From NCBI RefSeq assembly GCF_000429525.1, contig NZ_AUCA01000016.1, positions 1 to 64,000 of the forward strand: a stretch of DNA of 64,000 nt, read 5' to 3'. The notes below the pieces were generated by a model. That model did no database searches, was not told where the DNA came from, and worked only from the letters and a program-made list of their open reading frames with translations. Both the position numbers and the translations under genes were made by a program. The stretch comes from Alicyclobacillus contaminans DSM 17975 (GTDB lineage: Bacteria > Bacillota > Bacilli > Alicyclobacillales > Alicyclobacillaceae). Shown piece after piece: positions 1-64,000 of the stretch. Numbering within the stretch: the stretch's first letter is position 1; every line of letters starts with the position of its first letter.

Positions 1-171
<171 letters not shown>

Positions 172-256
172 TTGTCTCGCTCAAAACAACACTTGCGTGT
201 TGATTCACTCTCTGTGCGTGTTTAGTTTTCAAGGAACCACTCAAAACAGCTCGAAC
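172..256 (-). other. 16S rRNA leader with antitermination/processing-like elements
   Basis: Between promoter P2 and the 16S start the minus strand carries CCTTGAAAACTAAACA (around 218-233), the conserved Firmicutes rRNA leader box also seen before 23S genes. It is followed by a perfect 6-bp hairpin (CAACAC at 187-192 pairing with GTGTTG at 197-202). Such elements are linked to rRNA antitermination and RNase III processing; the role here is inferred from position and similarity. Confidence 0.6.
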
Positions 257-286
257 ACCTTACCACACAACTCATGTACTTGTCAA
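257..286 (-). promoter_or_regulatory. rRNA promoter P2
   Basis: On the minus strand a perfect -35 TTGACA (281-286) is separated by 18 bases from a -10 TAAGGT (257-262), about 85 bases before the predicted 16S 5' end. Spacing and strength fit a sigma-A rRNA core promoter. Confidence 0.75.
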
Positions 287-341
287 GTGTTGGGGTGGTG
301 TTCTCACCGTTTGCCGCGCCGTCACCGGAGCGACAATGTGT

Positions 342-370
342 AATATACCACGCTCAACGGATCAAATCAA
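342..370 (-). promoter_or_regulatory. rRNA promoter P1
   Basis: On the minus strand -35 TTGATT (365-370) and -10 TATATT (342-347) are 17 bases apart, upstream of P2. Tandem promoters before a 16S gene are the usual Bacilli arrangement. The interval 371-558 between this promoter and trmD holds only one imperfect hairpin and no gene that I can support. Confidence 0.7.
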
Positions 371-453
371 GTAGATGAATGAGATTTTGGCCATTCCACT
401 TTCAGGACAACCATCCAGAACGGAAACCGGCGGCATACCATACCATACAATAA

Positions 454-497
454 CCCCATGGCTTCTCACAGGGATACAGTACAGAGAAACCATGGGG
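454..497 (-). terminator. imperfect hairpin between trmD and the rRNA promoters; possible weak terminator
   Basis: A 14-bp inverted repeat with one G-U type mismatch (454-467 and 484-497, core CCCCATGG) encloses a 16-base loop, 60 bases past the trmD stop. On the minus strand it is followed by TTATTGTATGG, not a clean U-tract, so termination would be weak and readthrough from the trmD operon into rrn is possible. Confidence 0.35.
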
Positions 498-558
498 CCT
501 CTTCACGGGTCCACGGACTGCGTCGAATTTCTGCCGGAACCGTGGAACGCCCACACGC

Positions 559-1329
559 TCATTCCCGGACATCAATACCTTGGAAGTCTCCAGCTTCCCA
601 TTTCGAAATCCAGATCTTATCCTGTTGGCTCAATGGATACGCCGCGAGCAGGTCCGGTCGGCGCAGCCACGTCCGATACAGGGCGTGCCGATGCCTCCAT
701 TCCTCAATCCGTTGGTGGTGACCAGACAGCAAGACTTCGGGCACCGCCATGCCCTCGAAAACCGCCGGTCGCGTATATTGCGGGTACTCCAGCAAACCGG
801 ACGAAAACGAATCGTCCGCCGCCGAATCGTCATTACCAAGAACACCGGGTACCAGCCGTGCGACCGCATCCACAATGGCCATCGCCGGAATCTCGCCCCC
901 GGTCAGCACAAAATCCCCCAGTGACACCTCATCCGTGACCAACGCCTGCCGAATCCGGTCATCGAAGCCTTCATAATGTCCGCAGAGCAGCACCAAACGG
1001 CCGGCAGCGACGAATTCCTCCGCCAGAGCCTGCGTGAAGCGCCTGCCTTGGGGCGTCATCATCACCACGCGAGCCGGCGCCGGATTGCTTTCCCGCAACG
1101 ACTGAATCGCGCGGAAAATGGGAGCCGGCTTGAGCACCATCCCCGCACCACCCCCGAACGGGTAGTCATCCACCGTTTTGTGCTTATCGTCGGCAAAGTC
1201 CCGAAAATTTATCAAGCGCACCGAAAGATGCCCTTCGTCAATCGCCCGTTTTAAAATACTTTCGTTGAGCACACCGTGAAACATTTCAGGAAACAAGGTC
1301 AAGATCACAATTTCCAGCGATCCGGACAT
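559..1329 (-). CDS. trmD: tRNA (guanine-N1-)-methyltransferase TrmD
   Basis: The 256-aa protein methylates N1 of G37 in tRNAs that read CNN codons, using S-adenosylmethionine, and so prevents +1 frameshifting. It has the SPOUT trefoil-knot signatures [12 protein letters not shown] (SAM loop) and [15 protein letters not shown], at normal family length. The ATG at 1329 is chosen because it follows GAGGTG at the end of rimM and gives the family N-terminus [16 protein letters not shown]; an upstream in-frame extension lies inside rimM and is rejected. It is the last gene of the rnc-to-trmD run. rplS, which usually follows, is not present before the 16S promoters. Confidence 0.97.
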
Positions 1330-1333
1330 TCGC

Positions 1334-1870
1334 TCACACCTCGTCTGCATCCAGCAGTCCAGGCAACAGATGTACGGTCATGGTGCCGCGCTCGAGATTG
1401 ACTTCCTGAACCACGTCCGCAATGGCCGGAATCAGCACGTCCTTTTTCTGAAGCGGCCCGCGCACCACATACACATCGTTCGCGCCCGGCATCAGCACGT
1501 CCACCAACTTGCCGACGTATTTCCCATCGTCCGTGTGGACATCCAGCCCCACCAACTGATGAATGTAGTATGTACCTTCCGGCAGCGGCATGAGCTTAGA
1601 TTCAGGAACGCACAGTTGCATACCGCGCCAGCCCTCGACCCGATTGATATCCTGGTATCCTTCGAATGCCACCAACCACACATTCTTGTGAGGTCTCGCG
1701 GAGCGGACCACCAACGATTGGTGCGGATCCTGGCCTTCCTTGCGCAGCCACAGTTCTGACCGAGGCTTGAACCGTCGTTCTGGGAAATCCGTCTTGGACA
1801 AAACCTTGACCTCGCCTCGAATGCCATGCGTACCCACAATCAAGCCCACGGAAAAATACGCTTCTGCCAC
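1334..1870 (-). CDS. rimM: 16S rRNA processing protein RimM
   Basis: The 178-aa protein binds ribosomal protein S19 and assists maturation of the 30S head. The N-terminal RimM domain begins [18 protein letters not shown] and the PRC-barrel-like half contains [23 protein letters not shown] at 1870 is preferred because AAAGGAGG lies upstream and because it places the conserved VGxIxxxHGIxGEV motif at residue 7. It sits 4 bases upstream of trmD, and its 3' end carries the trmD SD. Confidence 0.95.
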
Positions 1871-1964
1871 TTCACAGGCTTCCTCCTTTCGAAACGAACG
1901 GGGCCAGAACATCGTTTGCCGATGTTGTGACCCCGTTTCGCAATGATTCACGGTGACGCTCCGG

Positions 1965-2384
1965 TTACACCGGCTCTCCGCCTCGGCGAATCTCGTGAAC
2001 GATACCGTCCTTCACGATGATTTCCGATCCGCGCAGAATCTTCGTCCAGTCGTCACCCACGCGAACATCAATCGTGGTTTCCACGTTCATGTTCTGCAGT
2101 TCCGTGCCGAGCTCCATCTGCTGGATCTGTTGAATTTGTTGAATCAGTTGCTCACGTTGCTGAACCCGGTTGTTCTTCTCCTGCTCCAACCGCTGGCGCA
2201 ATTCCTGGGCTTGTGTGCCTCCTTGCGCCATCGCCTGTTCCAACAGGACTTTTCCCTGTTCTTCGATTTGATCAATCTCGGCCGTCAAGCGTTCCACCTG
2301 TCGGCGCTGTTCCTCCAGTATCTGCTGCTTCGTCGTTTCGGTCAGCACAATTTTCACAGCCACTGGTTGACGAATCGTAAGCAC
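1965..2384 (-). CDS. ylqD: YlqD family protein
   Basis: This 139-aa protein of the YlqD family has no established biochemical role. It is encoded in the same place in many Bacilli, between the KH-domain protein and rimM. The middle (about residues 15-85) is a charged, Gln/Glu-rich coiled coil with runs such as QQILEEQRRQVERL and QIQQIQQMELG. The C-terminus is a small beta-rich segment (VETTIDVRVGDDWTKILRG). GTG at 2384 has AGGAGG seven bases upstream; the frame stays open for another 57 codons but shows no family similarity there. Confidence 0.88.
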   Translation of the reverse strand: MLTIRQPVAVKIVLTETTKQQILEEQRRQVERLTAEIDQIEEQGKVLLEQAMAQGGTQAQELRQRLEQEKNNRVQQREQLIQQIQQIQQMELGTELQNMNVETTIDVRVGDDWTKILRGSEIIVKDGIVHEIRRGGEPV

Positions 2385-2457
2385 CGAAATTCCTCCTTTT
2401 GGCACGCGACACGGTGACCGGGTCTCGGTGATAGGTTTGACCACGACCCCGTCGATG

Positions 2458-2697
2458 TTACGATTCGATATCGACGACGACATGCTTGCCTTGACGATAT
2501 GCAGCGGCGCTGACGACGTTGCGTATCGACTTTGCAATGCGCCCTTGCCTGCCAATCACCTTACCCATGTCCTCTGCGGCGACGGAAAGGTGGAAGACGG
2601 TGGTCTCTCCACGCTGTTCCTCCCGTACCTTCACCGCTTCAGGATGTTCGACCAGGGACTTGGCCAAAAACTCCACCAGTTCCTTGATGTTCGTCAC
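2458..2697 (-). CDS. khpA: KH-domain RNA-binding protein KhpA (YlqC)
   Basis: A 79-aa single KH domain with the RNA-binding GxxG loop in KVIGRQGRIAKSIR (about residues 46-59). KhpA-type proteins bind RNA, often with KhpB/EloR, and affect cell division and envelope homeostasis in Firmicutes. It lies directly downstream of rpsP, the usual location. The length is typical and no key residue is missing. Confidence 0.95.
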   Translation of the reverse strand: MTNIKELVEFLAKSLVEHPEAVKVREEQRGETTVFHLSVAAEDMGKVIGRQGRIAKSIRNVVSAAAYRQGKHVVVDIES

Positions 2698-2732
2698 ATC
2701 CTCTCAACGTGCCACAACGTTGGCGCGCTAAA

Positions 2733-3005
2733 TCACTTCTGCAATTTAGCTTCGTGGAACTTTTTCAGAATTCCTGCACGGTGGAACAAATCTCGAACGG
2801 TATCGGACGGCTGCGCGCCGGTACCCAACCAGCGAAGCGCCTTTTCCTCGTCAATCTTGATTTGCGCAGGGTCGGTCAACGGATTGTACGTACCGATTTC
2901 TTCGATGAACCGACCGTCGCGCGGAGAGCGGGATTCAGCCACAACCACGCGGTAGAACGGAGCCTTCTTTGCACCCATGCGCTTCAAACGAATTTTTACT
3001 GCCAT
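2733..3005 (-). CDS. rpsP: 30S ribosomal protein S16
   Basis: The 90-aa S16 binds the 5' domain of 16S rRNA early in small-subunit assembly. [20 protein letters not shown] and the block [13 protein letters not shown] are diagnostic. The start at 3005 follows GGAGGTGCCTAGA; six upstream residues that could be read in frame contain the SD itself and are rejected. It lies 22 bases after ffh. Confidence 0.97.
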
Positions 3006-3027
3006 TCTAGGCACCTCCAACAATCAC

Positions 3028-4464
3028 TCAATGTTTTTTCTTTTTGCGATGCGGTCGCCGAGACGCCCCGGTGGGTGTACCGACCTGCGGCACATTCAAC
3101 CCTGACGACAGATCGCCAAGCCCACCCAGTGATTTCAGGGCAGCGAGCGCATTCCTGCGCCCCAGCTTCTTGCCGCCGGTCAACCGCTTCATCATTTGCT
3201 GCATCTGCTCAAACTGGTTGAGCACCTGGTTCACTTCGCGAACGGTCACACCACTGCCGAGCGCCACGCGCCGCCGTCGACTGGCATTCATCACGGACGG
3301 ATTGGCGCGCTCCTCTTTCGTCATCGACGAAATGATGGCGTCGATATGGAGGAACTTCTTTTCGTCCACCTGGATGTTCTCGAGCGCCTTCAACCTTCCA
3401 ACACCCGGAAGCATCTTGAGAATCTGGTCGAGAGGCCCCAGATTCCGCACCTGCTGCAGCTGTTCACGGAAGTCGTCCAGCGTAAATTGGGCCGTGCGAA
3501 GCTTCTGCTCCATCTCCTTGGCCTTTTCGAGATCAAACGTCTCCTGCGCCTTTTCAATCAGGCTCAGCACATCGCCCATACCGAGAATGCGCGACGCCAA
3601 TCGATCCGGATGGAACACTTCGAGCGGCTCAATCTTTTCCCCGAGACCGACGAACTTGATGGGACACCCGGTGGCCGCACGAACGGTCAACGCCGCACCG
3701 CCACGCGTATCCCCATCCAGCTTGGTCAGAATCACGCCCGTGATCTGCAGGCGCTGATGGAAACTTTCTGCGACATGCACCGCATCCTGCCCGGTCATGG
3801 CATCCACGACCAACAGGATTTCGTCGGGCGGCACCGCCGCCTTCATATCAGACAGCTCGTCCATGAGCTGTTCATCAATGTGCAGGCGGCCAGCGGTATC
3901 GATAATCAGGACATCCGCGCCTTGGCGAATGGCCTCCTCGCGACCCTGCCGCGCAATCTCCACCGGATTCGCATCCGTGCCGAGTGTAAACACCGGCACG
4001 TCAATCTGCTTGCCAAGCACCTGCAGTTGCTGAATCGCCGCGGGGCGATACACGTCCGCCGCCACCAACAGCGGTCGGTGCTGATGTTTCCGAAACGACA
4101 GAGCCAACTTCGCAGCTGCGGTCGTTTTCCCAGCGCCTTGGAGCCCGACCAAAAGCACCACCGTCGGTGGTTTCGCGGCCATCCGGACCCTTTCCTCGGC
4201 ACCGCCCATCAGGTCCGTGAGCTCTTCGTAGACAATCTTGACAACCTGCTGACCCGGTGTGAGACTCTGCTGAACCTCTTGACCCACTGCGCGCTCGCGA
4301 ACTCTGTCCACAAACTGCTTGACGACCTTCACATTGACGTCCGCCGCCAGCAGGGCAAGGCGAACTTCCCGCATGGCCGTCTGGACGTCTTCCTCCGCGA
4401 GCTTGCCTTTTGCCCGAAGCTTGCTCAGCGCCTTTTGCAAACTGTTGGACAGCCCTTCAAGCAT
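3028..4464 (-). CDS. ffh: signal recognition particle protein Ffh (SRP54)
   Basis: The 478-aa GTPase of the signal recognition particle binds signal sequences and 4.5S/scRNA and targets ribosome-nascent chains to FtsY at the membrane. The N domain precedes a G domain with GLQGAGKTTAAAKLA, DTAGR and TKLDGDTRGG. The Met-rich M domain follows, with LTGGKKLGRRNAL and a basic KKKK tail. ATG at 4464 gives MLEGLSNS, matching the family; it follows AAAGGGGTG. It overlaps the end of ylxM by 8 bases, so the two are probably translationally coupled. Confidence 0.97.
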   Translation of the reverse strand: MLEGLSNSLQKALSKLRAKGKLAEEDVQTAMREVRLALLAADVNVKVVKQFVDRVRERAVGQEVQQSLTPGQQVVKIVYEELTDLMGGAEERVRMAAKPPTVVLLVGLQGAGKTTAAAKLALSFRKHQHRPLLVAADVYRPAAIQQLQVLGKQIDVPVFTLGTDANPVEIARQGREEAIRQGADVLIIDTAGRLHIDEQLMDELSDMKAAVPPDEILLVVDAMTGQDAVHVAESFHQRLQITGVILTKLDGDTRGGAALTVRAATGCPIKFVGLGEKIEPLEVFHPDRLASRILGMGDVLSLIEKAQETFDLEKAKEMEQKLRTAQFTLDDFREQLQQVRNLGPLDQILKMLPGVGRLKALENIQVDEKKFLHIDAIISSMTKEERANPSVMNASRRRRVALGSGVTVREVNQVLNQFEQMQQMMKRLTGGKKLGRRNALAALKSLGGLGDLSSGLNVPQVGTPTGASRRPHRKKKKH

Positions 4465-4855
4465 GGTCGTCACCCCTTTCCGGTGCGTCGGTCGATATCA
4501 ACCGACGGAGTGCAGATTCAAACCGCTCCCGGTCAGCCGCAGGCACTTTGTCCTCTATCTCCGACCATGCACTCCACACCTGGCGGACCATGCTCCGCCG
4601 CTCCGCCTCCGAAGCCAGCAGGTGCAGCGCACCCTCAAAGTGCTCCAATTGCTCTTCCGCGCGTTTCAGGTTGTCGTGCACCGCCTGACGGCTGATGTTC
4701 AGCTGTTCAGCGATTTCAGCCAGAGACAGGTCGTCAAAATAGTACAGCTCAATCAATTCGCGCTGCCTGTCCGTCAACAGGGCGCCATACCAATCATACA
4801 GGCTGACTGTCCGCGTGACTTTATCAATCATACGGTGATCGCGGGTCACTGTCAA
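4457..4855 (-). CDS. ylxM: YlxM/p13-like SRP-associated helix-turn-helix protein
   Basis: The 132-aa protein belongs to the YlxM family, sigma-factor-like helix-turn-helix proteins encoded just before ffh and reported to associate with SRP. The C-terminal half of the HTH is clear: LSLAEIAEQLNISRQAVHDN (about residues 40-59). TTG at 4855 is chosen: AAAGGAG lies six bases upstream, immediately after the ftsY stop, and it yields the expected short N-terminus before MIDKVTRTVSLYDWYG. Confidence 0.92.
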   Translation of the reverse strand: MTVTRDHRMIDKVTRTVSLYDWYGALLTDRQRELIELYYFDDLSLAEIAEQLNISRQAVHDNLKRAEEQLEHFEGALHLLASEAERRSMVRQVWSAWSEIEDKVPAADRERFESALRRLISTDAPERGDDHA

Positions 4856-4866
4856 GTATATCTCCT

Positions 4867-5787
4867 TTACACATGATCCGGACGGCAGATGGCTTCCGCG
4901 AACCATTCCGCGGAAAACGGCTCCAGGTCGTCGAGACCTTCACCAAGCCCCACCCATTTTACGGAAATCCCCTGTTCGCGAACAATGGGCAACACCACGC
5001 CGCCCTTCGCCGTTCCGTCCAGCTTTGTTACCACCAATCCGGTGACCTGCACCACTTCCTTAAACGCCTGTGCCTGTTGAATGGCGTTTTGTCCCGTCGT
5101 CCCGTCCACCACCAGCAGGACCTCGTGTGGCGCATCGGGGAGTTCCCGTGCCGCCACCTTGCGAATCTTCGCCAATTCCGCCATCAGGTTGGCCTTGTTG
5201 TGCAAACGTCCCGCGGTATCGCAGAGAATGATGTCTGCCCCACGGGACTTGGCCGCCATCATCGCGTCGTACACGACAGCGGCCGGATCGGCGCCCTGTA
5301 CGTGGCGAACCACATCACATCCGGCTCTCTCCCCCCAGGCCACCAGTTGGTCGATGGCAGCGGCGCGAAACGTGTCTCCGGCCGCGAGCAGCACTTTTTT
5401 CCCTTCCTGCATGTATCGGTGTGCGAGCTTGCCGATGGTAGTAGTTTTGCCCACGCCGTTGACGCCCACAAACAGGTAAAGCGTAGGTCCGGACGCGGCC
5501 GTGCGCATGGCCGGATCATTTTCCGCAAGCGCCTCTTCCATCGCCTGCTGCAGCAACGGCGTCAACTGCTCTGCCTCTGTCACGCGCTGCTCCCGCGCCA
5601 GGCGTCGAACCCGTTCCACCAGCCACAGTGATGTCTCGACGCCAACGTCCGCCGAGATCAGGACTTCTTCCATTTCCTCGTAGAGAGATTCATCCAGTTT
5701 CCGTCCTTGAAAGAGCCGCCCCAACCGGCCAAAGACCGCTTCCCGGCTCTTTTCCAATCCTTTTCGAAATTTATCAAACAGCCCCAA
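4867..5787 (-). CDS. ftsY: signal recognition particle receptor FtsY
   Basis: The 306-aa membrane-associated SRP receptor GTPase. The G domain has GVNGVGKTT (residues 108-116), DTAGR and TKLDGTAKGG. The acidic A domain of Gram-negative FtsY is absent, as in other Firmicutes; the protein begins with a short amphipathic helix (MGLFDKFRKGLEKSRE) suited to membrane contact. The start is TTG with AAGGGTG seven bases upstream. It lies between smc and ylxM-ffh, so both protein partners of the SRP cycle are co-transcribed. Confidence 0.97.
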   Translation of the reverse strand: MGLFDKFRKGLEKSREAVFGRLGRLFQGRKLDESLYEEMEEVLISADVGVETSLWLVERVRRLAREQRVTEAEQLTPLLQQAMEEALAENDPAMRTAASGPTLYLFVGVNGVGKTTTIGKLAHRYMQEGKKVLLAAGDTFRAAAIDQLVAWGERAGCDVVRHVQGADPAAVVYDAMMAAKSRGADIILCDTAGRLHNKANLMAELAKIRKVAARELPDAPHEVLLVVDGTTGQNAIQQAQAFKEVVQVTGLVVTKLDGTAKGGVVLPIVREQGISVKWVGLGEGLDDLEPFSAEWFAEAICRPDHV

Positions 5788-5858
5788 TGGCGTTCACCCT
5801 TCCCTTTGCCTGATCCCGTTTCACGCAGTCCTCCCGCTGCTGCTCGCGAGCACAGCTG

Positions 5859-8800
5859 TCATGCGGGTTCTCCTTCCGCGTCCACGTCCGCCAAGCGAAC
5901 CCCAATCAGTGTGGACACCCCTGACTCCTGCATGGTGACACCATACAGCGCGTCCGCCTCCTCCATGGTACCGCGGCGATGGGTGATGACAATGAACTGC
6001 GTATCCGCGGAAAAGCGGCGCAACTGTTGTGCAAACCGGCTGACGTTCGCCTCGTCCAAGGCTGCCTCCACCTCGTCCAACACGCAGAAGGGAACCGGAC
6101 GAACCTTGAGCATCGCAAACAACAGCGCCATGGCCGTCAACGCACGCTCGCCGCCGGACAACAGATTAAGGTTCTGCAGCTTCTTGCCCGGCGGTTGAGC
6201 GATGACGTCAATCCCGGTAGTCAGCAGATCCTCGGGGTTGGTGAGGGTCAGATCAGCGCGCCCACCACCAAACAATTGGCGAAACGAGATCTGAAATTCC
6301 AGGCGGATCTGTTCGAACACTTCCCCGAATCGACGGGACATCTCCTCGTCAATCTCCGCAATCACAATTTCCAGTTTATCCCTCGCCTCATCCAAGTCGG
6401 CGCGCTCCCGTTGCAGAAATGTCATGCGCTCCGACAGGCGTTTCCATTCCTCGATGGCGCTCAGCTGGACATCGCCAAGCGCGGCCATCTGTCGCCGAAG
6501 TGCATCGGCTTGGCGCCGGACCGCATCCACGTCGGCAGCAGGTTCATAGTGCTCCCTTGCCCACTCGTAGGTCATATGGTACCGTTCGCCCAGTTTGCGC
6601 AACGCGTGGTTTAACTCCATGTCCGTCTTTTCGGCGAGCACCTCCGCCCGGTGCAGTTGTTCATCCGCCGACGTCACGGCTTGCTGGGCAGCGCGGTAGG
6701 CCTTATCGGCGGCCACGGCTTCGGCCTCTGCGTATTGGCGCTCCTGGCGAACCACCGACAACCGCGACTCGAGCTCGCCCACGAGATTCTCTAATTCCAT
6801 CGACTCGCGCTCGAGCCGAGCGATCTCATCCCTGGACGTCTGTTCCGCCGCTGCGAAGTCCGCCGCCTCGGACGACAGCTGTGACTGCCGCTCCCCCAAG
6901 CGTCTGATGCGCTGCCTGAAATCCTGCAGTTGCGCCCCCAACACATCGGATTCTTGGCGTAGGGTCGCCACCTCCACGCGCAGCTCGGTCATGGATTCCT
7001 GCGCACGGGCCGCCTGGACCTCCAGGTCCTGCAGCGCCTTCCGCTTATCCGCAAGTGCCTGTTCCAGATCCCGAAGCTTCTGTTCCACCGCGCGCAGTTG
7101 ATCGCGGGCGCTTTCAAGACGTTCCCGCCACATCTGTTGCCCAGAGGATAATTGTTCATATTCCCATTGTGCACTCTGCAGTCGATCGCGAGCGTTCTGC
7201 TCGTTCGCCGATGCTTCCCGGCTCTGCGCCTGCAACGCTTGCAGCGTTCGCTTCAGATCTTCACTGGCCTGCAGACTGTCCTTCTGTTGGTTCTGCAGCG
7301 CCGTCATTCTGCGGCGGAGTTCAGCCTGGGCCCGCTCCAACTCCATCACCTGTTGCTGCGCCTGCTGCAGCAACTTTTCAGCGGCCGACCGCTCCCGAGA
7401 GCGGCCGAGTAATCCCGGTCCTTTGCGGTGATGACTACCACCGGACATCACACCGCCAGGGCTGACCACGTCGCCGTCCAGGGTGACAATCCTCACCCGA
7501 TAACCGAGGGCCCGCGCCAGTTGGTTGGCGTCCACCAACGTTTTGGCGACCACCACGTTCCCGAGCAGATGCCGAACCACTTCGCGATATTGGTCTTGAC
7601 AACGCACCAATTCACTCGCCACGCCGACATATCCCGCCATGCCCGAGACTTTTTCAAGCTCACCGCTCGCCAACGAGCGTCCTCGCACCACGGCGAGCGG
7701 CATGAACGTGGCGCGCCCTGCCTGTCGCTGTTTCAACAACTCGATGGCCGCACGTGCGTCGGCTTCTGTGCCGACCACAATATTCTGGAGTGCTCCACCG
7801 AGCGCGGTTTCCACCGCCAACTCGAAGGATGTGTCGACTTGGATGAGAGCGGCCAATGGACCGTGCACACCCGTCAATCGACCTTTGTCCGCCTGTTGCA
7901 AGACCGTCTTTACGCCCAGTGCATAGCCGTCGTAGCCTTCTTCGAGCTCTCGGAGGAGATCATACTTGGATTGCAGCGACGCAGCTTGCGCGCTGGCCCG
8001 GTTGATCTGCGAAACTAATGCCGCCTCTTCCCGGGCAGACGCACGCAACTGTTCGGCCACCTGCTCCAACTGGCCCGTCATGCGCTGCAGCTCCGCCACG
8101 GTGCGTTGGCCCTCTTCATCCACCTGGGCGCGAAGCGCCGCAAACCGTTCCACCTCGGCCGTCCAGCGCTCCACCTCCGCGGCCACTCGGGTTCGCCGCG
8201 CGTCCTCGTTGGACATCGACTCCTCGGACATCTTCAATTCGTTGCGCAGGGTGGCCGCGAGATGATGCTGCTCAATCAATTCGGCGTTCAGATTGGCGAT
8301 GTCCTGCTCCAAACGCTGTTTATGCTCCGGATTGAGCGCATGGGCGGCAGCTTCAAGTTCGCCGCTTTTCACTGCCAGCGTCGCCTCAACCGTCGAACGA
8401 CGAGCTTCCACGCTCCGCATTTGTTCCGTCAGTTGGTCAATCTCCTGCGCCGTCTCCGCCAGGTGCTGCTGCCTGTCAGCGGCGCTCTGCGCGGCATTCC
8501 GGGCCCGCTCCATGGTCAGCTGCAAATGGCCCTCCGCCCGCTGCCGCTGCTCCACCGCCTGCAAGAGCTGTCGCTGCACCGCGTCCGCTTCCTCGTGCTT
8601 CGCGTCGAACGCACGTTTCGCAACCTGCAATCGCTCGTCTGCCGCCGTCACGTTTTCCACCGCGGCCTGCCGCTGCTGCACCGCCTGTTCCACACCGTTC
8701 GCCATGTCCTTCCAACGCTGCTGCAGCGATTCAATCTCCCGAATCAACAGAGAGATATCCAAGTTCGTCAACTCAGACTCGAATTGACGATATTGCTCTG

Positions 8801-9434
8801 CGCGTGCGGCTTCTTGTTCGAGAGGGCCCGCCTGCCGCTCCAGCTCGGCGAGGATATCGTCCACGCGGACGATATTGGCCGCGGTTTCTTCCAACTTTCG
8901 CTCCGCTTCCCGGCGGCGGAACTTGTATTTCACGATGCCTGCGGCGTCTTCAAACGGCCCCCGTCGATCTTCGGGCCGCGTGGACAACATTTCTTCAATG
9001 CGCCCCTGACCGATGATGGAGTAGGATTCGCGGCCCATGCCGGAGTCCATGAATAATTCGTGGATATCCTTCAGACGGCAGCTTTTCTTGTTCAGAAGAT
9101 ACTCGCTCTCACCAGACCGATACACGCGTCGGGTGATCACCACTTCCGAAAAGGACACCGGAAGATATCCATCGGAATTGTCCAGGGTCAGCGACACTTC
9201 GCAAAAATTCGTGGCACGCCGGGAGTCACTCCCGGCGAAGATGACATCCTCCATTTTGCTGCCTCGAAGGTTTCGCGCGCTCTGTTCGCCGAGGACCCAC
9301 CGGATGGCGTCGGCAATGTTGCTCTTGCCGCTGCCGTTGGGTCCCACCACCGCCGTGATGCCGGACGAAAATTCAATGTGTGTCTTCTCGGCAAACGACT
9401 TGAAGCCCACGATGTCAATCTGTTTGAGGAACAC
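5859..9434 (-). CDS. smc: chromosome condensation ATPase SMC
   Basis: The 1191-aa structural maintenance of chromosomes protein is the ATPase of the Smc-ScpAB condensin. Walker A GPNGSGKS is at residues 31-38, two long coiled coils flank a hinge (about 500-670), and the C-terminal head has the signature LSGGERALTAMALLFA and Walker B FCVLDEVEAALDEAN. GTG at 9434 is preferred over the ATG six bases upstream: it gives the family N-terminus MFLKQIDIVGFKSF and lies eight bases after AGGAGG, whereas that ATG is only two bases from it. It overlaps rnc by 20 bases. Confidence 0.97.
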   Translation of the reverse strand: MFLKQIDIVGFKSFAEKTHIEFSSGITAVVGPNGSGKSNIADAIRWVLGEQSARNLRGSKMEDVIFAGSDSRRATNFCEVSLTLDNSDGYLPVSFSEVVITRRVYRSGESEYLLNKKSCRLKDIHELFMDSGMGRESYSIIGQGRIEEMLSTRPEDRRGPFEDAAGIVKYKFRRREAERKLEETAANIVRVDDILAELERQAGPLEQEAARAEQYRQFESELTNLDISLLIREIESLQQRWKDMANGVEQAVQQRQAAVENVTAADERLQVAKRAFDAKHEEADAVQRQLLQAVEQRQRAEGHLQLTMERARNAAQSAADRQQHLAETAQEIDQLTEQMRSVEARRSTVEATLAVKSGELEAAAHALNPEHKQRLEQDIANLNAELIEQHHLAATLRNELKMSEESMSNEDARRTRVAAEVERWTAEVERFAALRAQVDEEGQRTVAELQRMTGQLEQVAEQLRASAREEAALVSQINRASAQAASLQSKYDLLRELEEGYDGYALGVKTVLQQADKGRLTGVHGPLAALIQVDTSFELAVETALGGALQNIVVGTEADARAAIELLKQRQAGRATFMPLAVVRGRSLASGELEKVSGMAGYVGVASELVRCQDQYREVVRHLLGNVVVAKTLVDANQLARALGYRVRIVTLDGDVVSPGGVMSGGSHHRKGPGLLGRSRERSAAEKLLQQAQQQVMELERAQAELRRRMTALQNQQKDSLQASEDLKRTLQALQAQSREASANEQNARDRLQSAQWEYEQLSSGQQMWRERLESARDQLRAVEQKLRDLEQALADKRKALQDLEVQAARAQESMTELRVEVATLRQESDVLGAQLQDFRQRIRRLGERQSQLSSEAADFAAAEQTSRDEIARLERESMELENLVGELESRLSVVRQERQYAEAEAVAADKAYRAAQQAVTSADEQLHRAEVLAEKTDMELNHALRKLGERYHMTYEWAREHYEPAADVDAVRRQADALRRQMAALGDVQLSAIEEWKRLSERMTFLQRERADLDEARDKLEIVIAEIDEEMSRRFGEVFEQIRLEFQISFRQLFGGGRADLTLTNPEDLLTTGIDVIAQPPGKKLQNLNLLSGGERALTAMALLFAMLKVRPVPFCVLDEVEAALDEANVSRFAQQLRRFSADTQFIVITHRRGTMEEADALYGVTMQESGVSTLIGVRLADVDAEGEPA

Positions 9435-10176
9435 CCGCATCACCTCCTGGCGGTCTGCGCAGTTGCTCCAGTGCTTGGCCCGCCGCTTTCTGCTCGGCTT
9501 CTTTCTTAGAACGGCCCATGCCGTGCCCCATAATGTCGGTCCCAATCCAGACCTGCACGACAAATTCGCGCGCGTGCGCGGGCCCCCGCTCTTCCACCGT
9601 GATGTACCGCAGTTCCCGGCCAGCGCCGTGCTGCTGCACCCATTCTTGCAGCGCGGTCTTGTAGTCGAAACCGGCAGCGTATTCGTTCAGGTAAGGAAAA
9701 AAGTGCACATCCATAAATGACTGAACGGCCGCAAGCCCCTGATCCAAGTACAGCGCACCAATGAACGCCTCGAATACGTCGGCGAGCAAGGCTGGGCGAT
9801 GGCGTCCGCCGGATCGCTCTTCACCGCGACCCAATCGGATATACCGGTCGAAATTCAGACGGCGAGCGAATTGAACCAGACTCGGTTCACAGACAATGGA
9901 CGCGCGCAGTCTGGTCAACTCGCCTTCCGGCAACGTAGCCTTGGTTCGGTACAGATACTCGCTGACCACGAGTTCCAGCACCGCATCGCCGAGAAATTCC
10001 AATCGTTCATTGTCCTTCAACTGCGGCTTGCGATGTTCATTTCGATACGAAGCATGTGTGAACGCTTGCTTTAACAATACTTGCGATGAAAACTGTACAC
10101 CCAGATTGGCTTGCAGGTCATCCCACTTTGTTTCCGGCATCGTCGACAAAACCCCTTGACTCATTTCTTCTGACAT
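9415..10176 (-). CDS. rnc: ribonuclease III
   Basis: About 253 aa. RNase III cleaves double-stranded RNA, including rRNA precursors and the scRNA. The catalytic signature NERLEFLGDAVLEL is at about residues 57-70, ADVFEAFIGALYLDQG supplies the remaining acidic residues, and the C-terminal dsRNA-binding domain ends GRSKKEAEQKAAGQAL. The start is uncertain: ATG at 10176 gives a normal length but a poor SD, and ATG at 10140 (MPETKWDD) is an alternative with AAGGGG upstream. It comes straight after the terminator behind fabF, leaving no room for a promoter, so expression probably depends on readthrough. Confidence 0.95.
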   Translation of the reverse strand: MSEEMSQGVLSTMPETKWDDLQANLGVQFSSQVLLKQAFTHASYRNEHRKPQLKDNERLEFLGDAVLELVVSEYLYRTKATLPEGELTRLRASIVCEPSLVQFARRLNFDRYIRLGRGEERSGGRHRPALLADVFEAFIGALYLDQGLAAVQSFMDVHFFPYLNEYAAGFDYKTALQEWVQQHGAGRELRYITVEERGPAHAREFVVQVWIGTDIMGHGMGRSKKEAEQKAAGQALEQLRRPPGGDAGVPQTD

Positions 10177-10198
10177 CACCTGGCGAACGCAGGCTTAG

Positions 10199-10227
10199 AA
10201 AAACACCCCCGACCCGGGTCGGGGGTG
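10199..10227 (-). terminator. intrinsic terminator after fabF
   Basis: A perfect 24-base palindrome (10204-10227; CACCCCCGACCC and its complement) is followed on the minus strand by TTTTTCT. It lies 10 bases beyond the fabF stop and separates the lipid genes from rnc-smc. Confidence 0.8.
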
Positions 10228-10236
10228 CTCCACCGA

Positions 10237-11484
10237 TTACGATATGGAAGATGAATAGCGCTTAAACACAATGACTGCGTTATGTCCACCGAAACCAAAC
10301 GAATTCGAGATGGCGATGTGGACATCCTGTTTTCTCGCCTGATTCGGCACATAGTCCAAATCACAATCCGGATCTGGCGTTTCGTAGTTGATGGTCGGCG
10401 GGATGATGCCCTCCGCAATGGTTTTCACCGTCGCGATGGCTTCCGCAGCCCCGGCGGCCCCGAGCATATGCCCGGTCATCGACTTGATGGAACTCACCGC
10501 CAGTTTCCGAGCGTGTTCTCCGAACGCCCGCTTGATGGCCAGCGTTTCTTGCTTGTCCCCGATATCCGTTGACGTCCCGTGGGCGTTGACGTAATCCACC
10601 GCTTCGGGTTCAATCCCCGCGTCGCGCAGGGCGTCCCGCATCGCCCGATATGCGCCGTCGCCCTCAGGCTCCGGTGCCGTGATGTGGTATGCGTCGCCGG
10701 ACATCCCATACCCAATCACTTCCGCGTAAATCTTTGCCCCGCGCGCCTGTGCATGCTCCAAGGATTCCAGAATCAGGACGCCCGCACCTTCCGCCATGAC
10801 GAAGCCATCCCGGTTCAGGTCAAACGGCCGGCTGGCCCGTTGCGGATCGTCATTGCGCGTGGACAACGCCTTCGCGTTGCCAAAGCCGGCCAACGCCAGT
10901 TCCACAATCGCCGCTTCCGATCCGCCCGCAACCATCACATCCGCCGCCCCGCGCTGAATCATTTTGAAGGCGTCGCCAATGGCGTGACTGCCCGTGGCGC
11001 ACGCGGATACGGGTGAACTGTTCGGCCCCTTCATGCCAAACATGATGGAGATTTGGCCAGATGCCATGTTCGAAATCATCATCGGCACGACAAACGGACT
11101 GACCCGTTTTGGTCCACGCTCCACCAACGTACGATAGTTCTCAATCAGTGTATGAATGCCGCCAATGCCCGAACCAATGTAAACGCCGCAACGCTCGGCG
11201 TTCTCCGGTGTCACCTTGAGGCCGGAATCCTCGAGCGCCTGTACGGCCGCCGCCACCGCGAACTGCGTGAAACGGTCGAAGCGCCGGGCTTCCTTCTTGT
11301 CCATATAGAGAGCCGGATCGAAATCTTTCACTTCCCCGGCGATTTGACACGGATAATCCGTTACATCAAAGGACTCGATGCGGGCAATACCAGATTGGCC
11401 AGTAATCAGGCGGTCCCAAAACGTTGAAACGTCATTGCCAATGGGCGATACAACGCCCACTCCAGTAATGACCACTCGTTTCAC
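10237..11484 (-). CDS. fabF: beta-ketoacyl-ACP synthase II
   Basis: The 415-aa elongating condensing enzyme of type II fatty-acid synthesis joins malonyl-ACP to acyl-ACP. The Cys-His-His catalytic triad is visible: [25 protein letters not shown] and [12 protein letters not shown]. The start is GTG at 11484, with GGGGGTG upstream, giving [18 protein letters not shown]. It is the last gene of the fapR operon and is followed by a strong terminator. Confidence 0.97.
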
Positions 11485-11558
11485 GCCGTCACCCCCAAAG
11501 ATAACAGAAAGCCCCGGCAACCGCACGGGACTCTGTTGCTTCCTTAGAAAGCTGGTGG

Positions 11559-11792
11559 TTACTGGTGTTGCTCAATATATGTAACTACGTCACCAACCGT
11601 CCGGATTTTCTCGGCATCCTCATCGGAAATCTCGAGATCGAATTCATCTTCCAATTCCATAATCAGCTCGACCACATCCAGGGAGTCGGCCCCCAGGTCA
11701 TCTTTGAACGTGGAGTCGAGCGTCACTTTCGATTCGTCCACATCCAAGCGGTCCACAATAATGTTCTTGACACGTTCAAACGTATCAGACAT
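11559..11792 (-). CDS. acpP: acyl carrier protein
   Basis: The 77-aa acyl carrier protein carries growing acyl chains on 4'-phosphopantetheine attached to the Ser in the motif [16 protein letters not shown]. It is strongly acidic with normal ACP length. The start at 11792 follows AGGAGGTGGAAAC. It lies 115 bases after fabG; this spacer shows no promoter that I can identify with confidence. Confidence 0.97.
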
Positions 11793-11907
11793 GTTTCCAC
11801 CTCCTGAATCAGCAGCGCCGCGCCATCGCCGCCTCGGCCGAAATCGCGACCATCTGCACACATGCGGTAAACCATGAGCTTCCGGCAAGCTCCTGGACAA
11901 GAGTATA

Positions 11908-12645
11908 CTACATGACCATGCCTCCGTCGACATTCAAAACTTGCCCAGTGATATAACGCGCTGCATCCGAGGCGAGGAAGCGCACCGCAGCCGCCACATC
12001 CTCCGGTTGGCCGACCTGGCCGAGCGGGATCTGCTCTACCATTTTCGACGTAATTTCCGAATTCAATTCGGCGGTCATGTCCGTGGCAATGTATCCCGGG
12101 GCGACGGCATTCACGGTGATGCCGCGAGTCGCCAATTCGCGAGCCGCTGTCTTCGTCAGGCCAATCAACCCCGCCTTGGCGGCCACATAGTTGGCTTGTC
12201 CCGGATTGCCAATCAGGCCCACCACAGACGCGATGTTCACAATGCGGCCAAATCGCTGTTTCATCATGGGCCGCGCCGCCGACTTGATCATGTGAAACGC
12301 ACCCTTGAGATTGGTGTTGAGCACCGCGTCCCACTCCTCCTCTTTCATGCGGAGAAGCAGCGTGTCGCGAGTGATGCCCGCGTTATTCACCACAATATCC
12401 AATCGTCCGAAGGCGGCCAGTGCAGATTCCACCAGCCTGTCGGCGTCTTCCAACCGACTGACATCCGCCTGCTCCACAATCGCACGTCCACCGGCCTGCT
12501 CGACCAGGCGAGCTGTTTCTCTCGCCTCCTCCTCGCGGCCGGCATAATTCACCACCACGCAGCCGCCGTCCCGGCCGAGCTCAACCGCGATGGCGCGCCC
12601 AATTCCGCGCGATGATCCAGTGACTATCGCAACACGACCTTCCAC
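11908..12645 (-). CDS. fabG: 3-oxoacyl-ACP reductase
   Basis: The 245-aa NADPH-dependent short-chain dehydrogenase reduces beta-ketoacyl-ACP. It has the cofactor motif [14 protein letters not shown], a catalytic Ser in [10 protein letters not shown] and YxxxK in YVAAKAG. GTG at 12645 ([10 protein letters not shown]) follows GGGGAGGG; an ATG twelve codons upstream overlaps the fabD stop and has no SD advantage. Confidence 0.96.
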
Positions 12646-12677
12646 ACAGTTCCCTCCCCAGTCTGCCTGCGGTGCCA

Positions 12678-13619
12678 TCATCCCTGCAACGCTTCCAGCG
12701 TCTGCCAGAGCGAAGCCTCATCCTCCACGTGGTACGTCGCGACTTCGCGCGACACCTTGCGGATGAGCCCGGACAGCACCGTTCCAGGGCCAAACTCGAC
12801 AAACGACGCTATGCCCATGGCCAACATGGCGCGCACATCGTCTTCCCAGCGCACTGGAGAGTACAGTTGAACTTCCAAAGCGCTGCGAATTTCGTCCGCG
12901 TTCGTCCGAGCCACCGCATCCACATTGGCCACCACCGGGATGTCCGCTTCGCGAACGGCGGTGTCTGCCAGCGCGGCCTTCAGTTTATCCGCAGCCGGGC
13001 GCATCAAACGGCAGTGAAATGGGCCGCTCACCTCCAGCGGAATTACCCGCTTGGCGCCGCGTTCCTTCGCCATCTGACCCGCTCTCTCCACCGCCGCACG
13101 CGTCCCGGAAATGACAATCTGCCCCGGGCAATTGAGGTTGGCAAGTTCCACCACTTCGTCGCCCTTCGATGCGTCCCGGCAGACCTCCGCCAAGTCGTCC
13201 GCTCCCATGCCGAGGACAGCGGACATAGCCCCAACACCAGCGGGTACCGCCTCGTCCATCCATTTGCCGCGCCAATGCACCAACCTCACCGCGTCTGCAA
13301 ACGCCAGGCTCCCCGCGGCCACCAGAGCCGTGTATTCTCCGAGGCTGTGTCCCGCGACGCAAGCCGGCACCAGGTCGCATTGTTCCGCGAAGACCCGATA
13401 CGCCGCAATACTCGTGGTCAACAGCGCAGGCTGGGTGTGATACGTCAATTTCAAATCGGACTCGGGACCCTCGAGAATCAACCGGCTCAACGAGAAGCGG
13501 AGGGCCTCGTCGGCTTCGGCGTACGTGCGGCGCGCCACTTCGTAGTTATCCAATAATTCCTTCCCCATGCCCACGTACTGGGCACCTTGCCCAGGAAACA
13601 CAAACGCTGTCTTCTTCAA
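12678..13619 (-). CDS. fabD: malonyl-CoA-ACP transacylase
   Basis: The 313-aa enzyme transfers malonyl groups from CoA to ACP. The N-terminal FPGQGAQYVGMG, nucleophile elbow GHSLGEYTAL (Ser about 92) and the active-site His in GPFHCRLM are present. The start is TTG, nine bases after GGGAGG. It lies between fabH and fabG as in most Bacilli lipid operons. Confidence 0.96.
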   Translation of the reverse strand: MKKTAFVFPGQGAQYVGMGKELLDNYEVARRTYAEADEALRFSLSRLILEGPESDLKLTYHTQPALLTTSIAAYRVFAEQCDLVPACVAGHSLGEYTALVAAGSLAFADAVRLVHWRGKWMDEAVPAGVGAMSAVLGMGADDLAEVCRDASKGDEVVELANLNCPGQIVISGTRAAVERAGQMAKERGAKRVIPLEVSGPFHCRLMRPAADKLKAALADTAVREADIPVVANVDAVARTNADEIRSALEVQLYSPVRWEDDVRAMLAMGIASFVEFGPGTVLSGLIRKVSREVATYHVEDEASLWQTLEALQG

Positions 13620-13653
13620 CCGATCATTCCTCCCACCTTCGACCGTTTCCGGT

Positions 13654-14643
13654 TCACAGGCGAACGGCCGTCGCTCCCCAGGTCAAACCACCGCCAAAGC
13701 CAACCATCACCAGCAGGTCGCCGGGCTTTGCGCGACCCTCCCGAACCGCTTCGTCGAGCGCGATGGGAATGGACGACGCAGACGTATTGCCATACTTGTG
13801 CACCGTCACCACAACTTTGTCCTCATCCAAACCGAACCGCTTTCTCGCCGCGTCAATGATGCGGATATTCGCCTGGTGCGGCACCAAAAGATCAATATCC
13901 TCTTTCTCAAACCCGGACTGCGTCAGCACTTTCTCGGTCGACGCCGCCATCGCGCGTACCGCAAACTTGAACGTCTCCTGCCCCTGCATACGCAGATAGT
14001 GCAGCTTGTTGGCGACGGTCTCCGCCGTCGCCGGCATCCGCGATCCACCGGCCGGCAAACAGAGGTAGTCCGCACCACCGCCGTCCGAACCGAGGTCAAA
14101 CGCGTAAAATCCGCGGTCTCCTTCCACGGGGCCCAACACCACGGCTCCCGCGCCATCCCCGAACAAAACACACGTGCTGCGATCCGTATAGTCGGTGATG
14201 CGGGACAACAGATCGCCGGCAATCACCACCGCATAGCGGATGCGACCCGCTTCAATCATGCTGACGGCGTTCGCCAACCCATACAGAAAACCGCTGCAGG
14301 CGGCCGACAGGTCGTACGCCCCCGCCTTGACCGCGCCAATTCGGTGTTGCACGAGGCACGCCGTCGCGGGAAACATCATGTCCGGCGTCACCGTGGCACA
14401 CAGAATCATGTCGACATCCTCCGCCGCGACCCCCGCAGCCTCCAGCGCCCGCTCGGCGGCGGCGGCAGCGTAATCCGACGTGGCTTCGCCCGGTTCGGCA
14501 ATTCGACGCTCTTTCATGCCGGTCCGAGTCACAATCCACTCATCACTGGTGTCCACCATTTTCTCCAGGTCCGCGTTGCTCAACACGCGTTTGGGTAACG
14601 CCGATCCCGTCCCCAGGATGCCGGCTCGTATACGTTCGGTCAT
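13654..14643 (-). CDS. fabH: beta-ketoacyl-ACP synthase III
   Basis: The 329-aa initiating condensing enzyme joins acyl-CoA primers to malonyl-ACP. The catalytic Cys lies in DLSAACSGFLYGL, the His in VPHQANIRIID and the Asn in HKYGNTSASS. In Bacilli FabH selects branched or other unusual primers and so shapes membrane lipid composition; the substrate here cannot be read from sequence. ATG at 14643 overlaps the plsX stop (ATGA) and follows GGGGAGG. B. subtilis lacks fabH in this operon, so its presence between plsX and fabD is a local difference. Confidence 0.96.
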   Translation of the reverse strand: MTERIRAGILGTGSALPKRVLSNADLEKMVDTSDEWIVTRTGMKERRIAEPGEATSDYAAAAAERALEAAGVAAEDVDMILCATVTPDMMFPATACLVQHRIGAVKAGAYDLSAACSGFLYGLANAVSMIEAGRIRYAVVIAGDLLSRITDYTDRSTCVLFGDGAGAVVLGPVEGDRGFYAFDLGSDGGGADYLCLPAGGSRMPATAETVANKLHYLRMQGQETFKFAVRAMAASTEKVLTQSGFEKEDIDLLVPHQANIRIIDAARKRFGLDEDKVVVTVHKYGNTSASSIPIALDEAVREGRAKPGDLLVMVGFGGGLTWGATAVRL

Positions 14644-15662
14644 CGTTCGTTCCTCCCCAATTCTTCCGCCTCTGTGCGGTCTGATTGCAAATCCTCTGCA
14701 ATGTGATTCAGCAAGCGGTTTTCCACGAACCTGGCTGCCTGCGTGCAGGTGACATACCACGCCCGCGCATTGCTGCTGCCGTGTGCCTTGAAACACCCGC
14801 CGGCAACGCCGAGAAACGGCGCACCTCCGTACTCGGCGTAGTCAAAACGACGTCGAAACGGACGCAGCGTGGGCGCAATCGCAGCCGCGCGCAATTTGGT
14901 CCACCAGTTTTTGAGGAAGGCTTCCTTCAGAGCACCAAATACTCCCGCGCCGACTCCTTCGACGAGTTTCAGGACCACGTTTCCCACGAAGCCATCGCAG
15001 ACCACCACATCCACGCTGCCGGACAGCAAATCGCGTGCTTCCACATTGCCCGCGAAGTGAATCTGCTCGAATGCCTTCAACACGCCATACGTATCTTTGA
15101 CGACAGCGTTCCCTTTTCCTTCTTCCGTGCCGACGTTCAACAGCCCCACCCGCGGCCGCTCCACGCCGAGGACGTACTTGGAATACGCGCTGCCCATCAG
15201 TGCGAACTGCAACAGATGGCGGCTGTTGGCATCCATGGTGGCGCCGGCGTCGAGCAGCATGACACCGCGCCCGTCGAAAGTGGGAAGCACGGGCGCCAGG
15301 GCGGGACGGTCAATCCCCTCGAGTCGCCCCACCACCAATAGTCCGGCGGCCACGAGCGCTCCCGTGTTGCCCGCCGAGACCATGGCGTCCGCCGCTCCCT
15401 CCTTCACCATGCGCGCCGCGGTGACCAAGGACGAGTCCGGTTTCCGCCGAACGGCGCGAACCGGCTCCTCTCCCGGCTCGACCACACTGACTGTATGTTC
15501 AACGCGCACATTGGCAGGCAGTGCACGCACCTGCCGAATCTGTGCCTCGTCGCCAATCAAGAGCACTTCCACGTCGGGCCGTTCTTCGGCAAATGCTGAG
15601 GCCCCCTGCACAGGAGCCATCGGTGCATGATCCCCGCCCATGGCGTCAATCGCAATTCTCAT
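14640..15662 (-). CDS. plsX: phosphate acyltransferase PlsX
   Basis: The 340-aa enzyme converts acyl-ACP and phosphate to acyl-phosphate, the donor used by PlsY for phosphatidic acid. MRIAIDAMGGDHAP and SAGNTGALVAAGLLV are family signatures. Of two adjacent ATG codons the second (15662) has the better spacing from GGGAG and the family N-terminus. It overlaps the end of fapR by 17 bases and couples to fabH by an ATGA overlap. Confidence 0.96.
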   Translation of the reverse strand: MRIAIDAMGGDHAPMAPVQGASAFAEERPDVEVLLIGDEAQIRQVRALPANVRVEHTVSVVEPGEEPVRAVRRKPDSSLVTAARMVKEGAADAMVSAGNTGALVAAGLLVVGRLEGIDRPALAPVLPTFDGRGVMLLDAGATMDANSRHLLQFALMGSAYSKYVLGVERPRVGLLNVGTEEGKGNAVVKDTYGVLKAFEQIHFAGNVEARDLLSGSVDVVVCDGFVGNVVLKLVEGVGAGVFGALKEAFLKNWWTKLRAAAIAPTLRPFRRRFDYAEYGGAPFLGVAGGCFKAHGSSNARAWYVTCTQAARFVENRLLNHIAEDLQSDRTEAEELGRNER

Positions 15663-16242
15663 CATTCCACTCCCTTGGTAACCCTGCGTTCATCCCAGAG
15701 GGATTCGTGACAACCCAAATCATTCCATCCACAACACAATCCTCACCGACGGTCGTTTGCACCCGGCACTGGGCAACCTGTCCCTTCCGGGCCACCACCT
15801 GCACCTCGGTGCGGAGCGTTTCGCCCACTCGCACCATTCTGTGAAAGCGAAGTTCCGTCTTGGCGGTGACCGCCATGTCCGCATCCATCACCGCAGTGGC
15901 CAGCGAATTGACCAACGCGAACAGATGGTGTCCACGTACAATCTCCGTCCGGCTGAAGACGTGGCTCTGCTGCACGGTAAACACGGATACCGCGCGATGG
16001 TTCAACTGCAGTTCCACCACCTCGCCCACCACTTCGCTTTGGTCGAGGGCACGAACCGCGTCGTGGCGCTCGGTAGCCACTTGGCGAATGCGCTCCCGTG
16101 CTTCCGGAATTTTCAGCGCAGCCCTGTCCAGCCGAATGGTGGCAATACTCACGCCGAACCGCGCCGCCAATTGCTCGTCGGTCGCAAACGGATTGTCGCG
16201 AAGATACTGAATCAGCGCTTGTCTGCGCTCCGATTTTTTCAG
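15646..16242 (-). CDS. fapR: fatty acid and phospholipid biosynthesis regulator FapR, CTG start
   Basis: The 198-aa repressor of lipid genes is released from DNA by malonyl-CoA. The N-terminal helix-turn-helix (FATDEQLAARFGVSIATIRL, about 20-39) and the linker and hot-dog domain (VFSRTEIVRGHHLFALVNSLA) match Bacillus FapR closely. No ATG, GTG or TTG gives the complete HTH. The frame opens fully with CTG at 16242, seven bases after AAGGAGG, giving LKKSERRQALIQYLRDNP, which aligns with the B. subtilis N-terminus. A TTG inside the HTH (16170) would delete half the DNA-binding motif. The gene heads the operon and probably represses itself. Confidence 0.93.
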   Translation of the reverse strand: MKKSERRQALIQYLRDNPFATDEQLAARFGVSIATIRLDRAALKIPEARERIRQVATERHDAVRALDQSEVVGEVVELQLNHRAVSVFTVQQSHVFSRTEIVRGHHLFALVNSLATAVMDADMAVTAKTELRFHRMVRVGETLRTEVQVVARKGQVAQCRVQTTVGEDCVVDGMIWVVTNPSGMNAGLPREWNDENCD

Positions 16243-16292
16243 TACCGCCCCTCCTTCCCTGTTTACAACCAGATCATATGACCTGCTGCTAA

Positions 16293-16322
16293 ATTGTATG
16301 CGAACGACGTCACAGTGTGCAA
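16293..16322 (-). promoter_or_regulatory. promoter of the fapR lipid operon, with possible FapR operator
   Basis: On the minus strand -35 TTGCAC (16317-16322) and -10 TACAAT (16293-16298) are 18 bases apart. Directly downstream, about 16273-16295, the sequence TTAGCAGCAGGTCATATGA loosely resembles the palindromic FapR box, where autoregulation would be expected. The promoter is well supported; the operator match is only partial and is an inference. Confidence 0.65.
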
Positions 16323-16410
16323 GACAATCTATGGATATCCCATCCCGTTTTCCATGCCGGTCCGGTCTGACTCTCCGTCAAAAGGACTGCGATGACCTGC
16401 CCAAAAACAC

Positions 16411-16435
16411 AAAAAAGCCGGTGCAATCACCGGCT
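16411..16435 (-). terminator. intrinsic terminator after rpmF
   Basis: An 8-bp perfect stem (AGCCGGTG/CACCGGCT, loop ATTG) is followed on the minus strand by TTTTTTGTGTTTTTG. It lies about 8 bases past the rpmF stop and separates it from the fapR promoter. Confidence 0.9.
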
Positions 16436-16443
16436 TCCTTGAC

Positions 16444-16620
16444 TCACTTTACTTTCAGCACCTGACGTCCTTTGTAGGAACCACAATTCTTGCACACGTG
16501 GTGTGCCAGTTTGTATTCTCCGCACTGCGGGCACTGGACCATGCCCGGCAACTCCAGCTTGAAATGCGTGCGACGCAGACGCTTGCGGGTTTTCGACGTT
16601 CTATGTTGCGGTACCGCCAT
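16444..16620 (-). CDS. rpmF: 50S ribosomal protein L32
   Basis: The 58-aa zinc-ribbon form of L32 has Cys at 30, 33, 43 and 46 (CPQC and CKNC). It begins [17 protein letters not shown], the family start; a longer in-frame opening upstream belongs to the yceD region and is rejected. It is co-transcribed with yceD, as in most bacteria. Confidence 0.97.
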
Positions 16621-16655
16621 CAAGACACCCCCTTTACAAACTGCCGGATACCATC

Positions 16656-17162
16656 TTACTTTGACTCGTCCGAGGAAAGCAAGTCCTGCAGGGCGGCCAG
16701 TCTCGGATCCACCCTCTGCACCACGCAGTCGCATGGGTCCTGGTTGCGATTTCGTCCGCAAACCGGGCACAACCCAAGGCAATTCTCGGCGCAGACCGGA
16801 CAATAATCGAGCGCCAGATTGATGGCTTCTTCGACGTACGGATCCAGGACGATTTCGTCCTGCTCCACGAGGTGAACATCCTCGTTTTCCTTGGCTGGCA
16901 AATCCGTAAACGACTCTTCAAAAGGGACATGGAGCGTTTGCTCGGCGTCTTCCAGACACCGCGAACACTGATAGATCACATCGGCCGTCAGCGCACCCTG
17001 CACTCGGCACTGATGTGCTGTCCCCTCTGCGTGCAAATCCGCCCGTACCGGCCCGATGCTTCGAACCTGTTGGTTCTCCTCGACCACTCTCGGCAATGTG
17101 ACACATCCCGTAACGTGGACGCCCGCACCGGACTTCTGAACACTTCGAAAGCTAATTTGCAT
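16656..17162 (-). CDS. yceD: YceD family (DUF177) protein
   Basis: A 168-aa DUF177 protein; the family is paired with rpmF and has been linked to 23S rRNA accumulation, but the mechanism is unsettled. Two Cys pairs are visible, CSRC near the middle and [18 protein letters not shown] near the C-terminus, suggesting metal binding. The start at 17162 follows GGGTGG. It is expressed from the strong promoter just upstream. Confidence 0.9.
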
Positions 17163-17191
17163 CAGTACCACCCTATCGGCAACAGATTCGA

Positions 17192-17221
17192 GTATACCCT
17201 CAGGCCAGCGACGGTGTCAAG
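17192..17221 (-). promoter_or_regulatory. promoter of yceD-rpmF
   Basis: Minus-strand -35 TTGACA (17216-17221, perfect) and -10 TATACT (17192-17197) with an 18-base spacer, about 30 bases before the yceD start. It lies immediately after the stop of the upstream patatin gene. Confidence 0.85.
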
Positions 17222-17226
17222 GTGTT

Positions 17227-18036
17227 TTACTTGCCATCCAATCCTCCGCCGGAACCATCGTCGCGGCACGACGCTGCCAACGCCACAATCTGGGGCATCA
17301 TGGCCATGGCCGCCTCGTAGCCTCTGGCCATCGCTTCCTTTGCGCGTTGAAACTGCGAGGTGCCCATGTCGGACAAATCCGGCTCGATACGGAGATCCGC
17401 GTGTTGAACCCGCGGTTCCACCAACTGCTGCTGCATCACGTCGATGGAATACATGATGACGTCCATGATGGTTTCGGGTACGGCCGAGCGCAGCACGGCT
17501 GCCACGTCGACCGCAATCACCACGTCCGCCCCCAACGTACGGCAGGCGTGGACTGGCACTCGTTCCAGCACTCCGCCGTCGACAAACACGCCGTCCGCAT
17601 TGACGTATGGCACAAAAACCCCGGGAATGGCGATGCTCGCTCGAACCGCATCGGCGATGGATCCGCTGGCGAAAAGTACACTCCGACGCTGGGTGAGCTC
17701 CGTGGCCACCACGCCAAACCGCGGTTCAACGTCTTCAAACCGCAGCCTGCGCGTAAGCATGGTCACCATCTGATGGATCTTCTGACCGGAAATTAGGCCC
17801 ATCCGAGGAACGGTCAGGTCAATCCAATGCCGCCAGCTGAGCGTGGTCGCCAGTCGCTCCATGAAGGCGGGGCGCATCCCCGTTACATAAAATGCCCCAA
17901 TCAGGCTGCCCATGCTCGATCCGGTGACCACGTCAGGGCGAATACCGTGTTCCTCCAGCGCCTTCAACACACCCACGTGTGCGAATCCTTTGGCGCCGCC
18001 GGATCCGAGCGCCAACCCCAGCGTCTTTCGCGGCAC
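17227..18036 (-). CDS. patatin-like phospholipase family protein (YlbK/RssA type)
   Basis: The 269-aa protein is of the bacterial patatin family, with the oxyanion motif GSGGAKGFAHVG, nucleophile GSSMG (Ser about 41) and the dyad DGG (VFVDGGVLERVPV). These features predict a Ser-Asp lipid acyl hydrolase; the substrate is unknown. No signal peptide is seen, so it is probably cytosolic. GTG at 18036 lies eight bases after GGGGG; a GTG three codons upstream lacks spacing. In Bacilli it is likewise found near coaD and yceD-rpmF. Confidence 0.87.
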   Translation of the reverse strand: MPRKTLGLALGSGGAKGFAHVGVLKALEEHGIRPDVVTGSSMGSLIGAFYVTGMRPAFMERLATTLSWRHWIDLTVPRMGLISGQKIHQMVTMLTRRLRFEDVEPRFGVVATELTQRRSVLFASGSIADAVRASIAIPGVFVPYVNADGVFVDGGVLERVPVHACRTLGADVVIAVDVAAVLRSAVPETIMDVIMYSIDVMQQQLVEPRVQHADLRIEPDLSDMGTSQFQRAKEAMARGYEAAMAMMPQIVALAASCRDDGSGGGLDGK

Positions 18037-18058
18037 ATCCAACACCCCCGCCTGATTT

Positions 18059-18544
18059 CTATGGCGTGTTCATGTACTTCTTCCGCAGGGCGACAGCCAC
18101 GCACTCGGGCACATGGGCACGGACATCTCCGCCGTAGGCGGCCACCTGTTTCACCAGCGATGAGCTCACATACGACAACGTCGGATGTGTCGGCAGGAAT
18201 ACCGTGACAGCGGACGGTTCCATGCTGCGATTCATGTGGGCCAGCTTGACCTCATTCTCATAATCCGCCGGTTCCCGCACCCCGCGGACAATGACGTGCG
18301 CTTGGATGCGTCGTATATAATCCACCAGCAAGCCCTGGAATTGGTCGACACGAACGTTGGGAATCCCCTTCACCGCCTCGGCAATCAACTGCATGCGCTC
18401 CTCCACGGAGAACAAGGGGCGCTTATCGGGGTTGACGAGAATGGCTATCACCACTTCGTCAAACAGCTGTGCCGCCGTTTGCAGCACCTCGAGGTGTCCG
18501 TTGGTCAGTGGATCAAAACTGCCTGGATAAACCGCGCGTCTCAT
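18059..18544 (-). CDS. coaD: pantetheine-phosphate adenylyltransferase
   Basis: The 161-aa enzyme makes dephospho-CoA from 4'-phosphopantetheine and ATP, the fourth step of CoA synthesis. YPGSFDPLTNGHLEVL contains the nucleotidyltransferase motif (N)GH; VRGVREPADYENE and LSYVSSSLVKQVA are further signatures. The start overlaps the rsmD stop by four bases (ATGA). Confidence 0.96.
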   Translation of the reverse strand: MRRAVYPGSFDPLTNGHLEVLQTAAQLFDEVVIAILVNPDKRPLFSVEERMQLIAEAVKGIPNVRVDQFQGLLVDYIRRIQAHVIVRGVREPADYENEVKLAHMNRSMEPSAVTVFLPTHPTLSYVSSSLVKQVAAYGGDVRAHVPECVAVALRKKYMNTP

Positions 18545-19113
18545 CGTTCATCCCCCGCGTTCTCTCTCTCGTCATAATAAATAGATACCGCGATATCCCC
18601 GTAGGACCGGTGTTTACCCCGTTCCAGCGGCCCCACGCGTTCGGGAAGTGACACGGTGCGCGGATGTTCACACACCACCCCGTGGAGAACGGGGACAGTT
18701 CCTTTCGCCACGGTTTCGAGGACGGGCAGCCACAGCTGCTTTGCATACGGGGGATCGACAAACACCCAACCCACATCCACCGCTTCGGCGCACACCCTGG
18801 CCCACGCCGTCTGCCAGTCCATTCGCCAGACCTGGGTCTGCGCTTCCGCCTTGCAGCGGCGTATGTTCGCCAGAATGGCCTGTACGCTCAGAGGATTCGG
18901 ATCGACAAAAATGGCCGACTCGGCGCCGCGGCTCAACGCCTCCAGGCCAAGGGCTCCAGAACCGGCGAACAGGTCCACCGCCGTCCGGCCGGACCAGTGA
19001 GGACCGAGCAAATTGAACATCGATTCCTTGACTCTATCCGTTGTCGGGCGAGCTGCCGTCCCCCGTGGGGCGTGCAGCGGCATGCCTTTCCACGCACCGG
19101 CAATTACGCGCAT
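18541..19113 (-). CDS. rsmD: 16S rRNA (guanine(966)-N(2))-methyltransferase RsmD
   Basis: About 190 aa. RsmD methylates G966 of 16S rRNA. It has the SAM-binding loop VDLFAGSGALGLEALSRG and the catalytic motif DPPY. The chosen ATG at 19113 gives MRVIAGAWKG, the family N-terminus; GTG codons 3-4 codons upstream are also possible and the SD does not decide. It is the first gene of rsmD-coaD-patatin, a pairing common in Firmicutes (ylbH-coaD). Confidence 0.94.
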   Translation of the reverse strand: MRVIAGAWKGMPLHAPRGTAARPTTDRVKESMFNLLGPHWSGRTAVDLFAGSGALGLEALSRGAESAIFVDPNPLSVQAILANIRRCKAEAQTQVWRMDWQTAWARVCAEAVDVGWVFVDPPYAKQLWLPVLETVAKGTVPVLHGVVCEHPRTVSLPERVGPLERGKHRSYGDIAVSIYYDERENAGDER

Positions 19114-19304
19114 TCCATTCACCACTTTCTCTCCACCACTGTACCACACGAAAATGGCACAGAAAAATCTGCATGTCCAGGTATACTTCCGGTAAAACCG
19201 GCAACACTATGGATAACAACGGCGAGAGCTGTTGTAGGCAACCGCGGGTGAAGGCTTACGTTCCCCATAAGCGCTTCCCTCCGGTTTCTCCTCTCCCAGA
19301 ATGG

Positions 19305-19359
19305 TCCGCGCTTGCGCGGATCGCAGAAACCCACGCGTACCCGGGCGTGGGTTTTCTGC
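19305..19359. other. two consecutive hairpins in the rsmD/amidase intergenic region
   Basis: TCCGCGC/GCGCGGA (19305-19320, 2-base loop) is followed by a longer hairpin (19323-19336 paired with 19345-19359, core AAACCCACGC). The second ends in TTTT on the plus strand. No plus-strand gene lies upstream, so a terminator role is unclear. The rest of the 293-base gap between rsmD and the amidase (19114-19406) holds no gene that I can recognise. Confidence 0.5.
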
Positions 19360-19365
19360 TATAAT
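19357..19365 (+). promoter_or_regulatory. extended -10 promoter of the amidase gene
   Basis: TGC followed by a perfect TATAAT (19360-19365) forms an extended -10 element 41 bases before the amidase start. There is no convincing -35 at 17 bases because that stretch is the hairpin. Extended -10 promoters can work without one. Confidence 0.5.
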
Positions 19366-19406
19366 CCCCTCAACAGAATTGCATCCGGGAAAGGCGGGTT
19401 TGGGGA

Positions 19407-20804
19407 TTGCAGCCACACACGTGGACGCTCACAGAAACAATGAGGGCCCTTCAACGAAAGGACATCTCCAGTGTGGAACTGACAGAGCATTATCTCAGGC
19501 GACTGACTCGGCACAACGCCAGTCTCAACGCCTTCCTCAGTCTCTCCGACACAATACTGGAACAGGCGAAAGCCGTCGACGCCCGGCGCACTCGCGGTGA
19601 GGAGCACCGTCCGTTGGCGGGTGCGCCGATTGCTGTGAAAGATCTGCTTGACACCGCACACCTGTACACCACGTACGGCGGGAAGCACTACGTCAACCAT
19701 CTGCCGCGGGCGACCGCTACCGCCGTTTCTCGCTTGGAACAGGCGGGCGCCATCGTGCTTGGAAAGACCAATCTCCACGAATACGCATACGGAACCACCA
19801 CAGAAAATCCGCATTTCGGAAACGCGAGAAACCCGTGGAACACTTCCAAAATCGCCGGTGGGTCCAGCGGCGGATCGTCGGTCGCGCTGGCTGCCGGACT
19901 GAGCGTTGCGGCGCTTGGCACCGACACCGGAGGGAGCATTCGCATCCCGGCCGCGTTGTGCGGACACGTGGGATTCAAACCGACGCACGGACTGGTGAGC
20001 ACGTACGGCGTGTTTCCACTGGCCCCTTCGCTCGACCATGTGGGCCCGATGACACGGTCGGTGGCCGATGCGCGCTTGATGATGGCGCTGTTGGCCGGTC
20101 CTGACCCAAACGACGCAAACACCCTGCACCGCCCCGTGCGTACCTTCGAGCGCGGCCGCACGCCGACACCGGTTCGTCTCGGTGTGCCAACCGGCTTCTT
20201 CTTTGAACGCTGCCATCCTTCCGTGCTACAGGTGATGCACGCAGCACTGCAGAAACTGCGGGACAACGGAGTGTTATTCGAAGAAGTCGATATCCCCATG
20301 ATGAGCGACGTTCCGGAAATGCAGCGGCGGACCATCGCCAGCGAGGCGGCGGCCGTACACGCGTCGCTGCTCGCCGCACATCCGGAGGTGTACGGAGAGG
20401 ATGTCCGCCGCCGCTTGGAAGCAGGCGCTGACGTGACGGGCGCGCAATACATTGAAGCCCAGCGATTGCGCCGGGACTTTGTTCAATCGCTGACCACAGT
20501 GTTCGATCGGGTGCAGGCCGTTGTCACCCCCACCGTGGGACTGCCAGCCACCGATATCGGCCAGTGGAAAGCGCACGTGAAGTCGCTGGAAGTCAACGTT
20601 CGCGCACATCTGACCCGACTCACCAACCCTTGGAACCTGAGCGGACTGCCGGCCATCACGCTTCCGTGCGGAACCACCATCGACGGGCTGCCGGTGGGAC
20701 TGCAGTTGGTGGGATGGCGCAACACCGACGCGCGTTTGCTCGACATTGCCGAAAGCATTGAGGACGTGCTTGGCAAAAGCACCCTGGCGCCCGCTTACCG
20801 GTAA
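19407..20804 (+). CDS. amidase (amidase signature family)
   Basis: The 465-aa amidase signature protein has the Ser-cisSer-Lys triad: Lys in PIAVKDLLDT, Ser residues in GGSSGGSSVALAAG and the nucleophile in GTDTGGSIRIPA. The family includes GatA, but no gatB or gatC is near and the gene stands alone, so a hydrolase acting on an unknown amide is more likely than the tRNA amidotransferase subunit. The start TTG at 19407 follows GGCGGG by eight bases. No signal peptide is seen. Confidence 0.88.
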   Translation: MQPHTWTLTETMRALQRKDISSVELTEHYLRRLTRHNASLNAFLSLSDTILEQAKAVDARRTRGEEHRPLAGAPIAVKDLLDTAHLYTTYGGKHYVNHLPRATATAVSRLEQAGAIVLGKTNLHEYAYGTTTENPHFGNARNPWNTSKIAGGSSGGSSVALAAGLSVAALGTDTGGSIRIPAALCGHVGFKPTHGLVSTYGVFPLAPSLDHVGPMTRSVADARLMMALLAGPDPNDANTLHRPVRTFERGRTPTPVRLGVPTGFFFERCHPSVLQVMHAALQKLRDNGVLFEEVDIPMMSDVPEMQRRTIASEAAAVHASLLAAHPEVYGEDVRRRLEAGADVTGAQYIEAQRLRRDFVQSLTTVFDRVQAVVTPTVGLPATDIGQWKAHVKSLEVNVRAHLTRLTNPWNLSGLPAITLPCGTTIDGLPVGLQLVGWRNTDARLLDIAESIEDVLGKSTLAPAYR

Positions 20805-20808
20805 TGGA

Positions 20809-20848
20809 AACGGGCTGGCCGGATGCGTACATCCCGGATCAGCCCGTT
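20809..20848. terminator. long hairpin between the convergent amidase and gtrA genes
   Basis: AACGGGCTG (20809-20817) pairs with CAGCCCGTT (20840-20848), and inside it CCGGATG pairs with CATCC(CGG) around a CGTA loop. The stem-loop sits between two converging stops. Neither strand has a strong U-tract, so efficiency is uncertain. Confidence 0.55.
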
Positions 20849-20861
20849 CATGCGGAAGCGA

Positions 20862-21371
20862 TTATTCAGTTTTCCGAGGTTCACCCATCAGTCCGTGCCA
20901 TACGGCCGACATGCGGTGACGGTGGAACACCCAACCCCTCAGGCAGGCGTAACTCACCGTGGACGCGGCCAACATCGCCAATCCCTTCGCCACGTTGTTC
21001 TCAATCACCGCAGGCCAAACCTGCATCCGTGCCATTATGCCACTGGACCAGTACAAAATCCCGTCGTTCACCAGCAGGTTCACCACCGCCTGTGCCAGGA
21101 ACCCCAGCCTCTCCCGCAGGCTGCCGTCCGCCGTGTCCGCGAACGTCCAGCGCCGATTCCAGAAGTAACTGTTCGCAATGGCACAGATGACCGCGACGGA
21201 GTTGCACACCGTCCACGCGGCGGCGCTCCTCGGTTGGAACCAGAGCGCCAGTCCATTGAGCACCAGTAGATCCACCGCGGCGTTCAGCGATCCGACGGTC
21301 AAAAATTTCACGTATCGACGACTTGCGGCCCCGGCCCGCATCGCCAGTGCGACTGTGGAGTGGATGGACAA
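20862..21371 (-). CDS. GtrA family membrane protein
   Basis: The 169-aa protein has four predicted membrane helices, with the GtrA/DPMS-type motifs FLTVGSLNAAVDLLVLNGL, NSYFWNRRWTF and ILYW. GtrA proteins take part in moving lipid-linked sugars across membranes or in surface glycosylation. TTG at 21371 follows GAGGAGG, 12 bases after the sqdX stop, so it is in the sulfolipid operon. A role in handling the SqdX product or another glycolipid is an inference from position; no experimental parallel is known to me. Confidence 0.87.
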   Translation of the reverse strand: MSIHSTVALAMRAGAASRRYVKFLTVGSLNAAVDLLVLNGLALWFQPRSAAAWTVCNSVAVICAIANSYFWNRRWTFADTADGSLRERLGFLAQAVVNLLVNDGILYWSSGIMARMQVWPAVIENNVAKGLAMLAASTVSYACLRGWVFHRHRMSAVWHGLMGEPRKTE

Positions 21372-21383
21372 TCCCCTGCCTCC

Positions 21384-22538
21384 TCACGAACGCCCCTGTT
21401 GCACGACGTCCGTTATCACCGGTACGCGCTTCGCCAACAGTTGGTGATAGTGCTGGAGCAGCTGCTCGGTCGGCCGCGCCCAATCCACATTCTGGACCAA
21501 GATTCGCGCCCGCTCCCGCACCTGAGAACGACAATCCTCATCGAACAAAACGGACTGGATGGCGCGGATCATGTCTTCGGGATGGTCAGGATTGAAGATC
21601 ACGCCGGCGGCACCATCTTCGAGCACCTCCCGCGTGGGAGGGCTGTCGGCTGCCATCACCGGCAACCCGGCTGCCATCGCCTCAAACAACACCAGCCCGA
21701 GCGTTTCAGTGGTCGAGGGAAACACAAAGCCATCCGCCGACGCGTACGCGGCAGCGAGCTCGGGCCCGTGCAAATACCCGGTGAAGACGGTCGGCGTACC
21801 GGCAAACACCGTTTCCAGTTGCTTTCGATGCGGCCCATCTCCGACGATGGCCAGTCGGACATTTGAAAATTTATCCAAGCAAGGACGCAGCCGCTCAATC
21901 CCTTTTTCGGGCGCCAACCTGCCCACATACAGCAGCACCTTGTCCCCATCGCCGGTGGCCCCGAACCGACGCCGCAAATCCGGCGACGATGTGGCGTTCG
22001 CGTATAGGTTGAGATCCACGCCTCGTTCCCACAGCCCGACATTGCGAAAACCGTGGGCCACCAGCTCTTGAACCATGGCCCGAGAGGTGGCCAAATTGAT
22101 GCTCGCACGATTGTGCAAAGTCCGGAAATACCACCAGAGCGCCGGCTCGAGCCACGCCAGTCCGTAATGACGCGCATATGTCGGCACGTTCGTATGATAG
22201 GAAGCCATCAGCGGAATGCCGAGGCGGCGGGCGTAATAAATCCCGCCGAGACCGAGAAACGCAGGATTGACCACGTGTACCAAGTCCGGTTTGAACGCCA
22301 TCAGTTGCCGCCGAATGTAACGTCTGGGCAACGCGAACCGTTTCTCCGGATAGAGCGTGAATCGAAACGATGGGACGCCGATGACCGTTGCGGACTCGTA
22401 GGTTTCCGGACCGCCTTCCGGAGCAAACAGCAATACCTCGTGTCCTGCTGTTTTCAGGTGCTTCAACGTTGCACATAGACGTGTCACTATGCCGTCCGTC
22501 CCGGGAAGAAACGTTTCCGTGAACATGGCAATCCGCAT
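21384..22538 (-). CDS. sqdX: glycosyltransferase family 4, SqdX/SQD2-type sulfoquinovosyltransferase
   Basis: The 384-aa GT-B enzyme should transfer sulfoquinovose from UDP-sulfoquinovose to diacylglycerol, giving sulfolipid (SQDG). The N-terminus MRIAMFTETFLPGTDGIVTRL, the block LVHVVNPAFLGLGGIYYAR and ASYHTN are characteristic of SqdX. The C-terminal domain has YVGRLAPEKGIERL and the donor-site motif PSTTETLGLVLFEAMAAG. ATG at 22538 follows GGAGGT, which overlaps the sqdB stop. A GT4 acting on another donor is possible, but the adjacent sqdB makes SQDG synthesis much more likely. Confidence 0.9.
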   Translation of the reverse strand: MRIAMFTETFLPGTDGIVTRLCATLKHLKTAGHEVLLFAPEGGPETYESATVIGVPSFRFTLYPEKRFALPRRYIRRQLMAFKPDLVHVVNPAFLGLGGIYYARRLGIPLMASYHTNVPTYARHYGLAWLEPALWWYFRTLHNRASINLATSRAMVQELVAHGFRNVGLWERGVDLNLYANATSSPDLRRRFGATGDGDKVLLYVGRLAPEKGIERLRPCLDKFSNVRLAIVGDGPHRKQLETVFAGTPTVFTGYLHGPELAAAYASADGFVFPSTTETLGLVLFEAMAAGLPVMAADSPPTREVLEDGAAGVIFNPDHPEDMIRAIQSVLFDEDCRSQVRERARILVQNVDWARPTEQLLQHYHQLLAKRVPVITDVVQQGRS

Positions 22539-22546
22539 CGTTCGAC

Positions 22547-23707
<1,161 letters not shown>

Positions 23708-23748
23708 TCATCGGTCAACATTCTAATTGCTGAGGGTATTTCTACTCC

Positions 23749-23777
23749 ACTGTACAAGTTTTGCGAGCGTCGGGCAA
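23749..23777 (-). promoter_or_regulatory. putative promoter of the sulfolipid operon
   Basis: Minus-strand -35 TTGCCC (23772-23777) and -10 TACAGT (23749-23754), spacer 17 bases, about 54 bases before the sqdB start. The match is moderate and unverified. The remaining intergenic DNA up to psd (23778-24099) holds the possible small ORF and the inverted repeat listed separately. Confidence 0.5.
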
Positions 23778-23925
23778 CTGTGATTCTGGTCAACGTGGCA
23801 GACCTCTGTGGAAGCGTGTCAAGAGAAGCGTTGTCATGCCATAGGAGTCAAACGTGAGGTTGTCCATACGAAGGATGAAGAAACGGGTGAAAGATGAGCG
23901 CCAGCGTGTTCCGCAGGCGCCCGGT

Positions 23926-24042
23926 TCACCACGGGCCGTGAAAATCACCGTAGGTTTCGCCGACGTAACACATCCATTTCCAGTACCAGCGCACCCCTTT
24001 ACCGCAGAGCCGCACGGCGCGTCGAATCGGTTGCACAGCCAT
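23926..24042 (-). CDS. possible 38-aa protein, unknown
   Basis: An open frame of 38 codons lies in the roughly 400-base gap between psd and sqdB. It starts ATG at 24042 (MAVQPIRRAVRLC) and contains a Trp/Tyr-rich stretch RWYWKWMCYVGETYGDFHGPW near the C-terminus (listed here as read, 21 residues shortened: RWYWKWMCYVGETYG then DFHGPW). GAGG is only two bases from the ATG, so translation initiation is doubtful, and the same bases form an inverted repeat. I recognise no family. Confidence 0.25.
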   Translation of the reverse strand: MAVQPIRRAVRLCGKGVRWYWKWMCYVGETYGDFHGPW

Positions 24043-24072
24043 CACCTCAAGAGCAGTGTTCCCGAGGTGATG
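24040..24072 (-). repeat. inverted repeat downstream of psd
   Basis: CATCACCTC (24040-24048) and GAGGTGATG (24064-24072) form a 9-bp stem with a 15-base loop, 28 bases past the psd stop. There is no U-tract, so a terminator role is only possible. Confidence 0.4.
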
Positions 24073-24099
24073 AACATCTATCCGTCGCCAGGCGCGCCC

Positions 24100-24936
24100 T
24101 CAGCGCTCACCGGCCAAAATGGCGATTTGCTGTCCCATGCGTACAATGTCTCCGGTTCGTACCGTGAATTGGTCGACCATGCCCGGCGGAAACAGCAGGA
24201 TGACCGTCGATCCGAACTCAAACCGCCCCAGTTCCCGCCCTCGCTGGACCGGTAAAGACACGTGCTGGCTCTGCATGCAGCGCTGCTTGCGACGCATGGG
24301 CCGTTCATACTGGGGGCCGTATGGGGTCCGAATGCTTCCGACAATGGTGGCGCCAACCTTGACCAGCGCCAACGTGCCAAAGTCAGTGGCCAACTGCGTG
24401 ATCAATCGCTCATTTTGCACGAACAAACCCTGAATATGAGCCACGCCCGCAGCGTTCACCGGGTACAGATTTCCGGGAATGTACCGCCAGTACGTGACAC
24501 GTCCGTCGAGCGGCGCGTGAATCCGGTGGTAATCGCGTGGGCTCAGGTAAATGGTGATGTAGCTGCCCGCCTGAAAGGCATCGGCCAAATCCTCGCCGCC
24601 CACCAAAGCACGCAAGGAATACGTCTTGCCTTTGGCCTGCAGCAGCGTTCCCGATTGGATATCCCCCATTTCGCTGACCGTGCCATCCACAGGCGACACC
24701 ACGCCGCTTTCCGCAATCGGCCGCGCATCCGCGCGCAGGCCCCGCGCAAAAAAATCCACCAGGCAGCGATACTGCTCGGGTGCATGTTCGGCCTCCGAAC
24801 AATCAATTTGGTAATGCCGGATATACCACGGAATCAGGTGGCGACTCCAACGCTTGCGCGCCGCATGGCCTACCCATTCCGTCAAGGTCCGCTTCGGAAG
24901 CACGCGCAACTTTACTCTGCCCAGTATGGATTTCAT
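24100..24936 (-). CDS. psd: phosphatidylserine decarboxylase
   Basis: The 278-aa pyruvoyl enzyme makes phosphatidylethanolamine from phosphatidylserine at the membrane. The autocleavage site is FEFGSTVILLFPP, a GST (about residue 242) where the Ser becomes the pyruvoyl group. SPVDGTVSEMG, SPRDYHRIHAPLDGRV and VNERL-like FVQNER are family blocks. pssA is not adjacent. It lies between recG and the sulfolipid operon, so genes for two polar head groups are neighbours. Confidence 0.95.
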   Translation of the reverse strand: MKSILGRVKLRVLPKRTLTEWVGHAARKRWSRHLIPWYIRHYQIDCSEAEHAPEQYRCLVDFFARGLRADARPIAESGVVSPVDGTVSEMGDIQSGTLLQAKGKTYSLRALVGGEDLADAFQAGSYITIYLSPRDYHRIHAPLDGRVTYWRYIPGNLYPVNAAGVAHIQGLFVQNERLITQLATDFGTLALVKVGATIVGSIRTPYGPQYERPMRRKQRCMQSQHVSLPVQRGRELGRFEFGSTVILLFPPGMVDQFTVRTGDIVRMGQQIAILAGER

Positions 24937-24960
24937 CAGTACACTCCCACTTCTTCATCG

Positions 24961-24997
24961 AAAAGCCCGCCACCTCCGACAACACCGACGGCGGGCT
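24961..24997 (-). terminator. intrinsic terminator after recG
   Basis: AGCCCGCC and GGCGGGCT (24964-24971 and 24990-24997) form an 8-bp stem; on the minus strand TTTTCG follows. It lies immediately after the recG stop. The loop contains a further short stem, and the U-tract has four bases. Confidence 0.65.
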
Positions 24998-24998
24998 G

Positions 24999-27038
24999 TT
25001 AATCTCGATAATACGACGATTTCGGCACCTCGCGCAGTGTCCGCCGCAACGATTGATACGCGGGCAAAAGCCAAAAGTCCGGATTCTTGATGAGTGCCGC
25101 CGCCTCGTCTCGCGCCACCTCCATAATCCGGAAGTCCTTCGCCAAGTCCCCAACGCTGAATTCCGGAAGACCGCTCTGACGGACGCCCAGGAATTCTCCC
25201 GGTCCTCGCAGCGCCAGATCTTTCTCGGCAATCTCGAATCCGTCCTGCGTGGCCACCATCGTCTGCAGCCGTTCCACGGCGTATTCGGAACTGGCGTCCG
25301 AGAGCAGAAGACAGTGGCTGGCGTGTGGACCGCGCCCCACTCGACCGCGCAATTGGTGCAACTGCGCCAGCCCAAATCGTTCAGCGTGGTATATCAACAT
25401 CACCGAAGCGTTCGGCACGTCAATGCCCACTTCAATCACCGTGGTGCTCACCAGCACGCGCACATCGCCCGCTGCAAATGCCCGCATCACCGCATCCTTC
25501 TCCCGGGACGGCATGCGCCCATGCAGGAGCGCCACCGCATAACCTGCGAATTGCGCCTGCAGGTGCGACTCCAGTTCGGTGGCGGACCTGACGTCAGCCA
25601 TGTGCTCCGACTCTTCGACCAGCGGGGCCACAACGTACACCTGTCGTCCGGCCGCCAGTTCCCTGCGCGCCAAACGAATGGCCGCAGCTTCCTCGGACAT
25701 TCGCAGCCAAACGGTGCGGATGGGTTGTCGCCCAGCCGGCAGTTCATTCAGCGTCGTGACGTCCAAATCCCCGTAAACCGCCAACGCCAGCGTCCGAGGA
25801 ATCGGTGTGGCGGACAGGTAGAGCACATCCGGCGCCCGTCCCTTCTGTCTCAGAATGGCGCGCTGTGACACCCCAAACCGGTGTTGTTCGTCGGTGATCA
25901 CCAATCCCAGATTGGCAAACTCCACATCTTCGGTCAATAGGGCGTGGGTCCCAATCACCAAATGCACGCTGCCGTCCGCAATTTCTTGCAGCAGCCGCCG
26001 ACGTTCTGCCTCCGGCGTGCTTCCGGTCAACAGTCGAACGGTCATCCCGAGCGGTGTCAGCCGCTGGGATGCAGCCGCCATGTGCTGCTCCGCGAGAATT
26101 TCGGTGGGCGCCATGAACGCCGATTGTTCCCCGTTGCGGTACACGGCGTAGGCTGCCCAAAACGCAACCCAGGTTTTTCCTGACCCCACATCGCCCTGGA
26201 GCAGTCGATGCATCGCCGTCGGGCTCCCCAGATCGTTGGCAATTTCCAAGCAGGCCCGCTCCTGGGCGCCGGTCAACGGATACGGCAGCGACGCGCGGAA
26301 CGTGTCCCAGGCATCGTCCGGGACGCGGCGCGCCACTCCCTGCTGCGTTGGCTGAACCGTGGCGCGAAACCACTGCAACTGTAGCTGAAATAGAAAAAAT
26401 TCTTCAAATGCCAAGCGCCGATGCGCCTGGCGCAAATCTTCAGTCGAAGTCGGCTCATGCATCTTGCATACCGCTTGCCGGTGTGTCCACAGGCGATACT
26501 TGCGCATCAGGTCGTGCGACAACAGCTCCTCCAATTGATCCGCATAGCGTTCCAGCGCTTTCCGGATGATACCCTGCAATTGCGAGGAACCCAGCGCCTT
26601 GCTGCCCGCGTACACCGGCACCAAGCCATCCTCCGCCTGCCGCCCCCCGAAATCCGTGTGCGAGATGACCAGCGTTTGTCGATCCGGATCATACCGGCCG
26701 GTGACGGTCACAATTCGCCCGTCGGTCAGTTTCGGTTTCAAGTAGTGCTGGTTGAACCACATCCCTCGGACCCGCTGGCGGTAGTCGACACGCAGCGTGG
26801 CCAAGCACACCGACTTTTTGCCGTGCCATCGAACCTGCGCATCCCCTTCCACCACCGCGCGCACCGTCACCCGTTCCGATGGACCGAACGCCTCCAGCGG
26901 CCGGGGGCGCCGGTCTTCGTAACGACGCGGGAAATAGTGCAGCAGGTCGTGAACGGTCTCAATACCCAATTCGGCCAAGCAGCGCTGCTTGGCCTGACCA
27001 ACACCGGGAACATGGGTAACCGGAATCGATCGGAGCAT
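24999..27038 (-). CDS. recG: ATP-dependent DNA helicase RecG
   Basis: The 679-aa superfamily 2 helicase reverses stalled replication forks and processes branched DNA. The N-terminal wedge domain with an OB fold is followed by Walker A GDVGSGKTWVAF (about residues 290-300), the DEQH box ITDEQHRFGVSQRA and the C-terminal motif HQLRGRVGRGPHASHC. ATG at 27038 follows GGAG by nine bases, 6 bases after the kinase gene. Confidence 0.97.
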   Translation of the reverse strand: MLRSIPVTHVPGVGQAKQRCLAELGIETVHDLLHYFPRRYEDRRPRPLEAFGPSERVTVRAVVEGDAQVRWHGKKSVCLATLRVDYRQRVRGMWFNQHYLKPKLTDGRIVTVTGRYDPDRQTLVISHTDFGGRQAEDGLVPVYAGSKALGSSQLQGIIRKALERYADQLEELLSHDLMRKYRLWTHRQAVCKMHEPTSTEDLRQAHRRLAFEEFFLFQLQLQWFRATVQPTQQGVARRVPDDAWDTFRASLPYPLTGAQERACLEIANDLGSPTAMHRLLQGDVGSGKTWVAFWAAYAVYRNGEQSAFMAPTEILAEQHMAAASQRLTPLGMTVRLLTGSTPEAERRRLLQEIADGSVHLVIGTHALLTEDVEFANLGLVITDEQHRFGVSQRAILRQKGRAPDVLYLSATPIPRTLALAVYGDLDVTTLNELPAGRQPIRTVWLRMSEEAAAIRLARRELAAGRQVYVVAPLVEESEHMADVRSATELESHLQAQFAGYAVALLHGRMPSREKDAVMRAFAAGDVRVLVSTTVIEVGIDVPNASVMLIYHAERFGLAQLHQLRGRVGRGPHASHCLLLSDASSEYAVERLQTMVATQDGFEIAEKDLALRGPGEFLGVRQSGLPEFSVGDLAKDFRIMEVARDEAAALIKNPDFWLLPAYQSLRRTLREVPKSSYYRD

Positions 27039-27044
27039 GGGAAT

Positions 27045-28688
27045 CTACTCCAAGGAAAAAATATAGTCGTATATCGGCTGTCCACCGTACTTCAGTTCCA
27101 CTTCCAGCGACGTCTCCGACGTAATGACGTCAACGAGCGTACGCAGTTCGTCTTCCGACACGTCATTTCCGTAAAATACCGTCAGCAGTTCGGCATCCTC
27201 TGCAGCCATCGCTTCCACGACCGCGCGCACCGCTTCGCTGCGGGCATTGCCGACGTAAATCAAGCGCTGATTGTCAAAGCCGAGAAACTGATTTTCGCGA
27301 ATCTCCATCCCCTGAAACACACTGTCTCGAACAGCGCGAACGACCAAGCCCGAGTGGACCGACGCGCTGCGCTCCCGCATCCGCTGCACCAACGTTTCCA
27401 CGGGAATGCCGGCCTGCATGGCCATCATCGCGGCGATGCCTTCGGGAATGGTCGCCGTCGGTACCACGTGAATGCAATCGTCGAGGATTTCAACCGCTTG
27501 TCGAGCCGCCATCACAATGTTCTTGTTGTTCGGCAGCACGATGACGGAGGCGGCGCCGGTGGATTGGCAAGCGATCACAATCTCCTCGGTGCTCGGATTC
27601 ATCGTCTGCCCGCCGGAAATCACCACATCGGCCCCAAGGCTGCGGAAAATGTCTCGCATCCCGTCCCCTGCGGCCACCACCACCACGGCGAGCTCCTTCG
27701 ACGGCGACGCAGGTCGAGGCGGTCTGGCAGCGTGATGCATGGTCCACTCCGCGTGCTGTTCCGTCATGTTGTCTATCTTAATCTTTACGAGCGGCCCATA
27801 CGTAAGCGCGTCTTCCAGGACTCGGCCCGGATGCAGGGTGTGCACATGCACTTTCACCAAATCTTCGGCCGCTACCACTAACAGCGAATCGCCGTACACT
27901 GTCAGTTGCTGACGCAACGCCGCCTCAATCCGGTCCGTTTCCGCAGCAGGCACGCGCACCAGTACCTCTGTGCAATAGCCGAATTCACCGTCCAACGCGG
28001 GTGCCATCGCTTGTTGGCTCTGACCGGGCATCGGTTGATCCTCGGCTGACGATATCGGCCCTCCGGCCAATCCTCCGCGAAACCATCGGGCGAACCCTTC
28101 GAAAATAAACACCAATCCCTGACCGCCGGAATCGACCACGTCCGCCTGCTTCAACACGGGCAACAGTTCCGGCGTCCGCTGCAGCGCCCGCGCGGCCGCA
28201 TCCAGCACATGGTCCATCCAGGCGGCGAAATCATGGCCCTGTCGGGCCTCGCGCAAACCAGCGGCAGCCGCCTCCCGCGCCACCGTGAGAATGGTGCCTT
28301 CCACCGGCTTCGCGACCGCGCGGTAAGCAATTTGGACCCCTTCATACAAAGCCCGGGCAAACGTGACGACATCCAACGCGTCACGGGTCCGCCCGGCCTT
28401 GGCAAAACCGCGAAACAACTGAGACAGAATGACACCCGAGTTCCCGCGTGCGCCCATCATCAAACCGGTCGCAAGCGCCTGGGTCACTTCACTCAAACTG
28501 GCTTCCATGGAATCAGGCAGCGCGGCCACACCGGAAGCCAGCGTCATCTCCATATTCGTGCCGGTGTCGCCGTCGGGCACCGGAAACACGTTGAGTGCGT
28601 TCACGGAATCCCGCATTTCCTTCAAACGCGCATGCCCTGCACGCAGCAACGCAACGAACGCGGCACCCGATACATATTGGGTGGTCAT
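27045..28688 (-). CDS. DAK2-domain fatty acid kinase FakA-like protein (YloV)
   Basis: The 547-aa protein has an N-terminal DAK2 domain with the nucleotide/Mg motif FPVPDGDTGTNMEMTLASG (residues 34-52) and the C-terminal DegV-like region typical of YloV/FakA. FakA phosphorylates exogenous fatty acids bound to a FakB partner, feeding acyl-phosphate to PlsY. No fakB is in this window. It lies between yloU and recG as in B. subtilis, where sdaAB-sdaAA sit between it and recG; these are absent here. Confidence 0.9.
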   Translation of the reverse strand: MTTQYVSGAAFVALLRAGHARLKEMRDSVNALNVFPVPDGDTGTNMEMTLASGVAALPDSMEASLSEVTQALATGLMMGARGNSGVILSQLFRGFAKAGRTRDALDVVTFARALYEGVQIAYRAVAKPVEGTILTVAREAAAAGLREARQGHDFAAWMDHVLDAAARALQRTPELLPVLKQADVVDSGGQGLVFIFEGFARWFRGGLAGGPISSAEDQPMPGQSQQAMAPALDGEFGYCTEVLVRVPAAETDRIEAALRQQLTVYGDSLLVVAAEDLVKVHVHTLHPGRVLEDALTYGPLVKIKIDNMTEQHAEWTMHHAARPPRPASPSKELAVVVVAAGDGMRDIFRSLGADVVISGGQTMNPSTEEIVIACQSTGAASVIVLPNNKNIVMAARQAVEILDDCIHVVPTATIPEGIAAMMAMQAGIPVETLVQRMRERSASVHSGLVVRAVRDSVFQGMEIRENQFLGFDNQRLIYVGNARSEAVRAVVEAMAAEDAELLTVFYGNDVSEDELRTLVDVITSETSLEVELKYGGQPIYDYIFSLE

Positions 28689-28698
28689 TGCTGTCCTC

Positions 28699-29064
28699 CT
28701 ATCGCTCCGTGGTCACGCGCACGCCCTGCACGAAGATGTTGACTTTATCAACGGCGATACCGATGGTCTCGGTGAGCACATACCGCACTTTATCCCGAAC
28801 GTTCTGAGCCACTTCGTAAATATTTATCCCGTAGCTCACAATAATGTACAAATCTACCTGCACCTCATCGTCGCGCACGCGAACTTCCACACCGCGCCCC
28901 GGATTTTCCCGTCCGAGCAGTTCGCTCAAACTGTCTTTCACCTGTTTTCTGGACGCCATGCCGACCAATCCATAGCAGTCCATCGCCGCAAACCCTGCGG
29001 TCGTTGCAATCACATCTTCGGAGACGGCGATGGTCCCCAAAGGCGTCTCCATTGTCTTTGGCAT
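28699..29064 (-). CDS. Asp23/Gls24 family envelope stress response protein (YloU)
   Basis: A 121-aa Asp23/Gls24-family protein: GTIAVSEDVIATTAGFAAMDCYGLVGMASR at the N-terminus (shown in part) and VRDKVRYVLTETIGIAVDKVNIFVQGV-type C-terminal alpha/beta repeat. Family members associate with the membrane and respond to envelope stress. The start at 29064 follows GGGGGTG. It pairs with the DAK2 protein, 10 bases downstream, as in most Firmicutes. Confidence 0.88.
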   Translation of the reverse strand: MPKTMETPLGTIAVSEDVIATTAGFAAMDCYGLVGMASRKQVKDSLSELLGRENPGRGVEVRVRDDEVQVDLYIIVSYGINIYEVAQNVRDKVRYVLTETIGIAVDKVNIFVQGVRVTTER

Positions 29065-29132
29065 GAGGGCACCCCCTGCAACTGCTGCTGTGTGCAATTG
29101 TACTATATCCGGGTGGTGGAATGAAAGCGCAG

Positions 29133-29162
29133 TTGCGCGGCCGGAAAGGGTTGTGCTACAAT
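29133..29162 (+). promoter_or_regulatory. promoter of rpmB
   Basis: Plus-strand -35 TTGCGC (29133-29138) and -10 TACAAT (29157-29162), spacer 18, about 63 bases before the rpmB start. The divergent yloU start lies 69 bases to the left. Confidence 0.7.
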
Positions 29163-29224
29163 ACCACAGCGAGTGAAGCGGTCTATGATGGAATAGATGC
29201 GGCTCAAAAGGGAGGTGCGGAACA

Positions 29225-29416
29225 ATGGCAAGACGCTGTGAGATTTGCGGCAAGCAACCGCAAACCGGTAACCTCGTGAGCCACGCGGAGAATAAAACGC
29301 GGCGCCGTTGGCTGCCGAATATCCAGTCCGTGAAGGTCAATCAGGGCGGTACCGTAAAGCGCATCAAGGTATGCACACGTTGCCTCAAGGCGGGCAAAGT
29401 GAAACGCGCTGTATAA
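29225..29416 (+). CDS. rpmB: 50S ribosomal protein L28
   Basis: The 63-aa L28 has the two Cys pairs of the zinc-binding form (CEIC near the N-terminus and CTRC near the C-terminus), with [20 protein letters not shown] and KTRRRWLPN typical of the family. The start follows GGGAGGTGCGGAACA. As in B. subtilis it lies between spoVM and yloU, oriented opposite to both. Confidence 0.97.
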
Positions 29417-29483
29417 TACGCCGGCCACGATGTTCGCCGGGTCGGCGGGCATCGATGAATCGGTTTTCAGTTGAATCAAGCGC

Positions 29484-29521
29484 AAACAAAAAGAGCACCC
29501 AAGCGGTGCCCTTTTTGTTTT
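29484..29521. terminator. bidirectional intrinsic terminator between rpmB and spoVM
   Basis: A long symmetrical hairpin: AAACAAAAAG-A-GCACC, loop CAAGC, GGTGC-C-CTTTTTGTTT. It ends in a U-tract on both strands, so it can terminate rpmB (plus) and spoVM (minus), which converge here. Confidence 0.9.
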
Positions 29522-29548
29522 GTCCTTGTATGACATGCCGCACCCGCA

Positions 29549-29629
29549 TCAGTCCCTCGAAAACACACCGATGCATGCTTTGACGATGCCACCGACAAAT
29601 CTGGGAAGTTTGATGGTATAAAACTTCAC
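29549..29629 (-). CDS. spoVM: stage V sporulation protein M (SpoVM)
   Basis: A 26-aa peptide, MKFYTIKLPRFVGGIVKACIGVFSRD read in two parts as MKFYTIKLPRFVGG and IVKACIGVFSRD, nearly collinear with B. subtilis SpoVM. The amphipathic helix recognises the positive curvature of the forespore membrane and anchors SpoIVA for coat assembly; Pro9, needed for that placement, is conserved. GTG at 29629 is preceded by GGGAGGCGAAGCGACG. It lies between rpe and rpmB, its B. subtilis position, but thiN is missing between it and rpe. The gene is easily missed because of its length. Confidence 0.93.
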   Translation of the reverse strand: MKFYTIKLPRFVGGIVKACIGVFSRD

Positions 29630-29736
29630 CGTCGCTTCGCCTCCCTGTGTTCAACCCTACACAGCACACGATGATACCCTGCTGACATCGGTATATATAT
29701 TCCATAACACAGGATATGTGCACAGGAGCCCGGAAA

Positions 29737-30405
29737 TCACCGAGCTGCCTCTGCTTCGGCACGCAGGGAGGCGATGGCCGCGCCGTAGTCGGGGGCACCA
29801 AAGATGGACGATCCGGCCACAAACACCGATGCTCCCGCCGCCTTGACGGGACCGATGGTGGTTGGAGAGATGCCGCCGTCCACCTCAATGGGCACATCCG
29901 CGCAGCCGAGCGAATCCAGCAGTTGGCGCGCGCGCCGAACTTTATCCACGGAGCTCGACAAGAACGGCTGTCCGCCAAACCCCGGGTTGACCGTCATCAA
30001 CAGCAACAGTTGGATGTCCGTCGCCAATTCCCGCACGGCGTCCAATCCGGTCCCCGGATTCAACGCCAAGCCGGCCATCAATCCTCGCTGCCGAACCGCT
30101 TGAATCGCCCGGTGAACATGCGGGGTGGCCTCGGCATGTACGGTGATGATGGACGCCCCCGCGTCCGCGAAATCATCGATGAATCGCTCCGGCCGTTCCA
30201 CCATCAGATGAACATCGAGCACGCAATCGAATCGCTTGCGGAGTGCAGCGACCACACCGGCCCCCATGCTCAGGTTCGGGACGAAGGCGCCATCCATGAT
30301 GTCCACGTGAATCCAATCCGCCCCCGCCGCCAGTACGGCGGCCGTTTCTTCGGCGAACGCACCGAAATCACACGCCAATATGGACGGTGCTATGCGAATG
30401 CTCAA
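29737..30405 (-). CDS. rpe: ribulose-phosphate 3-epimerase
   Basis: The 222-aa TIM-barrel enzyme interconverts ribulose-5-phosphate and xylulose-5-phosphate in the pentose phosphate pathway. SILACDFG, VHVDIMDG-type HVDIMDGAFVPNLS, DVHLMVERP, MTVNPGFGGQ and EVDGGIS supply the metal ligands and phosphate loop. It starts within the rsgA stop (ATGA overlap) and ends the long yicC-to-rpe run. Confidence 0.97.
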   Translation of the reverse strand: MSIRIAPSILACDFGAFAEETAAVLAAGADWIHVDIMDGAFVPNLSMGAGVVAALRKRFDCVLDVHLMVERPERFIDDFADAGASIITVHAEATPHVHRAIQAVRQRGLMAGLALNPGTGLDAVRELATDIQLLLLMTVNPGFGGQPFLSSSVDKVRRARQLLDSLGCADVPIEVDGGISPTTIGPVKAAGASVFVAGSSIFGAPDYGAAIASLRAEAEAAR

Positions 30406-31277
30406 TACCGGGTCTCCTCCTTGTGGCGAATTTCTTCATACAATGCGCGATAACTGGCATATCGATCGCTGGAGAGGGCCCCCTCCGCCACCGCGCGCTG
30501 CACCGCACACTCCGTTTCATCGATGTGCAGGCAGCCCCGGTACGCACACCCCTCGGCCAGGCGTTCGAAATCCGGAAAATACTTCCTCAGCGAAGATGAA
30601 GGAATGTTCAATTCCAATTGGCTGAACCCCGGCGCGTCCACCACAAACGTGCGTTCGCCCAGTTGGAACAGCTCGACGTGGCGGGTGGTGTGCCGTCCGC
30701 GCCCCAATTTTGCACTGACATCCCCCATCTTCAATCCCAATGCAGGGGCCAGCGCGTTGCCGAGCGATGATTTCCCGGCTCCGGATGGACCCACGAATAC
30801 CGACACGCGCCCCTCCATCGCAACTCGAACCTGATCTACACCCATCCCCGTCAGGGAAGACACAGCCAGGGTCTCGTACCCCGCCTGTCGATACGGCGCC
30901 GTTGCCGCGGCAATCTCCGCCTCGGTGCCAAGGTCGCACTTGGTCACCACAATCAACGGTTCAATCCCTCCCGCCTGCGCGGTGACCAGCGCTCTGTCCA
31001 ACAGACCGTGGTGGAACAGGGGGGTCTTCAGGGAGAACACCAGCAGTGCCAAATCGACGTTCGCGACGGGCGGGCGGACCAGTGCGGATTTGCGCGGCAA
31101 CACCTCCACCACAACGCCCTCCGCACCCCCGATGGGTTCCACGGCCACCGCGTCACCCACCAAGACGGTGATGCCCCGTTTGCGAAACACGCCGCGCGCC
31201 CGGCAGCGGCGAATTCCTTCCTCCGTCACGACATCGTAAAATCCCGACAACGCGCGAATAACGGTGCCGTGAAGCAC
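30402..31277 (-). CDS. rsgA: ribosome small subunit-dependent GTPase RsgA
   Basis: The 291-aa circularly permuted GTPase aids late 30S maturation. An N-terminal OB fold is followed by permuted G motifs: VVTKCDL (G4), GPSGAGKSSLGNAL (G1) and DAPGFSQLEL (G3). The C-terminal zinc site is CAYRGCLHIDETEC. It lies 24 bases after prkC and overlaps rpe by four bases. Confidence 0.97.
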   Translation of the reverse strand: MLHGTVIRALSGFYDVVTEEGIRRCRARGVFRKRGITVLVGDAVAVEPIGGAEGVVVEVLPRKSALVRPPVANVDLALLVFSLKTPLFHHGLLDRALVTAQAGGIEPLIVVTKCDLGTEAEIAAATAPYRQAGYETLAVSSLTGMGVDQVRVAMEGRVSVFVGPSGAGKSSLGNALAPALGLKMGDVSAKLGRGRHTTRHVELFQLGERTFVVDAPGFSQLELNIPSSSLRKYFPDFERLAEGCAYRGCLHIDETECAVQRAVAEGALSSDRYASYRALYEEIRHKEETRY

Positions 31278-31301
31278 GCTTGGCTCTCCCCCTTCTGACC
31301 A

Positions 31302-33281
31302 TTAGTACGAAATCTTTTGATCGTTGGTCAATTGACCATTTTGATACACAAAAATCTCTCCGCTCGTGTTCGGCGCGAGATACAGAGTCACCGAGAAGGT
31401 CTGCGTCGCGTGGATGGTTTGGTCCACCACGGGAACGCGCGTACCCGTTGCATCCGTCTTGTAAATCTGCACGTGAATCGACTGTCCGGGCGTGGTCCGC
31501 ACGTGCACGTTGACCGACTTCGTCTCGGTGTTATCCGGTGCACCGCCGGATCCAGTGGTGTTGTTCGACGTCGATGCCCCGCCGCCGGACTCACCGTTGT
31601 TGCGGATCACGTACAGGTTGATGGTTGTCCCGGCAGGAACTTTGGCGCCCGGTTTGGACGGCGTGGTATCGAGCACCGTGCCATCTACTCCGTTGCCGGA
31701 CACATATGAGGTGGGCCCCACCTGCAGTCCAGCGGCAATCAGCGCCTGTTTCGCGTCCGACTCGGTCATGCCGATGACACTGGGCACGGTGACCATGTCT
31801 CCCTGACTCACCTGCAGGGTCACCTGTGTATTCGTTGTGATGGCGGATCCCGCCGACGGGGTGGAGGCAACCACATTCCCCACGGCAACCGTCGAACTCT
31901 GCACCTGCTGCTCGGAGATGTTGGAACCACTCAGGCCCATGCTGATCAGTTCTTGCTTGGCCTGATCAAACGGGATGCCCGACAGATCCGGCATCTGCAT
32001 CTGCTGAGGACCGTTGCTCACGTACAGGGTAATGACTCGACCTTCTTTAATATGCGTAGGCCCCTCCGGGTCCTGGTCGTAGACAATTCCCTTCGGCTTG
32101 GCGTTGGTCTCTTGCTGTTCCTGAATCTGCGACTTCTTGACGCCTGCGTTTTCCAACGCCTGCACCGCGTCCGCGACCGTTTTGTTGCGCACGTCAGGAA
32201 TCGCGATATCCGGGACCTGAACCAGTCGCATGACGATGTAATAGGCGGCCAGCGCACCGATGATGACAGCAGCAACGGCCACCCCGGTCCATCCGAGCAC
32301 GCCCAACCAGCGCCTCTTTCGAGGCGTGGGATTGACCTTCTTGGCCTTCTTGGCTTTCTCCGCCTCCGGAATGGCGTCGGAGATGCGCCCTCCCACCACG
32401 GGAACGGCAATCGTCTCATCCGACACGTCGTCCGGCACCGTGAACTTCGGCACGTTCGGATGCAGCAGCGCATCCCGCAGGTCATCCTTGACCGCCTTCA
32501 TGTTCGGATAGCGCGCTTCGGGCGATTTCACCAAACACCGCAGGACGATATTTTCGACACTCTGCGGGATGGACTTGTTAATCTGTCGCGGTTCCACAAA
32601 CTTCTCGCGAAGGTGCTTCAGCGCGACGCTGACCGGCGAATCCCCGGAAAACGGCAATTGCCCGGTCAGCATCTCGTACATGACCACACCGAGCGAATAA
32701 ATGTCGCTCTTCACATCCGTGGCTGCGCCGCGCGCTTGCTCCGGCGAGAAATAGTGCACCGACCCCAGCACGGACTGGCTCTGGTGATGGGTGATGGTGG
32801 TGCTGGTGGCGGCCCGCGCGATGCCGAAATCGGTGACCTTCACGTGCCCCGACTTGGTCAGCAGAATATTGTGGGGCTTGATATCGCGGTGAATGATGTG
32901 GTGGTCATGCGCGTGCTCCAGCGCGTCGCAAATCTGCCGCGCGATGTCGAGTGTCTCCTTCACCGACAGCGGTGCGCGTTCGCGAATCACATCCTTCAAC
33001 GTCGGACCATCCACGTATTCCATCACGATGTAGTAGTCCAGATTGGGTGTTACGCCCACATCGTACAAATTCACGATGTTCGGGTGCGAAAGACTGGCAG
33101 CGGACTGTGCTTCGCGCCGAAATCGTGTCACAAACTCTTCATCCCCAGCGAATTGGGACCGCAACATTTTCACAGCAACCTGGCGATTGAGCAGCGTGTC
33201 AATCGCGCGATACACGACGGCCATGCCACCGCCGCCAATCTGTTCCTGCAGTTCGTAGCGATCACCCAAGCGCTGACTCAT
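31302..33281 (-). CDS. prkC: PASTA-domain Ser/Thr protein kinase PrkC
   Basis: The 659-aa membrane kinase senses muropeptides or peptidoglycan and drives spore germination and cell-wall responses. The kinase domain has Gly-rich loop GGGGMAVVY (17-24), Lys38, HRDIKPHN (131-138) and DFG (151-153). One membrane helix (about 330-355) follows a basic segment. Three PASTA repeats come next (beginning about 360, 430 and 495), and a Gly/Ser/Asn linker leads to a C-terminal beta-rich domain. It overlaps the prpC stop by four bases, giving a kinase-phosphatase pair. Confidence 0.96.
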   Translation of the reverse strand: MSQRLGDRYELQEQIGGGGMAVVYRAIDTLLNRQVAVKMLRSQFAGDEEFVTRFRREAQSAASLSHPNIVNLYDVGVTPNLDYYIVMEYVDGPTLKDVIRERAPLSVKETLDIARQICDALEHAHDHHIIHRDIKPHNILLTKSGHVKVTDFGIARAATSTTITHHQSQSVLGSVHYFSPEQARGAATDVKSDIYSLGVVMYEMLTGQLPFSGDSPVSVALKHLREKFVEPRQINKSIPQSVENIVLRCLVKSPEARYPNMKAVKDDLRDALLHPNVPKFTVPDDVSDETIAVPVVGGRISDAIPEAEKAKKAKKVNPTPRKRRWLGVLGWTGVAVAAVIIGALAAYYIVMRLVQVPDIAIPDVRNKTVADAVQALENAGVKKSQIQEQQETNAKPKGIVYDQDPEGPTHIKEGRVITLYVSNGPQQMQMPDLSGIPFDQAKQELISMGLSGSNISEQQVQSSTVAVGNVVASTPSAGSAITTNTQVTLQVSQGDMVTVPSVIGMTESDAKQALIAAGLQVGPTSYVSGNGVDGTVLDTTPSKPGAKVPAGTTINLYVIRNNGESGGGASTSNNTTGSGGAPDNTETKSVNVHVRTTPGQSIHVQIYKTDATGTRVPVVDQTIHATQTFSVTLYLAPNTSGEIFVYQNGQLTNDQKISY

Positions 33282-34042
33282 TGCTCATCGCTCCTCTCCC
33301 GGTGAACAACGAGCACCAGCGTGATGTTATCATGTCCCCCGCGCTCGAGTGCAAGCCGAATCAGTCCGTCGGCCGCCGCCTCGACATCGTCGGCGGACGC
33401 CGACTCGCCAAGGGGGGCGAGCAGGTTGGACAACTCCTGGTGCGTCACGAGGTTGGTCAGGCCATCCGTGCACAGAAGCAGGACGTCTCCCGGCCCCCAG
33501 GCCAGCACCTCCACGTCGGGATCGGACTGTTCCGCCGTGCCGAGTGACCGCGTCACAATATTGCGCTGCGGGTGGCGCTGGGCTTCCTCCTCGGTCAACT
33601 GGCCTCTGCGCACCAGCTCGGCGACCAGGGAATGGTCCTTCGTCACCTGCTGCAGAACCTGTGTGCGTACGAGATAGCCCCGGCTGTCTCCGACGTGGAC
33701 AAAAATCACCTGTTCCTCGTTGAACAGCGCGGCTACGAGCGTGGTCCCCATGCCGACGTATTCGTCGGTGGTCTTCGCCGCCTCCCAGATCTTTCGGTTC
33801 GCGGCATGAACGGCGCCGACCAACAGTTCCTGCGGCCGATCCGCGAACGCTTCGAATTCGTTGCGCACAAAGCGGCTGACTTCCTCCGACGCCATGCGGC
33901 TGGCGACTTCCCCTGCGGAAGCTCCGCCCATACCGTCCGCCACAACCAGCAGCTGCCACGGTCCAACGTCGTTGTGCACCGCGTAACTGTCCTGATTCAC
34001 CTGGCGAACCAGTCCGATGTGCGACCGCGCTGCGTAAAGCAT
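33278..34042 (-). CDS. prpC: PP2C-type protein phosphatase PrpC
   Basis: The 254-aa metal-dependent PPM phosphatase reverses PrkC phosphorylation. The metal-binding motifs are VNQDSY, VADGMGG, HVGDSRGYL, CTDGLTNLV and GGHDNITLV. The start ATG at 34042 follows GGAGGG by seven bases; an ATG five codons upstream overlaps that SD. Translation is coupled to prkC by an ATGA overlap. Confidence 0.96.
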   Translation of the reverse strand: MLYAARSHIGLVRQVNQDSYAVHNDVGPWQLLVVADGMGGASAGEVASRMASEEVSRFVRNEFEAFADRPQELLVGAVHAANRKIWEAAKTTDEYVGMGTTLVAALFNEEQVIFVHVGDSRGYLVRTQVLQQVTKDHSLVAELVRRGQLTEEEAQRHPQRNIVTRSLGTAEQSDPDVEVLAWGPGDVLLLCTDGLTNLVTHQELSNLLAPLGESASADDVEAAADGLIRLALERGGHDNITLVLVVHRERSDEQ

Positions 34043-34082
34043 TCCCCATCCCTCCATCGAAGCACTTGCCCTTCGCCGGCGT

Positions 34083-35123
34083 TTACACCGTCCCGGCGTG
34101 TTCCGCCCGCAATTGACCGCAGGCAGCCGAAATGTCGTGCCCCATCTCCCGGCGAACCGTTGCGTTCACGCCGAGATTTCGCAGTTCGGTCAGAAACGCC
34201 TGGATCTCTTCCTTCGGCGTCCGTTGGTAATTGCGCTCCGGCACGTAGTTGACCGGGATGAGGTTGACGTGGCTCGGCAAATCCCGCAGCAACTCCGCCA
34301 ATCGACGGGCGTCTTCCAAACTATCGTTCTTTCCGCCAATCAACGCGTATTCAAAGGAAATCCGTTTGCCCGTCTTCTCATGATAATAGTGGCAGGCCTC
34401 GAGCAGTTTCGCAATCGGATACGCCTTGTTCACCGGCATCATGGCCGAGCGCTGCTCATCCGTTGCCGCGTGCAGCGAGACCGCCAACGTGATGGGCCGT
34501 CCGTCGTCGGCCAGTCTCCGGATGCCCGGCACCAGGCCGACGGTGGAAATGGTGATGTGGCGCTGGCCGATGTTGAGCCCGTTCGGATCGTTGACGATGT
34601 CAATGAATTTCATGGCCGCGTCGTAATTGTCCATGGGTTCCCCGGATCCCATCAACACGATGGAGGAGACGCGCTCTCCGGACTCATCCAACAGGCGCTG
34701 GCTGTACAGCAGCTGTTCCACCATTTCACCCGCCGTCATCTGGCGGATCATGCCGCCGAGCGTGGAGGCGCAGAAGGTGCATCCCATTTTGCAACCAACC
34801 TGCGTGGAGACGCACACGCTGTTGCCATAATCGTGCCGCATCAACACCGTCTCCACCGTCACATCGTCCGTCCATCCGAGGAGGAACTTCACCGTTCCGT
34901 CCACGCGCGACACCTGTCGAGTGATCTCTCGCGCGGTACCGAGTTTCGCTTCGGCGCTCAAGCGCTCGCGCAACGCTTTGGGCAGGTTGGTCATCTCGTC
35001 AAAGGATGTGACGCGATGCTGATATAACCATTGGAAAATTTGTTTGGCGCGGTACTTGGGCTCGCCCATGTCGGCCAACCACTGTTCCATTTCCGCCAGT
35101 GTCATATTGTACAGGTGCGTCAT
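34083..35123 (-). CDS. rlmN: dual-specificity 23S rRNA/tRNA adenine C2-methyltransferase RlmN
   Basis: The 346-aa radical SAM enzyme methylates A2503 of 23S rRNA and A37 of some tRNAs. The CxxxCxxC cluster motif is CKMGCTFC (about residues 117-124), with GSGEPMDNYDA following, and Cys residues for the methyl relay near the C-terminus (AACGQLR). ATG at 35123 lies nine bases after AAGGAG; the in-frame upstream extension has no family similarity. Confidence 0.96.
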   Translation of the reverse strand: MTHLYNMTLAEMEQWLADMGEPKYRAKQIFQWLYQHRVTSFDEMTNLPKALRERLSAEAKLGTAREITRQVSRVDGTVKFLLGWTDDVTVETVLMRHDYGNSVCVSTQVGCKMGCTFCASTLGGMIRQMTAGEMVEQLLYSQRLLDESGERVSSIVLMGSGEPMDNYDAAMKFIDIVNDPNGLNIGQRHITISTVGLVPGIRRLADDGRPITLAVSLHAATDEQRSAMMPVNKAYPIAKLLEACHYYHEKTGKRISFEYALIGGKNDSLEDARRLAELLRDLPSHVNLIPVNYVPERNYQRTPKEEIQAFLTELRNLGVNATVRREMGHDISAACGQLRAEHAGTV

Positions 35124-35191
35124 CGTCAGAGCTCCTTGTCGTCCGTGCCGGGCTTCGCGCCGCCGGCCCGCTTGGCGCAGCGGCCCATCCC

Positions 35192-36568
35192 TCACGGGTT
35201 CTTCTTCATCAAACGCGCATAGAAAAAGCCATCCGTGCCAAATTCGTCAGGGCGAATCAACAAGCGTCCCATCCGGGCACCATCCCGCAGCGGCGGTGGC
35301 AACGAAGGCAGATGGACGCCGGCCCATTCCAGATGGGCGTCCCCGTCGTCGAGCACGGACTGCACGACGTCCTCGTTTTCCTCCGGCAGCAGCGTGCAGG
35401 TGGCGTATAGAACAACGCCGCCTGGCTTGACGAGCCTGGCCGCCGCACGGAGCAACTGCCGCTGCAAGTCCGCGAGGGACGCCACGTCCTCAGGGGTGCG
35501 GCGCCACCGAATGTCCGGCCGGTGCCGGAGCACTCCGAGGCCGGAGCAGGGCGCATCCAGCAGCACGGCGTCGAACTGCCCCGCAAACCCGGGTCTGTCC
35601 GGCAACGACCGGGCATCCGCCAGCAGTGGCCGGATGCATGTGACGCCCATGCGTTCCGCGGCCTGCCGCAGGTGCTGCAGCTTGTGGGCATGGATGTCGC
35701 ATGCAATCACTTCGCCGACATCGCCCATCTGTTCCGCAATGTGGATGGTCTTGGTCCCTAATCCGGCGCACATATCGAGCACGCGTCCGGCTTTCGGAGG
35801 CGCGAGCAACGGAGACGCCAGCATCGCGCCTTCATCCTGGACAGCCACCTCTCCGGTTTGCAGGGCTGGCCACCGAGAGATTTCCACACCTCGGTGAAAC
35901 CGAATCCCGTCGGGCCAAATCCGGGACGGCTCCGCAATGTCGCCGTACGCTTGTTCAAGCCCTGCGAACACCGTATCTGGCGCCGCCTTCAGACGGTTGA
36001 CGCGGGCGGAAAAACTGGCTGCCTGGTTGCAGGCCACAGCCAGACGCTCCGCACTCTCCCGGCCAAACGTGCCCGCCCACCGCTCCAGCAGCCACGTTGG
36101 ATACGAATGCAAAATCCCCATTCGGTCGGCCCACGCGCCGCCCTCCGACGCGGCCTCCCGAAGCCGGTCCAACGGTGCCCCTGGCTGGCGCATGAAGGCC
36201 CGCAGCACGCCGTTCACGAATCCCGCCGCCCGACGGGCATGTGCTTTGGCGAGCTCCACGGCGTCGTGGACAGCGGCGTAGGACGGAACCTTTGTCAGAT
36301 ATGTCAATTGATACACAGTCATTCTCAATATGGTCAAAACCGGCGGATCCAAGTCGGACACCGACCGTTGCACCAATGGTTGAAGCAACGTGTCAAGGGA
36401 CCGCTGCCTCTGCACGGTCCCGTAGACCAACTCCGTGCAAAGCGCACGGTCGCGCCCCTTCAGCCCGCGTTCGTCCAACGCATGCTGAAGGGCCACGTTT
36501 ACGTATCGATTTCGCATTTCCACGTCCAGCAGCGCTGCAAACGCCGCCATCCGTGCTGCTGCCGTCAT
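35192..36568 (-). CDS. rsmB: 16S rRNA (cytosine(967)-C(5))-methyltransferase RsmB
   Basis: The 458-aa RsmB (Sun) has an N-terminal NusB-like helical domain (residues 1-140) and a SAM methyltransferase domain. DMCAGLGTKTIHIAEQMG is the SAM loop. The catalytic cysteines lie in DAPCSGLGVLRHRPDIRW and YATCTLLPEENE. It overlaps fmt by four bases. Confidence 0.96.
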   Translation of the reverse strand: MTAAARMAAFAALLDVEMRNRYVNVALQHALDERGLKGRDRALCTELVYGTVQRQRSLDTLLQPLVQRSVSDLDPPVLTILRMTVYQLTYLTKVPSYAAVHDAVELAKAHARRAAGFVNGVLRAFMRQPGAPLDRLREAASEGGAWADRMGILHSYPTWLLERWAGTFGRESAERLAVACNQAASFSARVNRLKAAPDTVFAGLEQAYGDIAEPSRIWPDGIRFHRGVEISRWPALQTGEVAVQDEGAMLASPLLAPPKAGRVLDMCAGLGTKTIHIAEQMGDVGEVIACDIHAHKLQHLRQAAERMGVTCIRPLLADARSLPDRPGFAGQFDAVLLDAPCSGLGVLRHRPDIRWRRTPEDVASLADLQRQLLRAAARLVKPGGVVLYATCTLLPEENEDVVQSVLDDGDAHLEWAGVHLPSLPPPLRDGARMGRLLIRPDEFGTDGFFYARLMKKNP

Positions 36569-37539
36569 GCGTCCACCTCAGTTTTCGAATTGAACACCAG
36601 TCCATCGGAGGCCATTCCACGCATCCAGTCCTCCGCGGACATCCGCCGCTTCCCGCTCGGCTGGACGGTCTCCAGGCGAATCCATCCATCCCTCGTGCGC
36701 ACGCAGACTCCCACCTGCGGATTCCGAACGATGGTTCCCGGCGTCTCGTCCGACAGCGCCACGCCAGCGGGAACGGGCGACGCAGCCAGAATTTTCACCG
36801 GTGTGCCCTGCAGGTCGGCCACGGCGCCGGGCAGCGGGGCGAGCGCCCGTACATGGCGCCAAATCTCGGTCGTGCTGCGGCGCCAGTCAATCCATTCGTC
36901 CGCCCGGGTGATCTTCTCCGCGTACGTCACTCCCACTTCCGGCTGCGGCGTTGGCACCAGGGTACCCGCCACGTAGTCGGGCAGCACACGGCACAGGAGC
37001 GCCGCACCAACGTCCGCCAGTTTGTCGTGCAGGGTACCGGCGTTGTCTTCATCCCGAATCGGCACGCGCTCCACCGCCACCATTGGGCCCGCATCCAGCG
37101 CCTTCACCATGACCATCACCGTCACGCCGGTTTCTGCATCTCCGGCCATGATGGCGCGTTGAATGGGCGCAGCACCGCGCCAGCGGGGCAGCAGCGAGGC
37201 ATGCACATTGAGACAGCCGCAGCGGGGGATGTCCAGCAGCCGCTGGGGAAGCAACTGTCCGTACGCAGCCGTGACAATCACATCCGGCGCCAGTTCCGCA
37301 AGCTCGGCCAGCGTCTCCGGCGCTCCGGCCCGCACGGGCTGCAGCACCGGAATCCCAAGCGACTCCGCGGCCACCTTTACAGGTGGCGGCGTCACCACCC
37401 GCTTACGCCCCACCGGCCTGTCCGGCTGTGTCACCGCCGCCACCACCTGACACGCAGGATGTGAAGCCAGCGCCCGCAGGCTTGGCAGCGCAAAATCCGG
37501 TGTTCCCATGAACACCACTCGGATGTTCCCCGCGGTCAT
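36565..37539 (-). CDS. fmt: methionyl-tRNA formyltransferase
   Basis: The 324-aa enzyme formylates initiator Met-tRNA with 10-formyl-THF. The catalytic and folate motif NVHASLLPRWRGAAPIQRAI (Asn, His, SLLP) is intact, and the C-terminal OB-like domain is present. def immediately precedes and overlaps by four bases, giving the usual formylation-deformylation pair. Confidence 0.97.
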   Translation of the reverse strand: MTAGNIRVVFMGTPDFALPSLRALASHPACQVVAAVTQPDRPVGRKRVVTPPPVKVAAESLGIPVLQPVRAGAPETLAELAELAPDVIVTAAYGQLLPQRLLDIPRCGCLNVHASLLPRWRGAAPIQRAIMAGDAETGVTVMVMVKALDAGPMVAVERVPIRDEDNAGTLHDKLADVGAALLCRVLPDYVAGTLVPTPQPEVGVTYAEKITRADEWIDWRRSTTEIWRHVRALAPLPGAVADLQGTPVKILAASPVPAGVALSDETPGTIVRNPQVGVCVRTRDGWIRLETVQPSGKRRMSAEDWMRGMASDGLVFNSKTEVDA

Positions 37540-38015
37540 CGGCGCGACTCCTTTTCGTACACGATATCCTCCGCCTTCACGTAATCCGTGAACAAAATCC
37601 CGTTCAGATGGTCTACCTCATGCTGGATGCAGCGCGCCAGCAGTCCTTCCGCGTCCATCTCCACCGTCTCCCCGGACCGTTGCGTGAATTTCACGCGGAT
37701 GTGACTGGCACGGGTGACCGGACCGCGGATGCCGGGCAGCGACAGACATCCTTCATAATCGGTCTGCGATCCGGATGATGAAAGAATCTCCGGATTGATG
37801 AGATCGAGGCGCCCGTTGTCGTCGCCGACGTCCACCACCACGAGGCGCTTTGCAATACCAATTTGGTTGGCGGCCAAGCCAATCCCTTCCGCATGGTACA
37901 TGGTCTCCGCCATGTCGTCCAGCAATTTGAGGATGGCGGGTGTGACCTCCGGCACGGGTTTGGCAATCTGACGCAGCACAGGATCTTCTCCGGTCCGAAT
38001 GATTCTGATTGACAA
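37536..38015 (-). CDS. def: peptide deformylase
   Basis: The 159-aa metalloenzyme removes N-formyl groups from nascent proteins. The three motifs are GIGLAANQIG, EGCLSLPG (Cys metal ligand) and QHEVDHLNG (His ligands and catalytic Glu). TTG at 38015 lies eight bases after AAAGGAG and gives LSIRIIRTGEDPVLRQ; the upstream in-frame Met has no SD. Confidence 0.96.
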   Translation of the reverse strand: MSIRIIRTGEDPVLRQIAKPVPEVTPAILKLLDDMAETMYHAEGIGLAANQIGIAKRLVVVDVGDDNGRLDLINPEILSSSGSQTDYEGCLSLPGIRGPVTRASHIRVKFTQRSGETVEMDAEGLLARCIQHEVDHLNGILFTDYVKAEDIVYEKESRR

Positions 38016-38094
38016 CGAACAGTCTCCTTTCAACCGCATATGTCCAGGGGTGGCGAGCCATTTCCGACCGCCGACCCGCGAAAGCCGATTGGAT

Positions 38095-40530
38095 TCAGAT
38101 GCGTCCCGCGTTCACATCCAAGCTGCAGAATCCACCGAGGGGCCGCATTTTGTCATCCACCACGTGGAAGGCGGACAGGATGGGCGAGCGCACATCAAAC
38201 CATTGTGAATACTTTACCACAACTTGAAATCGGTATTGGTCCTCGACTCGTTCCACACCGGCCGGGACCGCCGGGAGCACCGTCAACTGCGGGTTTGCGT
38301 CCGCGCGCCGGCGCAGTTCCCGCTCAAATCGGCGGGCAGCCCCCTCCGCGTAGCTGCGTTCGCGATGGCTCGCCATGAACACCGCCAATTCGCAGAACGG
38401 CGGGTAGCCAAACGCCTCGCGAAGCCGCCGTTCCGTCTGATAAAACGTATTGAAATCATGCCTTGCCGCAGCGGTGATGGCGTAGTGATCCGGTTGATAC
38501 GTCTGAACCACGGTTCGTCCAGGCACATCCGCGCGCCCCGCCCGTCCTGCCACCTGGGTCAACAGTTGGAAGGTTCGTTCCGACGCCCGGTAATCCGGCA
38601 CCGCCAACATCGTGTCGGCGGATATGACACCGACGAACGAGACGTTGGGAAAGTCCAGTCCTTTCGCCACCATCTGCGTTCCAATGAGGACGTCGGCAGC
38701 ACCGTTCAAGAACTGTGAGACGATGGATTGGTGCATACCCTTTCGCCGCGTGGTGTCCACATCCATCCGCAGCAGCCGCCAATCCGGGAACTGTTCATGC
38801 AGCACCTGCTCCACCTGCTGCGTACCGACGCCGTGCGGACGCAGGGCCAGTTCGCCGCAAGCCGGACAGGTCTCTGAGTGGTTCTCGGTGTACCCGCAAT
38901 AATGACAACGCAGCCAATCTCCGTGCCTGCCCCTGTGCAGCGTCAGAGAAATGTCGCAGTTCGGACACTCCGGCACCTGACCGCAGGCGCGGCACAACAG
39001 AAACGATGCGTAGCCTCGCCGGTTGAGAAAGAGAATGGCCTGCCGCCCCGCCGCCACCGCCTCTTCCAGTCCTGACAACAATGCGCGGCTGAACAAACTG
39101 CGGTTCCCCGCCTTCAGTTCCTCGCGCATATCCACCACCAGGACCGGTGGCAGCGGTTGTCCGTTGGCCCGCTGCGGCAACGTCGCCAACCTCGCTTCAC
39201 CTGCGGCAACCCGTTCGAGGGCGCGCAGCGACGGCGTGGCCGATCCGCAGACGAGCACCGCGCCTTCCGCTTGCGCGCGCTGCTCGGCGACATCGCGAGC
39301 ATCGTACCGCGGGGTTTCGTCCTGTTTGTAGGATGGCTCGTGCTCTTCATCGATGATGATTAATTGGAGCGAACGAACCGGCGCGAAGACCGCGGAACGG
39401 GCGCCGATGACAATGTCCGCATCGCCGCGGCGGATGCGCAGCCACTCGTCCCGCTTTTCCCCGTTCGACAGCGCAGAGTGCAGCACGGCCACGCGCTGAC
39501 CGAAGCGCGCCGTAAATCGCCCGACCAACTGCGGCGTCAATGCGATTTCCGGAACCAACACAATGGCGTTGCCACCGCGCTGCAACACAATATCCAGCGC
39601 ACGCATGTAGAGCTCCGTCTTCCCGCTGCCCGTCACGCCGTGAACCACCACCGTCGAAGGTCGGTTCGCCGCGATCGCATCGCGAATCTGGTCCAGCGCC
39701 CGCGCCTGCCACACGGTCAACGGCTGCTCCCGCGTCCTGTCCTCCGTGACCATCGGCTGTGGGCTCCGGTGCACCTGGCGTTCGGCCACGGCCACCAGCC
39801 CCGCCTGCCGCAGCGCCTGCACCGCCGGCGAAGAAGGCCGCATGCCGACCGCCTTCAGCGGCAGTTCCCCCGCATCCAGCAATTGAGCCAATACACTCGC
39901 CTGCCGCGGCGCGCGTTGCCGCCGCGCCGCCAGAGCATCGCACAGCGCCGCCGCGTCCACGACGGGGCGCAGCACGAATTCCGTCTGCGCCCCGGTCTGA
40001 TCTTTGTGTGCCACTTGCTCGCGCACCAACCCGGTGCGGATCCACCGTTCCAACACCCACGCCGCGTCGGCGCCGCAGCGCGCCGTCAACTGGTGAAATG
40101 ACAGCGGGCCGCCGCGAAGCACACGCCAGACCTTTTCCTCCACCGCATCCCCCGGCTCCCACTGGGCACCGCCGCTCCACGCGTACACCCGGCGCTGCTG
40201 CATGCGAAACGCCGCCGGCAGAGCGGCCTGAATCGCATCCACCCATGTGCACCCGTAGCGTTGGCGCACCCAGTCGCACAGCGCGAGCAGCGTCGGCGGC
40301 AGAACGGGAAACTCGTCCAACAACTCGAGCACGGGCTTCAATCCCTGCGCCGAATCCGCCTCGCGTTTGCGAATCACATACGCTTGCCGGTACTGCTTTC
40401 CAAACGAGACGAACACGCGATGCCCCGGCTGAATCACATCCGCCCAGACATCCGGGACAAAATAGTCGAACGTTCGGTCGAGGGCGCGGCTTCGCACATC
40501 CACCACAACCTCAACGACCACCGCGCTCAC
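38095..40530 (-). CDS. priA: primosomal protein N' (replication restart helicase PriA)
   Basis: The 811-aa superfamily 2 helicase restarts collapsed replication forks. It has the N-terminal 3'-DNA-binding domain, Walker A GVTGSGKTELYMRA (about 300-312), DEEH box IIIDEEHEPSYKQ and a zinc-binding cysteine array (CRACGQVPECPNC, CHYCGY, CPACG). GTG at 40530 follows AGGAG by ten bases, within two bases of the coaBC stop, and gives the expected VVVEVVVDVRSRALDRTFDY start. Confidence 0.96.
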   Translation of the reverse strand: MSAVVVEVVVDVRSRALDRTFDYFVPDVWADVIQPGHRVFVSFGKQYRQAYVIRKREADSAQGLKPVLELLDEFPVLPPTLLALCDWVRQRYGCTWVDAIQAALPAAFRMQQRRVYAWSGGAQWEPGDAVEEKVWRVLRGGPLSFHQLTARCGADAAWVLERWIRTGLVREQVAHKDQTGAQTEFVLRPVVDAAALCDALAARRQRAPRQASVLAQLLDAGELPLKAVGMRPSSPAVQALRQAGLVAVAERQVHRSPQPMVTEDRTREQPLTVWQARALDQIRDAIAANRPSTVVVHGVTGSGKTELYMRALDIVLQRGGNAIVLVPEIALTPQLVGRFTARFGQRVAVLHSALSNGEKRDEWLRIRRGDADIVIGARSAVFAPVRSLQLIIIDEEHEPSYKQDETPRYDARDVAEQRAQAEGAVLVCGSATPSLRALERVAAGEARLATLPQRANGQPLPPVLVVDMREELKAGNRSLFSRALLSGLEEAVAAGRQAILFLNRRGYASFLLCRACGQVPECPNCDISLTLHRGRHGDWLRCHYCGYTENHSETCPACGELALRPHGVGTQQVEQVLHEQFPDWRLLRMDVDTTRRKGMHQSIVSQFLNGAADVLIGTQMVAKGLDFPNVSFVGVISADTMLAVPDYRASERTFQLLTQVAGRAGRADVPGRTVVQTYQPDHYAITAAARHDFNTFYQTERRLREAFGYPPFCELAVFMASHRERSYAEGAARRFERELRRRADANPQLTVLPAVPAGVERVEDQYRFQVVVKYSQWFDVRSPILSAFHVVDDKMRPLGGFCSLDVNAGRI

Positions 40531-40531
40531 G

Positions 40532-41752
40532 TCAATCGCGCTCCTGCGCTGCGGCCGGTTTCCTGTGCAGGACGTCAACCACCTGATCCAAGAGAGCGTT
40601 CGCGACCTCGAATTTGGACATCAGCGGCAGCACAACATCCGCACCGTTTCTACGCACCAGAGTCACGCGATTGGTGTCCACGCCGAACCCGGCCCCCGCC
40701 TCGGTGACGTCGTTCACCACCACGAGGTCCAGGTTCTTTTGTTCCAGTTTTTTCCTACCCTGTTCCACCGCATCCTGCGTCTCCGCTGCAAATCCCACAA
40801 AAACCTGATGAGGTCGTTTATCACGGGCGACCGTTGCCAACACGTCCGGCGTCGGCTCCAGCGTCAAGGTGGGGATGCCGTTCGACTTCTTCCACTTGTG
40901 CGCCAGGCGCTCCGTAGGCCGGAAGTCCGCCGGCGCCGCCGCTCCAATGAGCACATCCGCCGTCGGCATCTGTTCCTGAACCGCCGCCAGCAGATCTTCG
41001 GTGGAGCGGATCCGAATGAACTCGGCGCCCGCCACCGGAGGCAGCGCCGTGGGACCCGAGATGAGACAGACCGACGCTCCCCGCTGTCGCGCCGCCTCCG
41101 CGATGGCGTAGCCCATCTTTCCGGTGGACCCGTTGCTCAGATACCGCACCGGATCCAGATCCTCCACCGTCGGACCGGCGGTCACCACCACCCGCAATCC
41201 ACCGAGGTCCTGCCGCGCCTCCAACAACCGCTCAATCGCTGCCACTACGTCCTCCGGTTCCGGCAGGCGTCCTTTGCCGGTCCATCCGCAGGCGAGCAAA
41301 CCGGTGCCAGGTTCCATCACGTACACACCGCGCCGCCGCAGCAGCGCCACATTGTCCACCACCGCCGGGTGCGCGAACATGTTGACGTTCATCGCCGGCA
41401 CCACCAGCACCGGACAGCGCGCCGCCAGCGCCATCGTGGACAACATGTCGTCCGCAAGGCCATGCGCCAACTTGGCGATGGTGTTGGCGGTCGCTGGGGC
41501 AACGACGAATACGTCCGCCCGGTCCGCTATGGCGATGTGTGCTATCTCATGCGGATTCGGTTCCTCAAACGTGTCTGTCAATACCGGATTGCGACTCAGC
41601 GCCTGAAACGTCAGCGGCCCGACAAACCGGGTCGCGTGTTCGGTCATGACCACGTGTACATCGTGTCCTTGCTTCACCAGGGTGCTGCAGATGGACGCCG
41701 CTTTGTACGCCGCAATCCCCCCGCTCACACCGAGCAAAATGGTCTTCGCCAT
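40532..41752 (-). CDS. coaBC: bifunctional phosphopantothenoylcysteine decarboxylase/phosphopantothenate-cysteine ligase
   Basis: The 406-aa protein carries out two CoA steps. The flavin-dependent CoaC half has LGVSGGIAAYKA, catalytic His in PHEIAHIAI and PAMNVNMFAH. The CoaB half begins about residue 190, with VVTAGPTVEDLDPVRYLSN and KKSNGIPTL carrying its catalytic Lys. ATG at 41752 follows AGGGGGG. It is the first gene after the terminator behind rpoZ, and no clear promoter is visible in the 84-base interval. Confidence 0.96.
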   Translation of the reverse strand: MAKTILLGVSGGIAAYKAASICSTLVKQGHDVHVVMTEHATRFVGPLTFQALSRNPVLTDTFEEPNPHEIAHIAIADRADVFVVAPATANTIAKLAHGLADDMLSTMALAARCPVLVVPAMNVNMFAHPAVVDNVALLRRRGVYVMEPGTGLLACGWTGKGRLPEPEDVVAAIERLLEARQDLGGLRVVVTAGPTVEDLDPVRYLSNGSTGKMGYAIAEAARQRGASVCLISGPTALPPVAGAEFIRIRSTEDLLAAVQEQMPTADVLIGAAAPADFRPTERLAHKWKKSNGIPTLTLEPTPDVLATVARDKRPHQVFVGFAAETQDAVEQGRKKLEQKNLDLVVVNDVTEAGAGFGVDTNRVTLVRRNGADVVLPLMSKFEVANALLDQVVDVLHRKPAAAQERD

Positions 41753-41836
41753 CGCCGATTCCCCCCTCGTGGTGCCCCCATGCCGCCAACGCGGAATCAC
41801 TGACGAGGCACGGTGCAGGCACGGAAAGCCTGACGT

Positions 41837-41862
41837 AAAAAAGAACAACCGGACGGTTGTTC
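41837..41862 (-). terminator. intrinsic terminator between rpoZ and coaBC
   Basis: GAACAACCG (41843-41851) and CGGTTGTTC (41854-41862) form a 9-bp stem with a 2-base central gap; on the minus strand TTTTTT follows. It lies 26 bases past the rpoZ stop and divides the yicC-to-rpe gene run. Confidence 0.8.
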
Positions 41863-41887
41863 CAGCGATGCGTATCTCTGTCGATGT

Positions 41888-42094
41888 TTACTTAATTCCG
41901 TCGCGAGTCCGGAAGTACTTCACCTGACCGTTCGCAATCTCCCACAGCGCGCGGCTCACGTTCCGCGTGGTCGACGATCCGGGGCTGGCCGCTTCCCGTT
42001 CCTGCAGGGCGCGCGCCCGCTTCGAGGTGGCAACCACCAGACTGTACTTGCTATCGACCAGTTCCATCAATCGGTCAATGGATGGATACAACAT
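41888..42094 (-). CDS. rpoZ: DNA-directed RNA polymerase omega subunit
   Basis: The 68-aa omega subunit stabilises the beta' subunit. MLYPSIDRLMELVDSKYSLVVATSKRARAL is the conserved N-terminal helix pair (first part visible from residue 1). ATG at 42094 follows GGGGTT; 31 additional codons readable upstream overlap the end of gmk and are rejected. It lies downstream of gmk, the standard position in Bacilli. Confidence 0.95.
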   Translation of the reverse strand: MLYPSIDRLMELVDSKYSLVVATSKRARALQEREAASPGSSTTRNVSRALWEIANGQVKYFRTRDGIK

Positions 42095-42180
42095 GGTCCT
42101 GACAACCCCTTTCCGACGCGAAGTCTTCGTGTCCACCCCGTGCATGTGCAGCCGGGAGGCCGACTTCTTTGCAATCATGA

Positions 42181-42795
42181 TCACCATTCAGAGAGCAGAT
42201 ACAGGTTGCGCGACACGCTGCAGTGCTCCGCCTCAATGATGGCCTCCACGCGTTGACATGCCGCTTCAACCACATCGTTGACCACCACGTAATTGTACTC
42301 CTTCATCATCTGCAGCTCGTGGCGGGCAGCGCCGAATCGCTTTTGAAACGACTCTTCGGTTTCCGTACCCCGCCCCAAGATGCGGGCTTCCAACTCCGTG
42401 GCGGACGGAGGGATCAAAAAGATGAATACCCCATCCGGATAGGTCTGTTTGACCTGCATTGCCCCCTGAATATCAATCTCCAATAGAACATCATACCCCG
42501 CTGCCAGCTTGGTTTCCACAAAGCTGCGCGGCGTCCCGTAATAATTATCGTACACCTTGGCCCATTCCAACAACTCCTGGTTAGCAATCATGGCTTCGAA
42601 AGTGTTCTCGGTCTCGAAAAAGTAGTTCACCCCATGCACTTCTCCCGGGCGCGGCGCACGCGTCGTGACGGACACAGACAGACACAGTTCCGGTCTGCGC
42701 TCCATCAACGCTTTGCACACCGTACCCTTGCCAGCGCCCGAGGGTCCACTCACAACAAACAAAATCCCAGATTTCCGGGTTGTCATCTGCCTCAT
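42181..42795 (-). CDS. gmk: guanylate kinase
   Basis: The 204-aa kinase phosphorylates GMP to GDP. P-loop [11 protein letters not shown] (residues 17-27), [12 protein letters not shown] and the GMP-binding YFF and [11 protein letters not shown] blocks are present. The start may be ATG 42795, overlapping the remA stop, or ATG 42786 (MTTRKSG); both have a reasonable SD. Confidence 0.96.
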
Positions 42796-43058
42796 TCCTC
42801 ATCGTCCAACATTTGATCCTTGGCGGTCAAGCGATGCGCCACCGTCTCCGGCTGCACCGCCGAAAGGATGACGTGGTCACTGTCCGTGATGATCACCGCG
42901 CGCGTCCTGCGTCCGTACGTGGCGTCAATCAGCATGCCACGGTCCCGAGCCTCCTGAATGATCCGCTTGATGGGGGCCGACTCCGGACTGACGATGGAAA
43001 TGATCCGATTCGCAGACACAATGTTTCCGAATCCGATATTGATCAGTTTGATGCTCAC
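42792..43058 (-). CDS. remA: extracellular matrix regulator RemA (YlzA)
   Basis: The 88-aa DNA-binding protein activates biofilm-matrix and osmoprotection genes in B. subtilis. The match is nearly complete: [38 protein letters not shown] and [20 protein letters not shown] at 43058 follows AGGGGAG and gives the family N-terminus; upstream codons in frame belong to the yicC end. It overlaps gmk by four bases. Confidence 0.95.
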
Positions 43059-43119
43059 CGCGAAGCTCCCCTTTTCCCGGACCCGCGCCGCCATCGCCGA
43101 AACGGCAGAGCAAAGCCCG

Positions 43120-43998
43120 TCATTCAATGTTTTGAACCTGTTCGCGCAACTGTTCCACGAGCGTTTTCGCATCAATCACCAGCGACGACAGTCGCGCATC
43201 CGTCGCTTTACTTCCGATGGTGTTCACTTCGCGATGCATTTCCTGGACAATAAAATCCAACCTGCGCCCCACCGGGCTGCCCGCGGCCAACAAGGACATG
43301 AATTCCGACAGGTGGCTCCGCAGGCGAACCAACTCCTCATCCACCGTGCTCCGCTCCGCCAACAGCGCGACCTCGGTCAGCAGCCGGGACTCGTCCACCG
43401 CGTCTACCAAATCCCGCAGGCGACGCAGCAACTTGTCGTGAAGCTCGTGGTGCAGGCGGTCGGCCAATTGCTCCATCTGCGCGATGCGCTCTTCCAGCGC
43501 GTTTGCCTTGGCGGACAGATCTGCCCCCATTCGCGCACCCTCTCGCCCGCGCATGGCCACCAGCATCTCACAGGCCTGCGACACGGCATCCAGGATTCCC
43601 TCCTGCAGCCCGTCGACATCCACCGGCACCGGCATGGACTGCAAAACGTTGGGGTACGTGAGCCATGTCAGCACCGACGGCGGCTTCTCCGCCACCCCCT
43701 GTCGCTCCCAGGCCTCCCGCTCAATGTCGCACAAACGGTCAAACATCGACCAGTCCACCATGACCGGCCGCGGCGCCACCGCCGTTTCCTCGACGGTGAT
43801 GAACACATCGAGACGCCCTCTGGCAATCCGTTGTTTCAACAAAGCCCGTACCGGCTCTTCCACGGCCAACCAGTCTCGTGGGGCCCGGATGGAGAATTCG
43901 GCAAATCGATGATTCACGCTGCGGATCTCCACCTTCAACCGGTAATTCCCGTGTTCCACCACCGCTTGTCCAAACCCCGTCATGCTGCACAGTGCCAT
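43120..43998 (-). CDS. yicC: YicC/YloC family endoribonuclease
   Basis: The 292-aa YicC family protein. Members have been reported to be RNA-binding endoribonucleases. [36 protein letters not shown] and [21 protein letters not shown] are the diagnostic N- and C-terminal blocks. The middle (about 160-230) is a predicted coiled coil. The start follows GAGGAGG. It is the first gene of yicC-remA-gmk-rpoZ, with its own promoter. Confidence 0.94.
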
Positions 43999-44023
43999 GG
44001 TCGAGCCTCCTCAACGTGATCCT

Positions 44024-44053
44024 ATTCTACTCCACCCATTGCCATGAAGACAA
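44024..44053 (-). promoter_or_regulatory. putative promoter of yicC-remA-gmk-rpoZ
   Basis: Minus-strand -35 TTGTCT (44048-44053) and -10 TAGAAT (44024-44029), 18 bases apart, 26 bases before the yicC start. Confidence 0.6.
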
Positions 44054-44122
44054 GTTATCTCATCCATGCTCTTGAAAGGTCCGGTTTTCATAAGATTACG
44101 CCAAACATCATGAAAGAACGCG

Positions 44123-44159
44123 AAAAACGGTTGACGATGCCTCGCCGGCATCGTCAACC
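44123..44159 (-). terminator. intrinsic terminator after the Ca2+-ATPase gene
   Basis: A perfect 13-bp stem (GGTTGACGATGCC at 44129-44141 with its complement at 44147-44159) is followed on the minus strand by GTTTTTCG. It lies 15 bases past the ATPase stop. Confidence 0.9.
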
Positions 44160-44174
44160 GCCACCAAATCCCAT

Positions 44175-46877
44175 TCACGCAGCCGCTTTGGCTTTCCACG
44201 CTTTGCGGCCGGCCCGACGCAGGGACAGCGCGAAGGTCGGCACCGCCGCAGCCGCCAGGACCACCCCCCAGGCTCCAGGTCCCAGCGGAACGGTCTTGAA
44301 CACCGCCGACAACGCGGGCACGTATATGGTCAACAGGAACAACACCAGCGACGACGCGACCGCCATCAACAACCAAACGTTGCCGAACAGACTGCGATGG
44401 AAAATGCCGCCCTCGACGCTGCGGCAGTCGAAGACGAGAATGAACTGAGACAAGGTCAGAGTGCTGTACGCCATGGTCTGCGCCTCCGCCACGTCGCCGG
44501 ACGTCCAGAGCGACCACAGAAAGACCGCCAGGGTCGCCAGCCCGATGAGAATGCCGCGGCTGAGGATTTTCAACCACAGACCATTCGCGAAGATCCCTTC
44601 GCTGATCTTTCGCGGAGGCCGATTCATAATCTCCTCTTCGGCGGGATCGACCCCGAGTGCAATGGCCGGCAATCCGTCGGTGACCAGGTTCACCCAGAGA
44701 ATTTGAATCGGCAGCAGCGGAAGAGGCAATCCCGCCAGCATAGCCGCAAACATGGTCACGATTTCTCCCACGTTGCTGGCCAACAGGTAGCGTATGAATT
44801 TCTTGATATTGTCGTAGATACCGCGTCCTTCTTCGACGGCCGCGACAATCGTCGCAAAGTTGTCGTCCGCGAGCACCAATGCCGACGCTTCCTTGGCCAC
44901 ATCGGTGCCGGTCATCCCCATCGCGATGCCGATATCGGCCTGCTTGATGGCCGGCGCGTCGTTCACGCCGTCTCCCGTCATGGCCACAATTTCGCCGTTG
45001 GCCTGAAGCGCTCTCACAATGCGCAATTTGTGCTCCGGCGTGACGCGCGCGTACACATACGTGTGTTCCACCGCCCGGCGCAGCGCATCGTCATCTAATC
45101 CATCGAGTTCCGCGCCGGACAATACGCGGCCCTCCGCCGGCAGAATGTCCAGTTGGCGGGCGATGGCGGTCGCCGTTTCCTGGTGATCGCCCGTGATCAT
45201 CACCGTTCGAATGCCGGCCGTGTGGCATTTGCGGATGGCCTCAAACACTTCTTCGCGCGGCGGATCCATCATGCCGCACATGCCCACAAACACGAGGTTG
45301 GATTCCGGATCTTTCTCCGACTTTGCCGCTTCGACGCTGCGAAATCGGCGATACGCGAACGCCAGGTTGCGCAACGCGGATCCCGCCATTTTCTGATTTG
45401 CCTGCAGCGCCTGTTTCCGCAAACTGGAGGACATGGGCTCCTCCCGCCCGCCGGACAACGCGTGCGTGCACCGCTCCAACAGGACGTCCGGGGCTCCCTT
45501 CGTGAGCAGATATACCTCGTCGCCGCGCCGCACCAGCACGGACATCAATTTGCGATCCGAGTCGAACGGCAATTCGTCCAGCCGTTCGTACACTGCTTCC
45601 GGGTTGTCGAAGCCCGCCTTGCGGGCCAGCACGAGCAGCGCGCCTTCGGTGGGATCGCCCTCGCACTGCCATTCCTCGCCGCCATCGACCTTCTGCAGCT
45701 TCATCACGGCGTTGTTGCACGCCGCAGCAATTTCCACCAACCACTTGAGCGCCGGGCGGCGCAGCGGCTGGATGGGCGTATTCTCGTACAGGAACTCCCC
45801 GACCGGCTGATAACCGGCCCCGCTCACCTGGTACCACTCGCCGTTCGCAAACACGCGCTGCACGGTCATCCGGTTCTGCGTCAGGGTGCCCGTTTTGTCA
45901 GAGCAAACCACGCTGGCGCAGCCGAGTGTTTCCACCGACGGGAGTTTGCGAACGATGGCGTGCCGCTTGATCATGCGCTGCACACCGAGCGCCAGAGCAA
46001 TCGTCACAATCGCCGGCAGTCCTTCCGGAATGGCGGCCACGGCCAAACTCACGCCGGCGAGGAACATTTCATACAGTTTATGGCCGTGAAGCACACCGGT
46101 CACCACCACCAGCAGCGTGATGGCGAGCGCGACCCACACCAGGACCTTGCCCAGTTGATCCAGCCGGCGCTGAAGCGGCGTGAGGGTTTCTTCGGATTGC
46201 TGCATCAACCCGGCAATCTTGCCCATTTCCGTGTTCATCCCGATGCCCGTCACCAGCACTTCGGCTTTGCCGCGCGTCACGAGCGTGCCCATGTACACCA
46301 TGTTGACCCGGTCGCCGAGCGCGGAGACAGGATCCACGATGGCCTGCGCCTGTTTTGTCACGGGCACCGATTCGCCGGTCAGCGACGATTCTTCGACATC
46401 CAGGCCGTGCGCCTGTAAAATCCGCCCATCGGCAGGCACCCGATCTCCGCCTTCCAGGAGCACGATGTCACCGGGCACCAGGTCGCGAGCGGGGATGGTC
46501 GCCACCTGCCCGTCGCGCCGGACGCGCGCCATCGGCGCGGTTAGTTCCTTCAGAGCCGCCAGGGACCGTTCCGCTTTGACTTCTTGGATGAACCCAAGGA
46601 TGCCGTTGAGCACGATGATGGCGACGATGGTGATGGCATCCGTATACTCACCCAGCAACCCGGAGATCAGGGTCGCCGCGAGCAGAACGAGAATCATGAA
46701 ATCCCGGAACTGGTTGAAGAAGAGGGTCAGCAGCGATACCTTTTCGCCTTCAATCAATTGGTTCAACCCGTGCGTTTGTCGACGTTCCTCCACTTGCGCC
46801 TCGGAGAGCCCGCCGGGCCCGCTCTCCAAGAGACCGAGGCAGTCCTTCGCCGACAGCGAATGCCAGATTTTCTCCAC
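44175..46877 (-). CDS. P-type calcium-transporting ATPase (PMR1/SERCA type, YloB)
   Basis: The 900-aa P2A-type ATPase pumps Ca2+ out of the cytoplasm. The actuator loop SSLTGESVP, phosphorylation site [11 protein letters not shown], hinge [17 protein letters not shown] and about ten membrane helices are present; [12 protein letters not shown] in helix M4 is the calcium-site signature. GTG at 46877 lies eight bases after AAGGGG and gives [14 protein letters not shown], the family N-terminus. Upstream in-frame codons up to 47162 lack similarity. The B. subtilis homologue is reported to be sporulation-expressed. Confidence 0.94.
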
Positions 46878-47179
46878 TGGTGCCACCCCTTCGTGATTCC
46901 TTGGCGCTTTGCGGCGTCCACGGGTATTGCAGCAGGCGGAGGCGCTGCGAGGAGGCCCGCGGAATGCGTTGGCCGCCGGCCGCCACCGGTCGCGCGTCCG
47001 CAAAACGCTCGGTTCCTGTCTCGTAATCTGTATGCTTGTACCGCAGCAAACATGTCCCACGCGCAACCTCGCGGACACCGTGCCACCTGCCGCCGCGCAG
47101 CGACTTTTGGTACAGTAGGAACACGGGCCGCTACCGCGGTCCCCACTGCGCGAAACTCGCAAGAAAAGAGAGGTAGCTC
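46878..47179. other. 302-base divergent intergenic region between the Ca2+-ATPase and rqcH
   Basis: The region is GC-rich with no recognised gene or structured RNA. Toward rqcH a TACAGT (47111-47116) could be a -10, but its -35 is poor. Toward the ATPase it contains the sigma-E-like element listed separately. Confidence 0.5.
47026..47055 (-). promoter_or_regulatory. possible sigma-E-type promoter of the Ca2+-ATPase
   Basis: On the minus strand ACATGTTT (47048-47055) is followed after 13 bases by CATACAGAT (47026-47034), resembling the sporulation sigma-E -35 and the -10 consensus CATACA-T. It lies about 150 bases before the GTG start. The -35 match is weak. Confidence 0.3.
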
Positions 47180-48952
47180 ATGGACGCATTGACCCTTCAC
47201 GCCCTGTGCCGGGAACTGTCAGCCAGCCTGGTTGGGGCGCGAGTTGAAAAAATTCACCAACCGAATGCTCGTGAACTGGTCGTGACGCTGCGGACCAAGG
47301 ACCGGACGGAACGTCTGCTGCTGTCCGCTCACCGCCAGTACGCGAGAGTTCATCTGCTTCACGGAGAACGTCCACAAAATCCGGAAGAACCGCCGATGTT
47401 CTGCATGCTCCTCCGAAAGCGGCTGGAGTCGGGCAGGCTCGTGGCCATCCGCCAGCAGGGATGGGACCGAGTGCTGGAACTGGCGTTCGAGGCGCAGAAC
47501 GACATCGGGGATTTGGTGACGTATCTCCTCATCGTCGAGATGATGGGAAAGCACAGCAACGTGATTCTGACGACCACAGATCCGGACGGGCGCCCGCAGC
47601 GCATCATCGACAGCATCGTGCATGTGACGAGGGATATGTCGCGCGTCCGACAGGTGCTCCCGGGGCTTGACTATCAACCAGCTCCACCGCTCAACAAGAG
47701 GTCGTTCGACCAGGTCACGGCAGACGATATTGAGCTGCTGGAATTGGCCTCATTGCCCGCCAAGCAACAAAAGCTGAAGCTCAGCCAGTTGGTCGCGGGC
47801 ATGGGGCCGCTGGCGGCGGCCGAGATTCTGCACCGGGCCGGATCACTGGCGCCGGGCGCCGTTGTCCAGGCCATCCAGCAGGTGTTCCAGGCGGTTCTCC
47901 AAGGAGCGGAACCAGCGAGCCTTGGGCTGGATGCGCTTGGCGTTCCGCAAGCCGCCGCGCCGTTTCTCTTAACGCACTTGCCCGCTCACCAGACGATGGC
48001 AAGCATCGGCGCTGCGGTGGAGGCGCTGTACCGCGAATGGATGGGGCGCATCCACACGTCGCACATGGCGTCCGAACTGGAGCGAGTGGTCAACCAACAC
48101 CTGGACAAACTGCGCGGAAAGCGTCAGAAGCTGTTGGAGCAACAGGAGGACAGTCAAGACCACGAACAGCTGCGGATTCGGGGCGAACTGCTCACCGCCT
48201 ATCCGCATCTCGTGCCAAAGGGTGCCAGCGAGGTGACCCTGCCGAACTTCTACGACGAAGACCGCCCGCTCACCATCGACCTTCATCCGGCGCAAAGCGC
48301 CATCGAGAACGCCCAGCGCTACTTCAAGCAGGCGAGCAAAAAGAAGCGGGCGCTGCCACTGCTCGAACAGGAACTGGCACAGGTGGACGACGACATGCGG
48401 TATCTGGAAAATGTGCTCGTTCACTTGCAGGACGCCACCCCGAACCAATTGGAAGGGCTTCGCGAGGAATTGGTGAAGGAAGGATTCCTGTCCGAACGGC
48501 CGCTTCGGCGGCAACGACGCAAGCCGTCACCGCGGAACAAGCCCGCCACCGGGCAACCGGACACATTCGTCAGCACGGATGGATACACCATTCTGGTGGG
48601 ACGCAACAATGCTCAGAACGACAGGCTCACCCTGAAGTCCAGCCAGCCCTTCGACGTCTGGTTGCACGTCAAAGACATGCCCGGCAGTCACGTGGTCATT
48701 CGCGCGCCGCGCAACCGGCCTGTGCCCGAGCGCACCCTTCACGAAGCGGCGCTGCTGGCCGCGTACTTCAGCAAAGGGCGGGATTCAGCGAACGTGGCGG
48801 TGGACTACACCGAGATCCGAAATGTGTGGAAACCCAGCGGAAGCCGTCCAGGCCACGTGCTCTACAAGCATCAGCACACATTGTACGTGACCCCCGACCG
48901 GCCGAGCGTGGCCGCCATCATGGCGCGTCAACCCGCGTCGTCAACAACCTGA
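47180..48952 (+). CDS. rqcH: ribosome-associated quality control factor RqcH (NFACT protein, YloA/FbpA)
   Basis: The 590-aa NFACT-family protein adds C-terminal alanine tails to nascent chains on stalled 50S subunits, in a pathway with RqcP and MutS2. The NFACT-N domain begins MDALTLHALCRELSASLVGARVEK (first part), with the conserved NDIGDLVTYLLIVEMMGKHSN block. A central helical/coiled-coil region spans about 290-430. The NFACT-R domain contains ILVGRNNAQNDRLTLK and DVWLHVKDMPGSHVVIR. SD AGAGAGG precedes. Its 3' end overlaps the opposing DUF2254-like gene by 12 bases. Older annotation calls this family fibronectin-binding protein. Confidence 0.95.
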   Translation: MDALTLHALCRELSASLVGARVEKIHQPNARELVVTLRTKDRTERLLLSAHRQYARVHLLHGERPQNPEEPPMFCMLLRKRLESGRLVAIRQQGWDRVLELAFEAQNDIGDLVTYLLIVEMMGKHSNVILTTTDPDGRPQRIIDSIVHVTRDMSRVRQVLPGLDYQPAPPLNKRSFDQVTADDIELLELASLPAKQQKLKLSQLVAGMGPLAAAEILHRAGSLAPGAVVQAIQQVFQAVLQGAEPASLGLDALGVPQAAAPFLLTHLPAHQTMASIGAAVEALYREWMGRIHTSHMASELERVVNQHLDKLRGKRQKLLEQQEDSQDHEQLRIRGELLTAYPHLVPKGASEVTLPNFYDEDRPLTIDLHPAQSAIENAQRYFKQASKKKRALPLLEQELAQVDDDMRYLENVLVHLQDATPNQLEGLREELVKEGFLSERPLRRQRRKPSPRNKPATGQPDTFVSTDGYTILVGRNNAQNDRLTLKSSQPFDVWLHVKDMPGSHVVIRAPRNRPVPERTLHEAALLAAYFSKGRDSANVAVDYTEIRNVWKPSGSRPGHVLYKHQHTLYVTPDRPSVAAIMARQPASSTT

Positions 48953-50428
48953 TGGACGTTCATCCTTGGCGCCAAACGATTTTGCACGCGCCACCACGCT
49001 CGGCCAGGACCACCCGTCAAACAGGGCCAACACGTGACTCTGGCCCGCCTGCTCCGACGCGGCAAAGTCCATGTCAGCCACGTGGGCGTGCCAAATCCGA
49101 CAGATCGTTTCCACCGCGTCCACGGCCTGTTCATGCACCCCGAGCAACACCGCGAGTTCCCGTCCCAGCCGCCGCTGCGCCGGCGGCATGGTTTCCTCCC
49201 ACCACACGGCCCAGCGAGCCACGTCCCGCCGCCCCGCGGACGACACGAACACTTTCCACAATTGAAAGTAGAGAATGAGCCCCGCTTCCTGTTGCGCCGG
49301 ATTGTGCAGGGCGGCGAGCGTGGACGCGAAGCGTTCGGACAGGAGAAATCCATCCAGCAGGCTGGCGACCGCCGACGGATTTTCGCGGAAAGTCGTTTCA
49401 CCCACCATGCGAATCACGTCAAACGTGCGCACCGAAAACGTCTCACCGCGCTCACCCTGCGCCGCCGCACAATGGGCGAGGTGATACAGTCGGTCCGCCA
49501 CCTTGTCCGCGTAAAACACGTGTCCATCCGCCAGAAAATCGCTGAACGTCAGGTGGCGGTACGCGCGAATGACCAACTCCGACGGCTGCCACGCCTGATG
49601 GTGAATGTAGTGCTCGCCTTGGACCCGCAGCCCGTCCAGCACCGCATAGATGAGCCCGGTCTCCTTATCTTTGACGGCCACGCTCAGGATTTCCATCCAT
49701 TGATTGATCAAGTTCTCGTGCACGGTGAGCATCGGATCATCCCGGCGAGCGGGCAGAGGCAACGCCTTGCCGATGTCGAGCAGCGCTTCCACGCAGTGCA
49801 TGGCGGTCACCGAATCGCTGAACGATGCTGCCCGTTTGGCGATGTCGCAGAGCTGCTCCACGTTGTCCAGAGCACCTCGAAAATTCCCGCGCCGATATGC
49901 GCGCTGGTAGTCGCGGAGCACGAGTTCAATGATGCGTTCGGGTTTGAGCAACTGGACCACGGCGTACATGTACAGCAGCAAGCTGACGAAACAGATTGCC
50001 ACCATCACCAGGTCCGCGCTCATATCGCGGGCCAACGTGGCGGGAAGCGGATCTCGCTCAGGGTCGCGAATGACCGCCATCAAAATAAAACTGTGCATGA
50101 TGGTCACCAGGTAGAATAAGAACAGAGAGCCGTTGTACGGCAGTCGCATGTAGAAGTCCAGCACGCGGTGCGTGTAGTTGCTGGCCGTCAACTGAATCGC
50201 AACCAGAATGATGGAGATGCAGAGCGCCAGAATGGTGGATAGAGAAGAAATGATGGTGTTCAAGTAGTTGCGCGCGGTGTCGGTGTCCCCAAAAAACATC
50301 AACGGCGGGTGCAGGAAGACCAACACCAGGATGAGGGCGGACACCAGCACGTGAAACGCCACCGATGACGTGACGCCGCGCACACGGGACCACACGGGGT
50401 TGCGCGTCACTCTCGACTCGTTCATCAT
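48941..50428 (-). CDS. DUF2254-like membrane protein, function unknown
   Basis: A 495-aa protein with about four N-terminal membrane helices (VLVSALILVLVFL, STILALCISIILVAIQL, LFLFYLVTIMHSFILMAV and LVMVAICFVSLLLYMYAV) and a soluble, mainly helical C-terminal domain of about 300 residues rich in Trp and His. The block IILVAIQLTASNYTHRVLDFYM resembles DUF2254 proteins, but the family call is from memory and tentative. ATG 50428 (or 50425) follows AGGTGAGG; upstream in-frame codons are rejected. It is divergent from glutamate dehydrogenase. Confidence 0.75.
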   Translation of the reverse strand: MMNESRVTRNPVWSRVRGVTSSVAFHVLVSALILVLVFLHPPLMFFGDTDTARNYLNTIISSLSTILALCISIILVAIQLTASNYTHRVLDFYMRLPYNGSLFLFYLVTIMHSFILMAVIRDPERDPLPATLARDMSADLVMVAICFVSLLLYMYAVVQLLKPERIIELVLRDYQRAYRRGNFRGALDNVEQLCDIAKRAASFSDSVTAMHCVEALLDIGKALPLPARRDDPMLTVHENLINQWMEILSVAVKDKETGLIYAVLDGLRVQGEHYIHHQAWQPSELVIRAYRHLTFSDFLADGHVFYADKVADRLYHLAHCAAAQGERGETFSVRTFDVIRMVGETTFRENPSAVASLLDGFLLSERFASTLAALHNPAQQEAGLILYFQLWKVFVSSAGRRDVARWAVWWEETMPPAQRRLGRELAVLLGVHEQAVDAVETICRIWHAHVADMDFAASEQAGQSHVLALFDGWSWPSVVARAKSFGAKDERPSGC

Positions 50429-50574
50429 CTGCACCTCACCTTCAACGCACCGGATAAAAATGGACGTGTACCCGCCGTTCCACTTTCCATCCTGCCCCGA
50501 CTGATTTATTATGAAACGGAGACAGGTACACGTGGGGCGAACCTGGCCCCGCATCTGTGAGAGGAGCGTCACAT

Positions 50575-51861
50575 ATGACACAGGTCAGCAAACGACTGGC
50601 GGCCGGCGCCAACATGCCCGCGCCCGGTGAAAACGTGCTGACAAATACGCAGAACGTCGTCAAAACGGCCCTGGACAGACTTGGATACAGCGATGCGGTG
50701 TACGAACTCCTGAAGGAGCCGGTGCGCGTATTGACCTTACGCATCCCGGTGCGGATGGATGACGGTCGCGTCGAAGTGTTCACCGGATTCCGCGCTCAGC
50801 ACAATGACGCGGTCGGCCCCACCAAAGGTGGAATCCGCTTTCATCCCGGCGTGACGCTGGACGAGGTCAAGGCACTATCCATTTGGATGAGCATCAAGTG
50901 CGGCATCTTCGGATTGCCTTACGGTGGTGCCAAGGGCGGCATCATTTGCGATCCGCGGGCGATGTCCGTCGCCGAACAGGAACGCCTGGCCCGCGGCTAT
51001 GTTCGCGCGGTCAGCCAAATCGTCGGACCGGCCAAGGATATCCCTGCGCCGGACGTGTACACCAACCCTCAGATCATGGCGTGGATGTATGACGAGTACA
51101 GCCGCATCCGAGAGTATGATTCACCCGGATTCATCACCGGTAAGCCGTTGGTGTTGGGCGGCTCGCAGGGACGCGAAAAAGCCACGGCCCTCGGTGTCTG
51201 CGTCGCCATGCGCGAAGCGGCCGCCACGCAGCAGCGGCGGGTGCAGGATTTGCGCGTGCTGGTGCAGGGCTTCGGCAACGTGGGCAGCAACGTCGCGCTG
51301 ATTCTGCATCAGATGGGCGCGAAAGTGGTCGGCATCAGCGACGCCGGCGGCGGCATTTATGACGAAAACGGATTGAATATCCCTGAACTATTCGACCAAC
51401 GCGACTCGTTCGGCATGGTCACACCGGCGTTCGACCACGTGCTGCCGCAGGAGGAATTCCTGGTGCAGCCGTGCGACGTGCTGATTCCAGCCGCGTTGGA
51501 GAACCAAATCACCGAAAAGAACGCGCACGACATTCAAGCTTCCATCATCGTGGAGGCGGCAAACGGGCCCACCACGCCGGGGGCGGATGAGATCCTCGCC
51601 GAACGCAATATCTTGGTCGTCCCCGATGTGCTGGCGAACGCTGGCGGTGTCACGGTGTCGTATTTCGAATGGGTGCAAAACAGCCAAGGCTGGTACTGGA
51701 CCGAGGAAGAGGTCAACCGCCGTCTCGAAACGATGATGGTCAACTCTGTCCACAACGTCCTGAAGACGACCGAACGGTATAAAGTCTCCACCCGTTTGGC
51801 GGCGTACATGATGGGCATCAAGCCGTTTGCGGAAGCCATGCGTTGGCGCGGGTGGGTATAA
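50575..51861 (+). CDS. NAD-type glutamate dehydrogenase (Glu/Leu/Phe/Val dehydrogenase family)
   Basis: The 428-aa enzyme interconverts glutamate and 2-oxoglutarate with ammonia. GPTKGGIRFHPGV, the catalytic Lys region LPYGGAKGGI and the Rossmann motif QGFGNVGSN are intact, as is PDVLANAGGVTVSYFEW. Length and motifs fit the RocG/GudB class; cofactor choice cannot be proven by eye. ATG at 50575 follows GAGAGGAG. It is monocistronic, with a strong terminator downstream. Confidence 0.94.
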   Translation: MTQVSKRLAAGANMPAPGENVLTNTQNVVKTALDRLGYSDAVYELLKEPVRVLTLRIPVRMDDGRVEVFTGFRAQHNDAVGPTKGGIRFHPGVTLDEVKALSIWMSIKCGIFGLPYGGAKGGIICDPRAMSVAEQERLARGYVRAVSQIVGPAKDIPAPDVYTNPQIMAWMYDEYSRIREYDSPGFITGKPLVLGGSQGREKATALGVCVAMREAAATQQRRVQDLRVLVQGFGNVGSNVALILHQMGAKVVGISDAGGGIYDENGLNIPELFDQRDSFGMVTPAFDHVLPQEEFLVQPCDVLIPAALENQITEKNAHDIQASIIVEAANGPTTPGADEILAERNILVVPDVLANAGGVTVSYFEWVQNSQGWYWTEEEVNRRLETMMVNSVHNVLKTTERYKVSTRLAAYMMGIKPFAEAMRWRGWV

Positions 51862-51932
51862 GGGCCTGCGCCGAGCCCCGCTTTGACGCGCGGTGCGCTG
51901 GGACTCCCCTCCGCCCGCGCAAACGGGCGCCC

Positions 51933-51975
51933 AACGACCGCCAACCGGTCCCACCGCGTTGGCGGTCGTTTCTGT
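51933..51975 (+). terminator. intrinsic terminator after glutamate dehydrogenase
   Basis: A perfect 13-bp stem (AACGACCGCCAAC at 51933-51945 and its complement at 51958-51970) ends in TTTCTGTCT on the plus strand, 72 bases past the stop codon. Confidence 0.8.
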
Positions 51976-52099
51976 CTCGGACAAACTCTCTCTATACCGT
52001 GGACTCATCCCGTGATACCATAGGATTGGTATATTCCGTTCCCACCTTTTCACACGCACCGACTTCAGATCATTCGGAGTTTTGCGAGGAGGTATGCGT

Positions 52100-52714
52100 A
52101 TGAACGTCCGTCCACGCCAGCCCGCGGACCCTGCATCCGAACACCTGACCGCACTGGACAAATCCCTCACCCGCCGTCAATTTCTCACCTATGTTCTGGG
52201 AGGAACCGGTGCGTTCATGGGTACTTTGGTTGGCGCACCCCTGGTGGCAAGCGTTTTCGATCCGCTTCACCGCAGCGGCAGTGGCACGTTCAACAAGACC
52301 GACTGGAAAGTGTCGGACTTCGATGACAAGCTGCCAAAACACGTCAAGTTCCAGGAGCACATCGATGACGCTTGGAACTCCCAGGACAAGGATAACGACG
52401 TCTTTGTCATCAAATATCAGAACAAACTGATGATTATGTCCCATGTCTGCACGCATCTGGGCTGTCACGTGAACGGATCGGAAGACAATGGGAAGTCGGT
52501 GGCTCCGAAGTACAACAATGGGCAGAGTTGGTTTCTTTGTCCGTGCCACGGCAGCATGTACAACATTTACGGCGTGCCCACGCCCAATTCTCCGGCGCCA
52601 GACCCGCTGGCGGTGTACGACTACAAAGTGGACGCCGACGGCTCCATCTACGTGGGCCAAGCGGTCAGCCGAAAGAAAGAAACGTGGAACCAGTTGCCCG
52701 GTCCCACGATTTGA
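52100..52714 (+). CDS. QcrA-like Rieske 2Fe-2S protein
   Basis: The 204-aa protein resembles the iron-sulfur subunit of menaquinol:cytochrome c reductase. A twin-arginine signal-anchor (TRRQFLTYVLGG, 24-35) is followed by a membrane segment. The cluster ligands are CTHLGC (Cys117, His119) and CPCHGS (Cys147, His150), with Cys122 and Cys149 as the usual disulfide pair. ATG at 52100 lies seven bases after GAGGAGG. The cytochrome b and c subunits (qcrB, qcrC) are absent here; the next gene is the oppositely oriented pyrE. Confidence 0.9.
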   Translation: MNVRPRQPADPASEHLTALDKSLTRRQFLTYVLGGTGAFMGTLVGAPLVASVFDPLHRSGSGTFNKTDWKVSDFDDKLPKHVKFQEHIDDAWNSQDKDNDVFVIKYQNKLMIMSHVCTHLGCHVNGSEDNGKSVAPKYNNGQSWFLCPCHGSMYNIYGVPTPNSPAPDPLAVYDYKVDADGSIYVGQAVSRKKETWNQLPGPTI

Positions 52715-52797
52715 AGGCTTGCCCATGAAGCGCCGACTCGTCGTCCGCGACCGGCCGTCGCCGCGGATGCGTCTTATCGCTGCACCTCGAGGCTCGG

Positions 52798-53466
52798 CTA
52801 GGAGCGGCCGTACGTTTCCGGCGAAGTCCGCCACTGCAGCAGGCGGTCCACATCCGCAGGTTCGATGTATCCCGAATCTGTGGCGACCGATATCAGCTTG
52901 CTGTAATCCAACAGGCGATACGCCGGGACACCGCTGGCTGCCGCCCGCTCAGCGGCTTGCGCAAAGTCGTAGGAGAAGATGGCACACACGGCCAGCACGT
53001 GAATGCCCTCTTCCCGCAGCGCTTCCACCGCATCATACGCAGACCTGCCCGTAGACAGCGTGTCTTCAATGAGTATGGCGGACATGCCGGCGTCGCAACG
53101 CCCCTCGACCCGGCGTTGGCGACCGTGGCCTTTGGCACTGCTCCGGACGTAGGCGGTCGGCAATCCGAGCCTGTCCGCGACCATGGCGGCGTGGGCAATC
53201 CCGCCCGTCGCCGCGCCGGCCACAATGTCCGTTCCAGGATAGAACTGGGCCACGATGGACTGCAGACCGCGAACCACCACATCCCGAACGACCGGATAGC
53301 CAAGGATTTTCCGGTTGTCGCAGTAGATGGGCGCTTTCCATCCGGACGACCACGTGAACGGATCATCCGGCCTCAGTTCCACGGCTCGAATTTGAAGCAG
53401 TCCCCGCGCCAAGGTTTCCTGTACGTTGAGCGGGCTATCCAACAGCCATGCTGCCGGTGTTGCCAT
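52798..53466 (-). CDS. pyrE: orotate phosphoribosyltransferase
   Basis: The 222-aa enzyme makes OMP from orotate and PRPP. The PRPP-binding motif is AILIEDTLSTGRSAYDA, and the N-terminal blocks FTWSSGWKAPIYCDNRK and GAATGGIAHAA are typical. It lies three bases after pyrF and ends the pyr operon. Confidence 0.96.
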   Translation of the reverse strand: MATPAAWLLDSPLNVQETLARGLLQIRAVELRPDDPFTWSSGWKAPIYCDNRKILGYPVVRDVVVRGLQSIVAQFYPGTDIVAGAATGGIAHAAMVADRLGLPTAYVRSSAKGHGRQRRVEGRCDAGMSAILIEDTLSTGRSAYDAVEALREEGIHVLAVCAIFSYDFAQAAERAAASGVPAYRLLDYSKLISVATDSGYIEPADVDRLLQWRTSPETYGRS

Positions 53467-53469
53467 TCT

Positions 53470-54249
53470 TCATTCCCCTTTCTCCCGCACCGCAGATCGG
53501 TGCGCCCGTTCCATGTCATCCCAGATCCGCTGCAGCGCCTGCAGTGGCTGGTCAGAGCGAGTCACGGCTCGGCCAATCACCAGGTGAGACGCGCCAGCCG
53601 CGATGGCTTCGCCCGGCGTCACAGAGCGAACCTGGTCGTGCACTGCCGCCCCCGGCGGGCGAATTCCCGGCACCACGGTCAAAAAGTGCGCGGGGAGCTC
53701 TGCGTAAATGCCGGGCACCTCCAGAGCGGACGCTACGACACCGTCGAGCCCGCACTGATATACCAATTTTGCCAACCGCGGCACCCATTCCGCTGCCTCC
53801 GGCAACCCGAGATTTCGAAGTTCCGCTTCGCCCAAACTCGTCAATACCGTGACGGCAATCAGCTTCGGTCTTCCCGCAGCGGGTGGCAACGCCTCCCGCG
53901 CCGCGGTCATCATGCGCACACCGCCGACAGCGTGAACGTTCACCAACTCGATGCCTGTGTCCGCCAGGGCCCGCAGCGCACCGGCCACCGTGTTCGGGAT
54001 GTCGTGCAATTTCACATCCAGGAAGACCCGCTTGCCCATTCGCACCAACCGTTCCACCATCGCGATACCGGCTGAGTGGAACAGCTCGAGGCCCACCTTG
54101 TAGCCGTTGACCGCCTCACCGAATGCGTCCACGAGCGCCAGCGCCTGCGGTTCGGAGGCAACGTCCAGCGCGATGTAGGAGTGCGCCCGGGCGAACGCGT
54201 AGTCCGGGCCACCCAAAAGGTCGCGGAGCCCCGCATCGGATATTGTCAT
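53470..54249 (-). CDS. pyrF: orotidine 5'-phosphate decarboxylase
   Basis: The 259-aa TIM-barrel enzyme converts OMP to [14 protein letters not shown], the catalytic Asp-Lys-Asp block [13 protein letters not shown] and [11 protein letters not shown] are present. ATG at 54249 overlaps the carB stop (ATGA); a longer frame reading through carB is rejected. Confidence 0.96.
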
Positions 54250-57200
54250 GCACGCACCCCCGCGCGACGGTTCGCCAGCGGCACCGTGCCCAGACGAAGC
54301 GTCGAAAGCACATCCAGAAGGGAGGCGGCTGTGTCGAGCGACGTCAGACACGGAACGCCGTGCTCCACCGCGGCTCGACGAATGCGGAATCCGTCCCGCT
54401 CCGGTGCTCGCCCTTTCGTCAGGGTGTTCATCACCAGCTGAATGCGGCCCTCGCGAATGTCGTCCACCAAATTCGGCGTACCCTGCGCGAGTTTGTTGAC
54501 CACTTCCACTTCGAGACCGTGCTGGCGCAGGAACTTGGCCGTTCCCTCGGTCGCGGCAAGTCGGAACCCAATCTCCGCGAACCCTTGCAGAATCGGCAGT
54601 GACTCCGCCTTGTCCTTGTCCGCGACGGTGGCCAGAATGGTTCCGTTCAGCGGGACCGTGATCCCCGCCGCCAGCATCCCCTTGTAAAGGGCTTTGGCGT
54701 ACGTCCGTTCGGTTCCCATCACCTCGCCCGTCGATTTCATTTCTGGCCCCAGTGTGATATCCACGCGGCGCAGTTTGGCAAACGAGAAGACCGGTACCTT
54801 CACCGATACGAAGTCCGCTTCCGGCATCAATCCCGTCTTCCAACCGAGGTCCGCCAGCGATTCGCCGAGGGCTGCGCGCATCGCGAGCTGCACCATCGGG
54901 ATGTCCGTGACCTTGGACAGGAACGGCACCGTACGGGAGGAACGGGGATTCACCTCCAGCACGTAGGCCATATCTCCCTGCACCACGAATTGGATGTTGA
55001 CCAGACCTCGCACGCGAAGTCCGCGAGCGATTCGAATGGTGTAATCCACCATCCGCTCCTTCACCGCCGCCGACAGCGACTGCGGCGGATACACCGCGAT
55101 GGAGTCCCCCGAATGGACGCCAGCGCGTTCGATGTGTTCCATGATGCCGGGAATCACCACGGTCTCCCCGTCGCTGATGGCGTCCACTTCCACCTCCACG
55201 CCCTGCACGTACCGGTCCACCAACACCGGATGTTGTTGCGACACCTCCACGGCTTCCGCCATGTATGCGCGCAATTCGTCGTCTTCGTAGATGATCTGCA
55301 TGGCTCGCCCCCCGAGTACATAGGAAGGGCGAACCAACACGGGATAGCCCAGGTTCCGCGCGGCCTCCAGCGCGCCCTCCAACGAGGTGACCGAATAGCC
55401 TTCCGGGCGGGGGATGTCCAACGCGGCCAGGAGGGCGTCGAATTTCTCCCGATCCTCCGCCTTGTCGATATCCTCCACCGCGGTCCCCACAATCGGAACG
55501 CCAAGCCGCGCGAGCGGCTCGGCCAGATTGATGGCAGTCTGGCCGCCGAACTGCACAATGACGCCGTCCGGACGTTCACGCTCAATGACGTGCATGACGT
55601 CCTCCAGATGCAGCGGTTCGAAGTACAGGCGATTCGATGTGCTGAAGTCCGTGGACACGGTCTCCGGATTGTTGTTGATGATGACCGCTTCATATCCAGC
55701 CTTCCGGATGGCCCACACGGCATGTACGGAGCAGTAGTCGAACTCAATGCCCTGACCAATGCGAATGGGTCCGGAACCGAGCACCAGCAGCTTCTTCTTG
55801 CCTTCCGTGATCTCGACCTCGTCCTCTTCTTCATACGTGCTGTAGTAATACGGCGTTGCCGCGGCAAACTCACCCGCGCACGTATCGACCATCTTGTAAA
55901 CAGGCCGGATCCCAAGCGACGTGCGCAGCTTGTGCACCTCTTCCACCGAAACCCCGAGCCAGCGAGCGATGGCCGTATCCGGAAAACCGTGCGCCTTCAC
56001 CTCGCGGAACCACTCCGGGCGTTCCCGAAGCACCGCGATAGGGTCCGCGGACCGTTCTCCCAGTCGGCGCAGCTCCAATTCCGTCGCGACCAGTCCTTGC
56101 AGCTTGCGCAGGAACCACCGGTCTATGCGCGTCTTTTCGTGGATGGACTCCACGGTCTCCCCGCGCCGAAACGCTTCCGCAATCACCCACAGGCGCTCGT
56201 CGTCCGCCACCCGCAGCCGCTGGTCCATTTCGTCGTCAGACCATTCCACCGCCTGTTTGGTCCACAGTGAATCGCGTTTGATCTCGAGCGAGCGAATGGC
56301 CTTCATCAGGGATTCTTCGAAACTGCGCCCAATCGCCATCACTTCTCCGGTCGCCTTCATCTGCGTGCCCAGCGTGCGGTTGGCGCTCTGAAACTTGTCG
56401 AACGGCCAGCGCGGAATTTTGGTCACCACATAATCGAGACTGGGCTCGAAGCTGGCATAGGTCTCACCGGTCACCGGATTGAGAATTTCATCCAGGTGAT
56501 AGCCCACCGCAATCTTGGCCGCCACGCGGGCAATCGGATAACCCGTGGCCTTGGACGCCAGAGCGCTGGAGCGGCTGACGCGCGGGTTCACCTCAATCAC
56601 GTAGTACTTCTGCGAAAGCGGGTCGAGCGCGAACTGGATGTTGCACCCGCCCTCAATGCCGAGCGCGCGGATGATTTTCAGGCTGGCCGAGCGAAGCATC
56701 TGATGATCCGCATCGGACAGCGTCTGGCTCGGCGCCACCACGATGCTGTCCCCGGTGTGGATGCCGACCGGATCGAAATTCTCCATATTGCATACGACGA
56801 TGCAGTTGTCCGCGCCGTCACGAATCACTTCATACTCCAATTCCTTGAAACCGGCGATGCTTCGCTCTACTAGGATTTGGTGAATGGGGGACATGGTCAG
56901 TCCCAGTTCCACAATCTCTTCGTATTCTTCCCAGTTGTTCGCGATGCCCCCGCCGGTGCCGCCGAGCGTGTAGGCGGGGCGAACGATGATGGGGAAACCG
57001 ATGCTTCGCGCGAACTCCCGCGCCTGTTCCGCGTCCGTCACGATGGCGCTCTCGGGAATCGGTTGATTCAGGCGGCGCATGAGGTCGCGGAACTTTTCCC
57101 GGTCCTCGGCCTCCTCGATGGCGCTCAACTGCGTGCCGAGCAACTCCACCGACTCCGCCTCCAACACCCCGACCGCTGCCAACTGAACCGCCAGGTTGAG

Positions 57201-57485
57201 GCCGGTCTGCCCGCCGAGGGTCGGCAGCAGCCCGTCCGGCCGCTCCCGGCGAATGATTTGCGTGACATACTCCGGCGTCAGGGGCTCAATGTACACCTTG
57301 TCCGCCATATCCGGATCGGTCATGATGGTGGCGGGGTTGGAGTTGACGAGAATCACCTCATAACCCTCTTCCCGCAGCGCCTGGCACGCCTGCGTCCCCG
57401 CGTAGTCGAATTCAGCAGCTTGACCAATGGTGATGGGACCGCTGCCAATCACCAGGATTTTGCGCAAGTCAGTGCGTTTCGGCAT
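54246..57485 (-). CDS. carB: carbamoyl-phosphate synthase large subunit
   Basis: The 1079-aa subunit has two homologous ATP-grasp halves, each starting with a nucleotide-loop block: [21 protein letters not shown] and [21 protein letters not shown] (about residue 560; each 20 residues or cut to fit). It makes carbamoyl phosphate from bicarbonate, ammonia and two ATP, with a C-terminal MGS-like allosteric domain. ATG at 57485 lies inside the carA end (17-base overlap). Confidence 0.96.
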
Positions 57486-58593
57486 GAGGCGTCCATCTCC
57501 CTTCGCGAACATCGTCCATCCGTTGCATGAATTCGTCGAACAGGCCGTCCGAGTCGTCCGGGCCCGGACGCGCTTCCGGGTGGTATTGCACGGAGAAAAC
57601 GGGGAACCGCCTGTGGGCCAGCCCCTCCACGGTGCCGTCATTCTGGTTCACGTGCGTCAGCACCAGCTCTGTACCGGGCAGCGAGTCCGCATCCACCACG
57701 TAGCCGTGGTTCTGCGACGTGATGGCAATCTTGCCGGTCCGCAAATCCTTCACCGGATGGTTCGCGCCGCGGTGGCCGAACCGAAGCTTTTTCGTTCTCG
57801 CCCCGCAGGCGAGGGCAATCAGCTGGTGCCCCAAACAGATGCCGAACACCGGCACCCGGCCCAGCAGCCGACGCACCGTCTTGATGGCGTAAGGCGCATC
57901 CTCCGGGTTTCCCGGCCCGTTGCTCAGCATCACACCGTGCGGCTGCCACGCCAGGATCTCTTCCGCCGTCGTCGTCGCCGGCACCACCACCACATCGCAG
58001 TCACGCGCCAACAGCGAGCGCACGACGCCGGATTTCATGCCGAAATCCATCGCGACCACGCGCCGATTCCCGCCGGGGCAGCGATACACCTTCGACGTGG
58101 TCACATGGTGAATCTGATCCCGCGGAAATGGCGCCTCAAGCGCCGCCAACAGTTCGTCGACCGGCGTATCTTCCGTCGTGAGGACCGCCTTCATCGTACC
58201 TTCACTGCGGATGGCCTTGGTCAATCGCCGCGTGTCAATGCCCGAGATGCCAATGATTCCATGCTTCTCCAAATACCACGACAGACTGCCCACGCTCTTG
58301 AAGTGACTCGGCACTTCGGCGAACTCGCGGACCACAAAGCCGCGAACGCTCGGCCGCAGGGCCTCCATATCATCCACATTGACGCCGTAGTTGCCAATCA
58401 ACGGATAGGTCATGGTGACAATTTGACCGTAATACGAGGGATCGGTCAGAACTTCCTGATATCCCGTCATGCCCGTGTTGAATACGACCTCTCCGAACGA
58501 TTGCCCAGTCGCTCCAAAGTTCATCCCGGTGAACACCAGGCCGTTTTCGAGGACCAATCGGGCCGTTCGGCGTGAAGTATCAAAACCCATCAT
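57469..58593 (-). CDS. carA: carbamoyl-phosphate synthase small subunit
   Basis: The 374-aa glutaminase subunit has the class I amidotransferase triad: Cys in [12 protein letters not shown], and His-Glu in [10 protein letters not shown]. The N-terminal block [20 protein letters not shown] is typical. ATG at 58593 follows GGGAGGAG; it overlaps the pyrC end by 14 bases. Confidence 0.96.
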
Positions 58594-59884
58594 GTACGCC
58601 CGTCTCCTCCCCACTGCGATATGCAATCCGACCGCGGACCACCGTCAGGGTCGGGAAGCCAAATACCCGCCACCCGACGAACGGTGTATTCCGCCCCTTC
58701 GACAAGAACGTGTCCGGTTGAATCTCGCGCTCCCGCTGCAAATCCACCGCCACCAGATCCGCCGGGCCGCCGACGCGCAGAACGCCGCCCGGCAGTCCGA
58801 ACGCCTGCGCGGGTCGAGTGGACATGCGCTGTACCAATGCCGGCAGCGTCATCCGCCCCGTGCGAACGAGATGGGTGTAGAGCAGTGGAAACACCGTTTC
58901 AATGCCCACCATCCCAAACGGCGAATCGGCCATCGATTGCTGTTTCTCGGCCGCCGTGTGCGGCGCGTGATCGGTCGCGGCCATATCCAGGGTGCCGTCC
59001 AGAAACCCCTCCAGACACGCCAGCCGATCCCGTTCACTCCGCAGCGGCGGATTGACTTTGAACACCGCGTCGTCGCGGGTGATGACATCCTCCGTCAGCA
59101 GCAGGTGATGCGGCGTCACCTCGCCGGTGACGCGCACGCCCCGCGCCTTGGCCCAGCGCAGCAGCGACACCGCCGATTCGACGCTGACGTGGCACACATG
59201 CAGATGCACGCCGGTTTGCTCCGCGAGCAGGATATCCCGTGCAATCATCGCCGCCTCCGCCTCGCCCGGAATCTCGGGGAGGCCCAGACGCCGGGCGGCA
59301 CCGGTGTGAAGAACCCCAGGACCCGCGATGGATTCATCCTCGGCATGGATGCAGATGGGCAGTCCAACATCTGCCGCGCGCGCCATGGCTTCGCGCATCA
59401 GACCGCCGTGCTGCACTCCTTTGCCGTCGTCCGAGAGGGCCACCGCGCCGGCGGCTTTCAGCGCTTCGAAATCCGTCAAGCGCTCGCCTCGCTGCCCCTC
59501 CGTAATGCACGCGATGGGCAAGACCTGCGCAGCACCGGAGGCCTTGGCCTGACGGCGAACGAACGTTACCAACTCCGGCGAATGCAGCGGCGGATTGGTG
59601 TTGGGCATGCAGGCGATTTGCGTGAATCCGCCTGCCGCCGCGGCCCGCGCGCCCGTGGCGATGGTCTCCTTGTCCTCAAACCCAGGCTCCCGCAAATGCA
59701 CGTGCATATCTATAAATCCCGGCAGCAGGACCTGGCCGGAGAGCGCAATGGTTCGGTCTGCCTCCGCCAAGTCGCGGCCGATGGCGAGCACCGTTCCCTG
59801 AGCGCTGTCCAGCAACACCTCCACCGGCGTGAGACTTCCGTCCGTTAAGTCGAGCAGGCGGCCACCCGTAATCTTGAGTTTCAT
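58580..59884 (-). CDS. pyrC: dihydroorotase
   Basis: The 434-aa class I dihydroorotase cyclises carbamoyl-aspartate. The metal-site motif DMHVHLREPG is at about residues 59-68, with further ligands in HAEDESI and CHVSVES, and the catalytic Asp in ATDHAPHTAAEK. It starts 4 bases after pyrB. Confidence 0.97.
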   Translation of the reverse strand: MKLKITGGRLLDLTDGSLTPVEVLLDSAQGTVLAIGRDLAEADRTIALSGQVLLPGFIDMHVHLREPGFEDKETIATGARAAAAGGFTQIACMPNTNPPLHSPELVTFVRRQAKASGAAQVLPIACITEGQRGERLTDFEALKAAGAVALSDDGKGVQHGGLMREAMARAADVGLPICIHAEDESIAGPGVLHTGAARRLGLPEIPGEAEAAMIARDILLAEQTGVHLHVCHVSVESAVSLLRWAKARGVRVTGEVTPHHLLLTEDVITRDDAVFKVNPPLRSERDRLACLEGFLDGTLDMAATDHAPHTAAEKQQSMADSPFGMVGIETVFPLLYTHLVRTGRMTLPALVQRMSTRPAQAFGLPGGVLRVGGPADLVAVDLQREREIQPDTFLSKGRNTPFVGWRVFGFPTLTVVRGRIAYRSGEETGVHDGF

Positions 59885-59888
59885 CGGT

Positions 59889-60842
59889 TTACCCCCTCAC
59901 GAGCGATTCCAGGACTGCCATGCGCAAGTACAGTCCGTTTTCCACCTGCCGAAAGTACGCGGCCCGTGGATCCGCATCGACCTCCATGGCAATCTCGTCG
60001 ACGCGGGGCAGTGGGTGCAGAATGCGAGCGGTCGGCTTGAGGCGCGCCACCCTGTCCGGGGTCAACCGAAACCGCTCCACGCCGGCCGCCTCCTGCTGCG
60101 ACGCCAGACGCTCCGTCTGGATCCGCGTCTGGTAGACCACATCCGCTTCGGCCAACGCCGTTTCCACGGAGACGCCGCACCGCAACGCCAATCCCCTGGC
60201 AGCCAGCGTGGCCCGCAGCGTATCCGGCAGCCCGAGCGACTCCGGATGGAGCAGCGTCACCGTAATCCCGCGAAACTGCGCCAACAGCGTGAGCAGAGAA
60301 TGCACCGTCCGCCCATACCGCAGATCCCCCATCACGCACACGTTGAGATGGTCCACACGGCCCAGTTCGCGGCGAATGGTGTACACATCCAAGAGCGCCT
60401 GGGTCGGGTGCTCGCCAGCCCCCGCGCCCGCGTTGATAACGGGCACCGGACTGTGGGGCGCGGCTTCGGCCATCGTGTTGGACTCGTGATGACGGATGAC
60501 AATGGCGTCCGCATAGCAGCCGACCACCCGGAACACGTCCTCCAACCGCTCGCCTTTCTTGGCGGAGGAGTTCTCGAGTGCGTTCTCCGCCGTCACCACC
60601 CGTCCGCCCAGGCGTTGAACCGCCGTCTCAAACGACAGTCGGGTGCGGGTGCTCGGTTCATAAAAGAGAGCGGCCACCACCGCATCCGCCAGAATCTTGC
60701 GGCAATCCGCCCGACTCATCTGCCGGAGCGTATCCGCGCGGTGCATCCAGGACTCCACTTCCGCCCGGGTGACATCCGCCGCGGACAGCAGGTGCATCCG
60801 ACGGCCCGCATCCGTGGATTCGGTCATCAGGACCGGTGGCAT
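59889..60842 (-). CDS. pyrB: aspartate carbamoyltransferase catalytic subunit
   Basis: The 317-aa enzyme joins carbamoyl phosphate and aspartate. The carbamoyl-phosphate motif FYEPSTRTRLSFE, HPTQALLD and ILHPLPRVDEI are intact. ATG at 60842 follows AAAGGA by ten bases and overlaps pyrR by 16 bases; ATG 60827 has no SD. A regulatory subunit (pyrI) is absent, as usual in Bacilli. Confidence 0.95.
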   Translation of the reverse strand: MPPVLMTESTDAGRRMHLLSAADVTRAEVESWMHRADTLRQMSRADCRKILADAVVAALFYEPSTRTRLSFETAVQRLGGRVVTAENALENSSAKKGERLEDVFRVVGCYADAIVIRHHESNTMAEAAPHSPVPVINAGAGAGEHPTQALLDVYTIRRELGRVDHLNVCVMGDLRYGRTVHSLLTLLAQFRGITVTLLHPESLGLPDTLRATLAARGLALRCGVSVETALAEADVVYQTRIQTERLASQQEAAGVERFRLTPDRVARLKPTARILHPLPRVDEIAMEVDADPRAAYFRQVENGLYLRMAVLESLVRG

Positions 60843-61390
60843 CGGGCACCCGTCCTTTCCGCCACACCGGCGACAATCCACACGCCATCGTCGCCATCCA
60901 CTTCCTGCAGATGCACGGCGATGGATTCTTCGCGGGACGTGGGTACGTTCTTCCCCACAAAGTCCGCGCGAATCGGCAACTCGCGATGACCGCGATCCAC
61001 GAGGGCGGCGAGCTGCACCATGCGCGCGCGCCCGGTGGCCATGATGCCGTCCAACGCCGCCCGAACCGTGCGTCCGGTGTACAACACATCGTCCACAAGG
61101 ACCACCACCTTGTCCTGCACGTCGACCCCGTCGATGGGTGGCCGCAGTCCATTGTGGACGGCCACATCGTCCCGGTACGGACGAGGATTCAGGTGGTGCA
61201 CCTCCGGCATCACGCCTTCAATGTCCTTGAGCTTCCGCGCAATTCGATCCGCCAGCACCGCCCCGCGCGTTTCCACACCGAGCAGCAGCACGCCGTCCAG
61301 TCCCTTGTTGCGCTCGAGAATTTCGTGTGCCATCCGTGTCATGGACCTCTGCATGCCCGCCGCATCCATAATCTGTACCTTCGTCTGCAT
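60827..61390 (-). CDS. pyrR: PyrR, pyr operon attenuation protein with uracil phosphoribosyltransferase activity
   Basis: The 187-aa bifunctional protein binds pyr leader RNA when UMP is high and also makes UMP from uracil and PRPP. MTRMAHEILERNKG, GVETRGAVLADRIA and the PRPP motif VVLVDDVLYTGRTVRAALD are present. ATG at 61390 gives the family N-terminus after GGCGGG; frame upstream runs through the attenuator and is rejected. Confidence 0.97.
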   Translation of the reverse strand: MQTKVQIMDAAGMQRSMTRMAHEILERNKGLDGVLLLGVETRGAVLADRIARKLKDIEGVMPEVHHLNPRPYRDDVAVHNGLRPPIDGVDVQDKVVVLVDDVLYTGRTVRAALDGIMATGRARMVQLAALVDRGHRELPIRADFVGKNVPTSREESIAVHLQEVDGDDGVWIVAGVAERTGARCHRS

Positions 61391-61443
61391 CTGCCCATTC
61401 CCGCCTTTGTCAGAATGACTTGACTGCCCTGTCGCACTGCACG

Positions 61444-61554
61444 CAAAAAGGTGGCTTCCCGGAATTGGAAGCCACCTTGTGATAGGTGCATCAATATTCC
61501 CGCATGACGCATGCGGAAAAAGATTTGGCGACTCCTTTCCAACCTCACGGGATT
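61444..61554 (-). promoter_or_regulatory. PyrR-dependent attenuator in the pyr leader
   Basis: Reading the minus strand, the PyrR-binding loop AATCCCGTGAGGTT (61541-61554) matches the conserved anti-antiterminator core and is closed by CCAA/TTGG. It is followed by a 7-bp hairpin (61500-61516) and a terminator with a 12-bp stem (61448-61459 and 61467-61478) and TTTTT. This is the standard arrangement where UMP-PyrR stabilises the loop and favours termination before pyrR. Confidence 0.9.
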
Positions 61555-61583
61555 GGATTAAAGGCAGTTTTATTGTTTGTTCT

Positions 61584-61612
61584 ACTGTACTGGATATAGG
61601 AGCGCGCGTCAA
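61584..61612 (-). promoter_or_regulatory. promoter of the pyr operon
   Basis: Minus-strand -35 TTGACG (61607-61612) and -10 TACAGT (61584-61589) with 17 bases between, giving a leader of about 190 bases with the attenuator. It lies 20 bases past the rluD stop. Confidence 0.8.
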
Positions 61613-61632
61613 GGGTGATGGCGCATTGTGAA

Positions 61633-62574
61633 TCATTCCACGGGTTCCAGGTCGGTCCTCAACATGGTCAGCAGCCGCTGCATGTCGTCCGGAACTTCCG
61701 CCGAGAACTCCAGTCGTTGTCCACTCCGAGGATGCGTGAAGCCCAACGCCATCGCGTGCAGTGCCTGTCCCTCAATATCGAGGGTCCGCCGTCTGCCGTA
61801 GACGGGATCTCCAGCCAAAGGGTGGCCGATGTACGCCATGTGCACGCGGATTTGGTGGGTCCTGCCGGTTTCCAGCCGGAGCTCCACGTACGTGTAATCC
61901 GCAAACCGCTCCAGCACATGGAAGTGTGTGATCGCCGGTTTACCGCTCTCGTGGACCGCCATGCGCTGACGATGGCGCGGATCGCGACCGATGGGGGCGT
62001 CAATCATGCCTTCGTCGTGCTCCAGCACACCGTGGATGATGGCGCGGTATATGCGGTGCACGCTGTGCTCTTTCAATTGCTCCGCCAACCCGTGGTACGC
62101 CAGGTCCGTCCGCGCGAACATGATCAATCCCGACGTGTCCTTGTCAATCCGGTGCACCACGCCGGGCCGCATGCTGCCGCCGAGCGAGGACAGTGAGATG
62201 TTTTGCTCGTACAGTCCGTTGACCACGGTCCCCCGCAGATGCCCTGCGGCTGGATGCACAACAATTCCGCGCGGTTTGTTCACCACCACCACGTCATCAT
62301 CCAGGTGCACGACATCAAACGGGACCGGGTCCGGCATGATGGTCACCGGTTCCGGATCTGGTACGGTGACGACGTAGGTCTCGCCGGGGGCGACCGGATC
62401 GCTCGCCTTCAGCTTCCGGCGCGGTCCTTCAATGTATCCACCAGCGAGCCATTGTTGAAGTTGGCTGCGAGACACCTCGTATTCGCTGTCCGCCAGCGCG
62501 TCGGTCAACCATCTGTCCAGCCGCTGCCCGGCGTCACCGGGCTCCACAGTGAAGGTTTCAGAAATCCAGGTCAC
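61633..62574 (-). CDS. RluD-family 23S rRNA/RluA-type pseudouridine synthase (YlyB)
   Basis: The 313-aa pseudouridine synthase has an N-terminal S4 RNA-binding domain (LDRWLTDAL through VSRSQLQQWLAGG, about 18-48) and catalytic motif HRIDKDTSGLIMFA with the essential Asp. GRTHQIRVHMAYIGHPLAGD follows. In B. subtilis the gene is next to lspA and the pyr operon, as here. It overlaps the lspA stop by four bases. The exact RNA site cannot be told from sequence. Confidence 0.94.
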   Translation of the reverse strand: MTWISETFTVEPGDAGQRLDRWLTDALADSEYEVSRSQLQQWLAGGYIEGPRRKLKASDPVAPGETYVVTVPDPEPVTIMPDPVPFDVVHLDDDVVVVNKPRGIVVHPAAGHLRGTVVNGLYEQNISLSSLGGSMRPGVVHRIDKDTSGLIMFARTDLAYHGLAEQLKEHSVHRIYRAIIHGVLEHDEGMIDAPIGRDPRHRQRMAVHESGKPAITHFHVLERFADYTYVELRLETGRTHQIRVHMAYIGHPLAGDPVYGRRRTLDIEGQALHAMALGFTHPRSGQRLEFSAEVPDDMQRLLTMLRTDLEPVE

Positions 62575-63044
62575 GGCTCCACGTCCTCCGCTTCTTGTTG
62601 CTTTTTCACCGCGTTGTCACTGCGGAAGCTGCGCCACAAGAGAATCAGAACACCGGCGTCAATCGACACATCCGCCAGGTTGAAGATAGGGAAATTGATG
62701 ATCTGGAGATACACGTAATCGACGACCGTCCCGGCAAACACACGGTCGCACAGGTTTCCGAGCGCTCCGCCCAGCACCAGAGCCAACCCCACCGCCATCC
62801 ACCGTTTTGGTCGATATCGACGCTCCAACCACACCACCACAGCCACCACCAGCAGGGCGATGACAATCAGCAGCCCGTGCGCCCGTGTCAACATTCCCCA
62901 CGCGGCGCCCGGATTGCGAATGTACTCCAGCACCACCACCTGGGGCCAGATGGGAATCACTTCTCCAACGGTCATGTGCGTCTGAACCAGCCATTTGATG
63001 GACTGATCCGCAATCAACACGACAAGCGCCAATATGTACAGCAA
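62571..63044 (-). CDS. lspA: lipoprotein signal peptidase (signal peptidase II)
   Basis: The 157-aa membrane aspartic protease cleaves lipoprotein signal peptides. Four hydrophobic helices are visible, with the catalytic Asp residues in GNLCDRV and FNLADVSIDAG, and NPGAAWGML. TTG at 63044 lies eight bases after GAGAGG and gives MLYILALVVLIADQSIKWLV, aligning with the B. subtilis start; a GTG eight codons upstream has a weak SD. Confidence 0.94.
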   Translation of the reverse strand: MLYILALVVLIADQSIKWLVQTHMTVGEVIPIWPQVVVLEYIRNPGAAWGMLTRAHGLLIVIALLVVAVVVWLERRYRPKRWMAVGLALVLGGALGNLCDRVFAGTVVDYVYLQIINFPIFNLADVSIDAGVLILLWRSFRSDNAVKKQQEAEDVEP

Positions 63045-63093
63045 GACACGCACCTCTCGTTCACTCACTGATCAGAAGACCGTTTGTCCCCAC

Positions 63094-63122
63094 AGTCTAC
63101 CACATCCCATCGCGCCCGGAAA
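63094..63122 (-). promoter_or_regulatory. possible promoter of lspA-rluD
   Basis: Minus-strand TTTCCG (63117-63122), 17 bases, TAGACT (63094-63099), 50 bases before lspA. The match to consensus is modest. Confidence 0.35.
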
Positions 63123-63201
63123 CTGACGGGCGGCCTGGCCGGGTGGCCGGTTCCCCGTTCGCCGCATAGGCTAAAGCGATTCAACGGAAGGGACTGAGCG
63201 A

Positions 63202-64000
63202 TGAATGTCCACAGGGGGATTTTTGCACGATTTGCTCACACCACCCTTGGCGGGGCGGCTGGAAAAACCGCGTCTGACGGGAAAGACCATGGTCATTGAT
63301 AAGGGATTGGGGATTCACGCGCTAACCGATTTGCTGGAGACGGCCTCCCCCTACATGGATTGCCTCAAGCTCGGCTTCGGGACGGCGTCGCTGTACCGAG
63401 CTGACATCCTCAAACAAAAGGCCGCCCTCTGCCGACAGTACGGCGTGGATTGTTGTACGGGAGGCACGTTGACCGAAATCGTACTCACGCAAGGTATATT
63501 TCCGGCATTTCTCGGCCGCTGCCGTCAATTTGGTCTGACAGCCATAGAGATCTCGGATGGGACGCTTTCCATTCCTGCATCCATTCGCACGCGTGCCATT
63601 GAAGCGGCAGCCAAACACTTTCTTGTCATCACGGAAGTGGGAAAGAAGCTCGAGGCCTTCCCGGACGCCGGCGAGGCCGCTGCACAAATTCTGACCGACC
63701 TTGAGGCCGGTGCCGCCCTTGTGATTGTGGAAGGACGCGAGAGCGGTGAATGTGCCGGGATTTATGAAGATAGCGGAAAACTCCGGGACGCCATCGTGGA
63801 CCAATTGGCAGCGCACCTCCCCGCATCCGCGCTATCCAAAGTGATGTGGGAAGCCCCGAAGAAGTCGCAACAGACAGCGCTTATCCAGCGGTTTGGAAAT
63901 CAGGTGAATCTGGGAAACATCGCGCCATCCGACGTCCTGTCAGTGGAATGCCTGCGTCGGGGGCTGCGGGCAGACACCCTGACCTGGACGCGCAGCGAAT
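63202..64000 (+). CDS. comA: phosphosulfolactate synthase ComA (YitD), 3' end missing
   Basis: The frame is open from ATG 63202 to the window edge, 266 codons, so only a few residues are probably missing. It follows GGAAGGGA by seven bases. ComA adds sulfite to phosphoenolpyruvate, giving (R)-phosphosulfolactate, the first step to coenzyme M in methanogens and to spore sulfolactate in Bacillus. Shared blocks are TGKTMVIDKG, LKLGFGTASL, FGLTAIEISDGTLSIP, VITEVGKK, LVIVEGRESGECAGIY and the C-terminal LSVECLRRGLRADT. It is divergent from lspA. Neighbouring genes to the right are not visible. Confidence 0.92.

Follow-up and report, generated by a model that had tools for sequence, protein, structure and literature searches.

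The window analysed here is a stretch of 64,000 nucleotides, bases 1–64000 of a 64,999-base contig of Alicyclobacillus contaminans, and its right edge carries a gene of the phosphosulfolactate synthase family, comA. The features relevant to this gene are as follows.

22547–23695, minus strand: UDP-sulfoquinovose synthase-like (SqdB-like) gene; NF041015 match of 475 bits over positions 1–384 of 384, under the cut-off of 575
61633–62574, minus strand: RluA-family pseudouridine synthase gene (rluD-like; TIGR00005); conserved left flank, with cluster c7 at 18 of the 21 group A loci (groups defined below)
62571–63068, minus strand: lspA, signal peptidase II (PF01252); divergent neighbour of comA, with cluster c17 at 15 of the 21 group A loci
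63165–63173, plus strand: CATAGGCTA, matching the sigma-K −10 consensus (CATAnnnTA) in full, upstream of comA
63186–63193, plus strand: GGAAGGGA, probable ribosome-binding site with the comA ATG 11 nt downstream, as judged by reading the sequence
63205–64000, plus strand: complete comA gene of group A, encoding a phosphosulfolactate synthase of 265 aa

The open reading frame (63205–63999, plus strand) has 265 codons, and its TAA stop codon at contig positions 64000–64002 straddles the end of the window, finishing 2 bases beyond it; the whole protein is visible. A previous sequence-only reading had placed a gene at this edge starting at 63202; the gene is present and in fact complete, and its start lies 3 bases further on. 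The same reading proposed a match to phosphosulfolactate synthase over the whole length, and this was confirmed by PF02679 (E 3.8e-84, profile positions 3–243 of 243, 282 bits against a cut-off of 25.2), by the NCBIfam equivalog for phosphosulfolactate synthase, TIGR03849 (296 bits, above the cut-off of 280), and by a predicted fold closest to that of Methanocaldococcus jannaschii ComA. The AlphaFold2 model, made from a 26-sequence alignment, had a pLDDT of 92.1 and a pTM of 0.90. When it was searched with Foldseek, 1qwg ranked first (TM 0.84/0.89) and 1u83 third, consistent with a ComA-type TIM barrel; the second match was a designed nanoparticle whose sequence matches M. jannaschii ComA. PDB sequence matches were likewise to 1qwg and 24fo (about 1e-50) and to 1u83 (8.8e-38), and in phmmer the M. 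jannaschii enzyme (176 bits) scored above B. subtilis YitD (134 bits). The alignment contains 38 invariant columns, all of which the window protein retains, and every one of the eight barrel strands has some of them on it or adjacent to it. None of the strand-end motifs is lost; these serve as a proxy for the PEP- and sulfite-binding residues. In family and fold, the window gene is a complete, ordinary-looking ComA, and we infer that it encodes a working phosphosulfolactate synthase. M. jannaschii ComA joins sulfite to phosphoenolpyruvate in a Mg2+-dependent reaction.

Group A comA genes stand alone on their strand beside lspA and rluD, and the yteA cluster was found in 20 of the 21 group A loci. 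In A. contaminans the yteA-family regulator (TIGR02890) lies past the window on the strand opposite to comA, and the contig beyond the window also carries the start of what we take to be an insertion-sequence gene. By our reading of the sequences, pyrimidine-synthesis genes lie on one side of the locus, and divIVA lies on the other side in relatives. At about 39.5 kb from comA, in agreement with the 40 kb given earlier, the SqdB-like gene forms a separate sulfonate branch unlinked to comA. Its identity as SqdB is likely, its score being below the NF041015 cut-off. Of the two sulfite-adding enzymes previously proposed for this genome, ComA stands and SqdB is likely, and a second ComA had been missed. 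Adjoining the SqdB-like gene is a glycosyltransferase gene (21384–22556), a plausible SqdX-type sulfolipid partner; among NCBIfam models it matches a GlcN-phosphatidylglycerol synthase best, with a score far under the cut-off.

We then looked for the partner enzymes. Profile searches for ComB (PF04029) and the ComC family (PF02615), which were positive in the controls B. subtilis and M. jannaschii, gave no matches at E ≤ 1 in the whole 99.99%-complete A. contaminans genome. The possibility that comB or comC homologues follow just to the right of the window was rejected, because none occurs in the remaining 999 bases of the contig or elsewhere in the genome. In fold, length and strand-end motifs the window ComA is like that of M. 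jannaschii (PDB 1qwg, 24fo; 41% identity in the structural alignment), but the archaeal enzyme has ComB and ComC as partners, whereas A. contaminans has neither. The archaeal coenzyme M pathway uses ComA with ComB–ComE. A route by which ComA feeds coenzyme M, whether of the methanogen or the Xanthobacter type, would begin with this same enzyme; such a role is nevertheless very improbable here in view of the absence of ComB and the ComC family and of the sporulation-type promoter-like elements described below. B. subtilis YitD (1u83) belongs to the same family as the window ComA but to a different group, C, and the B. subtilis spore pathway includes a PF04029 match, which we take to be YitC, in contrast to A. 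contaminans, which is without a ComB/YitC phosphatase.

The second ComA, encoded on contig 21, has 316 residues and is 44% identical to the window ComA over 253 residues; both copies pass the TIGR03849 equivalog cut-off. Within the family, ComA was found in 39 of 41 genomes, and 26 have two or more copies, as counted from search rows. The 67 comA genes of the family were grouped by match score, tree and gene order. Group A, the type of the window gene, is represented in 21 genomes (in G003 the gene appears as two separate matches). Group B is marked by a C-terminal extension and comprises 18 loci, including the second A. contaminans copy; five divergent genes behind the same FolC-like gene were counted with it, giving 23. 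Group C comprises 22 loci and is not found in the A. contaminans genome, and one gene, L080 (G019), was unplaced and left out of the promoter counts. Group A was not borne out as a clean clade by the tree: its midpoint root falls on a fragment of 58 residues (L183), it includes long branches (L078, L102), and 21 of its forks are open, so that groups A–D also rest on match scores and gene order.

Group B proteins depart from most other groups at several positions: in seven of eight aligned sequences S180 is replaced by G or A, and in seven of eight K33 is replaced by T or S (position 33 also varies in group C), while K220 is kept in only two of eight. Loss of residues that most other groups keep, along with the absence of ComB and ComC and the retention of two copies, would fit a drift of one or both paralogues to another PEP-dependent reaction. 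We regard such a change of function as quite unlikely, given that the window ComA keeps K33, S180, K219 and K220 in the alignment and that neither copy falls below the equivalog threshold.

From the upstream regions of the comA loci of the family the pattern AC-N16/17-CATAnnnT[A/G] was read. It resembles sigma-K sites. Since the pattern was defined on these sequences, the family counts are no independent test. The full element lies upstream of 22 of the 23 group B genes, divergent members included. In group A the −10 half is found in 20 of 21 cases and the full element in nine with a spacer of 16–17, or in 17 if a spacer of 18 is allowed; group C genes do not carry the element (0/22). Control genes of the same loci show the full element in 2 of 591 cases and the −10 half in 28 of 591, and in 200 dinucleotide shuffles of the comA upstream regions the maximum was 2 matches to the full element and 4 to the −10 half. 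Upstream of the window comA only the −10 half, CATAGGCTA, is present, the AC of the −35 being absent 12–21 nt upstream of it. For 150-base stretches of the window the expected frequency of a −10-like match is about 2.5%, and the weight of CATAGGCTA derives from the recurrence of the −10 half in orthologues.

An independent test was provided by a named set of 67 loci, nearly all from Paenibacillus, with Moorella and a Bacillota bin. The strict pattern was found at 63 of 66 comA open reading frames against 2 of 974 control genes, although these loci are related to one another and do not represent 66 independent events. With spacers of 16–18 the figures were 63 of 66 and 5 of 974. One locus had no called comA frame, and a fragment of a broken comA (L181) was left out of the count; the three genes without the pattern are those of Moorella (L118), L151 and L155. 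Of 35 further loci from the class sample, 21 of which come from ComB-less genomes, 22 carry the pattern with a spacer of 16–18 (counted by hand). The pattern is absent upstream of comB in four of five YitC–YitD-type loci, including the most B. subtilis-like one; with a match in one of five, YitC-type loci did not validate it, which counts against a sigma-K site. The tentative assignment of the element to sigma-K draws on the sigma-K consensus and on the chiefly sigma-K-dependent control of B. subtilis yitCD. A. contaminans has two genes that score above the curated sigma-K cut-off of 299 (contigs 19 and 5, L184/L185; 329 and 315 bits).

These elements bear on a further possibility, namely that ComA has a housekeeping or stress function, removing sulfite or feeding another sulfonate in growing cells with no link to spores. 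The company of lspA and rluD, with pyrimidine-synthesis genes to one side and divIVA to the other in relatives, is compatible with such a function, as is the lack of a full promoter match at the window comA. However, it would not readily account for the −10 half in nearly all group A orthologues, for the full element in all but one of the second type, or for Paenibacillus comA genes that lie beside spoIIIA and carry the same element, and we consider it unlikely. The earlier suggestion of a spore pathway gains indirect support in that conserved promoter-like elements make a sporulation role for the window ComA likely, the gene probably being switched on in spore formation; the ComB and ComC partners that the pathway would include are absent.

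Among the named genomes scanned, the nearest arrangement is the comA–comB–DUF441 cluster of Paenibacillus and Moorella (39–50% identity). The mostly Paenibacillus set shares the promoter-like element (63/66), whereas Moorella is not among its carriers. These organisms have a single comA, accompanied by comB at 64 of the 67 loci, as opposed to the two unlinked comA genes and no comB of A. contaminans. In the 63 pairs measured, comB starts −46 to 451 bases after comA, and DUF441 occurs in 61 of the 67 loci. In Paenibacillus xerothermodurans (L117) spoIIIAA, AB, AD, AE and AF lie beside comA, and these clusters recur in most of the named loci. In many ComB-less Bacilli outside the family the neighbourhood is MFS–comA–DUF441: for loci that represent 21 of the 27 such genomes, a hand count gave an MFS gene belonging to one cluster in 20 and DUF441 in 19. 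The MFS gene is on the other strand in one of the 20, and one locus (L198) has no intact comA frame. We call this protein YitG-like, as in a B. subtilis-like locus (L225) it occupies the position of yitG; among NCBIfam models the bacillibactin exporter BcbE matches it best, at a score below the cut-off. Within the named set this MFS cluster lies near comA in only 2 of 67 loci (Moorella and L155).

A. contaminans encodes a counterpart of this pair on contig 41, where the gene whose product best matches the MFS protein of Moorella (43% identity and 337 bits, against 63 bits for the runner-up) is followed directly by DUF441, with no comA between them. The full promoter pattern is absent upstream of the pair, only a −10-like match at −113 being present. 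Across the family, DUF441 was found in 13 of 41 genomes, in one of them as a fragment, and in all 11 loci with enough flank the MFS gene immediately precedes it. DUF441 occurs only together with a B-type or divergent B-type comA, in 13 of 23 such genomes versus none of the other 18, two of which lack any ComA, one of these being 62% complete.

Full-length ComB is present in six of the 41 family genomes; ten have matches at E ≤ 0.001, the other four being partial or weak (21–60 bits). The full-length genes occur only where the sole ComA is of group B, with groups A and C missing from all six genomes. Of the four partial or weak matches, three (G006, G026, G032) come from genomes that do have an A- or C-type ComA. 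None of the six full-length genes (L109–L114) lies in the comA loci retrieved or carries the promoter-like element, so their role in those genomes need not be tied to ComA. The idea that a relative's ComB rescues the pathway was rejected, these six genes being apart from comA and the A. contaminans genome having none. As a side observation, L109–L114 sit in other neighbourhoods, where PF04029 may have another role; the upstream coding end of some of them resembles an acyl-CoA dehydrogenase. In 348 genomes of the class, ComA was found in 139 and ComB in 140. A ComB match accompanies ComA in 5 of 25 sampled family genomes (one being the truncated G026 match) versus 87 of 114 outside the family, a comparison in which weak matches such as G149 were scored as present and whose Fisher values are purely descriptive, the genomes being related. 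ComB is thus separable from ComA. Plant HSA32, which acts in heat-stress memory, is a eukaryotic ComA homologue and a PF02679 member without a known ComB partner.

The promoter pattern yielded no phosphatase candidate in A. contaminans, and among those downstream open reading frames that were read by eye, none looked phosphatase-like. Genome-wide the strict pattern occurs at 7 places, fewer than the 12 obtained with a reversed control, and the search for a co-regulated phosphatase by this means was rejected.

The simplest account of these data, and one that we hold to be reasonably probable, is a scattered late-sporulation sulfonate pathway in which the first step is duplicated and the second is no longer carried out by ComB. 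The two comA genes would be transcribed late in sporulation, in the mother cell, by sigma-K, and ComA would add sulfite to phosphoenolpyruvate to give (R)-2-phospho-3-sulfolactate. Phosphosulfolactate would most likely be dephosphorylated to sulfolactate by a phosphatase unrelated to ComB, and the product may be moved by the YitG-like MFS transporter and the DUF441 membrane protein for storage in the spore. A wider scheme is a good deal more speculative, and we think it doubtful: a mother-cell sulfonate programme common to many spore-forming Bacilli, with ComA fixed and ComB repeatedly lost, the MFS and DUF441 proteins effecting transport (compare the passage of dipicolinate into the forespore), ComB-less spores storing either phosphosulfolactate or a compound that a new enzyme derives from it, and the two ComA paralogues raising supply.

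In B. subtilis, sulfolactate is described as making up about 5% of spore dry weight and yitCD as being expressed chiefly under sigma-K, late and in the mother cell (PMC517825). The same source records B. cereus and B. megaterium spores as lacking sulfolactate, indicating that it is no general spore compound (PMC517825). Alicyclobacillus comA has been treated as part of carbon metabolism, and the accessible portion of that article does not discuss spores or comB in connection with the gene (PMC10562698). In the open-access literature on sulfolactate or phosphosulfolactate together with spores or sporulation, no title among the matches listed concerned spore sulfonates of these genera. Should the promoter evidence hold, production of a spore sulfonate may extend to many further Bacilli, among them genera with no listed report, and the missing phosphatase and the recurring MFS–DUF441 pair represent two concrete functions to test.

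Groups B and C also have characteristic neighbours. The FolC-like gene is found in 21 of 23 group B loci, divergent members included; in A. contaminans this ligase (TIGR01499; L004:7110-8501) lies two genes upstream of the B-type comA. A small glyoxalase/VOC gene is present in 21 of 22 group C loci, encoding a protein of about 132 residues (L044:4567-4965 and relatives), and the order ComB–ComA–VOC occurs in L215, L216 and L220. It is possible that the VOC protein is an extra pathway enzyme. In addition, a direct repeat of period 11, TTCAA-N6-TTCA(A), lies upstream of 14 of the 22 group C comA genes (L056 and 13 others) and in none of the 21 group A or 23 group B upstream regions. The repeat is reminiscent of a Pho-type box, and group C comA may answer to phosphate starvation.
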